Origin: an uncultured Blautia sp.
GTDB taxonomy: Bacteria > Bacillota > Clostridia > Lachnospirales > Lachnospiraceae
Assembly: GCA_946557785.1 (NCBI GenBank)
Contig: CAMNTH010000016.1
Location: forward strand, 1-64,000
Direction: 5' to 3'
Length of the DNA: 64,000 nucleotides
This document shows, piece by piece, positions 1-64,000 of the stretch. Position 1 is the first letter of the stretch, and each line of letters starts with the position of its first letter. The notes beneath the pieces were generated by a model. That model did not search any database. It was not told the DNA's origin and worked only from the letters and a program-made list of their open reading frames with translations. Both the position numbers and the translations under genes were made by a program.

Positions 1-69
1 TTCCTTGAAAATGCTGATAGATACTGTGTTTTAGCGGATAATCAGATTTTTAATGTGTTTTTATATTAA
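1..69 (+). CDS. 3' end of an unidentified gene (partial)
   Basis: Frame 1 is open from the window edge to a TAA at 67-69, giving 22 codons that end in NQIFNVFLY. A strong hairpin follows about 50 bases later, as expected after a plus-strand gene converging on the LacI-type gene. The piece is too short to identify and could be chance; only the position of the following terminator argues for it. Confidence 0.3.
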   Translation, partial: FLENADRYCVLADNQIFNVFLY

Positions 70-119
70 AAAACAGAAATTTGATTATATCTCTCAAAAG
101 TACTTAGCCCCATTGTTTC

Positions 120-178
120 AAATGCCGGAAATCCAGCCAAGGTTTGACTTCAGCCTTGACTGATATTTCCGGCATTTT
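120..178. terminator. Hairpin between convergent genes, probable terminator
   Basis: The arms AAATGCCGGAAAT and ATTTCCGGCATTTT pair over 12-13 bases, and an inner CAAGG/CCTTG stem closes the loop. The hairpin sits between the plus-strand gene end at 69 and the minus-strand stop at 242, so it could serve either direction. The following base run is short (TTTTCC), so efficiency is uncertain. Confidence 0.6.
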
Positions 179-241
179 CCTGCAGATATTAACTGCAAAT
201 CAATAGCTTCTATTTTTCAGTGCACTATCTTATTGCTTCAT

Positions 242-2297
242 TTATCTGTCTGAAGAAATATAATTAGGATTTTGCTTCAGTACTTGTTTCATTTCTGCTG
301 GTGCCTCTTCCTTAAATACGCGCTTCCAGGATTTCAGCAGATTCTCCGCTGTAACACATACAGGCTCTATTCCTATAAAGGATGGTGTGACTTTACCCAG
401 CAGCCCGTTTGCCGCAGCTAATGCAATTGCCTCCCCCTGTTCATAAGGGCATTGTGCACTAAGCATTTTCACCATCCCTCCCTTTGTCATATTCATGGCA
501 ACAGGATAGTCTAAATCCCCCGTCACAATTGCAATATCTGTTCTATTCACTTCAGCCAACGCTTCCATAACTTCCATGGCCGGCCCATCCCAGGAAACAT
601 AAAGAGCCTCCACTTCCGGATGATGTTTTATAAAATCCACCGTCTTTGTATACGCCTCTGTTTCAGACAAGAAATCTATCGTTCCTCTAATTCTAATCTC
701 CGGAAACTCCTCCACCAGAACCTGCTCTGCAGCATCATCCCTTTGCTGGGTAGCATAAAAGTTCCGGTCTCCATGGCGGATAACGCCCACATTTGAAAGA
801 TTATGCCTCACCATATACTCTCCAAGGCCATGCCCCATATTCCGGCCGTGAGAATGTTCATTCACGGATACGCAAGACACATAATCTTTAGCAGTTACTC
901 CGTCAGGGATATTTGTAATCAAAACTAATTTTGTTTTGCTCTTAACCGTCTCTTGAAAAGCAAGCGCAGTTTCCTCTTTATCTACCGGAAACGCAATTAA
1001 CACATCTGGTTTCAGAAACCTCAGGCTTTCCAACTGTTTGCACTGCAAATCTGCGTTAAAATGAGCATCCGTCGTTGCAATCAGAGAAATTCCCAAATCA
1101 TCAAATATTGTTTTAATTCCTTTTTTCAGCAGCTGCATCCAGGCTTTTCCCGAGTAATGCAATGAAATTGCTGCAGTATACTTTTTCTCGCGGACAGCTT
1201 CCCTTTCTGCTTCTGACAAGATCAAAGCTTCTGCACTTTCTGCCTTTTCACCAAAAGGCCCTCTGCCGATTCCGCAGGTAGATTCTCTGACATTCAGCTG
1301 AATAGGCATAACAACCGTATCCGTTTTTATGGCATTTACATTCTTCCCCTGCCCTTTTCTCTCCTCAATCCTGCCGTGGATCATTTGAAACGCTTTCTTC
1401 GCAACTTCCCCCGGCCTTTTGTCTATACATGTAATAGAAGGGGAAAACAATGCCGTCCAGGAAAAATCATTTAAGCTTACCAAGGAAAAATCTTTAGGAA
1501 TCTCAATATTATGTGCGTTAAAGTATTCCAATATGGGAAGCAGAGTAGAACCATTAGCAGCAATGACTGCAGTCGGCACGATCTCCAAACCCATCATCTT
1601 TTCCATAGCTTCAAAAACTTCACTTTTTTTATTCAAATTCGAAAAATAAATTTCCGGATTCAATGGAATATGATAATCTTCCAATGCTTTTTTGTAGCCT
1701 GAAAAGCGTTTTGTGGAAAAATCCTGAAAGCTTCCCAAAAACGCAATATGTTCATGTCCATTTTTGATTAAGTGTTTCGTCGCTTTATAGGCACCATCAA
1801 AAGTGTCTAATACAATCAGATCAGCTGTTACACCTTCAATCCCTCTTCCTAAAAAAACCACCGGAATGTCACATTCCCTGAAAAAATCTTTATTTAATGC
1901 ATCATCTTCATCTGCAAAAGCAATCATCCCTGCAAAATTCAGAGAATCCAAAAGCAAATTTTTAATAAGCTCAAGCCGTTCGTGATCTTTATCATATACA
2001 ACTGTAAACAGCTTATAATCTTCTTTTTTAGAAATCTCATCCAGCGCTTCTTCCACTTGGTGCTGAAATTCACTATCCTTTTCAGATATCAAATACAGTA
2101 TATTCTTTTTTTGACAGCGCGCTCTGACTATTTTGATTCTTTTTCGCAATAAAATTAGGCAGTTCATCTAACTGTTGTATAGCAGCCTCTACCCTATTGA
2201 CCAATTCCGGACTAACATAGCGTGTACGATTCACCACATGCGACACTGTAGATGTAGATACCCCCGCTATTTTTGCGATATCGTGTATTGTTGCCAT
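242..2297 (-). pseudogene. LacI-type regulator fused to a second sugar-binding domain, split by a frameshift at an A7 run
   Basis: The start is the ATG at 2297, eight bases after GGAGGGG. The first frame encodes a LacI helix-turn-helix (MATIHDIAKIAGVSTST) and hinge up to about 2085. After seven A's (T7 at 2106-2112 on the plus strand) the reading frame must move +1 to join a long frame ending at 242. That frame holds a LacI-type periplasmic-binding-protein domain (about 290 residues), then a second RbsB-like sugar-binding domain (about 300 residues). Ordinary LacI proteins have one such domain and about 330 residues; this would be about 680. Removing one A gives a continuous LSKKNILYLI join. 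The gene is therefore a recent pseudogene, a homopolymer phase switch, a transcriptional-slippage gene, or a sequencing error. Next to it lies a ruined sugar permease, so its original target may be gone. Confidence 0.75.
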
Positions 2298-2457
2298 CAT
2301 CACCCCTCCATTTAATTCAATATCATTATACTTTTCCATCAAAATTATGTTAATTAAATTTGCGCAATTCCAACAGTTAAAGTTTTTCTATAATGATTAT
2401 AATTGATAACGATTAAATACTCAATATCTTTAACATACAGCGCCCCAGTCAGAACCT

Positions 2458-2675
2458 GCCGTAGAATCCGAAAACAGCCGGTTTGATCAACGGCAATACA
2501 ATCCTAAGAATATACTGTAAATACTGCACCCGTCCATTTTTGCAGCCTCATCCAAGTCTCTTGGTACGGAAAACACAACATAATACATCATTACACCAAA
2601 AACCTTCCAGAATTTGGAGTACCGGGTAAACATTGTAATATAACTTCCAAGACCAATAAATTCCGTGGATTCCAG
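2458..2675 (-). pseudogene. Sugar ABC-permease remnant
   Basis: Minus-strand translation gives EFIGLGSYITMFTRYSKFW and YYVVFSVP, which resemble the N-terminal part of MalF/MsmF-type permeases. These run straight into RDLDEAAKMDGCSIY, the EAA loop of MalG-type permeases, and after a frameshift into RIVLPLIKPAVFGF. The membrane segments normally between these motifs are missing, so an internal deletion is likely. There is no usable start. The fragment lies just upstream of the LacI-type gene and is probably what remains of a sugar-uptake operon that it once controlled. Confidence 0.7.
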
Positions 2676-2729
2676 GATATTATACCGTGTAAAAGAAAAA
2701 AAAGAAAGACAAGATCATGAAAAAACCTT

Positions 2730-3494
2730 TTATAATACAGAGTCAATCAGCTGTTTCGTGTATTCAGACTTAGGGCTTTGGATAACCTTATCCGGTGTAC
2801 CGGATTCTATGATCTTTCCCTTGTACAACACCAGCACCCTGTCGCAGACAGCCTGCATAAGCGCCAGATCATGGCTGATAAAAATAATCGAAAGCTTCTC
2901 CCTTTCCTTCATTTCCAGAAGCAGCTCTGCAATCTGTTTCTGCACAGTCACATCCAGGGCGCTGGTAGCCTCATCACAAATAAGAATATCCGGCTTTACT
3001 GCCAGCGCCCTTGCAATAGCTGCCCTCTGGCATTGTCCGCCGCTGACCTCATGGGGATACTTTCCTGCAAATTCCGGTGTAAGTCCGCAGGAGATCAGCA
3101 ATTCGTCCACCTTTTTCTTTGTTTCTCTTCGACTTATCCCCATATTGCGGAGACTTTCCCCAATTCCATCCCCTAATGTACGGCGGGGATCAAAGGACTC
3201 TGCCGGAAGCTGAAATACCATCTGGATTTTCTTGCAGGATTTTCGCAGTTCCTTTCTTTTTTGTCCGGTAAGTTCTTTTCCCAAAAGGAATACCCTGCCT
3301 TTTGTAGGCTCTGTAAGCCGGGTGATAAGTTTGGCAATGGTACTTTTTCCAGATCCTGATTCCCCCACAAGACCCAGGCACTCTCCTTTTCTCAGCACAA
3401 AACTAATATCATCCACTGCAGTCACTATATTTTTTCCAGAACGGAATTCTTTCTTTAAATGTTCCGTTTCTAAAACCGTCCCTGCCTCATACAT
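2730..3494 (-). CDS. Nickel/dipeptide-type ABC transporter ATPase (DppF/NikE-like)
   Basis: This 254-residue ATPase is the second energising subunit of the importer encoded here. Visible motifs are Walker A GESGSGKST (near residue 45), Q-loop MVFQ, signature VSGGQ, Walker B ILICDEAT and the switch His in FISHDLAL. It is shorter than DppF (about 330) because it ends soon after the switch region and lacks the usual C-terminal oligopeptide-transporter extension, as NikE does. Its ATG overlaps the previous ATPase gene by eight bases, with GGAGGG upstream, so the two are translationally coupled. It is the last gene of the operon. Substrate cannot be read from this subunit. Confidence 0.9.
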   Translation of the reverse strand: MYEAGTVLETEHLKKEFRSGKNIVTAVDDISFVLRKGECLGLVGESGSGKSTIAKLITRLTEPTKGRVFLLGKELTGQKRKELRKSCKKIQMVFQLPAESFDPRRTLGDGIGESLRNMGISRRETKKKVDELLISCGLTPEFAGKYPHEVSGGQCQRAAIARALAVKPDILICDEATSALDVTVQKQIAELLLEMKEREKLSIIFISHDLALMQAVCDRVLVLYKGKIIESGTPDKVIQSPKSEYTKQLIDSVL

Positions 3495-4308
3495 TCCATT
3501 CCCTCCATTGCCCCAAATCCGGTTCCCTGCGCAAATGCGGCACGGATTCCATCAGGCATTTGGTATAGGCATTATCAGAATGATGAAGAACCTCATCGGA
3601 AGAACCGTAATCCACTGCTTTTCCGTTTTTAATTACCAAGACCTTGTCTGCCATAGCGCCGATGACACCGATATTATGGCTGACCAGGATCATCGCTGTC
3701 TGAAATTCCCTGCGCATCAGCTTCATTTCCTCCAGAACCTGTTTCTGTACAGTCACATCCAGAGCACTGGTAGGCTCGTCTGCCAAAAGAAGGGAAGGAT
3801 TCAAAAGCATGGCTGTACAGATTCCGACTCTTTGATTCATCCCTCCGGAAAGCTCAAAAGGATAGCTGTTCAGTACTCTTTCATAGTCCACCATACCGAT
3901 CTTTTTCATCAGAGCGCCTGCCCTGGCATATGCTTCCCTCTTTTTCAGTTTTTTCTCATGTTCTGTAAGGCTTTCATAAATCTGGGCGCCGATTTTCCGG
4001 ATGGGACAAAAAGCCGATCTGCAGTCCTGAAATATCATGGCAATCTCCGAACCATAGAGCTTCCGCTGTTCTTTTGGCCTCACATCTATGATATTCTGCC
4101 CCTTATAATAAATATCTCCCCCGGTAACTTCTCCGCTGTTTCCTAAGCTTCCCATAATAGCTTTTACAATGGTGCTTTTGCCGCTGCCGGATTCCCCCAC
4201 GATTCCCAAGGTTTGTCCCTGAACCAGCTCAAAGCTTATATCTTCCACAGCCGGCTTGCCATTATAGCAAACTGTCATATGCTCTACCCTCAGCAAGGGT
4301 TCCATCAT
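3487..4308 (-). CDS. Nickel/dipeptide-type ABC transporter ATPase (DppD/NikD-like)
   Basis: This 273-residue ATPase pairs with the downstream DppF/NikE-like subunit to power the importer. It has Walker A GESGSGKST, Q-loop MIFQ, signature LSGGM, Walker B LLLADEPT and the switch His in LVSHNIGV. The start ATG follows GGAGAGAGACG. The signature reads LSGGMNQR, typical for DppD/NikD rather than DppF/NikE. It lies 21 bases downstream of the binding-protein gene, in the same operon. Confidence 0.9.
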   Translation of the reverse strand: MMEPLLRVEHMTVCYNGKPAVEDISFELVQGQTLGIVGESGSGKSTIVKAIMGSLGNSGEVTGGDIYYKGQNIIDVRPKEQRKLYGSEIAMIFQDCRSAFCPIRKIGAQIYESLTEHEKKLKKREAYARAGALMKKIGMVDYERVLNSYPFELSGGMNQRVGICTAMLLNPSLLLADEPTSALDVTVQKQVLEEMKLMRREFQTAMILVSHNIGVIGAMADKVLVIKNGKAVDYGSSDEVLHHSDNAYTKCLMESVPHLRREPDLGQWREWNV

Positions 4309-4329
4309 CGTCTCTCTCCTTTAATTTCC

Positions 4330-5895
4330 CTATTCTGCCTGCTCTTCAATCTTAAGGTCTGCCGTAATTTCATAATAATCACAAGGATGCGCACCGATTC
4401 CGGTAACATTAGCTTTGGTCACGATTCCCATATTTAAATGGGACACAAAGAAAACAGCGCTTTCGTCCAGCATGGCCTGCTGCATCAAAACGGCAAGCTC
4501 TCCTCTTTTTTCGCTTTCAAATTCCGAATGAAGCTGCCTGTACAAAGCTTCCACGTCACCAATGGTATGATTGGAGCGATTCTTTACAGAATTCTCCAGT
4601 GCACATGTGGTAAAGAAATACTCCGGATCTCCGGTGGGAGCAGTAGTAAGGGAGCTCACATACACATCATATCCTCCGTTTTCAAGAAAACCGTTATAAT
4701 CCGAGGTACAGTTTACATCCACCTCAATTCCAATCTCCTTTAATGTTGCCTGGGCATATTCCGCAAGCTTTGGAAGCTCCAATCGTCCTGGATAAGTAAG
4801 CCAGCGCACACTCAGCTTCTGTCCGTCTTTATCCAGATACCCATCACCATCCGTATCCTTCCAGCCTGCATCCTTAAGGATTTCTTTTGCTCCTTCCGGA
4901 TCATAGCCTGGCACAGTCACGGCCTTGTTTCCATAGCTGAAGCTGTCTGGAAATGCTGCATCTGCGGGAATTCCTCTCCCGTTCATTAACACGCTGCAAA
5001 ATCCTTCCTTATCGATTCCCATGGTAATTGCTTTTCGTACAGCCTCTTCCTGCATGATCTCCGAGTCAAAATTGAACTGTCCGAAAAAGCAGCGGCTTGT
5101 GGCACAGGACCAAATAGCATATTCCGGATTTCCCTCAAAAAGTGCATAGCTGTCGTAAGCAAGCCCGTAGGTTCCCTGAATATCTCCTGTCTGAAGAGAT
5201 GCAGCCAGAGAGCTGGCGTCACCAAATGTCTTTACCACAACATTATCTACATTCACCTCTCCTCCCCAGTAGTTTTCATTTTTTACAAGGTCGATCTGAG
5301 TTTCTGTTACATTCTTTGCAATATAAGGGCCTGTTCCCGCAACATTGGCAGTTCCATTCGTATCTCCTTCTACGCCTTCCCTGCCAAAGGCCATATCAAT
5401 AATGGCGCCATATGGATCCCCAAGGTAATGAATCAGGGAAGGACATGGTTCTTCTGTATAAATCGTAACTGTCATTCCCTTTGCTTCAATATGATCAATT
5501 TTTAAATCACCGGCAGCACGGTCATGTACAGCAGTAAGATGTTCCAAACATTCCTTCACAGCTTCCCCATCCATTGTCCGCCCGCTGGAAAATTGGATAC
5601 CCTCCCGAAGGGTAATTTTTACCGTTTTATCGTCCACAAACTCATATCCTTCTGCCAGCCAGGGTTCTATCTCCATATTGTCATTATATTTAAACAGCGT
5701 TTCCCCCACCCCGTACCGAATGGCGCTCCATCCGGAATAACTGTAGTGGGGATTCAGCCCCTCGTCTCCCATTTCTACCCCATATCCTGTGGTTCCGTAT
5801 ACAAAGGTGCTCCCTCCCTTTGCCCATACAGGCGCAGCACATACTGCCGCAGTCAATACACTTACTGTCAAAACTCCCAAGATCTTCTTCTTCAT
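4330..5895 (-). CDS. ABC transporter substrate-binding protein, family 5 (DppA/NikA/OppA-like)
   Basis: A 521-residue extracellular solute-binding protein that would deliver the substrate of this importer. The frame is open further upstream, but the ATG at 5895 has AAAGGAG at good spacing and begins a clear signal peptide (MKKKILGVLTVSVLTAAVC followed by APVWA). Family 5 landmarks are the early LNPHYSYSGW segment, AGTGPY, and the late DPEYFFTTC loop. There is no good lipobox cysteine; cleavage after VWA is more likely, which is unusual for a Gram-positive binding protein, normally a lipoprotein. Neighbouring permeases and ATPases match the nickel/dipeptide class, but family 5 proteins bind peptides, opines, metal-chelates and sugars, so the ligand is open. 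Confidence 0.88.
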   Translation of the reverse strand: MKKKILGVLTVSVLTAAVCAAPVWAKGGSTFVYGTTGYGVEMGDEGLNPHYSYSGWSAIRYGVGETLFKYNDNMEIEPWLAEGYEFVDDKTVKITLREGIQFSSGRTMDGEAVKECLEHLTAVHDRAAGDLKIDHIEAKGMTVTIYTEEPCPSLIHYLGDPYGAIIDMAFGREGVEGDTNGTANVAGTGPYIAKNVTETQIDLVKNENYWGGEVNVDNVVVKTFGDASSLAASLQTGDIQGTYGLAYDSYALFEGNPEYAIWSCATSRCFFGQFNFDSEIMQEEAVRKAITMGIDKEGFCSVLMNGRGIPADAAFPDSFSYGNKAVTVPGYDPEGAKEILKDAGWKDTDGDGYLDKDGQKLSVRWLTYPGRLELPKLAEYAQATLKEIGIEVDVNCTSDYNGFLENGGYDVYVSSLTTAPTGDPEYFFTTCALENSVKNRSNHTIGDVEALYRQLHSEFESEKRGELAVLMQQAMLDESAVFFVSHLNMGIVTKANVTGIGAHPCDYYEITADLKIEEQAE

Positions 5896-5966
5896 GTTTT
5901 TTTCTCCTTTGCTTTCCAAGCACTTCATTTTCTGCAGGTCCTTTTTTGTTTTTTCCGTAAATCCCT

Positions 5967-6776
5967 TCATCTGTATTTTGGATCCAGATAATCCCGCAAG
6001 GCATCTCCAAGCAGATTAAACACTATTACCGTTACAAAGATCGCCCCGCCAGGTGCAAGCACCATCCATGGAGCAGTCTGAAGAAGCACCCGTCCGTCAT
6101 TTATCATGCTTCCCCATTCGGCCATAGGCGGTTTTACACCAAGGCCCAAAAAGGACAGACCTGCAAGTTCCATCATCATTGTCCCAATATCTAAAACTGC
6201 AGTTACCAGAATGGGGCCTGCAATATTGGGCAGAATATGCTTTACCTGAATTTTCCATAAAGAACTCCCTGAAAGCCGGGACGCCATCACATAATCGCTT
6301 TCCTTGTGCGTCATGGTCAGGCTTCTGGACAGGCGAGCAAATTTCGGCCAGCTTATTACTCCCAGGGCGAGGATGGCATTTTGCACTCCCCCTCCCAGCA
6401 TTCCTGCCACTGCAAGGGCAAATACCAGGCCTGGAAATGCCAGAAACACATCTGAAATACGCATCAGAACCGTATCTGTTTTTCCGCCCCGCCATCCGCA
6501 TATCATTCCAACGAAGGTTCCAAAAACAGCAGTAGCAGTAACCAGAATAAGCGCCGCAAAAATACTTACGGTACTCCCCATAATGATCCGCGACAGCATA
6601 TCCCTTCCGTAGCGGTCTGTTCCCAAAGGATGTGCCGCTCCAGGCGGAAGCTGAGCCTCCAGAAGATTCTGTTCATAGGGGTCATAGGGACAAAGATAAG
6701 GGGCAAAAACTGCGATCAGCACAAGCCCTGCCCCAAGTGCCAGAAAAAAAGCAAGCCTTGCTTTTCTTTCATTCAC
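5967..6776 (-). CDS. Nickel/dipeptide-type ABC transporter permease (DppC/NikC-like)
   Basis: Inner-membrane permease of about 269 residues with a short cytoplasmic start, an early membrane helix (LAFFLALGAGLVLIAVF), the family motif HPLGTDRYGRDMLSRI, and the ATPase-contact loop near MASRLSG. A GTG at 6776, eight bases after GGAGG, is the likely start; a TTG at 6791 is also in frame but lacks a ribosome site. The GTG overlaps the stop of the preceding permease by eight bases, so the two subunits are coupled. It forms the membrane channel with the DppB/NikB-like protein. Confidence 0.9.
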   Translation of the reverse strand: MNERKARLAFFLALGAGLVLIAVFAPYLCPYDPYEQNLLEAQLPPGAAHPLGTDRYGRDMLSRIIMGSTVSIFAALILVTATAVFGTFVGMICGWRGGKTDTVLMRISDVFLAFPGLVFALAVAGMLGGGVQNAILALGVISWPKFARLSRSLTMTHKESDYVMASRLSGSSLWKIQVKHILPNIAGPILVTAVLDIGTMMMELAGLSFLGLGVKPPMAEWGSMINDGRVLLQTAPWMVLAPGGAIFVTVIVFNLLGDALRDYLDPKYR

Positions 6777-7716
6777 ATCTGTCACCTCCAAGCCTTACCC
6801 GGGGATCCAGATAATAATAGAACAGATCCGTTATCAGGTTCACTGCAACATAGATTACGGCCATCCACACTACATAGGCCTGAATAACCGGATAATCCCG
6901 CATGTTAATGGCATCCACTGCCAATTTCCCCACGCCGTCCCACATAAAAATATTTTCCACAATTGCAGTTCCCCCAAGAAGGCTTCCAATAGACAGGGCA
7001 AGCAGCGTAATAATGGTTAACATAGAGGACTTTATCACACTTTTCCGGAGGATCACGCTTTGCCGAACCCCCCTGGCTTTTGCTCCGGCCACATAATCCT
7101 TATTCAGTTCCTCCAGAACTGCAGCCCTCACCTGCCTTGTATATTTGGATGTCATGGAAATGGCCAGCGTCAGTGTAGGAAGGATCAGGCTCACGGCTTT
7201 ATTCTCATTGGTAATCACAGGAAGCCAGCCAAGCCTTATGGATAAAAAATACATCAGCACCAGCGCCACGAAAAAGTTAGGCATGGAATTACCTGTAAAG
7301 CAAAAAAACCGTATTACATAATCAATCCAGCCATTGTGCTTCACTGCAGTGAAAACGCCCAAAGGAATGGAAACTGCAATGGTAAGCAAAATCGAGGACA
7401 AGGTCAGCAAAAGCGTAGCCGGAAGCTTGGATAGAAAGGTTTCCAGTACATCTTTATGGGAAACATAGCTTTCTCCCATATCCCCTCTAAGCATATTGAA
7501 AAGCCAGTTCCCATACTGCACCAGAAAGGGCCTGTCCAATCCATACTGTGCCTTTGTCTTGTCTATGATTTCCTGGGAAACCGCCGTACCGGTATTGTCA
7601 TATAAATAAGTGACTGCGTCTCCCCCTGCCGCCCTCATCAGTGCAAAGGATAAAAAGGTAATCCCAAGAAGAATCGGAATCAAATGCAGCAATCTTTTCA
7701 CAATATATTTTCCCAT
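6769..7716 (-). CDS. Nickel/dipeptide-type ABC transporter permease (DppB/NikB-like)
   Basis: A 315-residue membrane permease. The N-terminus MGKYIVKRLLHLIPILLGI and the motif QYGLDRPFLVQYGNWL are hallmarks of DppB/NikB/OppB. Later come a TGNSMPNFFVALVLMY helix and the EAA-like loop with RQVRAAVLEELNKDYV and AGAKARGV. The ATG follows GGAGTAGAC and lies two bases after the stop of the deacylase-methyltransferase gene, which ties uptake to that enzyme at the level of translation. Length is normal for the family. Confidence 0.92.
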   Translation of the reverse strand: MGKYIVKRLLHLIPILLGITFLSFALMRAAGGDAVTYLYDNTGTAVSQEIIDKTKAQYGLDRPFLVQYGNWLFNMLRGDMGESYVSHKDVLETFLSKLPATLLLTLSSILLTIAVSIPLGVFTAVKHNGWIDYVIRFFCFTGNSMPNFFVALVLMYFLSIRLGWLPVITNENKAVSLILPTLTLAISMTSKYTRQVRAAVLEELNKDYVAGAKARGVRQSVILRKSVIKSSMLTIITLLALSIGSLLGGTAIVENIFMWDGVGKLAVDAINMRDYPVIQAYVVWMAVIYVAVNLITDLFYYYLDPRVRLGGDRCE

Positions 7717-7718
7717 GT

Positions 7719-9428
7719 CTACTCCGTTTTCTTCGCCTGCAGCAAAAACATAGGAGTAGGATTGTAAAACTCATCCTTTTCCCTGTAGATTCTGCCGCTG
7801 ATACCAAGATCAATAGAAAATTCCCAAAGCCCCATCCGTCCCAAAGTCTCCAGATCCCAGGCAGGACGGCTATAGGAACTGATAGGAAGCTGGCGTTTAA
7901 TTTCCTCACACTCCCGCATCATATCCTCTCCCACTGTATGGTGAGCATGGGCTTTGGGAAGCCCCGCCGTATCCCCAAAATTGCTCATGCCATAATTGGC
8001 ATCAAAATTCAGCAGGAGCCCGCCCTTTTTCAACACACGGATCCACTCTTTGTACGCATGTTCTACATGAGGAAGGGTCCAGGTCAGGTTTCTGGTAACA
8101 ATCACATCAAAAAGCCCATCTTCAAAATCAAGATTCTCTGCGTCCATTAGAAGAAAAGTACAGGAAACACCCTCCTCTTTTGCCAGCATCCTGGACTTCT
8201 CCACCATCTCAGGGGTCAGGTCCGTTCCAGTCACATCATGGCCCTGCTTTCCAAGCAAAATGGTAAAAAAACCTGTTCCGCAGCCTACATCCAGAATTTT
8301 CAATTTCCGTCCTGAAGGAATATACTTCCCCATTTCCTGAAGCCATCGCCCTGCCATAGGACTGTGAAGCTCTGCCCTTCGCTGGGAAAGAAAGCTTTCG
8401 CTTCGTTTCCCCCAGTATCTTACGATCCGCTCCTTACGTTCATCATATTCTTTTACAATACGGCCATAGGCAAGCATCGGGCCATCTTCCAATACCTGCA
8501 GTGTCTTGGTCTGATACAGGATCACACCGTCAAACTCTGCAGTACTTACTTCCTTCACATTCCCCTCATAATCCCGAACCTGTCCAAGGATTTCCCCTTT
8601 GCGGATCATATCTCCTGCCCTTTTCCTGGGATACCACAAACCGCCAAAAGCAGCATCCTGGTAGCGTACGTCTGTCACATCCAGAGGATAATAGGTCCGA
8701 TAGTCTTTGATCCCCTGATAAACCCCAAGGTGGCAGAGAATATTTCTTACATCACGTCTTGTAGACCTGGCCTCCTCGCCGCTCCACATTCCCATGCCGC
8801 CCCGTTCGATCAGAATACTTGGGATTCCAAGGGAAGCTGCATAATTGTAAGCTCCGCCGGATGCCACATTGGATCTTACCATATAAGGAACGTCTACCTG
8901 CTCCGCCATCTGTCTGGAAACAGCTGCTACATTCTCGTCTGCCTTTCCTGCATAATAAACATATGGCGTCAATTCCTCATAATCATCTCCGCTGTGCAGG
9001 TCTATGCAGTAATCCACCATGGGAAAAACCTCCCTGGTAATGGCAGCTGCCAGGCGCTCCATCTCTGTTCCCTTTTCATTTCCAGGGAAAACCCTATTGA
9101 GATTTTTGCTGTCTGTAAGCCCCAGGCTTCCCTTTCTCTCCTCAAAAGCAGGTCTGTTTATTACTTTTATAAGCACAATGGTTCCTGCAATCTTTTCTAT
9201 TTTCAATTTCTCCGCCAGTTCCACACAAGCCTGTATTCCCACATATTCCCCTGCATGGATACCAGCCATGATAAGTACTGTCTTCCCCGGCAAAGCTCCG
9301 CAGAGAATGGAGGCAGGAAGCTCAAACTCCCCGCCTCCCACCTTCAGCAAACCATTTATCCGTTCCCCCGGCTCTGCAGTCATACCGCATAATTGAAATT
9401 TTTCTTTCTGTTTATCCAAATGTTCCAT
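7719..9428 (-). CDS. Fusion of AstE/AspA-type deacylase and SAM-dependent methyltransferase
   Basis: A 569-residue cytosolic protein with two enzymes in one chain. Residues about 15-325 are a succinylglutamate desuccinylase/aspartoacylase-type zinc hydrolase (M14 fold). The zinc ligands are His58 and Glu61 (IHAGE) and His145 (DLHSGD), the carboxylate-binding motif is NLNRVFPG (109-116), and a likely catalytic Glu is at 209 (ILIERGG). Residues about 335-569 are a class I methyltransferase with motif I LDVGCGTGFF near 379-388 and VTRNLTWTLP further on. The second half is clearly paralogous to the separate methyltransferase encoded just upstream. By family the first half removes an N-acyl group from an amino acid-like substrate; the methyl acceptor is unknown. 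Its position between a methyltransferase and permease genes suggests that it modifies the imported compound or a related metabolite. I know of no characterised fusion of this kind. Confidence 0.85.
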   Translation of the reverse strand: MEHLDKQKEKFQLCGMTAEPGERINGLLKVGGGEFELPASILCGALPGKTVLIMAGIHAGEYVGIQACVELAEKLKIEKIAGTIVLIKVINRPAFEERKGSLGLTDSKNLNRVFPGNEKGTEMERLAAAITREVFPMVDYCIDLHSGDDYEELTPYVYYAGKADENVAAVSRQMAEQVDVPYMVRSNVASGGAYNYAASLGIPSILIERGGMGMWSGEEARSTRRDVRNILCHLGVYQGIKDYRTYYPLDVTDVRYQDAAFGGLWYPRKRAGDMIRKGEILGQVRDYEGNVKEVSTAEFDGVILYQTKTLQVLEDGPMLAYGRIVKEYDERKERIVRYWGKRSESFLSQRRAELHSPMAGRWLQEMGKYIPSGRKLKILDVGCGTGFFTILLGKQGHDVTGTDLTPEMVEKSRMLAKEEGVSCTFLLMDAENLDFEDGLFDVIVTRNLTWTLPHVEHAYKEWIRVLKKGGLLLNFDANYGMSNFGDTAGLPKAHAHHTVGEDMMRECEEIKRQLPISSYSRPAWDLETLGRMGLWEFSIDLGISGRIYREKDEFYNPTPMFLLQAKKTE

Positions 9429-9440
9429 CCTCTCTCTTCC

Positions 9441-10208
9441 TTATTTCACGCCTGTCACCAAAAATACAGGGGTGGATCCATTGTTTATGATCTCCTCTTT
9501 TGTCCACACCTTTTTCCAAACCTCACGGTCGCATGACACATCGGAAAAACCTGCTTTTTTCATAGCTGCCAGATCCCACTTGGGCCTTGACATTTTACTT
9601 AAAGGCACCTGTCTTGCAATTTCTTCCATTTTGTCGTTGTCTGTATTTCCGTAATAATCCACAAACTCTTCCTCTTCCACCTTTTTTCTGTCTGCCTCAT
9701 AGGCGGCACGTTTCTTTTCATCAAAAAGGTGCCCATACCAGTCTGCATCAAAGTTCAGGAGAATCCCCCCATTTTTCAGCACGCGGTACCATTCCTCATA
9801 TGCCCTTCCCGGATCCGGGAGATTCCATGTTACATTTCTTGTCACCACTGCATCAAAGCTGCCTGTTTCAAGTTCCAGGTTCTGGGTGTCCCCAACACAC
9901 CATTGAATCTCTTCCTCCAGACTTCCGGCATTTCCCCTGGCTTCCTTCAGCATTTCGTCTGTATAATCCACAGCAGTCACCTGGTATCCTGCCTCAGCAA
10001 GCAAAATGGCAAAAAATCCAGGACCGGTTCCCACATCCAAAACCCTGATCTCCTCTGGCTTTTTTCCCGGAAACCCATTTGTCAAAAGTTCCAAAAGCTC
10101 TCTTTTCCACAGGATGCGTCTCTCATCTGCCATTTCCTGTTGATTATATTCCGAATAACCGGACGCCCGTTTCGTCCAGTAATGATAAATCTCTTCCTTT
10201 AAATTCAT
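9441..10208 (-). CDS. Class I SAM-dependent methyltransferase, first gene of the importer operon
   Basis: A 255-residue cytosolic methyltransferase. Motif I is LDVGTGPG (57-64), followed by VTAVDYTDEML (acidic ribose-binding loop) and the motif VTRNVTWNLP. The same signatures (VTRN.TW.LP, LLNFDA, SRP.WDL, TP.FL) occur in the methyltransferase half of the next gene, so the two arose by duplication. The ATG at 10208 lies eight bases after AGAGG; a TTG 24 bases upstream is less likely. Only 12 bases separate it from the fusion gene. The UbiE-like fold does not predict the substrate. Confidence 0.88.
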   Translation of the reverse strand: MNLKEEIYHYWTKRASGYSEYNQQEMADERRILWKRELLELLTNGFPGKKPEEIRVLDVGTGPGFFAILLAEAGYQVTAVDYTDEMLKEARGNAGSLEEEIQWCVGDTQNLELETGSFDAVVTRNVTWNLPDPGRAYEEWYRVLKNGGILLNFDADWYGHLFDEKKRAAYEADRKKVEEEEFVDYYGNTDNDKMEEIARQVPLSKMSRPKWDLAAMKKAGFSDVSCDREVWKKVWTKEEIINNGSTPVFLVTGVK

Positions 10209-10250
10209 AACCCAAACCTCTTTTATCCTCAATTTGTATTATTCCATTCT

Positions 10251-10279
10251 ATTATAAAAAAGCCCCACACCTCCCACAA
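10251..10279 (-). promoter_or_regulatory. Promoter of the methyltransferase/ABC importer operon
   Basis: On the minus strand TTGTGG (10274-10279) and TATAAT (10251-10256) are separated by 17 bases, 43 bases before the ATG at 10208. Immediately upstream of the -35 lies the palindrome CCCCATAGGGG (10282-10292), a possible operator. No other promoter is obvious before the downstream genes. Confidence 0.6.
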
Positions 10280-10300
10280 GCCCCCATAGGGGATAAATTT

Positions 10301-10332
10301 CAAAAAAAGAAGACGCCCCCTGAAAGGGCATC
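10301..10332 (-). terminator. Intrinsic terminator after the NlpC/P60 gene
   Basis: On the minus strand GATGCCC, a short loop and GGGCGTC form a GC-rich stem (10312-10332), followed by TTCTTTTTTT. It lies 26 bases past the stop of the NlpC/P60 gene and just before the palindrome and promoter of the importer operon, so it insulates the two units. Confidence 0.8.
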
Positions 10333-10357
10333 TCCCTGTAATCATATCAAATCTTTA

Positions 10358-11716
10358 TTAAACCAAACGTCTTACGGAAAGAATGGTTCTGTATGCAGCA
10401 TTATCGCTAACTTTAATTCCATCTACAGAGTTGGATGCATGGACGATCTTGCCGTCACCCATGTAGATTGCAACATGTCCGCCGTAGCAGATCAGGTCAC
10501 CTGGCTGTGCATCGGAATAAGATACTTCCTGTCCTGCATTCTGCTGTTCATAAGAGGTTCTTGGAAGGTCTACCCCAAAATTAGAATATACGCTCTGTAC
10601 AAAACCGGAACAGTCAGCTCCATTGGTTAGGCTTGTACCTCCCCATACATAGGGATTTCCAACAAACTGTGTTGCATAGTTTACAACCGAAGAACCTGAG
10701 CCGGAACCGCTGCTGGTATACTGGGAAGGATCGCTTACTGTATTTCCGCTGTCGATCACATTGCCATACTCGTCATACTGTACATCGCTGTCGGAAGAAT
10801 TTACCGCTGCTTCTGCATCTACCTCATTTCCGTCCTCATCATAAACGGTATACCCGTTCTCAGCAGCATCCTCAACGTCTACCTCATTGCCTTCTTCATC
10901 ATAAACCGGTTCTGAGTAATCTTCTGCCTCAGCGGCTGCTGCGGCAGCTTCTGCTTCAGCCTGGCGTCTGGCTTCTTCTTCAGCAGCAATTCTCTCTGCC
11001 TCCAGACGTTCAATTTCAGCCTGCTGCTGCATGATAAGGTTGGAGTATTCTGTAGCCATATATTCTGCATAGGCAATTTCTTCATCACAATTAGCAGATT
11101 CTGCACGTCTCTGATCCAGTGCATTCTGGAGATTTACGGATTCTGCTTCATATTCCTGCTTCATCCCCTCCAGCTCTGCTTTCTCCTGCTCATATCTTGC
11201 ACCAAGCTGTTTTACCTGTTCAATGGTATTTACATATTTCTCAAGGCTCTCTCTGTCGTAATCATACATCTTCTGTGTATATTCTGCTTTTGTCAAAAGA
11301 TCAGACAGGTTGTCCGCATTCATCATCATCTGGAACCAGGCATCGTTTCCGCCTTTCTCGTACAAATACTGAATACGTTTCTTCATTGCCTCATACTGTT
11401 TATCCCGAGCCTTCTGAGCTTTTCCAAGGTCAGCCTTTGTTTTTGTAATATCAGTTTCTTTATTTGCAATATCGCCTTCCAGCACACCAATGGAAACCAT
11501 AACGTTTACCAGGTTTGCATCCAGGTTTGCGATTTCTGCCTGAAGCTGTTCTTTGGCATAATACAGATTATCAATCTGAGCATAGGTAGCATCAAGCTGA
11601 GAATAGGTCCATGCCTGTTCCTCTCTCAATTCCTCTTCTCTGGATGCGCTGACACTGATTACCTGCGCTGCGCTCATGATCAGTGCTAATGTCAAACATA
11701 CAATTCTTTTCTTCAT
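10358..11716 (-). CDS. Secreted coiled-coil NlpC/P60 peptidoglycan endopeptidase (CwlO/PcsB-like)
   Basis: A 452-residue exported murein hydrolase. The ATG at 11716 follows GAGGGTG and starts a signal peptide ending near SVSAS. Residues about 26-265 are charged heptad-rich coiled coil with an alanine-rich stretch near 257-265. Next come three acidic repeats built on YDEEGNEVD (about 272-322) and a serine/glycine linker. The NlpC/P60 domain occupies about 343-452, with catalytic Cys369 (ADCSGFV), His414 (GGHVAIY) and His426 (VHAS). The plan matches CwlO/PcsB-type hydrolases that cut gamma-D-Glu-mDAP stem-peptide bonds during growth, with the coiled coil as a regulatory region. The acidic YDE repeats may bind calcium, but that is a guess. 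Confidence 0.93.
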   Translation of the reverse strand: MKKRIVCLTLALIMSAAQVISVSASREEELREEQAWTYSQLDATYAQIDNLYYAKEQLQAEIANLDANLVNVMVSIGVLEGDIANKETDITKTKADLGKAQKARDKQYEAMKKRIQYLYEKGGNDAWFQMMMNADNLSDLLTKAEYTQKMYDYDRESLEKYVNTIEQVKQLGARYEQEKAELEGMKQEYEAESVNLQNALDQRRAESANCDEEIAYAEYMATEYSNLIMQQQAEIERLEAERIAAEEEARRQAEAEAAAAAAEAEDYSEPVYDEEGNEVDVEDAAENGYTVYDEDGNEVDAEAAVNSSDSDVQYDEYGNVIDSGNTVSDPSQYTSSGSGSGSSVVNYATQFVGNPYVWGGTSLTNGADCSGFVQSVYSNFGVDLPRTSYEQQNAGQEVSYSDAQPGDLICYGGHVAIYMGDGKIVHASNSVDGIKVSDNAAYRTILSVRRLV

Positions 11717-11865
11717 GTCTATCACCCTCATATTTCTGTATTTATTATGTAATCATTTCGTAATATTTTTCTTGAGTTCTTTTATATATTAACACATAAT
11801 TAATTGGAATGCAAGCAAAAAACGTAAAAAGTTTAACATTTTGTAACATTTATGTGATTACCCTT

Positions 11866-11903
11866 TAAAAAAGAAGGATTACCTTTTTCAAGATAATCCT
11901 TCT
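11866..11903 (-). terminator. Intrinsic terminator after the YG-repeat NlpC/P60 gene
   Basis: AGAAGGATTA and TAATCCTTCT form a perfect 10-bp stem (11872-11903). Read on the minus strand it is followed by TTTTTT, 40 bases after the stop of the gene ending at 11943. Confidence 0.9.
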
Positions 11904-11942
11904 AACTTTTTCATATGGGTTTAGACCTTTTACCCCCTGGCA

Positions 11943-13436
11943 TTATTTAAATAAATCTGCCAGAATCTGATCTGCTGTCATATTCAGATATCCGTCCGGA
12001 TCTGCCAAGGTACTTCTGTTCCACCTCAGATAGTTCCCATTACGGATATAATTTCCACTGGAGGTATGATAAGAATACTTATTAAATCCGCTGAACTTGG
12101 ACATGTACGTTTTCGCCAAAGTAATGGCCTGGCTTTGATAATTTCCGCTTGGTGTAGGAGTACCGGAAATCTGGCATCCTGCATTCGGGGTTGAGTGAAC
12201 GATTACCGCACTCTTATCTCTGCACTGTCCGATCACGATCCAGGTATGACCGGAATTATATCCTACATCTCCCGGCTGGAGCTTCCAGTTGGTAGAAGAA
12301 AGCTTCGCCTGAGTAATGATGCTGCCCCATCCTCTTGCTTTATAAGAGGAACCGACCTCACCGGAAACTACCGTATAGCCGCCGCCTACACCGGATTTTG
12401 TCTGCATTACCTGATATGCACTCCATCCCACAAAGCCGGAACAGTCAAGTCCTTTGGCTCTGTTGGCAGTACTGAGGTCACGATAATCATTATAATCATA
12501 GCTGCTGTTCTGGCTGTTATACCAGGATTTCCATTTAGGGCTTACACCCTTTCTGGTAGAGTCATTCCAACCGCCTCCCCATACATAAAGAGCCTGTCCT
12601 ACCGGCTGCATCGCTCCAAGAAGGTAATTCTTAATCGTCTTGGATGAGGTTGGTGTGCTGGGACTTATATTCTCATCAGGAACAAGTACTCCATTGCTTC
12701 CAAAAGTATATTTCTTACCGCTGATGGTCTTGGTACCCACTGCCATCTTTCCTGTAGAAGGATCAAAATACCTCTTGCTTCCTGCGCTGCTTGTAAGCCA
12801 GCCTGTAGCCATTACTCCGCTGTTAGAGTAAAAATAATAAGTGGCGCTTTCGACCTTCTTAAGTCCTGTATACATCCCGCCATTGGATGGGCTGAAATAA
12901 CGCTTATTTCCCTTACTGTCCTTCAGCCAGCCTGTAGCCATGACCCCTGCCTTACTGGTGAAATAACGCTTCACACCCTTGCTATCCTGCAGCCACCCTG
13001 TGGCTGCAACTCCGGACTTGCTGTACAGGTAATACCTTTTACCGTTTAAAGTAAGCCAGCCCGTCTTCATAATACCGGTGCTCTTATCAAAATAGCGTCT
13101 CTGACCCTTACTGTTCTCAAGCCAACCGGTAACCATAGCCCCCGCCTTGCTGGTAAAATAGCGTTTCCGCCCCTTGCTGTCCGTCATCCAGCCTTTCTGC
13201 TGAACTCCTGTTTTTGTATTAAAATAATATTTCTTGCCCTTTAAAGTAAGCCAGCCTTTTTGTTTTGCTCCGTTCTTCTTTATGTAGTATGTCTTTCCGC
13301 CGATCGTCTGAAATCCTGTTTTCTTTGTTGCAGCCTGTACATCTGCAGATGCAGCAAATGTTGCCGATCCGGCTACAAAAAGAACCATCAGCAACAGCAA
13401 CCCCCAGGTCCTGAACTTCTTAAATACGTTTTGCAT
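11943..13436 (-). CDS. Cell-wall-binding-repeat protein with C-terminal NlpC/P60-like amidase/peptidase
   Basis: A 497-residue secreted protein. A signal peptide (membrane stretch LLLLMVLFVAG, cut near QAA at 36) precedes about ten repeats of roughly 20 residues between 41 and 250. They carry GWL...G.RYYF motifs, as in choline- or glucan-binding (CW_binding_1/YG) repeats, and would hold the enzyme on the wall. Residues about 265-497 are a divergent NlpC/P60-type domain with Cys332 (LDCSGFVGWSAYQ) and His397 (SGHTWIVIG), plus VHSTPNAG. The ATG follows GGAAGG. It has its own terminator and is separate from the CwlO-like gene downstream. Wall ligand and cut site are not known. Confidence 0.9.
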   Translation of the reverse strand: MQNVFKKFRTWGLLLLMVLFVAGSATFAASADVQAATKKTGFQTIGGKTYYIKKNGAKQKGWLTLKGKKYYFNTKTGVQQKGWMTDSKGRKRYFTSKAGAMVTGWLENSKGQRRYFDKSTGIMKTGWLTLNGKRYYLYSKSGVAATGWLQDSKGVKRYFTSKAGVMATGWLKDSKGNKRYFSPSNGGMYTGLKKVESATYYFYSNSGVMATGWLTSSAGSKRYFDPSTGKMAVGTKTISGKKYTFGSNGVLVPDENISPSTPTSSKTIKNYLLGAMQPVGQALYVWGGGWNDSTRKGVSPKWKSWYNSQNSSYDYNDYRDLSTANRAKGLDCSGFVGWSAYQVMQTKSGVGGGYTVVSGEVGSSYKARGWGSIITQAKLSSTNWKLQPGDVGYNSGHTWIVIGQCRDKSAVIVHSTPNAGCQISGTPTPSGNYQSQAITLAKTYMSKFSGFNKYSYHTSSGNYIRNGNYLRWNRSTLADPDGYLNMTADQILADLFK

Positions 13437-13571
13437 ACTTACCTTCCTTTTTCCTTCATTTCGTTGTCATTGACTTGCTACTATCCTGAAACTTTTTACA
13501 ATCTTATTACAACTTTATGACCACATTATATACCAATTCAATACCTTCGTCAACCTTTAAGTCTCAATTAT

Positions 13572-13617
13572 GTAATAAAAAAGGATGCAGCTGCCAGCAG
13601 ACAGTTACATCCTTTTT
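13572..13617 (-). terminator. Intrinsic terminator after ddh
   Basis: AAAAAAGGATG (13577-13587) pairs with CATCCTTTTT (13608-13617) around an inner CAG/CTG stem. Read on the minus strand the second arm ends in CCTTTTTTATT, 70 bases after the ddh stop. Confidence 0.75.
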
Positions 13618-13686
13618 AAAATATATTTAATATTTTTGTAATTTTTTCGGAACAGATTTTCATTTTCAGAGAAAACACATCTTCTA

Positions 13687-14673
13687 TTACAGAAGATGTT
13701 TTCTCAGTTCGGCACCATCCAATGCGCTTAAATATGCAGGAGCCACATCAAAGACTGTTTTGCACCCCGTCTGTCCCTCTTTGTTCATACGATAGGCCGC
13801 TCTTGCATAGGCTACAATCACAGAAGAGGTAAACTCCGGATTAGAATCCAGCTTCAGGCTGTACTCAATTACATGGTTATGCTCATCATCCCATCCTGTC
13901 CTGCCGCTTCTGATGACAAATCCTCCGTGAGGAATTCCGCTGTGGTCACGGTTCAGCTCCTCCTGGGAAATGAAATGTACCGTTGTATCATATTCGTCAA
14001 AATAGTTTGGCATGGTCTTGATCTCATTCTCGATCCGTGTAAGATCAGCGCCTTCTTCAGCTACCACAAAGCATTCCCTTGTATGTTTCTGGCGTGCGCT
14101 CAGCTTAGGATTTTCTCCCTTTCGGACAGATTCCAAGGCAGACTCTACAGGAATGGTATACTGCTTGCCGTCTTTTACTCCGTCAATACGGCGGATAGCA
14201 TCAGAATGTCCCTGACTTACGCCTTTGCCCCAGAAGGTATAATCTTTTCCATTGGTAAGGATGGCATTGGCATACATACGGTTCAAAGAAAACATTCCCG
14301 GATCCCAGCCAACAGAGATAATCCCCACATGACCATTTTCAGAAGCTGTTTTATCCACATTCTCAAAATGCTCTGGAATTCTTGCATGAGTGTCAAAGCT
14401 ATCTACCACATTAAACCACTGTGCAAGTTTCGGTGTCTGTACTGGAAGATCCGTTGCACTTCCGCCGCACATAATCATAACATCAATCTCTTCTTTCATA
14501 CTCTGTGCTTCTTCCACACGGCAGACCCTTGCTGTTTCTGTAAGAATCTTTACGGTTTCGGGTGCGCGTCGTGTAAACACAGCCACAAGCTCCATATCCG
14601 GGTTATGCTTCACTGCACACTCAATCCCCCGGCCAAGATTACCATATCCCATAATTCCTATACGAATGCTCAT
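13687..14673 (-). CDS. ddh: meso-diaminopimelate D-dehydrogenase
   Basis: A 328-residue cytosolic enzyme that makes meso-diaminopimelate from tetrahydrodipicolinate, ammonia and NADPH in one step. It thereby feeds both peptidoglycan and lysine synthesis. The Rossmann motif GIMGYGNLGRGIE lies near residues 6-18; CGGSATDLP, FDTHARIP and ISVGWDPGMFSLNR are characteristic Ddh segments, and length matches the family. The ATG at 14673 lies seven bases after GGAGGAAAT. It stands alone between a promoter and a terminator. A DAP-type wall is consistent with the NlpC/P60 hydrolases encoded next door. Confidence 0.96.
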   Translation of the reverse strand: MSIRIGIMGYGNLGRGIECAVKHNPDMELVAVFTRRAPETVKILTETARVCRVEEAQSMKEEIDVMIMCGGSATDLPVQTPKLAQWFNVVDSFDTHARIPEHFENVDKTASENGHVGIISVGWDPGMFSLNRMYANAILTNGKDYTFWGKGVSQGHSDAIRRIDGVKDGKQYTIPVESALESVRKGENPKLSARQKHTRECFVVAEEGADLTRIENEIKTMPNYFDEYDTTVHFISQEELNRDHSGIPHGGFVIRSGRTGWDDEHNHVIEYSLKLDSNPEFTSSVIVAYARAAYRMNKEGQTGCKTVFDVAPAYLSALDGAELRKHLL

Positions 14674-14767
14674 CCTAATTTCCTCCTTCAATTCATGACC
14701 CTAAAACATCTATTCACATATCAGCTAATGGGAAAAGTTCCATACTGGCACCTTTCACCCTGGTAAC

Positions 14768-14796
14768 ATATTAGTATCATCCTTCCAAAATGTCAA
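14768..14796 (-). promoter_or_regulatory. Promoter of ddh
   Basis: TTGACA (14791-14796) and TAATAT (14768-14773) on the minus strand have a 17-base spacer. The 5' leader of about 85 bases before the ATG at 14673 shows no riboswitch I recognise; in particular the lysine-box core is absent. Confidence 0.75.
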
Positions 14797-14848
14797 TTAC
14801 AAATGTTACAGGTATGCCATACATAATGGAAAAAATGGTATCCTACAG

Positions 14849-15478
14849 TCAGATACAGAAAAATCTTCCCGGGCAGCACAAATTGCATACCATATTTGCC
14901 AGACACAATTTCATGCAGAAATCCCCCCCTGCAGCAGGCATTCCGCCAAAGGGGTTCTGCATCTCCTGATACCAGTCTCCTCCCCCTTCCATTCTCTGCA
15001 GAACCATCCTGTATTGTGTATTATTAGGCTCAAGGCGCACAGCTTCCCTGATGTCACTAAGCGCCTTTACATTATTTCCCATACCCATATTGGACATAGC
15101 AGAAAGATAGTACCACTGTCCGTTTCGCTGGCTTAAAGAAGAAAGCACGGTCAAAGCCTCCTGATAATGTCCGCTCTGCACATAATTCGCTGCAGCCTGT
15201 CTGCGCATAGCCTCCTCATCCTTGTAGGTACTGCTGCCCTGCGCTCCAAAGCCTCCAAAACCACCATAGCTTCCTCCGCCGCTTCCATACTCCCGCTCTC
15301 TCATAATCTGGTCATATGCCTGCTGGATTTCTTTAAACTTCTCTTCTGCCTGGTCTTTATTTGGATTGTTAATATTCGCATCAGGATGATATTTCCTGCT
15401 TAAACGCCTGTATGCTTTTTTGATTTCCTCATCAGAGGCATTCCTGGAAACGCCAAGAACACTATATGGATCTAGCAT
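14849..15478 (-). CDS. J-domain protein with TPR-like region
   Basis: A 209-residue protein with an N-terminal DnaJ domain (about 1-65) containing the HPD motif (YHPDANI), so it should stimulate the ATPase of DnaK. It lacks the zinc-finger and C-terminal client domains of true DnaJ. After a Gly/Ser/Phe linker (near 66-82) there is a TPR-like helical region (about 90-165) and a Cys-rich tail ending in CCPGRFFCI. It overlaps the upstream DUF5685 gene by 17 bases. A role as a local DnaK recruiter for that neighbour is inference. Confidence 0.88.
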
Positions 15479-16325
15479 GATTTTTCTCCTGTTCCTTCCT
15501 CTTATCCCTACGTTTCTCAGTCGCCGCCTGAAAACGGCACCACACGCCGGAATATAAAATATTCCTCAGAATGTCAGCATATTTTATAATAGGAAGCTTC
15601 TCAAATTCTCTGCAGGCTTCCGCCATCATCATCATCAGTATCTGGCGAACCCGCTCTTCAAACCCTTCCATTATATAATCTTCTGAAAACGGATTGTAAT
15701 TTCCTGTTTCTGCATCTTTTTCCACATCATCGTATGCATCCAGAAGGTAAATAAATTTCCCAAGATAAAATCCCATTCTTCTAAGGGGAGATTCCCAGTT
15801 ATCCTGTCTGAATGCAAATATTTCTTCCATAATTCTGCCAAAGCAGCCGGCCATTTTGTCTATGTCTGTCTCTCCGGCTTTCTCCCATACAGAAAGCTGC
15901 TTCAGCAGGGAAATAATCCTGATTGTTTTTCCCCTGTAAAAAGCACCTGCTTTTTTGCTCCCTCTCTTCAGAAGCCGGGCATAGGCAAGGCTTAATACCT
16001 TCTGCTCATCATTCCAGTCGTCCATACATTTATAATAAGTAAGCAAAAGGTTCATGTCTGCTGCATATTCTGTAATTTCATTCTTTCTCACAGGCTGTTT
16101 GATCACCGGATGGATGATACAGCGGGTTGTCCCTTTACAGACAGACGGCTCATACAAACCGCTCAGCAAAAGAATAACAAAGGTCATATCGTAATTCAGG
16201 CTCAGCTGGCCTGCAATCCCGTATCTCTCCCTTAATTCCCTGCAAAGCCCGCAATAAAAGGAACGGTACACATCAAAGTCCTTAAACTTCATCTCCGGCT
16301 TATTCATCACTATATAACCAAACAT
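15462..16325 (-). CDS. DUF5685 family protein
   Basis: A 287-residue protein of unknown function. The start at 16325 ([17 protein letters not shown]) follows GGAGG at five bases; the frame is open further upstream without a ribosome site. DUF5685 signatures are the [12 protein letters not shown] segment with its Cxx[11 protein letters not shown], and a late [19 protein letters not shown] helix resembling a polyprenyl-synthase-like aspartate-rich segment. Mostly helical, with no signal peptide. Its stop overlaps the J-domain gene, an arrangement I have seen often in Lachnospiraceae, hinting that the two act together. No enzymatic activity is assigned. Confidence 0.85.
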
Positions 16326-16384
16326 ATTACCTCCACGCCGCATCATTGACGGCACTGCAACTGTTTTTTCTATAAGCTGTGATT

Positions 16385-16795
16385 TCAGCTTTTTTTCACA
16401 AATTTTGTATGACATTTAGGGCAGTCAATCTCAATCTTTCCTTTGCCTTTTGGGATACGAATCTTCTGTCCGCATCCTGGGCATGTATAGATATGATGTG
16501 TCTTTCTCTGCTCCATCATACTCTTTTCTTTGCGAAAACGCATGCGGAGCTTATTTGTTTTTTCCAGATATTTCTCGTTTTCCTGGCAGCGCTTCCCAAG
16601 ATTCCTGGATAAAATCCGATAATAAGTGTAAACAATCGCCAAAAGCCCTACGGTATCCAGCAGCGAGCTTAAGACGCTTCCTTTCCTTGTAAAAATCGCA
16701 AGAATAATGAAGACAAACGCCACACCCATGGTAAATTTGGAAAAATCATCTACACCATGCCTGCCCTGCATGAATCTGATAAACTTCTCTCTCAT
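16385..16795 (-). CDS. Small membrane protein with C-terminal zinc ribbon
   Basis: A 136-residue protein. The ATG at 16795 follows AAGGAATTTT. Two membrane segments (about 20-37 and 42-60) are followed by a basic helix and a zinc ribbon: CPGC near 105 and CPKC near 124. The ribbon resembles short zinc-ribbon domains of membrane-anchored proteins in Clostridia. Its stop lies 59 bases before the DUF5685 start on the same strand. Function is unknown. Confidence 0.8.
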   Translation of the reverse strand: MREKFIRFMQGRHGVDDFSKFTMGVAFVFIILAIFTRKGSVLSSLLDTVGLLAIVYTYYRILSRNLGKRCQENEKYLEKTNKLRMRFRKEKSMMEQRKTHHIYTCPGCGQKIRIPKGKGKIEIDCPKCHTKFVKKS

Positions 16796-16842
16796 AAAAT
16801 TCCTTCTTTCTATCCGTTTTTTATACATGCATTAAAAACAGC

Positions 16843-17355
16843 CTACTCCTGTTCTTTGACCAGAACCTTCATGACTTCTGCAATATACATGGTATGATAG
16901 TCCTTCTCGGGATACCATTTGGACTTGTGTTCAGCAGCGGTAAAGCATTCCGGCTTAATGGTATCCTGGTACATTTTTTTACACACCATGATGAGGTCAG
17001 CTTCTGCTATCCCTGCTGTTTCATCCACACCATAGGGAGTCAGCCCTGCCTCTTTGATCTTATCAATCCCTCTGCCGGTTACTCTTCCGCAGTAATTAAG
17101 TGCTTTCCTGTAATTTTCCCCAAGAACGGAAATGGTAAAAGTATCTGCCCCGTCCACAAATTCCTTCGTATATCTCTGGGGACGGATATACACAGTCACT
17201 GCGTTTTTGCCCCACATTACGCCCATTGCCCCCCAGCTGGCAGTCATTGTATTGCATTTTTCCTCTGTGCCCGCTGTAATGAGCAGCCATTCCTTCCCAA
17301 TCTTAGTAAAGGGATTCATATTCACTTCTTCTGCTTTTACCTCACGAAAACTCAT
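16843..17355 (-). CDS. Flavin reductase-like (FMN-binding split-barrel) protein
   Basis: A 170-residue protein. The start at 17355 (MSFREVKAEEVNMNPF) is preceded by GGAAGGAAGGAA. Segments KEWLLITAG, MTASWGAMGVMW and VYIRPQRYTKEFV match the FMN-binding split barrel of flavin reductase-like proteins. Such proteins bind FMN and either supply reduced flavin or reduce small molecules; the substrate cannot be told. It lies 23 bases downstream of the RlmI-like methyltransferase gene. Confidence 0.88.
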   Translation of the reverse strand: MSFREVKAEEVNMNPFTKIGKEWLLITAGTEEKCNTMTASWGAMGVMWGKNAVTVYIRPQRYTKEFVDGADTFTISVLGENYRKALNYCGRVTGRGIDKIKEAGLTPYGVDETAGIAEADLIMVCKKMYQDTIKPECFTAAEHKSKWYPEKDYHTMYIAEVMKVLVKEQE

Positions 17356-17378
17356 GTTCCTTCCTTCCTCACTTTCTC

Positions 17379-18581
17379 TCATCTATCGCTGCATACCTGA
17401 AAAATATAAAATTTCAGATAGTATGATTCATCATTTGCCCATAAAATAGGATGGTCCGGCGCTTGTGTCCTGTACTCTACCTGCCGCAGGCGCTTATGTA
17501 CATTCCGCGCCGCCTGTGCTAGGGTCTGGGTAAATAATTCATATGTCATAAAATGGGAACAGGAACAAGTTGCCAAAAAACCGCCGTCCTTCACAAGCTT
17601 CATAGCCCTTAGATTAATCTCCCTGTAACCCTTCACCGCATTTTTCACAGAGTTCCTGGACTTTGTAAAAGCTGGAGGATCCAGAATCACCACGTCAAAT
17701 TTCTCACCCTTTTCCTCCAGTTCCGGCAAAAGCTCAAAAACATCTCTACAGATAAATTTTACTTTATCCTCCAGCCCATTAAGCTTTGCATTCTCTGTGG
17801 CCTGGTCTACGGCAAGCTGAGATGCATCCACGCCAGTAACGCTCCCGGCTCCGGCAATTCCTGCATTCAGCGCAAAAGAGCCTGTATGGGTAAAGCAATC
17901 CAGAACCCTGGCGTCTTTGCACAGCTTCTGTATGGCAAGCCTGTTATATTTTTGATCCAAAAAGAATCCTGTCTTCTGCCCATCCTGTATATCCACCTGA
18001 TATTTTACACCATTCTCCACAATCTCCACTACAGTTGGGAACTGCGGTCCTATAAAACCTTTGCAAAGTTCCATTCCTTCCTGCATGCGAACCTTGGCAT
18101 CGCTTCTTTCATAAACTCCGCGGATAATAATCCCATCATCAGCCAGAACCTTTTTCACCAATTCCACAATGGTTTCTTTCCATCGGTCAATCCCAAGAGC
18201 CAGGGACTGTACCACCAATACATCAGAAAACTTATCTACCACCAATCCTGGCAGAAAATCCGCTTCTCCGAAGATCAGCCTGCAGCAGCTAATATCTACC
18301 ACTTTCTTTCTGTATTCCCATGCATCCCGGACACGCTGCTCAAAAAAATCGCAGTCAATTTCCTGATGCTCATCTCTTGTAAGAAGCCGAACGGTAATTT
18401 TCGAAGTAGTATTGATATAGCCTCTGCCAAGAGCATAGCCGTCAAAATCCCTCACAAGCACCACGTCCCCACTGGCATAGTTTCCCATAATGCTTGCAAT
18501 TTCATTGTTAAAAATCCACATGCCTCCGGATTTTAAGATTCGCCCTTCACCCTTTTTCAGTGTGACCACTGCCAAGCCCAT
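17379..18581 (-). CDS. RlmI/RlmK-type rRNA large-subunit methyltransferase with PUA domain
   Basis: A 400-residue class I SAM methyltransferase of the RlmI (YccW) family, which makes m5C in 23S rRNA. The N-terminal PUA-like domain (about 1-75) contains WIFNNEI and a GYALGRGYIN turn. Then come the linker QDGQKTGFFLDQK, motif I VLDCFTHTGSFALNAG (near 230-245), the acceptor-site motif ILDPPAFTKS and the Cys-containing CSCSHF, which carries the putative catalytic cysteine. Length and order are typical. The flavin-reductase-like gene follows by 23 bases. Substrate position 1962 is by family only. Confidence 0.92.
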   Translation of the reverse strand: MGLAVVTLKKGEGRILKSGGMWIFNNEIASIMGNYASGDVVLVRDFDGYALGRGYINTTSKITVRLLTRDEHQEIDCDFFEQRVRDAWEYRKKVVDISCCRLIFGEADFLPGLVVDKFSDVLVVQSLALGIDRWKETIVELVKKVLADDGIIIRGVYERSDAKVRMQEGMELCKGFIGPQFPTVVEIVENGVKYQVDIQDGQKTGFFLDQKYNRLAIQKLCKDARVLDCFTHTGSFALNAGIAGAGSVTGVDASQLAVDQATENAKLNGLEDKVKFICRDVFELLPELEEKGEKFDVVILDPPAFTKSRNSVKNAVKGYREINLRAMKLVKDGGFLATCSCSHFMTYELFTQTLAQAARNVHKRLRQVEYRTQAPDHPILWANDESYYLKFYIFQVCSDR

Positions 18582-18714
18582 TTCTTATTCCTCCTGGTCT
18601 TCAAACATTTCTATACATTTTAACACAGAATATCCGCTTTTTCCAGTCATTCCCGTATCTGAACCAGGAAATCACAAAAAATTCACGATACCAAACAAGC
18701 CAAACCCTATGATA

Positions 18715-18757
18715 CAAAAAATACAGGGCACTGCATATATCTCTATGCAATGCCCTG
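18715..18757 (-). terminator. Intrinsic terminator after the DUF1002 gene
   Basis: CAGGGCATTGCATA and TATGCAGTGCCCTG pair on the minus strand over 14 bases with one mismatch (18724-18757), followed by TATTTTTTG. It lies about 30 bases after the stop at 18790. Confidence 0.88.
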
Positions 18758-18789
18758 CATTTATAACCAAAAGAAGTGAAAAATCCTGC

Positions 18790-20373
18790 TTATTCCGTCG
18801 GGATTTCCTCGTCATATTCTTCCCCTTCTGCTTCCGGGATTTCCTCGTTATATTCTTCCCCTTCTGCTTCCGGAATCTCCTCGTAATTCTCGTCTGCATC
18901 TTGTTCCATTCCGTCCTCACCTTCGGTATCCACTACTTCTGTATAGGACTTCACGCTTTCTCCGTAAAGGCTTTCGAAAAAGATCATCGTTTCATCAAAA
19001 AGATTCTGTTTCTCTTCTGCTGTCTGAAGGGACAAAATATCCGGCTGTCCGCTGTCATCCACTGTTAATCCGAAAATCTTCATCATAGCATTATTCAGCA
19101 TGTTCAGCTCAGGTGTCATATAAAGATCCGTGTCAGCAGAAACAAATGAAGCGGTACCATCTGCAAGTATTTTAATATAATCTTTCAAAACCCGCTCTGT
19201 TAATTTCGCACCGGTTTCTTCATCCAGAACAACTACTGCCACAGCGCCGTCCATAGATTTTGCAAGCGCTTCTGTATCCCCTTCATATTCCCCTTTACAA
19301 AACTCCTCTGCACGGTCATAAAGCGCCCTCGCATCTTCGCTTAAGCTGTCCGGTGTAATCTCCTGTCCTTCATCTTCCGGGAATTCTTCCTCTCCATCGC
19401 TTCCATCTTCGCCGTTATCCTCTGTATACCATTCCTCTTCATCCGGATCAGCCTGAACATCCTCTCCAAGGGAAGGATCCTCTGTGGAACCTGCGATAAC
19501 ATCTTCACCGAGAACACTCTCATCCAGATCGTCTACAATACTGTCGCCATCACTTCCGTCACTTCCGTCGTCTTCTACAAAATCATCGCCGGAAGACTCA
19601 CCTGTTACATTCTCCTCAACAGTTTCAAGGGTCTTCTTCATTTCCTCATAATCATAATTCTGCTGTGCGATCTGCTCCAGAAGGGAAACGATCTTATCAA
19701 GCTGCTCTGCGCCTACCTGCATATTGTTCTGCTCTGCAATATTTATCACGATATTATAAATCTCATCTGCATCCTGCACATTGCCGGAAAGGATCTGCAT
19801 TTTCGCTTCGTTAATAATATTTGTAGCGTCATCCTGGCCTACATCCTGGGCAAGGTTTCCTGTTACTACCATCTCCTGGGTGGCAAGTTCTTTTTTCGTT
19901 GTATCAAGCTTCTCGCCGCTGGCTGTCTCATAAGCCATCATAATACCTGTCAGCGCACCGGTACCGGATACTTCAAATGGACATGCTGCCACTACTTCAC
20001 AGTTGGTAACACCGGAAGTAGAAAGAGTGGTGGCAATCATATTGCAGGTCACCCAGTTAAGGTTCGCTGTACGGACCTTAATGCCTCCGGACTGCGTTGG
20101 CTTTACATATGCGCAGCTTACGGTTCTGCTTCCAATCTGCTCCAGGGGAACATATGCGCTTAAGTGATCTCTCTCATCCTGGTTCGTAATGGTGATTGTC
20201 TGTACCTGGCTGCTGTCCACCTTAAAATAACGCATCATGGTATTCTTCTGAGCTTCACTTAAGTCAGCTCCTAGGGTAACCACCTTCATAGCATCCGCCA
20301 TAGCAGGAACTGCACTGGATGCCATCAGGCACACACTGCAAATGACCGCACTGAGTATGTTTCTTTTTCTCAT
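18790..20373 (-). CDS. Secreted DUF1002 (YpuA-like) protein with acidic repeat tail
   Basis: A 527-residue exported protein. The ATG at 20373 follows GGAGGAAGGTATT and starts a signal peptide ending near AMADA. The DUF1002/YpuA domain spans about 28-265 (TLGADLSEAQK, ITITNQDERD, VTNCEVVAACPFEVSGTGALTG). A strongly acidic linker (about 275-350, rich in D, E, G and S) leads to a second helical region. The C-terminus has a 12-residue repeat EEIPEAEGEEY(N/D) in nearly identical tandem copies. B. subtilis YpuA is an uncharacterised secreted protein, so function is unknown. The acidic linker and repeats suggest cation binding or a disordered wall spacer, which is inference. Confidence 0.88.
   Translation of the reverse strand: MRKRNILSAVICSVCLMASSAVPAMADAMKVVTLGADLSEAQKNTMMRYFKVDSSQVQTITITNQDERDHLSAYVPLEQIGSRTVSCAYVKPTQSGGIKVRTANLNWVTCNMIATTLSTSGVTNCEVVAACPFEVSGTGALTGIMMAYETASGEKLDTTKKELATQEMVVTGNLAQDVGQDDATNIINEAKMQILSGNVQDADEIYNIVINIAEQNNMQVGAEQLDKIVSLLEQIAQQNYDYEEMKKTLETVEENVTGESSGDDFVEDDGSDGSDGDSIVDDLDESVLGEDVIAGSTEDPSLGEDVQADPDEEEWYTEDNGEDGSDGEEEFPEDEGQEITPDSLSEDARALYDRAEEFCKGEYEGDTEALAKSMDGAVAVVVLDEETGAKLTERVLKDYIKILADGTASFVSADTDLYMTPELNMLNNAMMKIFGLTVDDSGQPDILSLQTAEEKQNLFDETMIFFESLYGESVKSYTEVVDTEGEDGMEQDADENYEEIPEAEGEEYNEEIPEAEGEEYDEEIPTE
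18800..18907 (-). repeat. 36-bp tandem repeat in the DUF1002 gene
   Basis: Two copies of a 36-bp unit (18800-18835, 18836-18871) differ at one position, and a third (18872-18907) is diverged. The unit encodes 12 residues, so copy-number change keeps the frame and would vary the length of the acidic tail. Confidence 0.85.
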
Positions 20374-20506
20374 AATACCTTCCTCCATATATTCCTTTAT
20401 TTTTGTTTTCTTATTTGCTTGACTCATTATAACACACTTTTTCATGAAGTTGTAATCTTGATTTAAAATAAAGATTAAAATAAATCATGTTTACAAAAGA
20501 AAGCTA

Positions 20507-20537
20507 TTGACCTGGAGTAAGCTCTAAGTGTTATACT
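20507..20537 (+). promoter_or_regulatory. MerR-type promoter with 19-bp spacer and dyad
   Basis: TTGACC (20507-20512) and TATACT (20532-20537) are 19 bases apart, two more than normal. The spacer holds the imperfect dyad CCTGGAGTAAGCTCTAAG. A stretched spacer carrying the dyad is the classic target of MerR-family activators, which twist the DNA to align the two boxes. It controls the MerR gene and very likely the aldo/keto reductase 80 bases beyond. Confidence 0.85.
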
Positions 20538-20594
20538 GACATAAACACTTATTCCGCAGTGTCACCCACAAAAAAGCATCCACAAGGAGATCCT

Positions 20595-20969
20595 ATGACT
20601 ATTTCCGAAGCAAGTAAAAAATACAATCTAACCCAGGATACCCTTCGCTATTATGAGCGTATCGGAGCGATTCCCCCGGTCCACCGCACCAAAAGCGGGC
20701 TGCGGGACTATACGCAAGAGGACTGCAGCTGGATAGAGCTTGTCAAATGTATGAGAAGTGCAGGGCTGCCGGTGGAGGCTATTATAGAATATGTGAAGCT
20801 GGCCCGCGAAGGTGATCAGACCATCCCCCAGCGGAAGCTTTTGCTTACCACGCAGCGCAAGCAGCTTCAGAAACAAATGGAAACAATCCAGATGGCCATT
20901 ACCCGTCTGGATTATAAGATCTCACGGTATGAGGAAGCCATGGTAACAGGAGTCCTCACCTGGGACTGA
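20595..20969 (+). CDS. MerR-family transcriptional regulator
   Basis: A 124-residue regulator. The ATG at 20595 follows AAGGAGATCCT; an ATG-like start 36 bases upstream lacks a ribosome site. The N-terminal winged helix-turn-helix has TISEASKKYNLTQDTLRYYE, the canonical MerR recognition segment, then a dimerisation coiled coil (about 75-115). No Cys cluster for metal is present, so the effector is likely an organic electrophile or aldehyde, as in the AdhR/YfmP-like group. The 19-bp-spacer promoter directly upstream indicates autoregulation. Confidence 0.92.
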   Translation: MTISEASKKYNLTQDTLRYYERIGAIPPVHRTKSGLRDYTQEDCSWIELVKCMRSAGLPVEAIIEYVKLAREGDQTIPQRKLLLTTQRKQLQKQMETIQMAITRLDYKISRYEEAMVTGVLTWD

Positions 20970-21049
20970 TCTCTTTACTATGCAGGTTACTTTATGCCTG
21001 TACTTAAGAGCTTTTCTAAAAACTTCAAACATATGAAAGGAGTAGAGAT

Positions 21050-22177
21050 ATGATCTACAAAAATTTTAAAGATTTAAAATTATCCCAGCTTGGTATGGGA
21101 ACCATGCGTCTTCCGGTTATCGGAGAAGGAGACGCCAATATTGACGAATCTGCTGCTGCAGAAATGGTGAAATATGCCATCCGGCACGGAATCAACTATT
21201 TTGACACAGCCTGGGGATATCACAGCGGCAATTCCGAGCCTGCCATGGGCAGAATTTTAAGCAAATACCCAAGAGATAGCTTTTATCTTGCTACAAAGTT
21301 TCCGGGATATGACCTGGCCAATATGGACAAGGTAGAAGAAATTTTTGAAAAGCAGCTTGTAAGATGCGGCGTGGAATACTTCGATTTTTATCTTTTCCAC
21401 AATGTCTGCGAAATGAACATTGACGCATACCTTGACGAAAAATACGGAATCTTTGAGTATCTTATGAAACAGAAAGAAAACGGCAGGATCCGTCATCTTG
21501 GTTTTTCTGCACATGCAAACTGCGATAATATGAAACGCTTCCTTGAGAAGTACGGCGCACATATGGAATTCTGCCAGCTTCAGATCAATTACATAGACTG
21601 GACCTTCCAGAATGCAAAAGAAAAAGTAGAGCTTTTAAAAGAATACAATATCCCTGTATGGGTTATGGAGCCTCTGCGCGGCGGCAAGCTTGCTTCTCTT
21701 TCTGAAAAGGACACAGAAATCCTGAAGACTCTTCGTCCGGAGGAAGGGATACCTGCATGGGCATTCCGCTTCCTGCAGACCATACCGGAAGTTACCATGA
21801 TTCTTTCCGGTATGTCTGATTTTGCACAGGTAAAGGATAATATCCATACCTTCGAAACAGAGGCACCTTTAAATGCTGAAGAAATGAAGTCGATTCTGGA
21901 CATTGCACACAGAATGGTCAATGGCGTTCCCTGTACCGCCTGCCGCTACTGTACAGACCACTGTCCTCAGGGACTGGATATTCCTTCGCTCATAAAATTA
22001 TATAATGAGCATACCTTCACGGGAGGCGGCTTTATTGCCCCCATGGCCCTTCAGGCTATTCCGGAAGAAAAGCGCCCCAATGCCTGTCTTTCCTGCCAGA
22101 GCTGTGAAGCAGTTTGCCCGCAGCAGATCAAGATTTCCAAGGTTATGGCTGACTTCGTTTCCAAACTTCAGGCATAA
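21050..22177 (+). CDS. Aldo/keto reductase with C-terminal 2x[4Fe-4S] ferredoxin domain
   Basis: A 375-residue oxidoreductase. Residues about 1-280 are the aldo/keto reductase barrel (LGMGTMRLP, FDTAWGYHSGNSE, ATKFPG, LGFSAHA), with the Tyr in AWGYHSG as catalytic residue. Two Cys clusters follow, CTACRYCTDHCP near 298 and CLSCQSCEAVCP near 345, each fit for a [4Fe-4S] cluster. This type is common in anaerobes and probably couples carbonyl reduction to ferredoxin as well as NAD(P)H. Its link to the MerR gene suggests induction by a reactive carbonyl or similar compound. Confidence 0.93.
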   Translation: MIYKNFKDLKLSQLGMGTMRLPVIGEGDANIDESAAAEMVKYAIRHGINYFDTAWGYHSGNSEPAMGRILSKYPRDSFYLATKFPGYDLANMDKVEEIFEKQLVRCGVEYFDFYLFHNVCEMNIDAYLDEKYGIFEYLMKQKENGRIRHLGFSAHANCDNMKRFLEKYGAHMEFCQLQINYIDWTFQNAKEKVELLKEYNIPVWVMEPLRGGKLASLSEKDTEILKTLRPEEGIPAWAFRFLQTIPEVTMILSGMSDFAQVKDNIHTFETEAPLNAEEMKSILDIAHRMVNGVPCTACRYCTDHCPQGLDIPSLIKLYNEHTFTGGGFIAPMALQAIPEEKRPNACLSCQSCEAVCPQQIKISKVMADFVSKLQA

Positions 22178-22186
22178 CAAAAAAGT

Positions 22187-22217
22187 CCTCCGGAGCAGTT
22201 TACTCCTGCCCCGGAGG
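22187..22217 (+). terminator. Intrinsic terminator after the aldo/keto reductase gene
   Basis: CCTCCGG and CCGGAGG with an inner GGAGCAG/CTCCTG pairing form a strong hairpin ten bases after the TAA, followed by TTCTTTAT. The opposite strand has AAAAAA beside it, so it may also stop the converging ABC exporter operon. Confidence 0.8.
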
Positions 22218-22278
22218 TTCTTTATATCATATCCCTTTTTTCACCCATTTGTCTTTCCCATTATGGAAACACCATCCC

Positions 22279-24060
22279 TTATCCATGCACTTCTGAAAAC
22301 TGCGCCATATACAATTGATAATATGCACCCTTTCGTTCCATCAATTCCCTATGGTTTCCCATTTCTTCAATTTTGCAGTTATCAATCACAAAAATACGGT
22401 CTGCGCTTCGGATAGTAGACAGGCGGTGCGCCACCACAAAGGAGGTCCGACCCTGAAGGAGAGCTTCAATACCTGCCTGTACCAAAAGCTCCGTTCTGGT
22501 ATCAATACTGGAGGTGGCTTCATCCAAAATCAGGATAGACGGCCTGGAGACAAGGGTTCTGGCAAATGCCAAAAGCTGTTTCTGCCCCACGGACAACCCG
22601 GCGCCCCTCTCCTTCAATACTGTATCATATCCATTTTCCATTTCCAAAATAAACTCATGGGCGTGTACAGCCTTTGCAGCTGCAATAATCTCTTCGTCCG
22701 ATGCATCCAGCTTTCCGTAACGGATATTTTCTTTTACCGTTCCGGAAAACAGGAAATTTTCCTGGGTCATGATTCCAAGCTGGCTCCTAAGGCTTTCTAA
22801 TGTAATTTCCCGTACATCCCTGCCGTCCACCAGCACATTTCCGCCCTTTACTTCAAAAAACCTGGCAATCAGGTTAATGATTGTCGTTTTTCCAGCGCCG
22901 GTAGGTCCTACAAGGGCAATCCGCTCTCCTGGTTTTACCTGAAAACTAATATCCTTTAAAACAGGAATCCCATCCTCATAAGAAAAATCCACATGAGAAA
23001 ACGTCACTGCCCCTGCTATTCCCGGAAGTTCAGCCGAGCATTCCTGATTGACAATATCCGCAGGGGTATCAATAATTTCAAAAATACGCTCCGCGCCTGC
23101 AAGATTCGTAATAAGCTGATTATAAAAATTACTAAGATTCAGCACAGGATGCCAAAACATGGAAATATAGGATCCAAAGGCAATGAGGATTCCAATACTG
23201 GAATTCCCGTCCAGAATCCTGTTTACTCCCACAAAATACAAAAGCAAGGTGCTAAGTCCCCAGCAAAAATCCACAATAGGACCAAAAGCATCTGCCAGGC
23301 GGCAGGCATTTACAAAAGCTTCTCCATGCTCCTTTAAAAGCTGCCGAAAGGTTTTCTGTGTCTGTTCCTGTGCGCAAAAGCTCTGTACTACCCGCATACC
23401 GGACAGGTCTTCATGTACAAAAGCATTCATATTCGATCCCTTTTTCCGATAGATCTGCCACCGTATATGTGCCCTGCTCTGAACAGTCCACACTCCTGCA
23501 ATCATCAAAGGTATACTGGACAGTGCCGCCAGCGCCAGCCTCCAATCCTTAAAAATCATGATTCCCACCACAGCACAGATGGTAAGGAACTCCGGGATCA
23601 GGGTAGTAACACAGTTGGTAAGCACATCCTTTAAGGAATTTACATCCCCGATAACCCTTGCCAGGATTTTTCCTGTAGGCCTGCTGTTAAAAAAAGAGAA
23701 ACCCAATGTCTGAATATGCGTATACAGCTCCTGACGAATGACCAGAAGTACTTGGTTGGATATTTTCGCCATAAGATACATGCGCATCTTAATAAGCAGG
23801 ATGAGAAGAAGATTCAGGCTTACTGCAAAAACGCCAAGCCTTACAAGTCCATCTGCATCCTTATTTGTAATATAAATATCAATGGCTCGCTGAATCAGCA
23901 GGGGATTTACAAGAATGATTCCAATGCTGATGCCCATCATTACAAGGACAGCAGCAATCTGTTTCTTATACCCAAGCAAATAGCGAAGAAGCCGGAATAG
24001 GGTAACTCTCTGAGCCACCTGGGTTAACTGCTCGTCCTGTCTTACTGCATTTACTGACAT
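22279..24060 (-). CDS. Heterodimeric ABC exporter, subunit with the intact catalytic site (BmrD/TM288-like)
   Basis: A 593-residue half-transporter: membrane domain with six helices (about 35-325), then the nucleotide-binding domain. Walker A is GPTGAGKTT, signature LSVGQ, Walker B ILILDEATSS with the catalytic Glu present, and the switch is VVAHRLS. The altered signature LSVGQ is expected in the partner that contributes to the degenerate site of a heterodimer. Its start overlaps the previous gene by ten bases. BmrCD/LmrCD/TM287-288-type pumps export drugs and other amphipathic compounds; here it follows an ABC-F and a MATE gene. Confidence 0.93.
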   Translation of the reverse strand: MSVNAVRQDEQLTQVAQRVTLFRLLRYLLGYKKQIAAVLVMMGISIGIILVNPLLIQRAIDIYITNKDADGLVRLGVFAVSLNLLLILLIKMRMYLMAKISNQVLLVIRQELYTHIQTLGFSFFNSRPTGKILARVIGDVNSLKDVLTNCVTTLIPEFLTICAVVGIMIFKDWRLALAALSSIPLMIAGVWTVQSRAHIRWQIYRKKGSNMNAFVHEDLSGMRVVQSFCAQEQTQKTFRQLLKEHGEAFVNACRLADAFGPIVDFCWGLSTLLLYFVGVNRILDGNSSIGILIAFGSYISMFWHPVLNLSNFYNQLITNLAGAERIFEIIDTPADIVNQECSAELPGIAGAVTFSHVDFSYEDGIPVLKDISFQVKPGERIALVGPTGAGKTTIINLIARFFEVKGGNVLVDGRDVREITLESLRSQLGIMTQENFLFSGTVKENIRYGKLDASDEEIIAAAKAVHAHEFILEMENGYDTVLKERGAGLSVGQKQLLAFARTLVSRPSILILDEATSSIDTRTELLVQAGIEALLQGRTSFVVAHRLSTIRSADRIFVIDNCKIEEMGNHRELMERKGAYYQLYMAQFSEVHG

Positions 24061-25790
24061 TCCCCTTCCCCCCTTTCTTCTGCTCCATACTGTAACAAAT
24101 ATGTTTCATAATAATAGCCCTTTTTCTCCATCAATTGCCTGTGGGTTCCCCGTTCTTTTATGCGGCCCTCTTCCAGTACAATAATCTCATCTGCGCGGCA
24201 TACTGCAGAAATCCTATGGGCAATAATAAGCCTGGACTGACTCTTTTTTCCATCAAGAAGTCTCTGGATATCCCGCTCTGTTTCCATATCAAGGGCTGAA
24301 GTAGAATCATCCAGAATCAGAAGCGGTGCATTTCTTACAAAAGCCCTTGCCATACTGATTCTCTGTTTTTGACCGCCGGACAGTCCCACACCCCTCTCTC
24401 CGATGAGGGTATCAAGTCCGTCTTTAAGCTCCCCCACAAATTCCTCTGCACAGGAATCCCTAAGCGCCATCCAGATTTGCTCATCTTCGGGCTGTTCTTT
24501 GCATCCCATGCTCACATTAGCCCTCACCGTATCGGAAAATAAAAACACATCCTGCAAAACTGGGGCTGCAAATCTGCGCAGCTCTTCCAGGGAAAGCTTC
24601 CTGATATCAACCCCCCCGATTCGGATCTCACCCTTCGTCACATCAAAAAGACGCATCAAAAGCTGTACAATGGATGTTTTTCCTGAGCCTGTTGCTCCCA
24701 TGATTCCAAGGGTTTTCCCAGGCTCCAGTACAAAAGAAACATCTTTGAGGATTTCCTTATCCTCAGCCTTCCAGGTTACATGGTCAAACTCCAGGGAAGC
24801 ACTCTCAGGAGTTACAAGAGAGACCGTCTCATCAGCTTCCTGAATGGCAGACTGCTGTGCAAAAATTTTCTGGATCTTTCTATTGGAAGCCACACCAGAG
24901 GCAAGGTCATTTAAAAGCCATCCAAGCATTTCCATAGGCCAGACGATGTTCGTACAGTATTCTGAAAATGCGCCAAGAGTTCCAAGGGTAATCTTTCCGT
25001 CAATTACAAGAAAACCTCCGCAGATCACCGCAATAATGGGAAGCAGCCTGCTCACAAGCTGGAACAGGGGCTGATAGCGCATCAGCACTTTGGACTGCTT
25101 CATATTCAGTTCATAATATCTTTGATTATGTGACAGAAACTTTTTAATTTCAAAAGGTTCTCTTGCAAAGGCTTTTACTGTATGTACCCCGGAAATGTTC
25201 TCCTGGGCTACGGTATTGAGCACCGCAGTCTCTTCGCTGATTTCTTCATAGACCTTTCCAAGCTTTTTTTCCAGAATAATGGCCGTAACTGCCACCAAGG
25301 GCATGGCAATCACTGGAATGATGAATAGTTCCCGGTTCAGGCGGAACATACATACAAGAATAATTGCCGTATGAATACTTACCTCCAAGACAAGCATTCC
25401 TACAAATCCTGTAGCATTCCATATCCTGTCAACGTCATCCTTTACCCTTGACATCAGCTCCCCTGTATTGGTCCGGTCAAAATAATCCACAGAAAGACCC
25501 TGAATATGCGTAAACAGAGTTTCTCGGATTCCGTTACCAATCCGTGAAGCTGTTTTGTCAAAAATAAATTCTTTCCAATATCCAAACACTGCCCTTCCCG
25601 CACCGATGATGAAGATCATCAGCAATAGGCCGGGCAGAAGCCCTGCTTTTCCTTTTCCCAGTACATCGTCAATAAGACGCGCCGTTACCTGGGGAGATAC
25701 CATATCCAGCCCTACCTGGATTACCATACATACCAGGGCAGCTGCATACATATACCAGTATTTCCGTATATATGCGGAAACCTTTGTCAT
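24051..25790 (-). CDS. Heterodimeric ABC exporter, subunit with degenerate Walker B (BmrC/TM287-like)
   Basis: A 579-residue half-transporter, partner of the overlapping downstream gene. Walker A GATGSGKTS, signature LSGGQ (canonical) and switch IIAHRIS are present, but Walker B reads LLILDDSTSALD: the catalytic Glu is replaced by Asp. This is the known mark of the non-hydrolysing site in heterodimeric exporters and fits the LSVGQ of the partner. The ATG follows CTGGAGGAAATGACAAA. The gene starts 36 bases after the MATE gene with no terminator between. Confidence 0.93.
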   Translation of the reverse strand: MTKVSAYIRKYWYMYAAALVCMVIQVGLDMVSPQVTARLIDDVLGKGKAGLLPGLLLMIFIIGAGRAVFGYWKEFIFDKTASRIGNGIRETLFTHIQGLSVDYFDRTNTGELMSRVKDDVDRIWNATGFVGMLVLEVSIHTAIILVCMFRLNRELFIIPVIAMPLVAVTAIILEKKLGKVYEEISEETAVLNTVAQENISGVHTVKAFAREPFEIKKFLSHNQRYYELNMKQSKVLMRYQPLFQLVSRLLPIIAVICGGFLVIDGKITLGTLGAFSEYCTNIVWPMEMLGWLLNDLASGVASNRKIQKIFAQQSAIQEADETVSLVTPESASLEFDHVTWKAEDKEILKDVSFVLEPGKTLGIMGATGSGKTSIVQLLMRLFDVTKGEIRIGGVDIRKLSLEELRRFAAPVLQDVFLFSDTVRANVSMGCKEQPEDEQIWMALRDSCAEEFVGELKDGLDTLIGERGVGLSGGQKQRISMARAFVRNAPLLILDDSTSALDMETERDIQRLLDGKKSQSRLIIAHRISAVCRADEIIVLEEGRIKERGTHRQLMEKKGYYYETYLLQYGAEERGEGECQ

Positions 25791-25826
25791 TTTGTCATTT
25801 CCTCCAGTCTGTAATAATTTATATCT

Positions 25827-27251
25827 TTATGTATTCTGCAAGGCAAACGCCCGCTTCCTGACTCTGAAATATGTAATGATCATAATACTTCCCGTTAATA
25901 TCCAGGTTGCCGGATAAACATTCATCAGGATTTCAAAAGTTCCGATTCGTTCAAAAACAGCATAAATCCAAAAAAGACGAAATCCGCAGGTTCCAAGCAA
26001 AGTGATGATGGTAGGCACAATGGCGTATCCCATTCCCCGCAGGACTGCGCCGCTGATCTCATATGAATTGATCATCCAGCAAAATACAAGTATATGAGTC
26101 ATACGCTTCAGTCCATATTCTATAACCGGCTCCTGCACTGTATAAAAGCGGATAAAAAAATCTCTTCCTATTACAAATGAACCGCACATGATTCCACTGA
26201 GCAATACGCTGCAGCCCATGCAAAGCCAAAATATTCTTTTGCATCGCTCCGGCTTCTTTGCCCCAAAGTTCTGGCTGGTAAAGGTAACTGCAGCCTGTCC
26301 GAAGCCATTCACCATATAATATGTAAAATTCTCAAAATTCATTGCTGCGGAAGAGCCTGCCACTGCATTGGAGCCAAAGCTATTGATTCCCGCCTGAATG
26401 CACACATTTGACAAAGAAAATACCATTCCCTGAATTCCTGCAGGTGCTCCGATCCGAATAATCTGCAGCAAATATTCTTTTCTTACTGCAAGCTTAGATG
26501 GGTACAGCCGGATAGGCTCCCCTTCCCTGCAAAGCATATGGCAGATCATTCCTGCACTTACTCCATTGGCCACTAATGTAGCTATGCCTACTCCGGCCAC
26601 GCTCATTTTAAATACGATCACCAGAAGAAGGTTCAAAAGAACATTGATCACGCCTGACACAATAAGGCAATACATAGGCCTTCTGGTGTCACCCTTGCTG
26701 CGAAGGATCGCTGCGCCAAAATTGTAAAACATAATAAATGGCATCCCAAGGAAATAAATTCTCAGGTAAAGCACTGCCAGATCAATTACATCCTCCGGCG
26801 TATCCATAAGCTTAAGCATCGGCTTTGCCGCAAAACTTCCCAAAAACACAAGGAACACGCCGCTTAACAGTGCAACCACGATTACCGTATGTACAGCCTC
26901 CTGAACTTTTTGTGCTTTTTGCTGCCCGATATAGTTTGCGATCACCACATTTGCTCCCACAGACAAACCTACAAACAGATTTATGAGAAGATTGATCACA
27001 GGCCCGTTGCTGCCCACCGCTGCCAGTGCCTGGCTTCCGGCAAAACGTCCTACTACCGCAATATCCGCCGAGTTAAATAGCTGCTGCAAAATACTGCTTG
27101 CCGCCAGAGGCAGAGCAAAAGTCAGTATCTTATTCAATAATGGTCCGTTCAGCATATCCAGTTGATTGGAATGCCGCCCATGTGAATTCTTTCCTTTGTA
27201 TCCCATTTTTTGTACCGTTCTTTCAGATATCCTTTCTCTTTTCCTGCCCAT
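25827..27251 (-). CDS. MATE-family multidrug efflux transporter
   Basis: A membrane protein of up to 474 residues with twelve predicted helices in two homologous halves. MATE landmarks are LPLAASSILQQLFNSADIAVVGRF near the start, ANYIGQQ, and RSKGDTRRPMYCL before the second half. It exports cationic drugs or metabolites using a sodium or proton gradient. The exact start is uncertain: ATGs at 27251 and 27206 both have weak ribosome sites. It lies 35 bases after the ABC-F stop and 36 before the ABC exporter, so all four genes probably share the attenuated promoter upstream. Confidence 0.9.
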   Translation of the reverse strand: MGRKRERISERTVQKMGYKGKNSHGRHSNQLDMLNGPLLNKILTFALPLAASSILQQLFNSADIAVVGRFAGSQALAAVGSNGPVINLLINLFVGLSVGANVVIANYIGQQKAQKVQEAVHTVIVVALLSGVFLVFLGSFAAKPMLKLMDTPEDVIDLAVLYLRIYFLGMPFIMFYNFGAAILRSKGDTRRPMYCLIVSGVINVLLNLLLVIVFKMSVAGVGIATLVANGVSAGMICHMLCREGEPIRLYPSKLAVRKEYLLQIIRIGAPAGIQGMVFSLSNVCIQAGINSFGSNAVAGSSAAMNFENFTYYMVNGFGQAAVTFTSQNFGAKKPERCKRIFWLCMGCSVLLSGIMCGSFVIGRDFFIRFYTVQEPVIEYGLKRMTHILVFCWMINSYEISGAVLRGMGYAIVPTIITLLGTCGFRLFWIYAVFERIGTFEILMNVYPATWILTGSIMIITYFRVRKRAFALQNT

Positions 27252-27286
27252 TTATTTTACAACTTTCTTATCCACCAGGGAAGCCC

Positions 27287-28873
27287 TTAATAATAAAACT
27301 TATCCCCATTTTGCATGGAAATTACACCTGTTGCAATCCGCTCCCGAAACCGTACATCATGGTCAACAACCAGCATGGTGGGCTGGTAAGCCAGGATCAA
27401 TTTTTCAATCTGCATTCTGGAAAAAACATCAATATAATTAAGAGGTTCATCCCAAATATATAGGTGCGCCGGTGTCATAAGGCTGGCTGCGATCAGAACC
27501 TTTTTCTTCTGGCCTTCGGAAAAATCCTCCATATTTTTTATAAACTGTTCCCTGTCCATATCCAGCTGACGCAAAATAGCACAGAACAAGCTTTCCTCCA
27601 GATTCCGCTCCTGGCAGAAATTCCGGAGACTGCCTTTTAAAAACGACGTATTTTGATCAATGTAGGAAATCATCAGATTTGGCGCTGCCTCCAGTGTTCC
27701 TGTCTCTATAAACCCCGTATTTATATCTGCATATACATCTGGATTTCCATATTCCCCTCTATGTTCCTTCTTCTTTGCATGTATCAAAATAGACTTGATA
27801 AGGCTTGATTTGCCGCAGCCGTTCTTTCCATTAAGAAATATCCGCTCTCCCTGATGCAATTCTAATTCCAAATGCTCAAAAACCCGATTTTTTCCATCAG
27901 GATACTGAAGCCCGAAATCCTTTGCCAGGACCAACGTCTTTTTGTAATGTGCCAAGGGTGTGAGCTTCAAATCTGCAGGAATCTCCAAATCCTTCAAAAG
28001 CCCTTCCTTTTCTTGAATCTCCTGTTCCATCCGCTGCTCCATCTGCTTTACCCGGCTTTGCATTTTCTTTGTTTTGGATCCGATATACGCCCTCTTTCCT
28101 CCATGTCCAGGATCCTTTACAGGGTCAAATCCGATCTTTCCTGCCTCACTTTTATCCGCCCACTGTCTTGTCTGTGCAGCCGCCTTTTTCAGCTTGCCGA
28201 TTTCTTTTCTATGCTTTTCATTTTCCCTTTGAGAAAACGCATCCTTCCTGCTTTTGTTTTCCCACCAGCTGGAAAAATTCCCCGACTGAATCTCTATAGA
28301 GCATCTGTTCAGAACAAGGACGTGATCCACACAGGAATCTAAAAGATCCCGATCATGGGATACCAGGATAAATCCTTTTTTCTGTCCAAGATATTTCTTT
28401 ACAATTTCCCTGGACATCCAGTCCAAATGATTGGTGGGTTCATCAATAAGCAAAAAATCGTTTTCCCCGGAAAACAAAACAGCGAGCATGATCTTGGTAC
28501 GCTCTCCCTGGCTTAAGGTACTAAAGGGTCTGTACAAAATCTCCCCGTCTGCTTCCAGCTTTTCCAGTTCACACATCACTTTCCAGAATTCACAGCCGGG
28601 TTTTAATTTTTCATAAAAATCTGCGCTGCATTTTTCAAAGTCTTCCTGCGAAATCTCATAAGGAAAGTAATCAAAAACAGTCTGGGTCTGAATGCTTCCT
28701 TTGTATTCATATTTTCCCAGAAGCAGATTCAAAAAGGTGGTCTTGCCCTTTCCGTTTCTTCCAATAAAGCCCAGCCTCCAGTTAGTATCCACAGAAAAAG
28801 AGACATCTTCAAAAACAGGATCCCCGCTTCCTTCATAACAAAATGTAAGATCTGATACACAAATCTGTGCCAT
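27287..28873 (-). CDS. ABC-F ribosome-protection protein (Lsa/Vga-like)
   Basis: A 528-residue soluble protein with two ABC domains and no membrane segments. Site 1 has Walker A GRNGKGKTT, signature LSQGE and Walker B FLLIDEPTNHLDW. Site 2 has GKNGCGKSS, signature FSEGQ and LYIWDEPLNYID. Between them is a long charged linker (about 190-300), the antibiotic-resistance domain that reaches the peptidyl-transferase centre. Layout and the divergent second Walker B resemble the Lsa group, which rescues ribosomes from lincosamides, streptogramin A and pleuromutilins. The ATG at 28873 is nine bases after AAAGG. The long attenuator leader upstream strongly supports an antibiotic-responsive role. Exact drug range is not readable. 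Confidence 0.9.
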   Translation of the reverse strand: MAQICVSDLTFCYEGSGDPVFEDVSFSVDTNWRLGFIGRNGKGKTTFLNLLLGKYEYKGSIQTQTVFDYFPYEISQEDFEKCSADFYEKLKPGCEFWKVMCELEKLEADGEILYRPFSTLSQGERTKIMLAVLFSGENDFLLIDEPTNHLDWMSREIVKKYLGQKKGFILVSHDRDLLDSCVDHVLVLNRCSIEIQSGNFSSWWENKSRKDAFSQRENEKHRKEIGKLKKAAAQTRQWADKSEAGKIGFDPVKDPGHGGKRAYIGSKTKKMQSRVKQMEQRMEQEIQEKEGLLKDLEIPADLKLTPLAHYKKTLVLAKDFGLQYPDGKNRVFEHLELELHQGERIFLNGKNGCGKSSLIKSILIHAKKKEHRGEYGNPDVYADINTGFIETGTLEAAPNLMISYIDQNTSFLKGSLRNFCQERNLEESLFCAILRQLDMDREQFIKNMEDFSEGQKKKVLIAASLMTPAHLYIWDEPLNYIDVFSRMQIEKLILAYQPTMLVVDHDVRFRERIATGVISMQNGDKFYY

Positions 28874-29029
28874 ACACATCATCCTTTCTTCGCTGGTTCC
28901 ATAAAAAAAAGAACCATCTGCTGCCAAATGATTCTGAATTCTGTATCATAACGTTACATCTATCTGATGTGCATGTCCCGGAAGCTCCTGCACCATAAGC
29001 CTGTGAACCGGCATTTACGCATCAAAAAA

Positions 29030-29151
29030 GAGGGGTTATGAAGACATAATCCACTTTTGGCAACATGAAAAAACAGTATTGTTAAAAAATACTGCTAATA
29101 ATTCGCTTCATGTTTTCAAAAGTAAATTATCTCTTCATCCTTTCACCCCTC
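29030..29151 (-). promoter_or_regulatory. Transcription attenuator of the ABC-F operon
   Basis: On the minus strand the leader folds into one long stem. GAGGGGT (29145-29151) pairs with ACCCCTC (29030-29036), ATGAAGA with TCTTCAT, ATAAT with ATTAT, and ACTTTTG with CAAAAGT. The last arm runs directly into TTTTTT, forming an intrinsic terminator. A second terminator-like hairpin, CAGTATT/AATACTG plus T6 (29068-29094), lies inside the loop. The tiny ORF at 29127-29138 sits in the 5' arm, so a ribosome stalled there would open the stem and let transcription reach the ABC-F gene. Confidence 0.88.
29127..29138 (-). CDS. Three-codon leader ORF (Met-Lys-Arg)
   Basis: ATG AAG AGA TAA follows GAGAGGGGTGAAAGG, which contains ribosome-site sequence. 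The start codon and first bases are part of the 5' arm of the terminator stem. Very short leader ORFs are known upstream of antibiotic-induced ABC-F and erm genes, where drug-bound ribosomes stall early. Expression of this ORF is inferred from position only. Confidence 0.65.
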   Translation of the reverse strand: MKR

Positions 29152-29167
29152 TCACAAATCTTGATTC

Positions 29168-29196
29168 ATTGTAACGGATAGCGGCAGTTTTGTCAA
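29168..29196 (-). promoter_or_regulatory. Promoter of the ABC-F/MATE/ABC exporter operon
   Basis: Perfect TTGACA (29191-29196) and TACAAT (29168-29173) with a 17-base spacer on the minus strand, about 15 bases upstream of the attenuator. A strong constitutive promoter followed by a terminator is the normal layout for control by attenuation. Confidence 0.88.
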
Positions 29197-29218
29197 TTCC
29201 CAAAAACTTATTTTTCCC

Positions 29219-29248
29219 TTGACATCCCCTCTTTTTATTCTCTATACT
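29219..29248 (+). promoter_or_regulatory. Promoter of pyrC
   Basis: TTGACA (29219-29224) and TATACT (29243-29248) are 18 bases apart, 56 bases upstream of the pyrC ATG. It diverges from the ABC-F promoter, with 23 bases between the two -35 boxes. I see no PyrR-type anti-terminator in the short leader. Confidence 0.75.
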
Positions 29249-29303
29249 GGTTTCAGCACTCGTACAGAAAAATTCCTATAAAAGCAAGGAGGTTTCGAGA
29301 TAT

Positions 29304-30575
29304 ATGATAATCAAAAACGGCACGATCATAAACCCAAGTACAAATGAAATGAAAACGGCAGATATTCGCATGAAAAACGGCATGATTCTGGAAATTGGGT
29401 CCCTCTCCCCAAAAGAGCAGGAAGAAGTTCTGGATGCAGCAGGGCTCACCATCTCTCCCGGCCTTGTTGATACCCATGTGCATTTTCGCGACCCTGGATT
29501 TACTTATAAGGAAGACATCCATACAGGTTCACGCTCTGCAGCAAAAGGGGGCTTCACCTCCGTTATTTGTATGGCAAATACTTCTCCCACTGTGGACTCC
29601 GTTTCTGTCTTAACCGATATCCTCCAAAGGGGAGCCAGAGAATCAATCCGTATCTACCAGACAGCCGCAGTCTCCCATGGGCTTAAAGGCCAGACCCTAA
29701 CTGCAATGGAAGAACTAAAGGACGCAGGCGCCTGCGGTTTTACAGATGACGGAATCCCCTTAAAGGATGCAGCCCTTTGCTATGAAGCCATGAAAAAGGC
29801 AGCCGCCCTTAATCTTCCTATCAGTCTCCATGAGGAAGATCCTGATTTTATCACAAACAATGGAATCAACAGAGGAAAGGTCTCCAAAGCTTTTGAAATC
29901 GGCGGCTCACCGGCTATGGCCGAAGAAGTTCTGGTTGCCCGTGACTGTATGCTTGCCCTCCATTCCGGCGCTCACACAGTAATCCAGCATATCAGCTCCG
30001 GAAACTCCGTTGCCCTTGTGCGCACTGCCAAAGCCCTTGGAGCAAACATCCATGCGGAGGCAACGCCCCACCACTTTTCCCTTACAGAGGATGCCGTACT
30101 GGTTCATGGTACTCTGGCCAAGATGAATCCGCCTCTTCGTACGGAGACAGACAGAAAGGCGATCATTGAAGGTCTTTCAGACGGAACCATTGATCTCATT
30201 GCAACCGACCACGCTCCCCACAGCCGTGAAGAAAAAGCAAGACCTTTGACCCAGGCGCCAAGCGGCATCATCGGACTGGAAACTGCCCTGAGCCTTGGAA
30301 TCACATCTTTGGTAAAACCCGGGTATCTGACACTTATGGAACTGCTGAAGAAAATGACCATCAATCCTTCACAGCTTTATCATCTTCCCGGAGGAACCAT
30401 TGAGGCAAACGCTCCGGCAGACCTGGTTATTTTTAACCCTGATGAAGAATGGATCCCTGAATCCTTTGCGTCAAAATCCTCCAATACCCCTTTTAAGGGA
30501 ATGAAACTGCAGGGAAAAATCCATTATACGATCTGCAAAGGAAATATCATATATTCTGCTCATGAGCAGGCTTAA
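29304..30575 (+). CDS. pyrC: Dihydroorotase (type I)
   Basis: A 423-residue zinc amidohydrolase that closes carbamoyl-aspartate to dihydroorotate, step three of pyrimidine synthesis. The metal motif DTHVHFRDPG (57-66, His58 and His60), the glycine-rich KEDIHTGSRSAAKGGFT and a late ATDHAPH with the catalytic Asp are all present. Length fits the class I bacterial enzyme. The ATG follows AAGGAGGTTTCGAGATAT. It is alone, with its own promoter and terminator and no other pyr genes in the window. Confidence 0.95.
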   Translation: MIIKNGTIINPSTNEMKTADIRMKNGMILEIGSLSPKEQEEVLDAAGLTISPGLVDTHVHFRDPGFTYKEDIHTGSRSAAKGGFTSVICMANTSPTVDSVSVLTDILQRGARESIRIYQTAAVSHGLKGQTLTAMEELKDAGACGFTDDGIPLKDAALCYEAMKKAAALNLPISLHEEDPDFITNNGINRGKVSKAFEIGGSPAMAEEVLVARDCMLALHSGAHTVIQHISSGNSVALVRTAKALGANIHAEATPHHFSLTEDAVLVHGTLAKMNPPLRTETDRKAIIEGLSDGTIDLIATDHAPHSREEKARPLTQAPSGIIGLETALSLGITSLVKPGYLTLMELLKKMTINPSQLYHLPGGTIEANAPADLVIFNPDEEWIPESFASKSSNTPFKGMKLQGKIHYTICKGNIIYSAHEQA

Positions 30576-30618
30576 TGCAGAGGCATAATAAACATCCTAA
30601 AACCCTCATTATGCCAAA

Positions 30619-30654
30619 ATCGCCAGCCGAATTTTAAAAGGTTCGGCTGGCGAT
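30619..30654. terminator. Bidirectional hairpin between pyrC and the MBL gene
   Basis: ATCGCCAGCCGAA and TTCGGCTGGCGAT form a perfect 13-bp stem with a ten-base loop, between the convergent pyrC and metallo-hydrolase genes. The trailing bases are not T-rich in either direction, so the mechanism may depend mainly on stem strength. Confidence 0.75.
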
Positions 30655-30709
30655 ATAAAGTACAAATTTGCATATTTTCAGATAATCACCGTCTGCCGTT
30701 CTTTTCATA

Positions 30710-31516
30710 TTATAATTCCAGCACTTCCAAATCATCCGGTATGAACAGATTTCCGGAGTAATACCGTTTTCCTTCTTTAGTGTAAAGTTCCTTTCTTCCG
30801 GCAATATTTTTATCTTCCGTATGGTACAGGATCAGGTTCTTCACTCCCAATCGTTCTCCTGCTTCGCAGGCTTCCTTCACTGTAGCATGATGTTTTTCAT
30901 AGGGTTTAAAAACATCCCTCTGCTCATATAAACAAAATGCCTCATGTAAAAACCAGTCTGCATTTTCCACATATACAGCTTCGTGTTCCTGAAAGTTTTC
31001 ATCTCCAATGAACGTAAATTTCTTTCCGTTTTCAAGGATCGTGGTAAACCCGAACTGCTTTGCCTTTGTTGAACGGATATCAAAAAAACGGAGGCAATAT
31101 CCCATTATCTCCCGGGTTTCTCCATCCTTAATGGTATGGAAGAAAATCCGTTGTCCAATCATCTCATAAAACTTTTTCTGTACTGTAAGGCGTACAATGG
31201 TCAGGATCGTTTCCTTCAGCTCTTCATGGCAGTAAATATTCAAATTTCCTTCATATTTTCCATTTTTCATGCGGGTTGCGATCATGCGGATAAGCCATAT
31301 CAGCCCTAAAACATGATCTGTATGTTCATGGCTAATAAAAATGTTGCGAATCCGCTCCATTGGAATTTCTGCTTTTTCCAACTGCGATAAGATTCCATTA
31401 CCGCCCCCGGTATCTACCAGAAAATATTCTTCTGCTTTCTTTATGGCAAAGCAGGTATTATAGCACTTCGTCACCGTTGCATTGCCCGTTCCAAGTATGA
31501 TCAGCCTTTCCTTCAC
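30710..31516 (-). CDS. MBL-fold metallo-hydrolase (RNase Z-like)
   Basis: A 268-residue metallo-beta-lactamase-fold hydrolase. The signature SHEHTDHVLG (His63, His65, Asp67, His68), an early LVDTGGG and late GDENFQEHE and HHATVKEA segments bind two metals. The closest well-known family is RNase Z, which also has HxHxDH followed by a short spacing, but the RNase Z exosite is not evident. The likely start is GTG at 31516 after GGGAGGACAGGCA; a TTG six codons earlier overlaps the ribosome site. Substrate unknown; it stands alone. Confidence 0.85.
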   Translation of the reverse strand: MKERLIILGTGNATVTKCYNTCFAIKKAEEYFLVDTGGGNGILSQLEKAEIPMERIRNIFISHEHTDHVLGLIWLIRMIATRMKNGKYEGNLNIYCHEELKETILTIVRLTVQKKFYEMIGQRIFFHTIKDGETREIMGYCLRFFDIRSTKAKQFGFTTILENGKKFTFIGDENFQEHEAVYVENADWFLHEAFCLYEQRDVFKPYEKHHATVKEACEAGERLGVKNLILYHTEDKNIAGRKELYTKEGKRYYSGNLFIPDDLEVLEL

Positions 31517-31614
31517 TGCCTGTCCTCCCTGCAAAATATGTTATTTTCCTGCTCTTTGCTGCCGCTGGACAGCAAATATTTGGTTGGAGCAAATATATTT
31601 CATGCTTTCTCTGT

Positions 31615-32586
31615 TTATCTATCCCAAAGTTCCGTGTGATATCCTAATCCATGAATCATCTTCATATCACTTTCAATGGTGTAACCGGAAGTAGTGAGCA
31701 TATCCCCTGAAATTAACGCATTGGCTCCGGACTTAAAGCATCCCTCTCCTTTATCCTCCATCAGCCCCCTTCCCCCTGCAAGGCGTATGGATGCGTCCGG
31801 CAAAATAAAACGGTACACAGCCACAATACGTCTCATATCATCCACGTTCAGACGGGTATTGTTCTCATAAGGCGTGCCGGGAATCGGATTCAGCATATTG
31901 ACCGGTACGCTTTTGATTCCAAGATCCCTAAGGGAAAATGCCATATCAATACGGTCTTCCTTCGTTTCCCCCAGTCCCATAATACCGCCGCTGCATACAG
32001 AAAGTCCTGCTGCTTTTGCTGCACGGATTGCTTCCACCTTATCCTCAAAAGTATGGGTTGTACAGATATTGGGGAAATTTCTCCTGGATGTTTCCAGGTT
32101 ATTATGTACCCGCACCGCTCCGGCTTCTTTCAGTTTTCGAAACTGCGCCTCATTTAAAAGACCAAAGGACACGCACACTTCAATGGAAGTCTCCCGTTTC
32201 ACTGCACGAATGGCTTCACACATCTTTTCCACCTCTGAATCATTTAAAGCCCTTCCGGAGGTTACGATGGAATACCGCAGAACGCCCCTTTCCCAATTAT
32301 ACTTTGCCTGGCGCACAATTTCTTCTGTTTCAAGAAGAGGATATTCCTCTGCTGTCGTATGATAATAAGCAGACTGGGCACAATATTTGCAGTTTTCAGA
32401 ACATCTTCCGCTTTTCCCATTGACAATCGTGCATATATCAAATCCATTCCTGCAAAAATGCTTTCTTATTTGGTCTGCTGCCTGACATAGTTCCTCAAGG
32501 GACTCTGTGTACAGGGCAGACGCTTCCTCCCTTGAAACTTCCTCACCCCTTATGACCTTTTCCTTTAATTCTTCTGCAAGTCTCAT
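31615..32586 (-). CDS. bioB: Biotin synthase
   Basis: A 323-residue radical-SAM enzyme that inserts sulfur into dethiobiotin. The cluster motif CSENCKYCAQ (Cys62, Cys66, Cys69) and the family segments VCVSFGLL, RVHNNLETS, GGIMGLGET and MLNPIPGTP are complete. The second [2Fe-2S] site has IRLAGGR. No bioA, D or F lies nearby, so precursor must come from uptake or from genes elsewhere. Its ATG overlaps the stop of the ParB-like ibrB gene as ATGA, an unexpected translational coupling to a sulfur-activating-type enzyme pair. Confidence 0.96.
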   Translation of the reverse strand: MRLAEELKEKVIRGEEVSREEASALYTESLEELCQAADQIRKHFCRNGFDICTIVNGKSGRCSENCKYCAQSAYYHTTAEEYPLLETEEIVRQAKYNWERGVLRYSIVTSGRALNDSEVEKMCEAIRAVKRETSIEVCVSFGLLNEAQFRKLKEAGAVRVHNNLETSRRNFPNICTTHTFEDKVEAIRAAKAAGLSVCSGGIMGLGETKEDRIDMAFSLRDLGIKSVPVNMLNPIPGTPYENNTRLNVDDMRRIVAVYRFILPDASIRLAGGRGLMEDKGEGCFKSGANALISGDMLTTSGYTIESDMKMIHGLGYHTELWDR

Positions 32587-33149
32587 AATCGTGTCCCTTT
32601 CGTTGCATTCTTTTCTTCCTCTTTTCCAGGCAACGCCTCCGCCGGCCTCCAGGCCTTTCCAAATTCAATATCCTTAAACAAAGCCGCCAGCCCGGTTATC
32701 TGCTTCAGCCGCAGGATCTCATCCCTGTCCATGCCAAGGTGTTTGGAAATCCATGCGTCTGAACGTCCCAGTTCATGCAGCTCCTTCACAATGTTGCTCA
32801 TCAGATCCACATCATGGCTTCCTCTTGCACGGTTGTGACGGATAGTACTTGCCATTCGCTGATCAAGGGGCTTTTGGATCACGGATACCGGCAGCAACCC
32901 CTTTTCCCGCTCATAGATGTCCTGATGCTCCAGCATGATCCTGTATCGGTGGAATCCGTCTACGATAATATAGCGGTCCGAGAGCCTGCTGTAATAGCAC
33001 ACGATAGGCATGGTATATCCGTCTGCTTTGATGCTCTCGTACAGCAGCTTCATCTCCGGTGGCGCTACTGCATTAGGATTATATGTATTAGGCTCTATTT
33101 TTTCAATAGGAACCGGAATCACCTGGTAAACCGGACTTTTATACTCCAT
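32583..33149 (-). CDS. ibrB: ParB/sulfiredoxin-fold protein (IbrB-like)
   Basis: A 188-residue protein with the ParB N-terminal fold: KIEPNTYNPNAVAPPEMKLL, then IIVDGFHRYRIM, the DGxHR nucleotide-binding motif. It carries a C-terminal helical part (about 105-165) with SDAWISKHLGMDRDEILRLK, which resembles a helix-turn-helix. Partnership with a DUF3440 PAPS-reductase-like protein matches the E. coli IbrA/IbrB pair, first noted as needed for prophage immunoglobulin-binding gene expression; biochemistry is unsettled. Related ParB/Srx proteins act as ADP-dependent kinases or nucleases. The ATG follows GAGGAGATAGAGT and overlaps the end of ibrA. Confidence 0.85.
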   Translation of the reverse strand: MEYKSPVYQVIPVPIEKIEPNTYNPNAVAPPEMKLLYESIKADGYTMPIVCYYSRLSDRYIIVDGFHRYRIMLEHQDIYEREKGLLPVSVIQKPLDQRMASTIRHNRARGSHDVDLMSNIVKELHELGRSDAWISKHLGMDRDEILRLKQITGLAALFKDIEFGKAWRPAEALPGKEEEKNATKGTRL

Positions 33150-34470
33150 ACTCTATCTCCTCTATGCTTTTGTATTTTTTTCGGATGACATCAATTCTCC
33201 GCTGCTGCTCCCTGGTCATCCCAAAACCCATGAACCTGCATATATGGTCGTTTTTCAAAATGCAATAGCACATGCGTTTCCAGCTTGGGATATCCTTGGA
33301 ACTCTTTATATCATCTGTGTCATCAGGAATAGCTTCCATAAATATAATTCTTGATTTCTTATTCAGCGTATAATTAGAAACTCCATTTCTTTTGATCTTA
33401 TATCCATGTTCCTCCAGCTCATGAATCGTTTCCTCATCCAGCCCTCCCCCGGTTTTATGCCAAAACTCAATGGACGTATTAAATTTCTTTGCATAATTAT
33501 TCCGAAGCCGTGCCGGCAGGGTATCCAAAAGGAACAAGGTATAGGAATGCCAGGTATGTCCCTCGGGCAACGCAATATTGCGATAGCCCATTGCCTTTGT
33601 CTTTCCATAAATACTGGCAAAATTAGCCCCCTGCACCCTGCCTACCAGCCTTACCCATATCTCCGGATCAATGATCCTGTACAAATTCAATGCCTCCTTG
33701 GAATAGTCATTAAACGGAGACGCAACACGCATCTGGGATGCTTTAAGTCCTGCCATATAATACAGATCATACAGATGATTATAGTCATAACCGAATAGTG
33801 CATTTGCGTGCCATACATCCTCTGTTGACCAGTCATAAAGGGGCGATGCACACCATACATCTTTAAACTGCTTGCTGATCCAGCATTCGCCCTTGTAGCC
33901 GTTTTTCTTATTTACAAAGCCGCTGTACCTCTGCAGAGATTCATCTGCACGCATTCCAAGAAGGCAAACCGTCTTTTTTTCACCATGGAACTTTCTGTAC
34001 CAGCGCCCGAACTGCCTGGCCAGATCCTCCTGATGCATCCGGTAACGGTAGGTCGTAATGGGATTATTATTGAGATTGATCACATACTCCTTCCTGGGCA
34101 TTGGCCTCACCCAGCTTTCTTTTTTTGTCTCATCCCAGGGATACCAGTACATTTCATAGCTGCTAAGAGCAGTCCGCGTAGCCATGGGAAGGCACACCCA
34201 GTATGGCTCTACTTCCTCCTTGATCCGTTCAAAAGTTCTTTCTACATATTCTGTAGTTACCGTATACTGAGCTTCAAAGTCCTGATGAAACACTCCGATG
34301 CGTTTCTTAGGATCATATTTTTTTCGGAAATCCAACAGCAGATTCAGAAGAACACCGCTGTCCTTCCCGCCGGAAAAAGAAATATAAATATTATCAAATT
34401 CATCAAAAAGAAACTTCAGGCGCATCTGAAGTGCCTGATATACATCCTGCTCTGTATATTCTCGTATCAT
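33139..34470 (-). CDS. ibrA: DUF3440 PAPS-reductase-like protein (IbrA-like)
   Basis: A 443-residue PP-loop enzyme. SFSGGKDSGVLL (near residue 34) is the ATP-pyrophosphatase loop shared with PAPS reductases and tRNA/DNA sulfur-modifying proteins such as DndC. Conserved DUF3440 segments include GVFHQDFEAQY, LLGMRADESLQR, WCASPLYDWSTEDVW and a late Cys pair (MCYCILKNDH). The start at 34470 (MIREYTEQDVYQAL) follows AAGGAGGCACAA; the frame is open further upstream without a ribosome site. It forms an operon with ibrB and bioB. Substrate unknown; adenylation of an acceptor is the family-wide expectation. Confidence 0.87.
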   Translation of the reverse strand: MIREYTEQDVYQALQMRLKFLFDEFDNIYISFSGGKDSGVLLNLLLDFRKKYDPKKRIGVFHQDFEAQYTVTTEYVERTFERIKEEVEPYWVCLPMATRTALSSYEMYWYPWDETKKESWVRPMPRKEYVINLNNNPITTYRYRMHQEDLARQFGRWYRKFHGEKKTVCLLGMRADESLQRYSGFVNKKNGYKGECWISKQFKDVWCASPLYDWSTEDVWHANALFGYDYNHLYDLYYMAGLKASQMRVASPFNDYSKEALNLYRIIDPEIWVRLVGRVQGANFASIYGKTKAMGYRNIALPEGHTWHSYTLFLLDTLPARLRNNYAKKFNTSIEFWHKTGGGLDEETIHELEEHGYKIKRNGVSNYTLNKKSRIIFMEAIPDDTDDIKSSKDIPSWKRMCYCILKNDHICRFMGFGMTREQQRRIDVIRKKYKSIEEIEYGV

Positions 34471-34508
34471 TTGTGCCTCCTTATCTGTAAAACCAGCCAA
34501 CAACCTAG

Positions 34509-34976
34509 TTAATACCCTTTGCAGACGTCTATCCACCCAAGACTTCCGGAGTATTTCTCAAGCTCTGGAATCGTCAGTTCAATGGCACTGTTTCCGCTTC
34601 CGCAGGCCGGATAAACTGTCTCAAACCGTTTCAAAGACACATCCAGGTACACCTCCACCCCTTCATTTACTGCAAAAGGACACACGCCCCCTACAGCATG
34701 GCCGATCAATGCTTCCACGTCCTCAGGGGACAGCATCTTAGCCTTTGTACCAAACCGGGCTTTGTACTGGGGATTTGCAATTTTGGCATCTCCTGCTGCC
34801 ACAATAAGAACTGCATGTCCATCCACCAAAAAAGAAAGGGTCTTGGCGATTCTTTTCGGTTCACAGTGCAGCGCCTCTGCCGCAAGCTCCACCGTTGCGC
34901 TGGACACTTCAAATTCCTCAACCCTGTCTTCCATTCCGTATTTTCTGAAATATTCTCTAACCTTATCTATTGCCAT
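34509..34976 (-). CDS. YbaK/EbsC-family aminoacyl-tRNA deacylase
   Basis: A 155-residue protein of the YbaK/ProX editing-domain family, which hydrolyses mischarged tRNA (Cys-tRNA-Pro or similar). Segments AKTLSFLVDGHAVLIVAAGD, GGVCPFAV and the late ACGSGNSAIELTIPEL fit the family, with the Lys of AKTLSFLV in the active site. It lies 38 bases upstream of ibrA on the same strand and could be co-transcribed. Which tRNA it corrects is not visible. Confidence 0.9.
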   Translation of the reverse strand: MAIDKVREYFRKYGMEDRVEEFEVSSATVELAAEALHCEPKRIAKTLSFLVDGHAVLIVAAGDAKIANPQYKARFGTKAKMLSPEDVEALIGHAVGGVCPFAVNEGVEVYLDVSLKRFETVYPACGSGNSAIELTIPELEKYSGSLGWIDVCKGY

Positions 34977-35132
34977 GTCATTTTCCTGCCTCTCTGTTTT
35001 TCTAGCAAAATTTTACCACTGAATCTTTTAACCGTTTTTCCAGATTCTTCCACACGCCATATAGTTTACCAAAATATGCCTAAAATTAATAGACATGAGC
35101 AAAAAAAAATGCGGATTCCGGGATCATAAATA

Positions 35133-35180
35133 TTGCATTTTTGAACATTGTTCAGTATAATACAAATTGAACAATGTTCA
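35133..35180 (+). promoter_or_regulatory. Promoter with paired TetR operators
   Basis: TTGCAT (35133-35138) and TATAAT (35156-35161), spacer 17, drive the TetR gene. Two almost identical palindromes, TGAACATTGTTCA (35142-35154) and TGAACAATGTTCA (35168-35180), lie 26 bases apart centre to centre, one in the spacer and one at the transcription start. The second ends at the ribosome site. This is a textbook layout for tight autorepression. Confidence 0.88.
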
Positions 35181-35191
35181 AGGAGGAACTT

Positions 35192-35764
35192 ATGAATAAC
35201 AAAGAAAGCATTATTCAGGCCACAATAGATCTCATTCAGGAAAAAAGCGAGGACATGGACGGAATTACCGTAAGAGAAATATGCCAGCGTGCAAATGTTG
35301 GATTGGGACTTGTAAACTACCATTTTGGAAACAAGGATAAACTGATAGAGTTGTGCGTAGAACGTATGGTGAACGGCATCGTTGAGCGCTTCCGCTCCAT
35401 GGGGGAACAGACAGAAAATCTCTCTCCTGCAGAAAAACTGGACTATCTTGGAAACATGACGCTGAACTTTTTATTTGACCATTATGCATTATCAAGGATT
35501 TCTATTCTTTCTGATATGCGTGTGCCCAAAGAAGATGACAATACCCAAAGAACATACATGGCATATCTTCCTCTGGTATCTGCCTGCCGGCCGGATTGGG
35601 ATAAAGAGACCCTTGCGCGCAGAACCTTTTATCTCATTACTGTAATGCAGCAGGCTGTTTTACAGCATCAGCTGATCCTAAAACTGTACGGAATCAATCT
35701 GACAGTCCCCAAAGAGCGCAGGGCATTTCATTCAGCAGTTCTACATGACATTTTGGAGGTGTAG
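35192..35764 (+). CDS. TetR-family transcriptional repressor
   Basis: A 190-residue regulator. The ATG at 35192 follows AAGGAGGAACTT; an ATG six codons earlier lies inside the operator and is unlikely. The helix-turn-helix is at about 24-45 (ITVREICQRANVGLGLVNYHF), typical of TetR. The C-terminal ligand domain is not similar to anything I recognise. It is followed after three bases by a flavodoxin-fold oxidoreductase gene, so repressor and enzyme share control by the two TGAACA-type operators. Confidence 0.92.
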   Translation: MNNKESIIQATIDLIQEKSEDMDGITVREICQRANVGLGLVNYHFGNKDKLIELCVERMVNGIVERFRSMGEQTENLSPAEKLDYLGNMTLNFLFDHYALSRISILSDMRVPKEDDNTQRTYMAYLPLVSACRPDWDKETLARRTFYLITVMQQAVLQHQLILKLYGINLTVPKERRAFHSAVLHDILEV

Positions 35765-35767
35765 CTT

Positions 35768-36484
35768 ATGAAGATCACAGTCATAAACGGAACAGAAAAA
35801 CACGGCGTAACCCATCATCTGAAGGAATTATTTTTGGAAGGCTTTCGGGGCTGCGCAGAAATCACGGAGTTTTACCTGCCAAAAGACTGTCCTGTTTTTT
35901 GCCAGGGCTGTGCGCGCTGCATCCTGAAAGGAGAGCATACCTGCAGGGATTCCAGGTACGTCCAGGCAATCATCCAGGCTCTTCTTCGTGCTGACCTAAT
36001 TGTAATGACTTCCCCGGCTTATGTAATGCACGTCCCCGGTTCCATGAAAGCATTCCTTGACCACCTTGCCTATTTGTGGATGCCGCACCGCCCTTCTCCT
36101 GAAATGTTTGGCAAGCGGGCAGTGATCATAACCCAATGTCTTGGTGCAGGAGCATCCTCTACAGCAAAAGACATTAAGCACAGCCTTTCCTGGTGGGGGA
36201 TTTCCAGTATCCAAGTATTTTCTGAAAGGCTTATGGGAGATATTTTCTGGGACAGACTCACCGAAGAAAAACGCATGCAGCTTACCAGGAAGATCCGCCT
36301 TTTATCAGAGAAACTTGCACGTATCAACTATGAAGAACCGGCAAAGACCCGCCCAGCCGCAAAGATGAAGTTTCTTTTCTGCCGTATGATGCAGAAGTCC
36401 TTGTACGAAAATGACCCTCAGTATCTTGACGGAAAATACTGGGCAGAGCATGGATGGCTTGGAAAAAACAGGCCCTGGAAATAG
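35768..36484 (+). CDS. NADPH-dependent FMN reductase / flavodoxin-fold oxidoreductase
   Basis: A 238-residue flavoprotein. The start MKITVINGTEKHGVTHH is the phosphate-binding loop of the flavodoxin fold, and CPVFCQGCARCILKGEHTC contains a Cys cluster found in iron-sulfur flavoprotein-like relatives. TSPAYVMHVPGSMKAFLDH is the family FMN-binding segment. It would reduce FMN, quinones or nitro-compounds with NAD(P)H. Translational coupling to the TetR gene suggests induction by its substrate or a related toxic compound. Confidence 0.88.
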   Translation: MKITVINGTEKHGVTHHLKELFLEGFRGCAEITEFYLPKDCPVFCQGCARCILKGEHTCRDSRYVQAIIQALLRADLIVMTSPAYVMHVPGSMKAFLDHLAYLWMPHRPSPEMFGKRAVIITQCLGAGASSTAKDIKHSLSWWGISSIQVFSERLMGDIFWDRLTEEKRMQLTRKIRLLSEKLARINYEEPAKTRPAAKMKFLFCRMMQKSLYENDPQYLDGKYWAEHGWLGKNRPWK

Positions 36485-36632
36485 TATATTGCCGTATCCA
36501 CTTCCAGGGAAAACAGCGCTTCCGATATAGAAGTTTATATAAGCCCGTATCCCCCAAATGCAAAATACGAAGTATGGACACCTATAGTAAATAAAAACAT
36601 CTGTGGGATCACACTTTTATTACATTATGTGC

Positions 36633-36766
36633 TATAATCTTTATAGATCTTTTTGCAGAAGGGAAGGGATAATGATGATACTTTGTATTGCTTTCGCTCC
36701 ATGCAGGGCCTGAGGAGTCTGTATGGAGGAATGGATCAGCTTTCGGCTGACAATCCATAGATCCTC
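36633..36766 (+). promoter_or_regulatory. 5' leader of the MFS exporter gene (-10 box, leader ORF, hairpin)
   Basis: TATAAT (36633-36638) is a likely -10; the -35 is weak. The transcript would carry a 13-codon ORF (36672-36713) and then a hairpin, GAGGAATGGATCAGC paired with GCTGACAATCCATAGATCCTC with interruptions (36726-36766). No T-run follows the hairpin, so it is not an ordinary terminator. Together with the long gap (330 bases) it suggests regulated leader RNA. Confidence 0.5.
36672..36713 (+). CDS. Candidate leader peptide, 13 residues
   Basis: MMILCIAFAPCRA with GGGAAGGGAT directly upstream, ending 101 bases before the MFS start. Macrolide exporters of the Mef type often have short leader peptides. 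The ORF is small enough to occur by chance, and only its ribosome site and position support it. Confidence 0.4.
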   Translation: MMILCIAFAPCRA

Positions 36767-36814
36767 AAGCTTTGCTTCTTAAAAAATCACATAAAAAATA
36801 TAAGGAGCAAAGAA

Positions 36815-38098
36815 ATGAATAAAAAAAATACATGGAATGAATTACGGGATTTTTATATTCTCTGGAGTACCCAGAGCTTATCGCAGCTTGGAAGCAGCAT
36901 TACTGCATTTGCGCTGACATTATGGTTATATTCAGAAACCGGCTCGTCTTTAAGCACAGCCGCATTGACCATCTGTTCCTATACGCCTTATATCCTTATG
37001 AGCATTTTTGCAGGTGCATTGACAGATCGTTTTGATAAGAAAAAAACCATGCTTGTATGCGACACGATTGCTGCCCTCTGTACACTTATTGTGTTTGCCC
37101 TTTATAAGCTGGAACATCTTGCCGTATGGCATCTGTATGCTGTCAATGCCTTTTCCGGGCTTATGAATACTGTTCAGCAGCCTGCTTCTGAAGTGGCCAT
37201 GACGCTGCTGATCCCGAAAAAGCATTATCAAAAAGCAAGTGGATTGCAGTCTTTATCCAGATCTCTTATTTCCATATTAAATCCGCTGATCGCCACGGCA
37301 TTATATGGACTTGCCGGGCTGGATCTTGTTATCGCAATTGATCTTCTTAGCTTTTGCATCGCATTTGCATCTCTCCTTGCATTGATCAAACTTCCGGCAG
37401 TTATAGAGCAAAAAAGCGACAGTATGCTTAAACTTGCAGGGGAAGGAATTATGTTTCTAAAGAAAACGCCCCTCGTTTTAGCGCTGATCCTATTTATGTC
37501 AGGGGTTAATTTAGTCGCATCAGCTTTTGACGCTGTTCTTCCCGGATATGTCATTCCCAATCCCAAAGGCGGTTCCTATATGCTTGGAATCGTAACGTCT
37601 GCTTCAGGAATTGCCATGGTAATAGGAAGCATAATCGTTTCTGTTTTGCCAAAACCCAAAGACAGGGTAAAAGTCATCTACCTTACTATGCTCATATCCC
37701 TTGGCTCCGAAAACTTTCTGCTGGCTTTTTCCAGAGAACCGGTACTGTGGTGTATAGGACAGGTGATCGGATGGGTTCTTGTCCCGGTTATGAGCGCTAA
37801 CCTGGATGTTATTTTAAGAAATACCATTCCTGTAGAACTGCAGGGAAGAGTTTATGCCTGCAGAAATACCCTTCAGTTTTTCACTATTCCTATTGGCCTT
37901 TTTGCAGGCGGATACATGGTAGATCAAGTATGCGAGCCATTTATGAGCAGTCACTCCCAAACGAAGATCCTTACCGCATTATTTGGAACAGGAAAAGGAT
38001 CCGGAGCAGCCTTTATGATGTTCCTCCTTGGAGTTTTTGGAAGTATTCTGTGCTTTGCCGCAGGAAGAAAACTAAAAAAATATCATTATAATAGTTAA
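36815..38098 (+). CDS. MFS exporter (Mef-like)
   Basis: A 427-residue transporter with twelve predicted helices. The N-terminal FYILWSTQSLSQLGSSITAFAL and the loop ALTDRFDKKKTML (MFS signature A) match the Mef/MFS_3 group of macrolide and siderophore exporters. QQPASEVAMTLLIP and ELQGRVYACRNTLQF are further shared segments. The ATG follows AAGGAGCAAAGAA. Substrate is uncertain; the leader upstream makes an antibiotic plausible. Confidence 0.9.
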   Translation: MNKKNTWNELRDFYILWSTQSLSQLGSSITAFALTLWLYSETGSSLSTAALTICSYTPYILMSIFAGALTDRFDKKKTMLVCDTIAALCTLIVFALYKLEHLAVWHLYAVNAFSGLMNTVQQPASEVAMTLLIPKKHYQKASGLQSLSRSLISILNPLIATALYGLAGLDLVIAIDLLSFCIAFASLLALIKLPAVIEQKSDSMLKLAGEGIMFLKKTPLVLALILFMSGVNLVASAFDAVLPGYVIPNPKGGSYMLGIVTSASGIAMVIGSIIVSVLPKPKDRVKVIYLTMLISLGSENFLLAFSREPVLWCIGQVIGWVLVPVMSANLDVILRNTIPVELQGRVYACRNTLQFFTIPIGLFAGGYMVDQVCEPFMSSHSQTKILTALFGTGKGSGAAFMMFLLGVFGSILCFAAGRKLKKYHYNS

Positions 38099-38116
38099 CA
38101 TCACCTTCAGCAAAAA

Positions 38117-38150
38117 TACCCGTAAGGAAAAAATTTTTCCTTTACGGGTA
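38117..38150 (+). terminator. Intrinsic terminator after the MFS gene
   Basis: TACCCGTAAGGAAAAA and TTTTTCCTTTACGGGTA form a near-perfect stem 19 bases after the stop; TTCTTTA follows. The symmetric sequence could also act on the minus-strand xylosidase remnant. Confidence 0.88.
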
Positions 38151-38174
38151 TTCTTTACTTTAAATCAATGGTTT

Positions 38175-38647
38175 TTAAAACAGAACTTTTTCTAAAGACT
38201 CTTTTCTTTCAAATGGTCCTGGCAGCGGATTCACCCGTCTATGCTCATTCATGTAGTCATCTTCAAAGAGAATCGGTGTTCCATCCGGATTTTCAAATTT
38301 CTGTTCCGGTTCAAAAGCCTCTCCCAAAAGCTCCGTGGATACAAAAGGTGTCGCAAACGGCTTGCCACCCATACACTGCCTTCATATCTGCTCCAGTTTT
38401 CTACACGCTCTGCACCGGTAATGACTGCTCCTCCGATCACCTCAGAACGATATACGATTGGCGCTTCCCCGGTTCCTGCATTTACCGGATTTACATATTC
38501 GCGGTAAACACCAGGTGAGACAAGAACCTCATCCCCTGCAGCTGCAATTTTTGCAGCCTAATCGATTCTGGTGAAAGGCCTTTCCTTGGAACCGTCTCCA
38601 TTCCTTCCAGCCTTCTCCGAAACATAGTATCGCATTTGCTTCTCCAT
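38175..38647 (-). pseudogene. GH120-like beta-xylosidase remnant (N-terminal part only)
   Basis: From an ATG at 38647 with GAGGCAGCGG upstream, minus-strand translation reads MRYYVSEKAGRNGDGSKERPF, hits an in-frame TAG, then continues AAAGDEVLVSPGVYREYVNP and GGAVITGAERVENW. A frameshift near 38365 leads to FATPFVSTELLGEAFEPEQ and DDYMNEHRRVNPLPG, ending at a TAA at 38175. This is the start of a right-handed beta-helix xylosidase of the GH120 type, normally about 650 residues. Only about 155 codons remain. It lies 30 bases downstream of the GH51 gene, whose xylan-degrading partner it presumably was. Confidence 0.72.
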
Positions 38648-38677
38648 TCCGCTGCCTCTTAAAGGGGCAGCAAGTTA

Positions 38678-41044
<2,367 letters not shown>

Positions 41045-41045
<1 letters not shown>

Positions 41046-41953
41046 TATTTATCTCCTCCTTTTCCCATTGTACCATTAATTCTAAGCTGAATAAAGTTGA
41101 TTCCAAGAACGATCAGCAGGAAAATAACGCCGATAGCACTGGCGATTCCAAGGTTATTCTGTTCCAGTCCCAGTCTGTAAAGGAATCCTACCAAAGTAGT
41201 TCCGATATTGTTGGGTGATTTGTTTCCATTGAACAAAATGTATGATTCTGAGAACATAGCCATACCGCCGAAGATGGAAATCGTCAATACATAGATTGTT
41301 GTGGGCTTCAGAAGGGGAATGGTTATGTAGCGAAGCTGCTGCATAAAGGTTGCTCCATCTATGGATGCGGATTCGTACAAATCTCCCGGAATCTGCTGAA
41401 GTCCGGACAGATAGTACATCATATTAACGCCAGTCCAGCGCCACAGACATAAAAAGAACATCGCCGTCCACGCAGTTGCCGGTTTTCTAAGCCAGATAAG
41501 AGGCTCCTTTCCAAACAGCCCCAGTACCTGGTTCATAAAAGAGTTATCCAGTTCTCCGAACATCAATCGGAAGACAACGCCTGCCACAACGATAGATGTC
41601 AGTGCCGGGATAAATAACACGCTTCTAAAAGTAGCTTTTGCACGCATATGCTTGCTGTTCAGCATTACCGCCAGTACCATAGGAATGGGAATCATCAGCA
41701 TACAGCTGACAATTGTATAAAAGATACTATTTTTCAAGCTTTTTATAAAAACAGCGTTTTTTACGATTTTATAATTATCAAATCCCACAAAGGCTGTATT
41801 TGGTCCAGCTACTTTCTGGAAGCTCATGATTATCATGCTCACAATGGAATAGGCAAAAAATACCAAAAACGTAATAATAAACGGCGCGATAAATACATAT
41901 GGGGCCGCTTTCTGTGAATAGATGAATTTCTTAAACACGCTCTTTTTCTTCAT
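41045..41953 (-). CDS. Sugar ABC transporter permease (MalF/AraP-like)
   Basis: A 302-residue CUT1 permease with six helices. Landmarks are FIAPFIITFLVFFAYSIV near the start, FVGFDNYKIVKNAVF, and the EAA loop DLYESASIDGATFMQQLRYITIPLLKP. It pairs with the MalG-like protein. It is separated from the binding-protein gene by a hairpin that probably lowers its expression relative to the binding protein. Confidence 0.92.
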
Positions 41954-41977
41954 AAGAGACTCCTTTTTTTAAAACAA

Positions 41978-42001
41978 GAGTGCCGTGAAATCACGGCACT
42001 C
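41978..42001 (-). terminator. Attenuating hairpin between binding-protein and permease genes
   Basis: GAGTGCCGTGA and TCACGGCACTC form a perfect 11-bp stem two bases wide at the loop, ten bases after the binding-protein stop; on the minus strand TTGTTTT follows. Such partial terminators or stabilising stems keep binding protein in excess over permeases. Confidence 0.8.
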
Positions 42002-42010
42002 TAATTGTAC

Positions 42011-43327
42011 TTAGTAGATAACAGAATCCTGTTCGCTCTGAAGTAATTCCATTGCATCCTGATCCACGGAAATCTCAAACGCATTTGCATAAGTTGTGGA
42101 CACTAAGCTGCCATATACTGCTGAGTAAGCGCCTGCAATGTTTGGTGCAATAATATCTGTTCCGTTTGCTTTCAGAACATCAAACGGGTTGGTAGTGAAA
42201 AAGCTGAGGAATTTGTTATCTTTATTTTCTGTGATAGCCGGGTCTTCCCATAATTCTGTACGAATTGGGTCAAATCCTAAAACATCCCATTCATAAGTAC
42301 AGCCTTCTTTAGACAGCTTCGCAAATGCAAGGAAGTCTTTTGCAAGCTGTTCATTTTCAGTTCCTTTGATTACAGATGTACCTGTACCGCCCTGAAGGAC
42401 TGCACGAACATCGCCTTCATTCCATACAGGAATCGGATAAATAGCGATTTTTCCCTTCAGATCTGAACAATAGTCTGTAAATCTTCCCATGTACCACAAT
42501 GGCATTGTAACAGATGCTACATCACCGCTGTTAAGGTGGCCGTACCACTCTTCTTTGTGAACACCGCCGCCAGGAGCGATTTCGCAAACGCCTTCATTTA
42601 AAAGACCTCTGATGAAATCAATTACGTCTGCATGTTCCTGAGTTACCAGGTTCGGATTTCCTTCTTCATCTACATACTGGCCGCCTTTTTCAAGAAGCAT
42701 TGCCTGCGGAAGGAAAAGATCGTTTGTCTCTACTGCAAACATCGGTTTTCCTGTAGCTTCCAAAACTTTTCTTCCTGCTTCTGCATAATCATCCCATGTT
42801 ACGATTTCTGCAGGATCTACGCCGGCTTCATTCATGATATCCATATTATAGTAGGTAACAGTCTCTCCAAGGTGGAAGTCTACTCCATAATAGTTGCCTT
42901 CTGTATCGCCGTACATGCTTACTCGCGATAAAACGATATCATCCTTATAAGGTTCCACAGCTTCATTAATAGGAAGCAGATATCCGTCTTTTAAGAAGGA
43001 TCCATAGTATCCAATCTCAACGTCTGCCATATCCGGAGCGCCGTCACCAGACTGACATGCAATAAGAAGTTTGCTGTGCATTGGCTGAGATTCTCCGGAT
43101 GTAACCGTGAGGTTGATCGCTCTGTCCGGGTTCTGCTCATTCCATACATCCGCCATTGTTGTCCAGAAAGCTACGTGCAGCTCCTGGAATGTCCAGAAGT
43201 CCATCTCTGTAGCGCCTTCAACGAATGTGTTCTTTCCCTGTGTAGATGCATCTTCTGCCGCGCTTACGCTCAGTGCTGTTCCCAATACCATTACAGATGC
43301 AAGTGTTCCAGCAACCAATTTCTTCAT
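42011..43327 (-). CDS. Sugar ABC transporter substrate-binding protein (family 1)
   Basis: A 438-residue extracellular solute-binding protein. The ATG at 43327 follows AAGGAGGAATTGAAC and starts a signal peptide (MKKLVAGTLASVMVLGTAL, cut near SVSA). FWTFQELHVAFWTTMADVWNEQN is the typical N-lobe segment, and QSGDGAPDMADVEIGYYG is shared with AraN-like proteins. There is no lipobox cysteine after the hydrophobic core. It should bind arabino-oligosaccharides or related sugars by context. Expression is controlled by the LacI operator overlapping its promoter. Confidence 0.9.
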   Translation of the reverse strand: MKKLVAGTLASVMVLGTALSVSAAEDASTQGKNTFVEGATEMDFWTFQELHVAFWTTMADVWNEQNPDRAINLTVTSGESQPMHSKLLIACQSGDGAPDMADVEIGYYGSFLKDGYLLPINEAVEPYKDDIVLSRVSMYGDTEGNYYGVDFHLGETVTYYNMDIMNEAGVDPAEIVTWDDYAEAGRKVLEATGKPMFAVETNDLFLPQAMLLEKGGQYVDEEGNPNLVTQEHADVIDFIRGLLNEGVCEIAPGGGVHKEEWYGHLNSGDVASVTMPLWYMGRFTDYCSDLKGKIAIYPIPVWNEGDVRAVLQGGTGTSVIKGTENEQLAKDFLAFAKLSKEGCTYEWDVLGFDPIRTELWEDPAITENKDNKFLSFFTTNPFDVLKANGTDIIAPNIAGAYSAVYGSLVSTTYANAFEISVDQDAMELLQSEQDSVIY

Positions 43328-43365
43328 GTTCAATTCCTCCTTCATTTCTGTTTCTTTGCATTATT

Positions 43366-43394
43366 AGATTAACGTTAATTCACCATTTTGTCAA
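43366..43394 (-). promoter_or_regulatory. Promoter and LacI operator of the arabinoxylan operon
   Basis: TTGACA (43389-43394) and TAATCT (43366-43371) on the minus strand have a 17-base spacer. The perfect palindrome TTAACGTTAA (43369-43378) covers the spacer end and the -10. The same core recurs before the lacI gene at 44166, so this regulator most likely binds both. Confidence 0.82.
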
Positions 43395-43507
43395 TATAGC
43401 TTCTATACTTTTTAGTTATTTTGTCATATATTTACAATATTATAAGTGACTTTTTATGCATCATGTCATTCTCATCTGAAGCATCCGCTTAAAAACACGA
43501 TAATTTG

Positions 43508-43995
43508 TCATTTGCCAGAAGTAAAGGCATCCGGGTTCCACAGATAATCCCTTGCATAAGCAGCAAACAACTGGCACCATGTATTAAAATCATAGCCGCC
43601 TGCAACCCTCCCTCGTTAATCTCTGCAGGAAGTTCTGCTTAACTCCATGAACCATGGTCAATACCGTCTCTTGGAACTTCAATGTCACGTACTGCCATAG
43701 GTGCGAAATCCCACACTGTTTCTGCATCATAGTGCACATATAATGGATTGAAATTACGGCGGTCAGCTTCAAAAAGGCCATCCTCCGGATAAATTGAAAT
43801 ATATGGATTAGCAGGGTCAATAAGCCAGTCGCTTCCACCCTCGTCCGCACCATTTACAGTAAAACAATACTGATTAGCTCCTGCAGCCATCGGAACTTCC
43901 ATCATCCAGTATCCATCTGCAGATGCTGCTGCCGGAACACTCATACACATTGCTGCTGTCATTGTTAACACCCAAAACCTCTTGTTTTTTAACAT
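43508..43995 (-). pseudogene. Feruloyl/acetyl-xylan-esterase-like gene with internal deletion
   Basis: The ATG at 43995 begins a signal peptide (MLKNKRFWVLTMTAAM, cut near ASA). An E-set carbohydrate-esterase N-domain follows (YWMMEVPMAAGANQYCFTVNG, DWLIDPANPYISIY, VRDIEVPRDGIDHG). A stop codon interrupts it near 43639. After frame changes the sequence ends with GGYDFNTWCQLFAAYARDYLW and a TGA at 43508, which reads as the C-terminal end of such an esterase. The whole catalytic domain between is missing. An intact gene would have cut ferulate or acetyl groups from xylan, fitting the rest of the locus. Confidence 0.68.
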
Positions 43996-44164
43996 AAAAA
44001 TCCCTCGTCAAATTCGTATAAATAATTTATATGTTTTTCCTAATATTATTAGTTTTTTAATGCATATTCTGCATTATTATTTTTCTTTAGCGTCTTTATC
44101 ACATTATTCTTATTTATTACCTCTTTTTCTCTTTTTTTCTATCTATTTGTTTTCTATATTGTCG

Positions 44165-44177
44165 GATTAACGTTATT
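44165..44177 (+). promoter_or_regulatory. Second LacI operator
   Basis: GATTAACGTTATT repeats 12 of 13 bases of the operator at the arabinoxylan promoter. It lies about 150 bases before the lacI start, in a very AT-rich leader, and probably mediates autorepression. Confidence 0.7.
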
Positions 44178-44324
44178 CTTTTAATTTATTAACAGTTTTT
44201 TTATTTATTTTATCTCTCTGTCGATTTATCACAACATTTCGCCGCTCTTTTTATGCACTATGTTCTATCTTGCATTTTACCTCTCTGTCAGTTAAAATAG
44301 ATAAAAATGCAAGGAGATTTTCCA

Positions 44325-45353
44325 ATGGAACCTAAAAATAAACGTGTCACCTTAAAGGATATCGCCAATGCATGCGGATATACCGTAAACACAATATCCC
44401 GGGCGCTTCGGAATGATACGCGGCTTCCGGCTGAAACTATTTCCAAAATACAGACTGCAGCCGCAGAGCTTGGTTATATCCGTAATGTGGCAGCTTCGTC
44501 CCTTCGCTCCGGTCAAACCAACCTAATCGTAGCGATCATCGATGATATTCAGAACCCCTATTATTCAGAAATGCTGGCGCAGATCGCATTAAAGCTCCAG
44601 GCATATGATTATCATCTTTTTATTTTGTGCTCACAGTTTCAGGGAATGAATAACGCAGCCGCCCTTTCCCTTGTTATTTCCTATAATGTCAGCGGCATTT
44701 TTCTCTTTCCCAACGCAGAAAGCCATTATATGATACATACCATTAACCAAAACCATATTCCTATGGTTTTTATAGGCCGCGAGCTTCCTAACCCGACTAA
44801 TGACGTTGTGAGATGCGATGACTATCAGGGCGGTTATCTGGCAGGCAAGTCGCTCATCAATCAAGGGCATCGTAAATTTGCCTTTCTGTCAGGTTCGTGG
44901 AATAGTGCCTCTCAGGTACTGCGTTACAATGGTTTTATGCAGGCGCTGGCTGAATCCAGTTTAAGCGCCGATAATGTAAGAGAAGTTCCCTACAGAAATT
45001 TTCAGGATGCCATTGTCTCTAATAAACTAAAAGAACTTCTCCTCCCTGCGGACTATACAGCCATCTGCGCCTTCAGCGACCTGGTTGCCTATTCCGCCAT
45101 GAATACGCTTCTGGAAGAAGGTTACCGCATCCCGGAAGATATTTCTATCGTAGGCTTCGACCACCTGCGTCAGAGCCTGCCTCATCTTCTTCCGCTGTCC
45201 AGTATTTCCTTTGCTACAAGCAATCCCATCTCCGATGAAGCCGTAAACCTTATGGTCAGCCGCATCAAGGATCCGTCGCTGGCTATCAGATCAAAGGTAC
45301 TTTCCGTCAAGCTATATGACGAAGGAACCATTGGGTCAGCACCACAGAGATAA
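44325..45353 (+). CDS. LacI-family repressor of the arabinoxylan locus
   Basis: A 342-residue regulator. The ATG at 44325 follows AAGGAGATTTTCCA; an earlier in-frame ATG lacks spacing. The helix-turn-helix reads VTLKDIANACGYTVNTIS, then the hinge VAASSLRSG and a periplasmic-binding-protein-type sugar domain with GFDHLRQSLPHL in place of the usual DD.P motif. It diverges from the arabinoxylan operon, and TTAACGTTA operators lie before both. The inducer is probably an arabinose- or xylose-containing sugar. Confidence 0.92.
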   Translation: MEPKNKRVTLKDIANACGYTVNTISRALRNDTRLPAETISKIQTAAAELGYIRNVAASSLRSGQTNLIVAIIDDIQNPYYSEMLAQIALKLQAYDYHLFILCSQFQGMNNAAALSLVISYNVSGIFLFPNAESHYMIHTINQNHIPMVFIGRELPNPTNDVVRCDDYQGGYLAGKSLINQGHRKFAFLSGSWNSASQVLRYNGFMQALAESSLSADNVREVPYRNFQDAIVSNKLKELLLPADYTAICAFSDLVAYSAMNTLLEEGYRIPEDISIVGFDHLRQSLPHLLPLSSISFATSNPISDEAVNLMVSRIKDPSLAIRSKVLSVKLYDEGTIGSAPQR

Positions 45354-45398
45354 ATTTTCACCTGCTTTTCTGCAGTCCGGCAAGGTTATGACTCAGTT

Positions 45399-45438
45399 AA
45401 AAAGCTCCCAACACGAAATCGTGCTGGGAGCTTTTTTT
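45399..45438 (+). terminator. Intrinsic terminator after lacI
   Basis: AAAAAGCTCCCA, an inner CACGA/CGTG stem, and TGGGAGCTTTTTTT form a strong terminator 45 bases after the stop. Confidence 0.9.
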
Positions 45439-45648
45439 CGTCACTGCAGCAAAAACAAACGTGCCATTGGGGCATTTGGCATTTTAATACTCAAAACGCC
45501 GCTCTTTGGCAGGTAAAATTAAAAGAAGACTTATTGTAGATAAATTTCTCACGAACTGCTATAATCAAAGCATCCGTGTACAACGAGCAGAATACCTTTT
45601 GTACATTGACGCAATTAAAAATAAATCTCATTAGCAGGAGGCATCATC

Positions 45649-46872
45649 ATGTCAGAGGTAGTTGAAAAGTTTTTACGATATGTGACAATCGACACCGAAT
45701 CTTTAGGGGACCAGGAGCAGGTTCCAAGTACCGAAAAACAGCGCAGTCTTGCCAATCTTCTGGCAGAAGAATTAAAAGAAATGGGGGCTGCAAACGTTCG
45801 TGTTTCCCAATACGGCTACGTTTACGCCGACATCCCATCAACCACAGATAAAAAGGTTACATCCATCGGATTTATCGCCCATATGGACACTGCACCGTCT
45901 TTTAGCGGCAAGGATGTAAAACCCCAGGTGGTTGCGGATTATAATGGAAAAGACATCTGCTTAAACAAAGAACTTGGCATTTCCATGGGACCCGCACAGT
46001 TTCCGGACTTATTAAATTACATTGGAAAAACCCTGATCACGACTGACGGAACCACCCTTTTGGGAGCGGATGACAAGGCTGGTGTGGCAGAAATTATGAC
46101 CATGGCACACTATTTTCTTTCCAACCCACAGATCCCACATGGCGAAATCCACATTGGCTTCACACCGGATGAGGAAGTGGGACGGGGTGCAGATTTCTTT
46201 GATGTGGAAGGCTTCGGCGCAGAAATGGCATACACAGTAGACGGCGGCGAACTTGGTGAACTGGAATACGAGAACTTCAATGCAGCCAATGTAAATGTGA
46301 GCGTAAACGGCACTAATATCCATCCCGGCTCTTCCAAAAACAAAATGAAAAATTCCCTTTTGATCGCTCATGAATTTCACAGTCTCCTTCCTGTATTTGA
46401 AAATCCCATGTATACAGAAGGCTATGAGGGCTTCTTCCATCTGGACAGCTTCTCCGGAGATGTGGAGCATTCCGAAATGGTTTATATTATCCGCGATCAT
46501 GATATGCAGAAATTTGAGGCAAAAAAAGAGCTGATGAAAGCCGCTGAACAGTTTATCAACAAAAAATACGGCGAAGGTACTCTATTTGCAGATATGAAAG
46601 ACTGTTACTACAACATGAAAGAAAAAATAGAACCTCATATGGAGCTTATTGACCTTGCAAAGGAAGCGATGGCTGAACTTAACATTGAACCAAAAATCCT
46701 TCCCATCCGCGGCGGAACAGACGGTGCACGTCTCTCTTATATGGGACTTCCATGCCCTAACCTTTGTACCGGAGGAGCAAATTTCCACGGAAAATTCGAA
46801 TTTATCTGTGTAGAATCCATGGAAAGAATCGCAGAGCTGCTGATTCGCCTGGCCGAAAAATTTGCGGAATAA
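45649..46872 (+). CDS. pepT: Peptidase T (tripeptide aminopeptidase)
   Basis: A 407-residue cytosolic dizinc aminopeptidase that frees the N-terminal residue of tripeptides. The metal site has His78 and Asp80 (IAHMDTAPS), Asp141 ([13 protein letters not shown]), Glu175/Glu176 (PDEEVGRG) and a late [12 protein letters not shown] with the last His. Length equals the M20B family norm. The ATG follows GCAGGAGGCATCATC. Its own terminator follows. Confidence 0.96.
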
Positions 46873-46895
46873 TTGGTTTTATAGCAAAATGGTTC

Positions 46896-46940
46896 ATATA
46901 AAATTACTCCAGTTTTTGATGAACTGGAGTAATTTTATAT
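46896..46940 (+). terminator. Intrinsic terminator after pepT
   Basis: ATATAAAATTACTCCAGTT and AACTGGAGTAATTTTATAT form a perfect 19-bp stem with a seven-base loop, 24 bases after the pepT stop. Confidence 0.88.
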
Positions 46941-46944
46941 CTGG

Positions 46945-47031
46945 TTATTTCTCCCACATATTTGGGTATTCCTTCGGTGTTACTTTCACAGCCTCCTTAA
47001 AATCCTGCTGAAACCTGCAAAGGCTCTTTCT
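46945..47031 (-). pseudogene. AraC-type helix-turn-helix fragment
   Basis: Minus-strand codons read RKSLCRFQQDFKEAVKVTPKEY, then PNMWEK and stop. This is the last part of an AraC DNA-binding domain (the VTPKEY motif ends the second helix-turn-helix). There is no upstream remainder in frame. It lies just after the intact AraC-type gene and may be debris of a duplicated regulator. Confidence 0.5.
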
Positions 47032-47067
47032 CATAAAGAATCCTACGGTTTCGCTTACTTATGCTAT

Positions 47068-47925
47068 TTACTTTTTCTTCACAGGAATCCAGATCTCACA
47101 ATAATACTTCTCATCCTGCGTTCCATTCGGATACTTTGTGGGGTCATCATACATCTCCACACAATATCCTGCTGCAAATTCATATTCCTTAAGTGCAGGC
47201 AGCCATTCTGAGAATATCTTTATATTCACATCCTGCAGAGCATTCGGCATTGCCCCCACGCATGGAAAAACTGCCCATGTCAGCTCCGGAATCGTTCTTG
47301 TAATAAATCCCTCCGGCACATCTCTCCCGTCTGTATATGGATCTGCGATCAGATACTCAAATGTATCATTTCCCATCTTTTCATCAATATTAATTCCATA
47401 CGTACCACAAACTACCCTTCCCTTTCCGGCCTGAAAATGCTCCTGCCAGAAACTTGGCACCACTTCCTTTGCTCTTTCATAAGTGAATGTCTTTGCATTT
47501 GCTATAACTGTGAATGCGTCTTTCTTCTCAATTCTGTAATCCATGAGATATCCTCCTTCTAATGAAAGTTTTACTTTAAGCGGAGCGAAAGATTTCAGCA
47601 TCACCTTATCCTTACGTGCTGCTGTAGGAGTCACACCATGAAACCTTGAAAAAGCTTTGGCAAAGCTGTCCGGCGAATCATATCCATACTTCATGGCTAT
47701 ATCAATAATTCTTTCATTACCGGTTGCCAGATCATTCCCAGCAAGGGCCAGCCGTCTGTTACGGATATATTCTGAAATAGTAAAACCGCAAAGCATGGCA
47801 AAACCTTTCTGAAAATAAAATGATGAAATATTCACATAGTCCGCTATCATATCAATTGTAAGTTCATCTGTGATACGATCCTCAATATACTGTATTGCTG
47901 TGCCGATCGCTTCCATCCAATCCAT
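47068..47925 (-). CDS. AraC-family regulator with GyrI-like effector domain
   Basis: A 285-residue regulator. The ATG at 47925 follows AGAGGAGAAAAAAT. The AraC DNA-binding domain is at the N-terminus (about 1-105): DMIADYVNISSFYFQKGFAM, RRLALAGNDL, and FAKAFSRFHGVTPTAARK. Residues about 125-285 form a GyrI/AraE-type small-molecule binding domain (FTVIANAKTF, GTYGINID, WAVFPCVGAMP). Proteins of this build (Rob, YdeE-like) respond to drugs or hydrophobic compounds. The next plus-strand gene is pepT and the other side is gene debris, so no target is obvious. Confidence 0.92.
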   Translation of the reverse strand: MDWMEAIGTAIQYIEDRITDELTIDMIADYVNISSFYFQKGFAMLCGFTISEYIRNRRLALAGNDLATGNERIIDIAMKYGYDSPDSFAKAFSRFHGVTPTAARKDKVMLKSFAPLKVKLSLEGGYLMDYRIEKKDAFTVIANAKTFTYERAKEVVPSFWQEHFQAGKGRVVCGTYGINIDEKMGNDTFEYLIADPYTDGRDVPEGFITRTIPELTWAVFPCVGAMPNALQDVNIKIFSEWLPALKEYEFAAGYCVEMYDDPTKYPNGTQDEKYYCEIWIPVKKK

Positions 47926-48078
47926 ATTTTTTCTCCTCTGCTCCATTCTATTTCTTTCCGCCATAGTAATAGTCTACCACATCACAGATCAGCTTTCCCG
48001 ATTATTTTTGCAATCATTTGTCCCAGTTATTTTCAGAAGCATCCATAAAGTTCTAAGAACTCTGGATTTAACAAAAAA

Positions 48079-48302
48079 TCAAATATATTCATTGCAGCCT
48101 ATACCAATAATATCAAAACCCCAACATTTTTTCTTATACTTCTCAGCTTCCAAATGGCTTCCGCCTTTTCCATGAATATATAAAACTACCTTTTCCACAA
48201 TTGTCTGCTTCTCGTTTCCGTCCCGTCCTCTCCATGCACATGCGAATGATTATGTTATCCATGAGACACCAAATTTCCGTGTTCATCTTGTATTAAATGC
48301 AT
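48079..48302 (-). pseudogene. His-rich protein start joined to an alpha/beta-hydrolase fragment
   Basis: An ATG at 48302 with GTAGGAGGACCAG upstream encodes MHLIQDEHGNLVSHG, a stop, then HNHSHVHGEDGTET in the same frame. A frame change leads to QTIVEKVVLYIHGKGGSHLE, DIIGIGC and a stop at 48079. The first part resembles the metal-binding N-terminus of small His-rich clostridial proteins. The second is the first strand and oxyanion-loop region of an alpha/beta hydrolase. Two genes were probably fused by a deletion. It follows the FmdE gene in the same direction. Confidence 0.55.
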
Positions 48303-48317
48303 CTGGTCCTCCTACTT

Positions 48318-48878
48318 TTATACTGAATATCTATTATATTCTTCATAACAGTCCATGCAAAGCATTTCCCCGCCCTGTATCCGTATCATATTCTCGGATG
48401 TTGTTTCTCCACACCGGCTGCAGGTAATCGATTTGAAAATCCTGGCGCCCTCCGGTAAAGCCAGTTTTGTATCTTTCACATCAAACATGTCCTGTGGTTT
48501 CAGTGCCTGGTAATAGTCAAAAGATTCAGTCCGCGTCATCCCTTCCGGGCGTGATTTTAACACCAGCCGAACAGATTTCCCGTTTTTGCGGTTATAGAAA
48601 GAAAATGCCTGTTTCCCACGCATATGAAACAGAAGATTCCCTTTCCCAATACTGCATCCCAGGATCACCTGGATCGCATCTACTCCACAAGCATCATTTT
48701 CTGCAACGCAGACCAGTTCTTCATCCTTAGAAATACAGCCCTGATCCTTCGGTAAATCTGAAAGAGAAACATCCAGTAATTTCAGTGCATAAAGTGCCGC
48801 CTTATATCCGATGGTCAGGCCACCACATTCATGTCCGTGGAAAGCCACGCATTTTTTCCAAAGTCTTGTACGATCCAT
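48318..48878 (-). CDS. FmdE-family protein with C-terminal zinc finger
   Basis: A 186-residue protein. The N-terminal FmdE domain begins FHGHECGGLTIGYKAAL (His14, His16, Cys18) and continues with NDACGVDAIQVILGC, a putative metal-binding set. The C-terminal CSRCGET and CMDCYEEY form a four-Cys zinc ribbon. FmdE was named from a methanogen molybdenum formylmethanofuran dehydrogenase operon, but in Clostridia it occurs with metal ABC transporters, as here. A role in handling the transported metal or cofactor is inference. The ATG follows GTAGGAGGAAAT. Confidence 0.87.
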   Translation of the reverse strand: MDRTRLWKKCVAFHGHECGGLTIGYKAALYALKLLDVSLSDLPKDQGCISKDEELVCVAENDACGVDAIQVILGCSIGKGNLLFHMRGKQAFSFYNRKNGKSVRLVLKSRPEGMTRTESFDYYQALKPQDMFDVKDTKLALPEGARIFKSITCSRCGETTSENMIRIQGGEMLCMDCYEEYNRYSV

Positions 48879-48913
48879 ATTTCCTCCTACATATGCCAGT
48901 ATATTGTGGCAAT

Positions 48914-49216
48914 TTATATTGTAACTGTTTCTGTTATAGTTCCATTTTCACTGATTCCGTCTATGTAATCCCTAATCTTTTGTTCTTCTTCCCACATAAG
49001 CTGTTTCTGCAGTTTTGCACGGTCAATACACCATTTCTCGGTCTCCCCAGCTGTTCCTGTATTTTTCCAGGCGGTATCCCTGTAAGAGATTTCTGTACAA
49101 TGCTCCTTCAGCCATAACGCGGCAAATGTGTTCAGAACTTTTCCTGCACTTGCTTTAAAAACGCATTTGTTTGAAGGCATTCCTTTTGTAACTGCCAAAG
49201 CTCCATCTGCATCCCC
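48914..49216 (-). pseudogene. Decayed small gene between ATPase and fmdE genes
   Basis: An ATG at 49216 directly after GGGGGG begins MQMELWQLQKECLQTNAF and stops after 26 codons. A different frame is open from 49198 to 48914 (94 codons, including DTAWKNTGTAGETEKWC and LMWEEEQKIRDYIDG). Another stretch, GYRLEKYRNSWGDREMVY, is read in the third frame. Coding-like sequence alternates among frames, as in a gene with several frameshifts. I do not recognise the family. Confidence 0.4.
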
Positions 49217-49231
49217 CCTGCTCTTATTTTT

Positions 49232-49984
49232 TTAATCTACCATAACGATCTTCTGTCCTCTCACATCTGCTGTTTCCCCCTGCACTCCATAAATCTGCCA
49301 GATTGCCTCTCTGTCGATCACATGCGCATCTCCATACCGGAATACCGCACCATCCCGCATCAGAAGGAAGCGGTCACAAAAACGCAGCGCAAGATTCAAA
49401 TCATGGATGACCATAATAGCGGCAATACCTGTTTCGTGACAAATGTCCCTGACGGTCTGCAGTACCTGATACTGATTCTTCAGATCCAGGCTGCTGGTGG
49501 GTTCATCCAAAAGCAGCAATTTGGGTTTCTGCGCAAGCGCCCTGGCAAGCATTACCTTCTGACGCTCCCCACCGCTTAATTCATTCAGAAACCGCCCTCT
49601 CATCTCTGTTAGTCCAAGCCGCTCCATAGCTTCATGGACGATCCTGTGATCATTTTCCGTAAATCCCCACTGCATATATGGCTTTCTTCCAAGCATCACC
49701 ATATCATGGACTGTCATCTGTGTATTCGGAATTGTCTGTGCAACAAATGCCATCCTTTTTGCCGCCTCCCGCATCGGCATCCTGCATATTTCCTCTCCGT
49801 CAAGGGAAATGCTGCCCGCCTCCGGGTCTATGATACGGTTGAAGCATTTCAGCATTGTACTTTTTCCTGCCCCATTATTTCCCAGAACAGAAAGGAACTT
49901 GCCGTCTTCCAGTTTAAAATTGATTTCCTTTAGGACCTGCTGCCCGCCCTGGTAATGGAATTTCAGATCCTTCACTCTTAGCAT
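49232..49984 (-). CDS. FecE/FepC-type ABC transporter ATPase
   Basis: A 250-residue ATPase of iron-chelate/cobalamin-type importers. Walker A GNNGAGKST, signature LSGGE, Walker B LLLLDEPTSSLD, and switch VIHDLNLA (the HDLN form is typical of FecE/BtuD). It overlaps the permease gene by seven bases. It powers the FecCD-type permease encoded upstream. Confidence 0.93.
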   Translation of the reverse strand: MLRVKDLKFHYQGGQQVLKEINFKLEDGKFLSVLGNNGAGKSTMLKCFNRIIDPEAGSISLDGEEICRMPMREAAKRMAFVAQTIPNTQMTVHDMVMLGRKPYMQWGFTENDHRIVHEAMERLGLTEMRGRFLNELSGGERQKVMLARALAQKPKLLLLDEPTSSLDLKNQYQVLQTVRDICHETGIAAIMVIHDLNLALRFCDRFLLMRDGAVFRYGDAHVIDREAIWQIYGVQGETADVRGQKIVMVD

Positions 49985-51042
49985 ACGCCTTTCCTCCTTT
50001 TAAAAAGCAGATACAGAAATAACGGTGCGCCAAGGAAGGAAGTTACGGCGCCTGTAGGCAGGATCACCGGACTAACAACCGTCCGTGCAAGCAAATCACC
50101 CAACAGAAGCAGGGATGCCCCTGCCAGGATGGTTCCCGGAATCAGATAAACATGATTATTTCCCACAAGTCTTCTCACAATATGCGGCGCTACCAGACCG
50201 ATAAAATTAATCAGTCCCACATGCGATACAATGGCAGAAGCAGTAAGGCAGCAAAGGACCATGTTGATCAGGATCATCCGCCGCACATGGATGCCAAGAC
50301 TGGCAGCCGTCTCTGTTCCGGCAAGAAGAGCGTTGAAATCCCAGCGGTGAAAAATAGAATACACCGAAGAAAGCAGCACGACCAACAGCATAAAACGGAT
50401 CTGCCCCCATCCGGCGCTGCCAAGATTCCCGAAAGTCCAGAAGGTAAGCGTTGTCAGTTCCACTTCATCTGCAAAATACTGCAGAAGCGTGGTCGCTCCC
50501 GTGAACATGGAACTGATAGCAACCCCGGCAAGAACGATGGATTCCGGTGTAATCTGGCTGAACCTGGACAATCCCAGTATGACAGCTGCCACACCCATGC
50601 TTCCCGCAAACGCAGCCAGGGAAATCCACAGGCCTCCGCCGTTCTGAGCGCCGGCATTCAGTCCGATAATGGCAAATGCCGCACCGAAGCTGGCTCCCTG
50701 AGACACGCCAAGGGTGGACGCAGATGCCAGAGGATTATCCAAGATCGACTGCAGAACACAGCCCACCACCCCAAGTCCAGCTCCGGCGATCACGGCTGTA
50801 CAAATGCGGGGAAGCCGGACATTCTGCACCACCACATTGATCTTCGGGTCATTGGCTTGATTCACGATCCCGCGCAGCAGCTCTGTCACCGGTGTATCAT
50901 AGGATCCGGCCCAGAGAGACAGTAAAACCGCCGCAGCCAGAACCAGGCCCAGGAGAACCAAAATCCAGATGCTTTTCACCTTATTTTTGTGGTACTCACC
51001 GCCGCACCCATTATTCTCCAATGGTAATCGGTCTGAATTCAT
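49978..51042 (-). CDS. FecCD-family ABC transporter permease
   Basis: A 354-residue inner-membrane permease with about ten helices. FecCD signatures include RLPRICTAVIAGAGLGVVGCVLQ, NPLASASTLGVSQGASFG and FIGLVAPHIVRRLVG. The ATG at 51042 follows AAGGAGAATGGTT and overlaps the binding-protein gene by 32 bases. Such permeases carry siderophores, haem, cobalamin or other metal chelates; the type cannot be told from sequence alone. Confidence 0.93.
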   Translation of the reverse strand: MNSDRLPLENNGCGGEYHKNKVKSIWILVLLGLVLAAAVLLSLWAGSYDTPVTELLRGIVNQANDPKINVVVQNVRLPRICTAVIAGAGLGVVGCVLQSILDNPLASASTLGVSQGASFGAAFAIIGLNAGAQNGGGLWISLAAFAGSMGVAAVILGLSRFSQITPESIVLAGVAISSMFTGATTLLQYFADEVELTTLTFWTFGNLGSAGWGQIRFMLLVVLLSSVYSIFHRWDFNALLAGTETAASLGIHVRRMILINMVLCCLTASAIVSHVGLINFIGLVAPHIVRRLVGNNHVYLIPGTILAGASLLLLGDLLARTVVSPVILPTGAVTSFLGAPLFLYLLFKRRKGVC

Positions 51043-52105
51043 AACCATTCTCCTTCAGTTCCCCGGAAATATCCTCGCCAAGAAATGTCTCGAAAATTTC
51101 CGTTACTTTTTCCTCAATATTGAGATCCGCAAACCGCTCCGGATATAAGACGGACGCTGCATAATAAGTGTCGGCCAGCGCCATATCCAGATTGGAAGCA
51201 AAAGAGCGGAAAGAAATCTGGGAGTATATGTTTCCCTCCTGTACGGCTACCAGCTGCTCATAATACTCCGGATTCTCCGCATAGTTTTCATTGATCAGTT
51301 CCATACCATTAAAATCCAGAAAGATCACATCCGGATCCCAAGCAAGCACTTTTTCCAGTTCGATATTAAATGCGCCTGTCTGCCCGGTTTCATCTGCCAA
51401 GTTCTTCGCCCCGATCGCCGCAAGAGGTCCATATCCTGCTTCCGTTCCGTCAAATCCGTGTATTCCCTGAAAGCTGACCCCTCCCACATACACCGTTGGC
51501 TTTTCTTCCTGCAGCACCTGGGAAGTACGGGTCTCCAGATCTTCCCTTATATGGTTCATATAGTCGGTCAGTTCCTGCGCCCGTTCTTCTTTTCCATAAA
51601 TCTCACCCAGGATTTCAAACGTTTTGTAGGCATCCTCGTCCATCATGCCATCACTGCCCGGGATCACCGCCACGGGAATGCCTGTGGTCTGCTGCAGTTG
51701 ATCCGGATCTGCTCCGCTGCGGGCAGACAAAATAATCACATCCGGATCCAGCGTGATGATTTCTTCTGCATAAGGATCTCCATTCCCGCCGATCACCGGA
51801 AGTTCTGCAAACTGCTCGCCGTTTACGATGCTGTAGCTCCGGGAAATATCTTTCCCCTGTTCATAATCTTCTACACCGGCGACAAGATCCTGTGCCTGCA
51901 TATAACAGGTATAGCGCAATGCGCCGACTCCGGAACAGACAATACTTTCAACCTGTTCCGGAATCGCCACCTCACGGTCCGCACCGTCTGTGATTGTCCG
52001 TATTTCTCCCACTGCAGATACGGAAGATCCAAAATTACCGCATCCGCACATGGCAGTCATTCCCAAAGCCGCTAACAGTAATAGCCTTATTGTTTTCTTT
52101 TTCAT
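51011..52105 (-). CDS. ABC transporter substrate-binding lipoprotein (BtuF/FepB-like)
   Basis: A 364-residue lipoprotein. The signal peptide ends at a lipobox-like AMCGCG (Cys20 or Cys22). The two-lobe binding domain starts TITDGADREVAIPEQVESIV and has SGVGALRYTCYMQAQDLVAGVED. That segment is frequent in clostridial and archaeal metal-chelate binding proteins. LDPDVIILSARSG and WDPDVIFLDFNG are the paired lobe strands. First gene of the importer operon, with the permease start overlapping its end. FmdE downstream suggests a metal-related ligand. Confidence 0.92.
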   Translation of the reverse strand: MKKKTIRLLLLAALGMTAMCGCGNFGSSVSAVGEIRTITDGADREVAIPEQVESIVCSGVGALRYTCYMQAQDLVAGVEDYEQGKDISRSYSIVNGEQFAELPVIGGNGDPYAEEIITLDPDVIILSARSGADPDQLQQTTGIPVAVIPGSDGMMDEDAYKTFEILGEIYGKEERAQELTDYMNHIREDLETRTSQVLQEEKPTVYVGGVSFQGIHGFDGTEAGYGPLAAIGAKNLADETGQTGAFNIELEKVLAWDPDVIFLDFNGMELINENYAENPEYYEQLVAVQEGNIYSQISFRSFASNLDMALADTYYAASVLYPERFADLNIEEKVTEIFETFLGEDISGELKENGYEFRPITIGE

Positions 52106-52149
52106 CCAGAAATCTCCTCTTAACCTCAGTATTTTTGTAAATTGACAAA

Positions 52150-52178
52150 ATTATATCAATTCAGCTCGCCTGCAACAA
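52150..52178 (-). promoter_or_regulatory. Promoter of the FecCD-type importer operon
   Basis: TTGTTG (52173-52178) and TATAAT (52150-52155), 17-base spacer, on the minus strand. The sequence ATTGATATAATTTTGTCAAT (52141-52160) is an interrupted inverted repeat over the -10 and may be a metal-regulator site. Confidence 0.6.
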
Positions 52179-52198
52179 GCCTCCCTGGGGGATAAAAA

Positions 52199-52260
52199 AT
52201 ACGAATCTTCCATAGAAATCGGTGTTTTTCACACCTGACCTTCTGCGGGAGATCCGTATT
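52199..52260 (-). terminator. Long hairpin upstream of the importer promoter
   Basis: On the minus strand AATACGGATCTCCC pairs with GGAAGATTCGTATT (some mismatches), with an inner GGTGT/CACC hairpin, and TTTTTTA follows. It stops transcription arriving from the GNAT side before the importer promoter. Because it precedes the promoter it is not part of the importer mRNA. Confidence 0.75.
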
Positions 52261-52269
52261 CTTTCTTTT

Positions 52270-52458
52270 CTATATGTATTTTGGGGCGCAAAAGCCCCTC
52301 AACTGCATTTTTGAAAACACTCTTTTTCTAATCAGCTGGCGGTTTAAGATTCCTTTCTCACTCTGTATGTTTTCATAAAGTGTTTTATACTGCCACCATG
52401 GGGGATCTTTCCTTTCTTTACCTTGCGGTAAATCCAGAAAAAACTGTCGGCCTTTTTC
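52270..52458 (-). other. Open minus-strand fragment without a start, unidentified
   Basis: Between the importer promoter and the GNAT gene, one frame is open for 62 codons with protein-like composition, for example KERKDPPWWQYKTLY and GILNRQLIRKRVFSKM, ending RGFCAPKYI and TAG. A stop lies just upstream and there is no start codon or ribosome site. It is probably the 3' end of a deleted gene, ahead of the terminator at 52199-52260. I do not recognise it. Confidence 0.35.
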
Positions 52459-52481
52459 TTAAGCATAAAAAATATTCATAT

Positions 52482-53159
52482 TTATGCTTCCGTTTTTCTC
52501 AATATCCAATAGGAGCCATACTGTATCCCATCATGCCCCCTCAACGTCTCCCGCCTTTTCTGAAATCCCAATTCTGCCAATGCCTCCGTGCGTTCCTGCG
52601 CTTCCGGCACTGCCTTTGTAGCCAGAATTTCACAGGAAAACATGAAAAAAGCAGGGGAAAGCAGGGGCTTCAGTATTTCTTTGATACATTCCTTCTTTTC
52701 ATAATCACTGCACAGATCCAGTCTCAGCAAACCACATTCTGTAAAATAATCTTCTGCCTCCCTGTGAAACAGCTCGATTGTCCCCACTGCTTCTCCAATA
52801 GCACGGTCAAAAATACTCCATCTGACAAAACCTTTTCTCTCATATTCCCAAAGCCAGTACCTGATTGCTTCTTCCATACGTTCCAGAGATGTATAATGGA
52901 ACGTATCTCCATGGCAATTGTCACTGTTAAACAGCGGTACTGCTTTCTCATCGGAGTATACTTTCAGCAGATCTGCCCCGTCAGACTCTTCCACCAGACG
53001 CAGGCGATAACGCCCGGTATCAAATATGGGGCAATCCTCGTACACCTTCCCATCATCAGCAGTTTTCTTACGCACAGCAAACACTTCGCAATTTGTTCTC
53101 CAAGAGCCGTCTTCCGAAGCTTCCCGGCATTCCAATAACGCTTTCATAAATTCACTCAT
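52482..53159 (-). CDS. GNAT-family N-acetyltransferase
   Basis: A 225-residue acetyltransferase of the RimJ/RimL-like type. The GNAT core starts at about residue 50 (YRLRLVEESDGADLLKVYSDEKAVPLFNS), continues with RWSIFDRAIGEAVGTIELF, and ends with ALAELGFQKRRETLRGHDG. The first 45 residues are an extra N-terminal segment. The ATG at 53159 follows AGAGAGGAT. The WYL regulator gene lies 50 bases upstream on the same strand, so they may be co-transcribed. Acceptor unknown. Confidence 0.88.
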   Translation of the reverse strand: MSEFMKALLECREASEDGSWRTNCEVFAVRKKTADDGKVYEDCPIFDTGRYRLRLVEESDGADLLKVYSDEKAVPLFNSDNCHGDTFHYTSLERMEEAIRYWLWEYERKGFVRWSIFDRAIGEAVGTIELFHREAEDYFTECGLLRLDLCSDYEKKECIKEILKPLLSPAFFMFSCEILATKAVPEAQERTEALAELGFQKRRETLRGHDGIQYGSYWILRKTEA

Positions 53160-53209
53160 CAATTTTATCCTCTCTTTTTTCTTAGCATCTTATCACATGT
53201 ATGCGACAG

Positions 53210-54130
53210 CTATATGTCGTAATTGGATAAAAAATTTTGAGCTGTTTCGATCAGCTCATTACGATACTTCTCCGGTGAAATCACCTCAGCCTGGTTTCCC
53301 AGGCTAAGTAATAAGGCCTTCCATAATCGTTCCCCCGGAGACACCCGAATCCACACCCTGGACATTTCTCCGGAAAGCTCCTCCATCTCACTGTCCGGAA
53401 AATATTCTTCTATGATGCTTTTTATTTTCCTGTCAAAATGCACTTCAATTGTGACACAGGTATCTGAATATGCCTCGTCCGCCTGTTTTATAAGCAGTCC
53501 CACATCCTCATGTTTCTTATCTGAATGTTTTGAAGTTACCCGCAGTTCTGAGAGCCTTGCTATTTTAAAAGTACGGTATGCTTCCTGCGGCACAGACCAG
53601 GCAAAAAGATACCACGAATACCATTTATATTGGATTGCCAACGGCTGAACCAGGCGCTTTGTTTCCTGACCCTTTGCATCTCTGTACGAAAAGGTTACCA
53701 GCTTTTCCTCTGCGATGGCCTTTTCCAAAGTCAGATTGTCCCGCTGAACCTTTCGATTCTCCTTCGCAATTCCAAAATCAAAAAAGGTCTTCTGAATTTC
53801 TGTATCCCTTGAAACAGCATGATACTTTTCTATCAGCCCTGCCAGTGTTTCATTTGCGTAAGAGGTCGCCAGGCTTTCCAATGCCTGCCGGATCATTTGC
53901 AGTTCATCCCTGCGGATATCACAATTTTTCATCTTATAAGACGGAAGGATCGAATAACCCCCGTTTTTTCCATGGTTTGAATAAACCGGAATGCCCGCTT
54001 CTGTTATACACACCATATCACGCTGGATTGTTCTGACTGTCACATGAAATCTTTCTGCCAAAACACTTGCTGATACCTTTTCATGATTTAAAAGATAAAT
54101 AATGATCTCCAATAATCTGTCAATTTTCAT
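53210..54130 (-). CDS. HTH/WYL-domain transcriptional regulator (YafY-like)
   Basis: A 306-residue regulator. The N-terminal winged helix has LAERFHVTVRTIQRDMVCI (DeoR/YafY type). The WYL domain (about 135-215) shows VQPLAIQYKWYSWYLFAW, the expected Trp-Tyr-Leu ligand-binding core, then a WCX-like C-terminal extension. WYL regulators sense nucleic-acid or nucleotide ligands and often sit in mobile or defence-rich DNA. Target unknown; the GNAT gene downstream is a candidate. Confidence 0.92.
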   Translation of the reverse strand: MKIDRLLEIIIYLLNHEKVSASVLAERFHVTVRTIQRDMVCITEAGIPVYSNHGKNGGYSILPSYKMKNCDIRRDELQMIRQALESLATSYANETLAGLIEKYHAVSRDTEIQKTFFDFGIAKENRKVQRDNLTLEKAIAEEKLVTFSYRDAKGQETKRLVQPLAIQYKWYSWYLFAWSVPQEAYRTFKIARLSELRVTSKHSDKKHEDVGLLIKQADEAYSDTCVTIEVHFDRKIKSIIEEYFPDSEMEELSGEMSRVWIRVSPGERLWKALLLSLGNQAEVISPEKYRNELIETAQNFLSNYDI

Positions 54131-54313
54131 ATTAAAATCATCTCTTCCCTGTTCTCATATCCAGGAAACAAAATATTCAAATAATGCGTCTTCATTCATA
54201 TCATTCTGGTCACTGAGGCTTTCTTCAAATAAAAAATATTGTAATAGCCTATATAAAACATCCTTTTTACTTTCTTGCACTTTTTTCCAATATAATGTCC
54301 ATGTATACGCCTT

Positions 54314-54796
54314 CTACAAACAGCTTTCCGGCAGTTCCATCTCATCTTTCATGCTCACAAAACCATAACGCTCATACAAAGGCCTTCCCATATCCGTTGC
54401 CTCTAATGAGATATGCTTCACACCTTTCTTCTTTGCTTCCTCTATCAAAAGTTCCAGCGTATGATATGCAACACCTTTTCTCCTATATTTCGGAGCTGTA
54501 TACATATTCATAATATAAGCTTTCCAGCCTGTGGGATTATGATAGGTAGGCATTACCCTAAAAAAGCTGACTCCTCCTGCACCGATAAACTTCTCTCCAT
54601 CAAAGACAAGATATGCGATATGTGTTTCTGCCTGCAGGCACTCTCCATAATATTCCCTGGACTGCTGCTCTACAGGCGGCATCTCTGTACCATCACTCAA
54701 ACAGTTCGCCGCACGCAATACTTCAATCCTTGTTTTAACCAGCAATTCCATGTCTTCCATGCCTGCTCTCTTATAAACAAATTCCATATTCATCAT
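54314..54796 (-). CDS. GNAT-family N-acetyltransferase
   Basis: A 160-residue acetyltransferase. The acetyl-CoA loop is NMYTAPKYRRKGVAYHTLELL near residues 95-115 (R/Q-x-x-G-x-G/A form), with a C-terminal GRPLYERYGFV that is typical for GNAT. Its stop lies 183 bases before the WYL gene and its ATG overlaps the end of a decayed GNAT gene upstream. Acceptor unknown. Confidence 0.9.
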   Translation of the reverse strand: MMNMEFVYKRAGMEDMELLVKTRIEVLRAANCLSDGTEMPPVEQQSREYYGECLQAETHIAYLVFDGEKFIGAGGVSFFRVMPTYHNPTGWKAYIMNMYTAPKYRRKGVAYHTLELLIEEAKKKGVKHISLEATDMGRPLYERYGFVSMKDEMELPESCL

Positions 54797-55396
54797 AACT
54801 CCTGTATTTCTATTTCTTTATGGTAAACCTCTAATTGGTAGGATTTCCATTCCTTAGAACTTAGTATACCATTGTATGCCCTTGCGGGGTTCCATGCTAT
54901 ACCTTGCACTTCGTTTTTCCAATTTTCAAATGCCCCCTTATCTTCATGGTTAAAGCCTTTCCATGTGCAAATAGCAAGTTTCACTGGATCACAATTTTGT
55001 GAATCTACAAAGTGAAATCCTTTTGGAAGCTGGTAGTTCAATTCTATTTTTCTAGAATCACAAATCAAATCAATATTTTCATACATTAACGCATATCCTT
55101 TTTTTGACTACATCAACAAATGCATTTTGCCCATAAAAAAGAACCAGTTCCTGTTCATTATTAAAGTTTGGCATATTTTCTTCTGCGAATACAAATCCCA
55201 CTACCTTGCCCTAATCAAGCCATAGTCTGTTTAAATGCAAATAGGATTTATTCATCCATGAAGATGTAATAGCATATTCAAAAAATGGTGCTGCTACACC
55301 ATTTATAAAAAAATGTTCATATGAATCTACCATAAAATCCCAAACTAATTGCATATCTGTTAAAATCTGAAATTGCTTTGCCGTTATATTTTTCAT
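54793..55396 (-). pseudogene. Broken GNAT acetyltransferase
   Basis: The ATG at 55396 begins MKNITAKQFQILTDMQ and YEHFFINGVAAPFFEYAITSS, then an in-frame TAG at 55211 cuts LNRLWLD from GKVVGFVF. A deletion joins this to MPNFNNEQELVLFYGQ, a stop follows, and the next frame gives LNYQLPKGFHFVDSQNCDPV and AICTWKGFNHEDKGAFENW. These are consecutive pieces of one long Lachnospiraceae-type GNAT (about 300 residues). The acetyl-CoA-binding C-terminal half is gone. Confidence 0.75.
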
Positions 55397-55505
55397 CCTC
55401 TTTTTTCCCTCCATATATATCTAGTTTCGATTTATCGAAGAGTTTCTTTTGTATATGTAACGTCATCCTTTACAGCCCTATCATTTTTTCAAGCTGGAAA
55501 TTTTC

Positions 55506-55946
55506 CTACATATTTAGCCATTGAATAAATGCAGTTTTATCTGCACAGTTATATCCCGCATTTTTATAAAAATCTAATGTTGTCTTCTTCTTTGATCCTG
55601 TAAGCAGCATCATCTTATAACAATTACTTTTTTCCGCTATGGACTTCGCAAACTCTAAGCATTCAGTGGCATAACCATGCCCCCTATAGTCTGCATGAGT
55701 AACAACATTTTCCACAAACGCATACGGACGCACATTTCTTGTCAAGTTTAGAATGATTACACATACACATGAAGAAACAATCTTTCCATCAATAACATTG
55801 ACAAGCAAATGGTGATTCCGGTCTGATACAATCTGCTCCCAAACAGCCGACAAGTATTCCGATGGCTCTGGAACACTCTCCTCATGCAAATATAAATACA
55901 GTTTCAATATTTCCCCTAAATCTTCACGCTTCGCTTCCCGTACCAT
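55506..55946 (-). CDS. GNAT-family N-acetyltransferase
   Basis: A 146-residue acetyltransferase, near the minimum GNAT length. The N-terminus VREAKREDLGEILKLYLYL, acetyl-CoA segment VVTHADYRGHGYATECLEF (near 85-103) and the C-terminal LDFYKNAGY are all typical. Third intact GNAT gene in four kilobases. The frame is complete; acceptor unknown. Confidence 0.9.
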   Translation of the reverse strand: MVREAKREDLGEILKLYLYLHEESVPEPSEYLSAVWEQIVSDRNHHLLVNVIDGKIVSSCVCVIILNLTRNVRPYAFVENVVTHADYRGHGYATECLEFAKSIAEKSNCYKMMLLTGSKKKTTLDFYKNAGYNCADKTAFIQWLNM

Positions 55947-56158
55947 CCTCGTCCTCTATTCTTTTAATATAAATCCCAATCAATCTCTTTCCGGATAATC
56001 CTTATCCTTCCAATACCACCATTGCAATTTTTCAACCTTTGATCTTCTTTTTTTTCAGTATATCATGGAACCCTAAACAGACACCATAATATTTTGCATA
56101 CAAAGATTAGACTTCTTTTCTAACAGATTCACCCCTTTTTCAATCCAAAGAGGTAAGC

Positions 56159-56605
56159 TCAGTCTGAAAGCAAATCCTTCATCCATTTGGGAACTTTCTT
56201 CCCGGAAAGAAGCATATTAAAGATCTCTTCTGCATCTTCCTGACGCCAGAATCGGTTCCTGATATAGCAATCATGGCTGCAGAAGCTCTGCTGTTTGTTC
56301 CGGCTTATTCAAAGGAACTCCTTTAGCCACATAACGCATCTCTTTATAAATGCTTGGTACAAAATAATCTCCATCTTTTATAAAGCCAAGTCAAAAATTT
56401 ATTGTTCCCGCAACACGATCAACTTCCGTCAGATGCTGATAATTCCTTGGAAGGAATATTGCTTCAAAGTGTTCAATTTCATCCATACTGTTCCCGTCTT
56501 TTTAACTTGGTCTTAAGTCAATAAAAATACAGGAGTCAGCTTCCATTCCTTGGACGATACCTCTGCTGAATTGTTCCAAAAGCAGGACGTGTTGTATTTT
56601 TTCAT
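56159..56605 (-). pseudogene. Degraded gene of unknown family
   Basis: A good ribosome site (AAAGGAGGTTCACAGCT) precedes ATG at 56605, which starts MKKYNTSCFWNN. The natural continuation FSRGIVQGMEADSCIFIDL is in another frame, a stop follows, then MDEIEHFEAIFLPRNYQHL, an in-frame TGA, LGFIKDGDYFVPSIYKEM, and, after another shift, FWRQEDAEEIFNMLLSGKK ending at 56159. Several stops and frameshifts show decay. The family is not recognised. Confidence 0.6.
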
Positions 56606-56689
56606 AGCTGTGAACCTCCTTTCATGGGTCGATTTTTTCAATCGCGCAAGCCGCAAAAGACAGGAATTTGTGAAAATTTCTTTTCGCAA

Positions 56690-56989
56690 TTACAGCAAAT
56701 AATTATTTTCCCGGTTTGCAATCTGTAAACCGGCTAATTTGTAGGTTGCATATCCTCCCATAACCAGCGGCTCTGCTTTGCAAATTTCTTCTGCTTCTTC
56801 ACGGCTCTCTGTTTTTAGGATATACATACCTGCCATTCCCGGATAGCCTTTAAAGACACCGCAGATTTCCAGCTTTCCTTCATCGTCCAGCTTTCTTATG
56901 TTCTCAACGTGTTCCATAACTACCTGTTTTGTCATTTTATTATAGGTCTTGCTTTTCTCAATCATCATCATGTACATCAATTTTTCCAT
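56690..56989 (-). CDS. YciI-family protein
   Basis: A 99-residue protein with the dimeric ferredoxin-like fold of YciI/YCII-related proteins: VVMEHVENIRKLDDEGKLEICGVF, then GMAGMYILKTESREEAEEI and EPLVMGGYATYKLAGLQI. YciI homologues carry out small hydrolase or isomerase steps with a His-Asp pair, but substrates are mostly unknown. The ATG follows AAAGGAGAAAAACGT. It stands alone among decayed genes. Confidence 0.85.
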   Translation of the reverse strand: MEKLMYMMMIEKSKTYNKMTKQVVMEHVENIRKLDDEGKLEICGVFKGYPGMAGMYILKTESREEAEEICKAEPLVMGGYATYKLAGLQIANRENNYLL

Positions 56990-57199
56990 ACGTTTTTCTC
57001 CTTTACATTCTTTTGGGATTCACTAAGGGTATTATATTATGGAACCCCTGATTAATTCTGTATATAGACTTTGGAAAACAAAAAAGCACAATATGCTGCA
57101 CTTTTTTAAATATTTCGCGAATAAATCAGTGACCCCTTATATTTATCCGGCAATGGCAATCTGTCTGTCTTTTTCCGGAAGCAAACTTGTAGCCTGCGC

Positions 57200-57675
57200 C
57201 TAAGTGGCAAGGCAGCAGAGTGCGCCATACTTTAAACGGGTGAGGTTTATGTCTGCCCCGCCTTTCAGTACCCGGCGTTGGTGTAATCTGATTTCCAATC
57301 CCGGAAAAATCAGTGCGGGATTTGCCGCATAATATGCTGCCTCCGCCTCCTGTTCCGGTGTTATATGGGAAACATCTATTTTTCCCGTATCCAGCTCTTC
57401 ATATAAACCAATTCTGGCAATACTTCTCTGAATCACATCTGCTGACCGGATGCCTTCATCTACATCCTTTTGCAGACGTTTTCTTAGACTATCCGCATCA
57501 CAAATCAGGGAAATGGTATGTACCAAACAATCCCCTGTTTCCAATTTTGATAAAATCTCATCAATAATTGCCTGTTCATGCATTACCCAGCACCAGTCCC
57601 CGTCAAGAAAAGCACAGTTCGGAAGTTTATTTTTCAAAATTTGGCAGGCGGCAGTTTTTCCCCCATGTGTCAAGT
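57200..57675 (-). pseudogene. Nucleotide-kinase-like gene truncated at the mobile-element border
   Basis: Minus-strand translation reads GKTAACQILKNKLPNCAFLDGDWCW, then VMHEQAIIDEILSKLETGDC, then ISLICDADSLRKRLQKDVD and RIGLYEELDTGKIDV. This matches AAA nucleoside-kinase-like proteins, but the strand between DGDWCW and the next CW motif is missing (in-frame deletion). The Walker A is cut: only GKT remains, and the codons before it come from unrelated DNA. The junction is near 57668-57677. The C-terminal end (after about 57300) also looks foreign. Confidence 0.6.
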
Positions 57676-57677
57676 AG
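57668..57677 (+). repeat. TGTCAAGTAG motif at the border, also present at the IS end
   Basis: The same ten bases occur at 62365-62374, in the presumed outer end of the IS3-family element. Here they lie exactly where the truncated kinase gene stops matching its family. This may be an old IS terminus or an attachment sequence. Confidence 0.4.
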
Positions 57678-57709
57678 GTCCCCAAAAAAATTGTCGATTT
57701 CTGCAACTT

Positions 57710-58216
57710 TTATCTCTTGGATTTCTGTGCCTTGTTGATACTCTCTTTCGCCGGAACATCTTTTATCCACCCACATTTTTCAATGAACAAATGCCCTTTT
57801 TCATCCGTCCGGTATTCCATACCGATCTTGGCATTTTTTATCCCAAAGGCATTTACATTTAGATGCACTCCCAATCTGCCTTCCGTATCATCATCAAAGC
57901 TCATTGCCGGGAACGCAGGTCTCAACCTTTGTTCAATCCAGGTTTTCATCTTCCCATAGCTTTCAAAAGGCATTATGGCCAGTTGCTTAAACAAAGCATC
58001 CATCTGTTCCCTCTTCATCAAACAATTACACCGGTCTGCTTTATAAATCAAAGCAAGACTGCCGCCACGGTCCCAGGAGATATGTAACCCTCCGGCATCA
58101 TCAAGTGTCTTGACCGTCCCCATGTCTCCCGGCTGCAGCTCACTATATGGGTCAGTTTCCATATATTCAAGCCCACTATTTCTAATGATACGCCTATGAT
58201 TATCAGATAACTTCAA
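57710..58216 (-). CDS. DUF4314-containing mobile-element protein
   Basis: A 168-residue protein. Residues about 25-70 (LQPGDMGTVKTLDDAGGLHISWDRGGSLALIY) are a DUF4314 domain, a small SH3-like fold common on clostridial integrative elements. The rest (about 72-160) holds a second unassigned domain with FPAMSFDDDTEGRLGVHLNV and YRTDEKGHLFIEKCGW. The start overlaps the recombinase gene by 14 bases, so they are coupled. It is the outermost gene of the mobile element on this side. Confidence 0.82.
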   Translation of the reverse strand: MKLSDNHRRIIRNSGLEYMETDPYSELQPGDMGTVKTLDDAGGLHISWDRGGSLALIYKADRCNCLMKREQMDALFKQLAIMPFESYGKMKTWIEQRLRPAFPAMSFDDDTEGRLGVHLNVNAFGIKNAKIGMEYRTDEKGHLFIEKCGWIKDVPAKESINKAQKSKR

Positions 58217-60194
58217 AATGTTTCAAGGCATCCTTTATCGCTTCCACTTTCTCCGCTGTCGGGTGTTTCCTCGGCTGTTTCAATTCCTCTACCGCATTAG
58301 GGGCATCATACATCGGCAATCCTAACTCCCTTTTTACCTCTGCGATATATGCGGTATGTACTTTGAAGCCATACTTCGCTTCTATGTACTCCTTAATCAT
58401 CTTGTATGTAACTCGCTCTTTCGGCTTGTATGCTTCGGCTCTCTTGGCGATATTATCAAGCGGCACTTTGCCCTCACCCTCGCCAAACTCGACTTTTACG
58501 TTGATTACGCTATCAGGTTTTTTGTGGGAAAGCATTACAACCGTCTCAACATGTTCACCATTGTCCAAACCTATACTTAAATCATTTTCAATAATCGGCA
58601 GCTTAAACCGAATTGATTTAAGCCACTGACCATTGGGTTTGCGTTCCTCATAAATCTGGATTTCTTCTATCAAGGCTTCGATAAGCTGTCGCCGTTCCAC
58701 ATCGTTCATGGCGAAGTATAGCTTGTCAAAATAAATCAGCACTTTGTAGATATTATCTCCAGTAATTTTTTCTGCTTCGATAGATGTCTTTTTCGCTCTG
58801 GCATCAATCAACTGTGTTTCCAATTCCTCTATCTTATCATACATCCGATAAAGTCTGTCATCAAGGTCTGCCTTTCTTCTAATATAATGTCTGTCATCTG
58901 GGTCGAGATTATCTATTTCCTCCATTAGCTTAGATTTGGTGGAGTAATTCTGTCGAAGCTGTTTTTCGTAATTTGTTATCTCTTGGTCTATCGCAGTCGT
59001 ATCAACTTTCATGTTGATTTTTTCCTGCATCATTTCCGCAAAATGCGGATTACTGACTAACTTCACTATCACTTCTGCTATGGCATCATCCAAAAGTTCC
59101 TCCCGTATCTGCTTTTTATAATCGCATTTATGCCCTCGCTGCATATTGCGGTGTTTGCATCCATAATAGAAGAAATCCTTATATTTCATGCCATCCTTTT
59201 TGTGTTTAATGCTTTTATTCCCATACATCCCTGCACCACATATAGGACACTTCACTATTCCAGAGAGCAGATGTGTTCGCTCGTTTTTCCCCTTATTGAC
59301 ATGTTCATACTTTTTCGCTTGTGTAATCAGTTTTGCCTGTGCAGCATTCCAGACATCTTCTGGGATAATAGCCTCATGCAATCCATCCACTAAAAGGAAA
59401 TTATCCTGCTCTACAAGATGGTATTCATTCCTTGTTCCGTGAATTTTTTCTGTTTTTCTACGTCCATATGCAATTTTACCGCAATAAACAGGATTTTTCA
59501 ATATCAGTCGGACTAAGTGGGCATCAAAAAGAGGGTTCTTTCCATTTTGTCGTTGTATCTTTCGGATACCGTGATTTTCAAGATATTTTGAAATCCCATT
59601 TGAGCCAATGTCTGTATTTACATACTGGTCATAAATTGTTCGTATTGCAACTGCTTCTTCTTCGTTAATTTCCAACTTACCATTTACAAGCTGATATCCA
59701 TAAGGGGCAAATCCGCCATTCCATTTTCCTTCTCTGGCTTTTTGGATTCGTCCCTCCATTGTCTGGACACGAATATTCTCACGCTCAATTTCGGCTACCG
59801 CCGACAAAACAGAAATCATTAACTTACCCGCATCTTTAGATGAGTCAATCCCATCCTCTACACAAATTAAGTTCACACCAAAATCCTGCATGACCTGCAA
59901 AGTAGAAAGAACATCTGCTGCATTTCTTCCGAAACGAGAGAGCTTGAATACCAACACATACGAAATGTTATCTTTTCCCGATTTGACATCTTCCATCATC
60001 TGTCTGAATTGCATCCGCCCCTCGATTGACTTTCCCGATTTTCCTGCATCCTCATACTCTCCAACAATTTCATAATCATTGAAGTCTGCATACGCTTTCA
60101 TTCTTGCCCGTTGTGCATCAAGCGAATAGCCGTCAATCTGCATAGTCGTGGAAACTCTCTTATAAGTGTAAACCTTTATTTTTTCTTTTTTCAT
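58203..60194 (-). CDS. Large serine recombinase
   Basis: A 663-residue site-specific recombinase. The resolvase-type catalytic domain (about 5-145) has Ser15 (YKRVSTTMQIDGYSLDAQ) and LSRFGRN. The recombinase domain follows (GFAPYGYQLVNGKLEI, LILKNPVYCGKIAYGRR), then a zinc ribbon (CPICGAGMYGN and a second Cys pair), then a coiled coil (about 400-500) of the kind that controls integration versus excision. The last 60 residues (VTYKMIKEYIEAKYGFKVHTA and onward) form a separate small module that I recognise from the ends of other mobile-element proteins of Clostridia. The ATG follows AAAAGGAGTTG. Confidence 0.95.
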   Translation of the reverse strand: MKKEKIKVYTYKRVSTTMQIDGYSLDAQRARMKAYADFNDYEIVGEYEDAGKSGKSIEGRMQFRQMMEDVKSGKDNISYVLVFKLSRFGRNAADVLSTLQVMQDFGVNLICVEDGIDSSKDAGKLMISVLSAVAEIERENIRVQTMEGRIQKAREGKWNGGFAPYGYQLVNGKLEINEEEAVAIRTIYDQYVNTDIGSNGISKYLENHGIRKIQRQNGKNPLFDAHLVRLILKNPVYCGKIAYGRRKTEKIHGTRNEYHLVEQDNFLLVDGLHEAIIPEDVWNAAQAKLITQAKKYEHVNKGKNERTHLLSGIVKCPICGAGMYGNKSIKHKKDGMKYKDFFYYGCKHRNMQRGHKCDYKKQIREELLDDAIAEVIVKLVSNPHFAEMMQEKINMKVDTTAIDQEITNYEKQLRQNYSTKSKLMEEIDNLDPDDRHYIRRKADLDDRLYRMYDKIEELETQLIDARAKKTSIEAEKITGDNIYKVLIYFDKLYFAMNDVERRQLIEALIEEIQIYEERKPNGQWLKSIRFKLPIIENDLSIGLDNGEHVETVVMLSHKKPDSVINVKVEFGEGEGKVPLDNIAKRAEAYKPKERVTYKMIKEYIEAKYGFKVHTAYIAEVKRELGLPMYDAPNAVEELKQPRKHPTAEKVEAIKDALKHFEVI

Positions 60195-60254
60195 AATAGC
60201 AGCAACTCCTTTTAACCAAAACCGTGATATTTATTTTCTGCACTTAGAATTGTA

Positions 60255-60428
60255 TCAACGACTTTCTGAAACAACAAATGTGCGATTTGCGGGGATTTCA
60301 GAGTTGCAGCTATATTCCCTGTTATGACTGTTATCAGGCATATCGTCTATGCCCAACTCGACAGCATATTTGGCTATCAAGTTTGCCAACAAGTCAGCTA
60401 AGCCATTCCACTCGTCATCAATGAGCAT
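60255..60428 (-). CDS. Small mobile-element protein, unknown function
   Basis: A 57-residue protein. The ATG at 60428 lies 11 bases after GGAGG. The sequence MLIDDEWNGLADLLANLIAK is an acidic, amphipathic helix; the tail is Ser/Asn-rich. It sits between the MazF-like and recombinase genes in the same direction, 15 bases after the MazF-like stop. Its spot downstream of a toxin gene might suggest a linked antitoxin, but nothing in the sequence shows that. Confidence 0.6.
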   Translation of the reverse strand: MLIDDEWNGLADLLANLIAKYAVELGIDDMPDNSHNREYSCNSEIPANRTFVVSESR

Positions 60429-60443
60429 ATTTTGGTACACCTC

Positions 60444-60800
60444 CTATTTATTTGTCAGAGAAATACTAATGGCAAGAGCCTTATCAACTCTTGCCATTAT
60501 GTTATCGGGCATCATTCCCATATACTGTTTTAGCCTCTGCTTATCAATCGTTCGTATCTGCTCAAGCAGAACGATTGAATCTTTGTCGAGCTTATCAAAA
60601 TCTGTTACTTCGGTATGTGTTGGGAGCTTTGCTTTCGTGTGTGTACGGCTCGTTATCGGAGCAATAATAACTGTCGGGCTGTGCCTGTTTCCTGTATCAT
60701 TGGAAATGATAAGGACAGGTCGGATGCCGCCCTGTTCAGAGCCGATGACAGGGCATAGGTTGGCGTAGTAAATATCGCCACGCTTAATCATTCTTTCCAT
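60444..60800 (-). CDS. MazF/PemK-family endoribonuclease-like toxin
   Basis: A 118-residue protein with the MazF/PemK fold: [21 protein letters not shown] (the N-terminal loop with GSEQGG), RPVLIISND, and a late [10 protein letters not shown], with Arg and Thr/Ser active-site residues. MazF-type toxins cut mRNA at short motifs. No MazE-like antitoxin precedes it; upstream DNA is noncoding. It either acts without a classic antitoxin, uses the small downstream ORF, or has lost toxicity. The ATG follows GGAGGTCTAAATATT. Confidence 0.9.
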
Positions 60801-61329
60801 AATATTTAGACCTCCTATCTGGATTTAGGCAAGCAGAGCTTACCTATGTAACAGCCAGACACAAGGAAGTGTTTAAGGTCGAGAGAGCATTAACAAAATC
60901 TCTGTTCTTATGACCGCCTTATATCTGGCTTTATGATAGAAGCATCTCAATTTGTCCTCGACATCCCGAAATGCAATGTGCTTATAAAGCACAGGGAAGT
61001 CGCCAAACGGTCAGCAGCGAACTGACGCCACAGGAGTTCCACCTCTCTGACGGTCTGCCAGAGCCGCCCTCATTGCCTGTGACGGGTTGGATACCGTTCG
61101 GACTGTGACTGGACGGGAGTACCATTGTTCTCTTTGTGGGTTATGGCGAAATCGGGAGCTGCCCGATATTTTGAGTCGGTATTTGACCGCTCACCACCTT
61201 TCATCGCTATTCTGCTATCGGCAGGTCATGGCGTACCGCTGCACACGCTTATGCTCATCACAATCACAAAGAGGAAGTATTTGGCGAATGAGTATTCGGT
61301 TGTCAAGGAACTGTGAGAAGTCCGTAGAA
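60801..61329. other. Noncoding stretch in the mobile element
   Basis: About 530 bases without a convincing gene. On the minus strand TTGACA with CAAATA (near 61280-61310) could be a promoter for the toxin-recombinase unit. Inverted segments are present (for example TGTGCTTTATAAGCACA at about 60977-60995), suggesting structured leader RNA. Nothing else could be assigned. Confidence 0.4.
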
Positions 61330-61367
61330 AAGCCCCTCACTTTTCCAAAGGAAAAAGTGAGGGGCTT
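61330..61367 (-). terminator. Intrinsic terminator after the sigma-like gene
   Basis: AAGCCCCTCACTTTT and AAAAGTGAGGGGCTT pair perfectly over 15 bases with an eight-base loop. On the minus strand GGGGCTTTTCT ends the structure, 15 bases after the stop at 61382. Confidence 0.9.
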
Positions 61368-61381
61368 GAGTGGATTATTTT

Positions 61382-61897
61382 TTATTTTTCCAGAAATTTT
61401 TTAAGTTTGGAAAGAATTCTCCGTTTGCGGTCATTGATTGTTTTTTGCGGAATGCCCGAAGCCTTTGACCATTCCCGTTCCGACAAGCCACGGAAGAAAA
61501 TAGCATTTATTAAACTTCTTTCATCCTCTGATAGCAGGAAAAGAGCAGACTGCAGCTTGTCCAACATCATTTTGTGGACAACAGCTTCCTCAACATTTGC
61601 CGCTTCATCAGCGATAAAGTCAAAACCATTTCCGCTTTCGTCATCAGTTACGACAGCTTCTAAAGACAGCAGGTTAATGTCTTTATCGAGCTTTTGCAGA
61701 TAACGCCACCGTTCCTTATCCCGATAAAACTCAATGTAATGGGTTTGTTCTGTTTCAATCAGATAACCCTGCACGGGAATAAAGAGCTTGTCCTTATAAA
61801 CCTTGTCCATTTCCCTGCGACGGCAGAAGTCCTCATAAGATAATTCCACATATCTGCCGTTTTCTTTGATATAAACCTTTCTTGGTGCGTATTTCAC
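61382..61897 (-). CDS. Sigma-70-like mobile-element regulator
   Basis: A 171-residue protein beginning at GTG 61897, eight bases after GGAGG (VKYAPRKVYIKENGRY). Residues about 115-165 form a region-4-like helix-turn-helix (FLLSEDERSLINAIFFRGLSERE and ASGIPQKTINDRKRRIL). Such short sigma-like proteins are standard on clostridial and enterococcal integrative elements and probably activate element genes. No region 2 is present, so it may not act as a true sigma factor. Confidence 0.85.
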   Translation of the reverse strand: MKYAPRKVYIKENGRYVELSYEDFCRRREMDKVYKDKLFIPVQGYLIETEQTHYIEFYRDKERWRYLQKLDKDINLLSLEAVVTDDESGNGFDFIADEAANVEEAVVHKMMLDKLQSALFLLSEDERSLINAIFFRGLSEREWSKASGIPQKTINDRKRRILSKLKKFLEK

Positions 61898-62352
61898 CGT
61901 AAGTACCTCCAATCTGAATTTTTTTGAAAATCCAGATTGGTCGGCGGAGAACGGCATCCGATGCCAGAAACAGGCTTGTTCTGCCTGCTGACAAAAAACG
62001 ACAAACAAAAAACCGCAAAGGCTGTCAGACCAGTGCGGTTGTTGGAGATTATATTTCTATATTGTAGAGATTTGTCATCTCTTTTTGTTGTATAGTTCCC
62101 TCATACAAGAATGAGAATTTTTTTAACAAATTATCCTCGCTCCCGTCGGGTAGTATGTAGATAACTGCTGCTTCGTATCAGCAGCAGAGCGATGGTGCCA
62201 GACCAGCGCATAAAAAATCCCTCCAAACTCCAAAACGAAGTCAGAGGGAAATGAGCGCATGAAAACATTACCCGCCGAACATCGTTTTTTTATTCGGTGG
62301 GCTTTGTTCTTCCCATGCTGTATAAAAGGACAGAGCCGATGATCTGTGACTT
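61898..62352. other. Noncoding stretch between sigma-like gene and IS element
   Basis: Roughly 450 bases. The only clear structures are short hairpins: GAGATTTGTCATCTC near 62061, and GCCCACCGAATAAAAAAACGATGTTCGGCGGGT on the minus strand (near 62265-62302), the latter looking like a terminator for a gene that is no longer there. No ORF was supported. Confidence 0.4.
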
Positions 62353-62432
62353 TGAACCGCTCCCTGTCAAGTAGACAGTGGAAAAAACAAAAATTTTAGC
62401 TGCCAATCACATTTTTGTGGTTGGCAGTATTC

Positions 62433-63356
62433 TTATGCCGCACATGTTAAATGTTTTCTATATTCTATCGGTGTCATACAGTTTAGGCGTTTTTGATACC
62501 GGTGATTATTGTAGTAGTCTATGTAATCACATACTGCTTCTTTTAACTCATCGTAAGTATGAAATTTTTTTAGATAATACATTTCGGATTTCAGCATCCC
62601 CCAGAACGCTTCTATTGGACCATTATCTATGCATCGGGATACTCTTGACATGCTTTGCGTCATTCCTGCTTCCTCAAGTTTTTTGCGGAAGGATTTTGAG
62701 GTATATTGATATCCCCGGTCACTATGAAACAGCGGTTTTACCTCTGGATGTTCCTGGCGGGCTATATCAAAGGTCTCAAAAACGAGGGCATTATTATTTG
62801 AACTTCCAATAACAAAAGAAACGATGCTTTTGTCTGCCAAATCCAAAATAGCGCTCAGATATGCTTTCCCATTGATTCCATACTTCATCTCCGTTACGTC
62901 TGTCAGCCATTTCTCTCCGAAATGATCAGCATTAAATTCCCGGTTAAGAATGTTTTCTGCTGTGATTTCTGGTGTTGATTTCACATAATTTTTTCTTCTG
63001 CGCCTGCATACTGATTTTAACTGTAAAATTCTCATAAGACGAAGAATCCTTTTTTCATTAACATGAAAATCATTCTCCCGGTTTAATTTTATTGTCATCT
63101 GTCTGTATCCCAGAATCCTATTCTTTTCCTCATAAGCGTCTTTAATAAGGCTGCACAATTCTTGGTTAAATTTTTCGTTTGCACTGACCCTTCGGTTAAG
63201 CCATTTATAATAGGCAGAGCGTGGAATCCCCACAAATTTGCAGAGTTCGGATATAGAGCATTTCTGTTCGTCATGTATTTCCTGGATTGCCAGATAGAGC
63301 GTTTCATTTTGTACCTGGCTTAGAACCGCCTCCTTTCGATTTCGTCGAGTTTTTTT
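62433..63356 (-). CDS. IS3-family transposase OrfB (DDE integrase)
   Basis: The catalytic part of the transposase. Integrase core residues are the Asp in EKWLTDVTEM, the Asp in LFHSDRGYQY and the Glu in NGPIEAFWGMLKSE. The C-terminal YYNNHRYQKRLNCMTPIEYR is typical of IS150-group proteins. The frame is open from the slippery A7 of orfA (63350-63356) without a normal start, reading KEAVLSQVQNETLYLAIQE before the usual start region. It is therefore made as an OrfAB fusion by -1 frameshifting, although a GTG at 63233 is also in frame. Confidence 0.9.
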   Translation of the reverse strand, partial: KKTRRNRKEAVLSQVQNETLYLAIQEIHDEQKCSISELCKFVGIPRSAYYKWLNRRVSANEKFNQELCSLIKDAYEEKNRILGYRQMTIKLNRENDFHVNEKRILRLMRILQLKSVCRRRRKNYVKSTPEITAENILNREFNADHFGEKWLTDVTEMKYGINGKAYLSAILDLADKSIVSFVIGSSNNNALVFETFDIARQEHPEVKPLFHSDRGYQYTSKSFRKKLEEAGMTQSMSRVSRCIDNGPIEAFWGMLKSEMYYLKKFHTYDELKEAVCDYIDYYNNHRYQKRLNCMTPIEYRKHLTCAA

Positions 63357-64000
63357 AAGAATGCAATCTCCAATTCTGCTTTTCGTTTTTCCGCTTGAAG
63401 AAGCCTGTTTTCCGCACGCAGCTTTTCCAATTCAGACATTTCATTCTCTGTTTTTCTTTTTCCTCTTTTATCAACAAGACCTGGGGCGCCATCCGATTGA
63501 TATTTTCTTATCCATTGATAAACCTGCTGATAAGATACCTGATATTTTTCGGCCGCCTGGGCATAGTCCATTTCATGCTCAATGCAGTACTTTACAATTT
63601 CCACCCGTTCGTCGTATGTGGTTTTTCTTCCCTTGGTCATGGTACCGGTTCCTCCTGTTCCAGAATACTTTAGATTCTCATGACCATTATACTTCATAAT
63701 CCAATTCCGTAACTATTTATCTGAACGGATTCCATATTTTTTCTGGATTTCCCTTAACGTCCCTTTGCCAGAAAGATAATCGCAGACAGCGCTGCGTTTT
63801 GTTTCCGCCGAATAGGCGCTGAGCTTTGGGGTGGTTTTTAGTCCTTCAGCCCCCAAAGACTGATATATGGTTGCCCATTCGATAATTCTCGTTCCGTTCG
63901 TTCCCAAGTTTCGGGCGATGCTTTCTGTTGAACAGCTTCCTTCCAGATATTTTGTGACGGCAGCCAGTTTCATCTCAAAAGAGTATTTTGAATGTTGTCC
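63320..64000 (-). pseudogene. IS3-family OrfA with an in-frame amber codon, partial at window edge
   Basis: Two helix-turn-helix segments: KLAAVTKYLEGSCSTESIAR near the edge, and RVEIVKYCIEHEMDYAQAAE then VSYQQVYQWIRKYQSDGAPG. A leucine zipper follows (ELEKLRAENRLLQAEKRKAE). Between them, codon 63713-63715 is TAG where the frame otherwise continues GIRSDK*LRNWIMKYNG; a CAG-to-TAG change explains it. The start lies just past the window edge. The second half could still be translated from an internal ATG at 63697. Confidence 0.7.
63350..63356 (-). other. Programmed -1 frameshift site of the IS element
   Basis: The heptamer A AAA AAA is in phase with orfA (TTA AAA AAA CTC) and lies where OrfA ends and OrfB opens. 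A GGAGG-like stretch, GAAAGGAGGCGG, is downstream rather than upstream. IS3 elements use exactly such sites to make the OrfAB transposase. Confidence 0.75.

Follow-up and report, generated by a model that had tools for sequence, protein, structure and literature searches.

The operon described here is proposed to be a nickel module with methyltransferases that target the ligand of the imported metal, a reading to which we assign a probability of roughly 0.6; this core is common to the synthesis of a ligand and to its main rival, release of the metal. The operon is found in a 64,000-nt stretch of DNA from an uncultured Blautia sp. (the window), and consists of seven genes placed nearly end to end on the minus strand (10208-2730). 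The proposal draws on gene order, a gene fusion, importer class, genetic linkage, co-occurrence and an association with nickel enzymes, all of which are read from sequence. From these we infer that nickel is the physiological metal in the source strain, with cobalt possibly imported also, and that two methyltransferases (MT1 and MT2) and a deacylase act on the ligand of an imported Ni/Co chelate. In this explanation the methyltransferase family would be one dedicated to importers of Ni/Co chelates. The identity of the ligand and the order of the steps are guesses.

The order of genes is MT1, a fusion of an AstE/AspA-type deacylase with MT2, two permeases, a binding protein and two ATPases, with successive intergenic gaps of 12, 2, -23, -4, 21 and -8 bases. 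A terminator-like hairpin of 14 pairs with a T tail (10307..10337, minus strand) separates the operon from the upstream gene. It counts mainly by its position, because the nine terminator-like sites found barely exceed expectation (7.2 +/- 2.8). The initial annotation had given the operon a single promoter, a claim that is not confirmed, as promoter-like matches are not above those of shuffled sequence (10 vs 12.2 +/- 3.6). Riboswitch control was considered and dropped, since an Rfam search of the whole window shows just a pemK RNA far from the operon; NiCo and cobalamin riboswitches are absent at the gathering threshold in four loci of the same bacterial family (L033-L036).

MT1 (9441..10208, 255 aa), the first gene, has a possible alternative start, a TTG at 10232. 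MT1 and MT2 (fusion residues 331-569; 7719..8438) can be classed as predicted class I SAM-dependent methyltransferases by their Rossmann domain and glycine-rich SAM motif. PF08241 (Methyltransf_11) matches each with 87 bits (cut-off 21.2), spanning residues 379-473 of the fusion, and the D.G.G of the SAM motif is invariant across 18 aligned methyltransferase rows. MT2 is 36% identical to MT1, and the two have related motifs: VTRNVTW 122, LLNFDA 150 and SRPKWD 207 in MT1, and VTRNLTW 444, LLNFDA 472 and SRPAWD 520 in the MT2 part of the fusion. These Pfam matches and motif positions confirm the fusion and the second methyltransferase as first annotated, both in coordinates and in motifs, and two paralogous methyltransferases as partners are likewise supported. 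In a tree, the C-terminal domains of the fusions form one group of 16 rows, and a Proteus homologue falls on the MT1 side. The predicted model of MT1 (pLDDT 94.5) has 1269 fold matches at E<=0.001, the best 50 of which (TM 0.47-0.63, query-normalised) cover many substrates and give no substrate hint. No NCBIfam methyltransferase is over its curated cut-off among the best 25 of 49 and the best 25 of 45 rows for the window proteins, nor among the best 25 of 29 (Proteus) and 19 of 19 (S. meliloti) for the homologues.

The fusion protein (7719..9428, 569 aa) has as its N-terminal part (residues 1-330; 8439..9428) what appears to be an AstE/AspA zinc hydrolase. AstE_AspA_cat (PF24827) matches residues 47-233 with 102.2 bits (cut-off 25), and the HAGE (58), NLNR (109) and DLHSG (143) motifs singled out earlier are indeed present, together with ERGG (208). 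Across 14 aligned fusions, H58, E61, N109 and H145 are invariant and E208 is at least 90% conserved; we take H58, E61 and H145 to be the zinc ligands and E208 the catalytic Glu. The best NCBIfam match is to DoeB (TIGR02994), the N-acetyl-diaminobutyrate deacetylase of the AstE/AspA superfamily, which is also among the PDB relatives of the deacylase. Unlike DoeB, the domain is fused to a methyltransferase, and its 105.8 bits are far below the cut-off of 402.7.

The fusion recurs more often than chance would allow: among 299 genomes of the bacterial family to which the window belongs, 13 have it, source genome included (at least 54% identity and at least 530 residues), and a scan of genome contigs added one further relative, in a MAG. 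Four of the 14 are triple fusions (MT1-deacylase-MT2), which ties the three activities to one process. A deacylase was found near 17 of 53 methyltransferase loci of the same bacterial family vs none of the 38 from the rest of the phylum. The core of the system is therefore the methyltransferases rather than the deacylase fusion.

Sequence and fold matches point to nickel as the most likely cargo of the importer, and nickel import by the operon is highly probable. The NikB-type permease (6769..7716, 315 aa) scores 368.3 bits with the Opp2B nickel permease model NF045470 (cut-off 350), and the NikC-type permease (5967..6791, 274 aa) 310.7 bits with the Opp2C model NF045474 (cut-off 300). The binding protein (4330..5970) probably starts at an internal ATG at 5895, where a signal peptide begins by eye. 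It is termed NikA-like, and not NikA, because it is below the cut-off of both NikA models (302.3 bits vs 600 for NF045468, Opp5A_nikA, and 182.8 vs 393 for the NCBIfam nickel_nikA). Its closest solved relatives are nickel-binding, both by sequence (best PDB matches 3t66, 4ofj, 3rqt and 2noo) and by fold (best Foldseek matches 4xkr, 3rqt, 3t66 and 2noo, with peptide binders among later matches). In the close clade, H75 is present in 23/23 and H528 in 21/23 proteins, which is suggestive of putative metal ligands. The arginine of the SaNikA stretch IPRGDTGYF is Thr in the window protein. The two ATPases are below all NCBIfam cut-offs: the NikD/CntF-like protein (3487..4308, 273 aa; ABC_tran 101 bits) is best matched by CntF (244 bits), CntD (240), OppD (235) and NikD (223), and the OppF/NikE-like protein (2730..3494, 254 aa; ABC_tran 113 bits), encoded by the last gene, by OppF (252), a DppF-type model (242) and NikE (220).

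Thus the window importer is like NikABCDE and the Opp2-type importers of S. aureus in its permeases, and its binding protein is nearest SaNikA and BhNikA; it is unlike them in the low Opp5A_nikA score and in the two methyltransferases and deacylase added to the operon. To our knowledge, the nickel systems of E. coli and S. aureus have neither in the operon. An importer of peptides, opines or metal chelates had been suggested initially; the Nik/Opp class stands, and the unspecified peptide or opine gives way to nickel as the most likely cargo.

The methyltransferase family is linked genetically to such importers. A Nik/Opp- or FecCD-type permease lies within 5 kb of MT1/MT2-family genes at 41 of 53 loci of the same bacterial family (24/33 + 17/20), these loci being best matches and not a random draw, and at 24 of 38 from the rest of the phylum; generic-methyltransferase control stretches have 0/40. 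The initial annotation had proposed a linked import and modification system, and had named equally frequent placement beside unrelated transporters as the finding that would count against it; 41/53 vs 0/40 does not refute the proposal. It should be pointed out that the 5-kb test also accepts distant Opp permeases, as at three fusion loci (L034, L037 and L039), where the near permease is a distant Opp (about 28-42% identity) and the window-type permease is farther off. The 33 loci were counted from the first 40, with seven deacylase-only loci (no methyltransferase) left out, and the 38 phylum loci, several of which share one genome (e.g. four from G612), from 40, with L153 and L156 (<100 bits) left out. 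The 40 controls, four of which are shorter than 11 kb, represent 41 of 44 generic methyltransferase places whose position, in our judgement, puts them outside the family; two further places in one genome (G133), near a family locus, were left out as borderline. An importer permease is not near the family gene at 12/53 same-family and 14/38 other phylum loci, nor on two Selenomonas plasmids and one Halorhabdus plasmid. DUF4198 is near 6/38 phylum loci vs 0/40 controls.

M20 peptidase and amidohydrolase genes were seen near some operons (L040, L049, L070 and L153). None of three M20/amidohydrolase queries matched within 5 kb of any counted locus, a weak count in that the L040 and L070 genes that served as queries lie more than 5 kb off and L153 is not in the counted set; a recurring hydrolase theme was dropped on this result.

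Across genomes, the clade of the window's NikB-type permease is present in 36/40 that have the methyltransferase (MT+) vs 0/40 that do not (MT-; Fisher 2.5e-18). The MT+ set comprises 40 of 44 methyltransferase-bearing genomes, four less complete ones being left out, and the MT- set is hand-picked; the methyltransferase model has 0/40 matches in the latter, and the same model matches in the source genome (G000) and in G261. Nickel enzymes tend to co-occur with the methyltransferase: CODH is found in 26/40 MT+ vs 3/40 MT- genomes, urease in 13/40 vs 1/40 and LarC in 39/40 vs 25/40, LarC thus being frequent in MT- genomes too. The source genome has CODH and LarC; urease was not found there. At one locus (L203) the methyltransferase is followed by a Nik-type importer and larE-larB-larC, the lar genes being over cut-off.

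Homologues extend the association to other organisms. In Proteus mirabilis, a methyltransferase 47% identical to MT1 is directly upstream of NikA-, NikB- and NikC-type genes, and the neighbouring NikA scores 626 bits (cut-off 393). This locus differs from that of the window in having one methyltransferase, no deacylase and an E. coli-type NikA. According to a published account (PMC11026637), urease in P. mirabilis is supplied by two nickel importers, Nik being one. On pSymB of Sinorhizobium meliloti the order is cobalamin riboswitch, BtuF-like importer and family methyltransferase, which lies at pSymB 69552-70331 in strain 1021, starts 3 bases after the ATPase gene and is 32-36% identical to the window methyltransferases over part of its length. 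This riboswitch-controlled importer is probably CbtJKL, described as a cobalt importer on pSymB, and the portions of that description used here name no ligand (PMC7689651). The presumed CbtJKL operon is like that of the window in containing a family methyltransferase, and unlike it in the BtuF/FecCD class of the importer, in the metal, cobalt, and in a more distant methyltransferase.

Given nickel import, the methyltransferases probably serve the chelate. Given both, synthesis of the ligand is slightly favoured over release, and synthesis taken by itself falls somewhat below even odds. In this first-choice reading, the deacylase would unmask the amine of an N-acyl amino-acid-like precursor, which MT1 and MT2 would then methylate. 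The methylated chelator would exit the cell, bind nickel and re-enter via the importer (NikA-like protein, NikB/NikC-type permeases and two ATPases), which would take up the metal as a complex with a small organic molecule. The sequence of import, deacylation and methylation first envisaged has no better claim than a ligand that is made first and exported afterwards; the metallophore alternative offered with it has gained support. Against synthesis is the content of the operon, with no dedicated exporter among its seven genes and no backbone-forming enzyme. MATE genes show no clear enrichment (6/53 same-family loci vs 4/40 controls), and exporters were rejected as proof of secretion because MATE is also near controls. 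MATE identity is 37-50% at five same-family loci besides the query's own vs 22-30% in controls, a gap that is a hint only of ligand secretion. Exporter-type ABC genes are near 8/53 same-family and 5/38 other phylum loci vs 1/40 controls, with some matches weak (24-28%).

A real but lesser possibility is that, with the same nickel importer, methylation after import, accompanied by amide cleavage in the window's lineage, makes the ligand drop its metal in the cytoplasm. Siderophores offer a precedent, as esterases free the metal from some of these. The enzymes have no signal peptides by eye, an importer is usual nearby and an exporter seldom, one methyltransferase plus importer suffices in Proteus and in the pSymB operon, and the hydrolase is fused to a methyltransferase, all of which would suit release. 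On chemical grounds, however, deacylation should usually expose a donor amine and give a better chelator, not a worse one, and the MATE type at the five loci may also count against release. It is unlikely that the methyltransferases support nickel homeostasis while leaving any imported ligand alone, their target being, for instance, a protein, a nickel store in the cytoplasm or a by-product that is toxic. The best 50 fold matches of MT1 give no informative substrate class and some family genes have no importer nearby, as such a role would allow, but the family is linked to two ABC importer classes that are unrelated, and the importers that homologues adjoin differ in metal, the Proteus one being for nickel and the pSymB one for cobalt. 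The main purpose put forward in the initial annotation, in which a peptide or N-acylated nutrient is taken up to be deacylated and methylated and nickel is incidental, is very improbable. In its favour are the catalytic residues kept by the AstE/AspA domain, the place of the importer in the peptide/nickel superfamily, peptide-binding proteins in the binding-protein fold list and standalone deacylase genes that adjoin other Opp importers (L052, L058 and L068). Against it, the permeases pass nickel models, NikA is the best relative of the binding protein, CODH, urease and LarC are associated with the methyltransferase, and the deacylase, found near none of the 38 other phylum loci, is not core.

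Opine metallophore clusters (staphylopine/pseudopaline, Cnt) have Opp/Nik-like or FecCD importers, sometimes extra methyltransferases and, in one lineage, MATE, as described in the parts drawn on here of PMC7438024. The window methyltransferase family resembles these, so described, in being found with the same two importer classes. Unlike Cnt systems, and apart from the missing exporter, it comes without a nicotianamine-synthase family enzyme: PF03059 matches 0/18 genomes, source genome included, with Methanosarcina acetivorans as a positive control, a model that divergent CntL enzymes could escape. Opine dehydrogenase PF10100 (staphylopine dehydrogenase) matches 0/40 genomes in a search run without a positive control. 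No description of a methyltransferase paired with a Ni/Co importer was found in searches of open-licence papers. Perhaps, and this is tentative, the family defines an unrecognised class of Ni/Co metallophore in bacteria and archaea. One or two small enzymes would suffice to make this chelator, methylated and amino-acid-like, and NikABCDE- or CbtJKL-type importers would, just as tentatively, recapture it.

With which ligand nickel passes NikABCDE-type importers, and cobalt CbtJKL, is a long-standing question, and PDB titles of NikA still mention a 'putative endogenous metal chelator'. A family tied genetically to Ni/Co importers suggests an undescribed step in metal chelation and uptake. The ligand question is made testable by the family members found in the Proteus Nik locus and in an S. 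meliloti operon that is tractable. If the metallophore reading is true, importers long viewed as taking bare metal or metal-histidine would have their missing ligand in a methylated chelator. In the window's own bacterial family, it would bear on the nickel supply of CODH-bearing anaerobes.

The operon on the minus strand at 10208 to 2730 lies on contig C16 of a 3.17 Mb draft genome. Its seven genes encode, in order, a methyltransferase (MT1), an AstE/AspA-type deacylase fused to a second methyltransferase domain (MT2), two permeases, a binding protein and two ATPases, and are spaced by 12, 2, -23, -4, 21 and -8 bases. Both permeases score above the cut-off of the NCBI nickel permease models Opp2B and Opp2C. 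The NCBI model nearest to the binding protein is Opp5A_nikA, with a score under the cut-off, and by sequence comparison its nearest solved relatives are the nickel-binding proteins 3t66, 4ofj, 3rqt and 2noo. A fold search (model pLDDT 89.6) places NikA of S. aureus, NikA of B. halodurans and the mutant NikA 2noo at the top; the S. aureus matches include an entry with Ni-(L-His)(2-methyl-thiazolidine dicarboxylate). Other binding proteins, some of them peptide binders, are lower in this list, so the ligand cannot be read from the fold alone.

Past the operon end, a gene at 242-2310 (minus strand) encodes a 641 aa LacI-like regulator that contains the sugar-binding domains Peripla_BP_3 and Peripla_BP_4. 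A putative LacI-type DNA-binding start was noted by eye just upstream, outside the open frame, and was not seen in the single frame translated there. The stretch between this gene and the operon (2380-2690, minus strand) looks by eye like a possible sugar ABC permease remnant. A pemK RNA (Rfam RF02913, 50.3 bits) is present at 61028-61128 (minus strand).

The surroundings of related methyltransferase genes were fetched for 40 places from a scan of Lachnospiraceae, 40 from a scan of Bacillota, and then 20 more, all from Lachnospiraceae (19 from that family's list beyond the first 40, together with contig C18 of genome G261, found in both scans). Loci were required to have a methyltransferase match of at least 100 bits, and linkage a Nik/Opp- or FecCD-type permease of more than 50 bits within 5 kb. 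Such permeases are found near 24/33 Lachnospiraceae loci in the first batch (all Nik/Opp type), 17/20 in the second and 24/38 of the other phylum loci (19 Nik/Opp, 7 FecCD, 2 with both), versus 0/40 controls, which are stretches surrounding generic Methyltransf_11 genes in eight of the same genomes. Fisher p values are 1e-15 and 1e-10, with related loci not being independent. Unlinked loci are close to where the contig or the fetched stretch stops in two of nine cases (first batch) and seven of 14 (phylum), and a DUF4198 gene is near four of these 14 (L144, L146, L150, L152). When genes are mapped more coarsely, an importer gene on the same strand is at most 300 bases away at 30/54 Lachnospiraceae and 27/39 other loci. 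Fusion loci are linked in 9/12 cases under the 5 kb test, which also admits distant Opp permeases; at L034, L037 and L039 the nearby permease is distant (about 28-42% identical) and a window-type permease lies farther away.

Paired exporter-type ABC half-transporters (about 500-590 aa) adjoin family methyltransferases at loci L206, L209, L215 and L216, where Nik- or Fec-type importers are also present, with a MATE exporter in two of them. The pairs could be metallophore exporters or importers.

Forty Lachnospiraceae genomes with the methyltransferase were also compared with 40 lacking it (0/40 by profile search). The window's permease clade (E<=1e-80) occurs in 36/40 of the former and 0/40 of the latter (p 2.5e-18), the exceptions being G185, G215, G148 and G004. 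G058 and G136 lack a window-type permease next to the methyltransferase gene, yet carry one elsewhere in the genome.

The same comparison bears on the metal. Catalytic CODH is found in 26/40 methyltransferase-bearing versus 3/40 methyltransferase-free genomes, with one of these three matches under the curated cut-off (p 9e-8); urease in 13/40 versus 1/40 (p 7e-4); and LarC in 39/40 versus 25/40 (p 1e-4). CODH is present in 10 of 11 fusion genomes tested. DUF4198, which we take to be the NikK family, is near 6/38 phylum loci, and FmdE-like genes are near 2/53 Lachnospiraceae and 3/38 other phylum loci, both versus 0/40 controls. At locus L203 (genome G037) LarE, LarB and LarC come after the importer operon and exceed the cut-offs of the NCBIfam models for nickel pincer cofactor synthesis; the methyltransferase of this locus is divergent and falls on the MT1 side of the tree. 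The segment L203:5814-14506, with methyltransferase, Nik-type importer and larE-larB-larC, is the clearest nickel context found. Nickel import is well supported.

The deacylase-MT2 fusion occurs in 13/299 Lachnospiraceae genomes, the window's included (at least 54% identity over 530 residues or more), and once more in a MAG (L032). Four of 14 aligned fusion loci encode MT1-deacylase-MT2 triple proteins of 813-856 aa. The methyltransferase tree (94 rows) splits in two, with MT1 on one side (95/90) and MT2 on the other (94/80); a single branch (100/99) unites the C-terminal domains of the 14 fusions with just two further rows. Two other genomes have double-methyltransferase proteins of 497 and 495 aa, for which deacylase loss is likely, because their second halves group with the fusion MT2 domains. 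Of four rows that are MT2 by best match yet land on the MT1 side, two are first halves of these double-methyltransferase proteins. G102 has one intact fusion and a second, broken copy; the latter (G102:C1:1438853-1443249, with internal stops) is close to a window-type permease, and the intact one sits elsewhere in the genome. At L052, L058 and L068, stand-alone AstE/AspA deacylases (37-40% identical) adjoin other Opp importers without a family methyltransferase; the hydrolase may serve another purpose there. A LysR-type regulator gene adjoins the fusion at L033, L036, L039 and L041 and is a candidate nickel- or ligand-responsive regulator.

A tblastn search of plasmid records with MT1 matched 143 records, and neighbourhoods were inspected in 11 chosen by hand. 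The chromosome-sized record of Proteus mirabilis H63 carries a methyltransferase of 47% identity, on the MT1 side of the tree, directly upstream of genes of NikA, NikB and NikC type; an ATPase lies farther on, and the NikA scores 626 bits against a TIGR02294 cut-off of 393. The nickel importers that supply P. mirabilis urease are named as Nik and Ynt in PMC11026637. Homologues that are 26-36% identical, from Paracoccus, Ensifer sp. PDNC004 and pSymB of S. meliloti 1021, are last in operons that follow a cobalamin riboswitch and include genes for a BtuF-like binding protein, a FecCD-type permease and an ATPase; on pSymB, 3 bases separate the ATPase gene from the methyltransferase. The pSymB record has no gene names. 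PMC7689651 describes a cobalt importer encoded on pSymB, CbtJKL, which is BtuF-like and under riboswitch control, and because importer type, riboswitch and location agree, the operon is probably the CbtJKL locus. A pseudoazurin gene lies between importer and methyltransferase in two cobalamin-riboswitch operons (L111:5545-5973, L113:5528-5965), an unexpected feature if these systems carry cobalt. Homologues are also beside FecCD importers in Shinella, Ensifer canadensis, Marivivens and a second S. meliloti copy, with no riboswitch match at these four loci, and in the archaeon Natronococcus next to nikB/nikC. Counting against linkage, no importer is near the homologues on two Selenomonas plasmids, both from Bacillota, and one Halorhabdus plasmid. 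Among the papers listed in searches of the open-licence PMC literature, none was seen to link a methyltransferase family to Ni/Co importers; a neighbouring methyltransferase may have been mentioned earlier, e.g. in the original CbtJKL or P. mirabilis papers.

Because two unrelated ABC classes share the enzyme and both import metal-organic complexes, we infer that the family methyltransferases act on the ligand of the imported metal. Such action might release the metal after import, in keeping with the scarcity of exporters near methyltransferase loci. Synthesis of a chelator agrees with the deacylase's unmasking chemistry, as well as with the make-up of opine metallophore clusters, where Opp or FecCD importers are paired with occasional extra methyltransferases (PMC7438024). 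Known opine chemistry is unlikely here, since nicotianamine synthase was found in 0/18 genomes by a search whose positive control worked. We place chelator synthesis slightly ahead of metal release.
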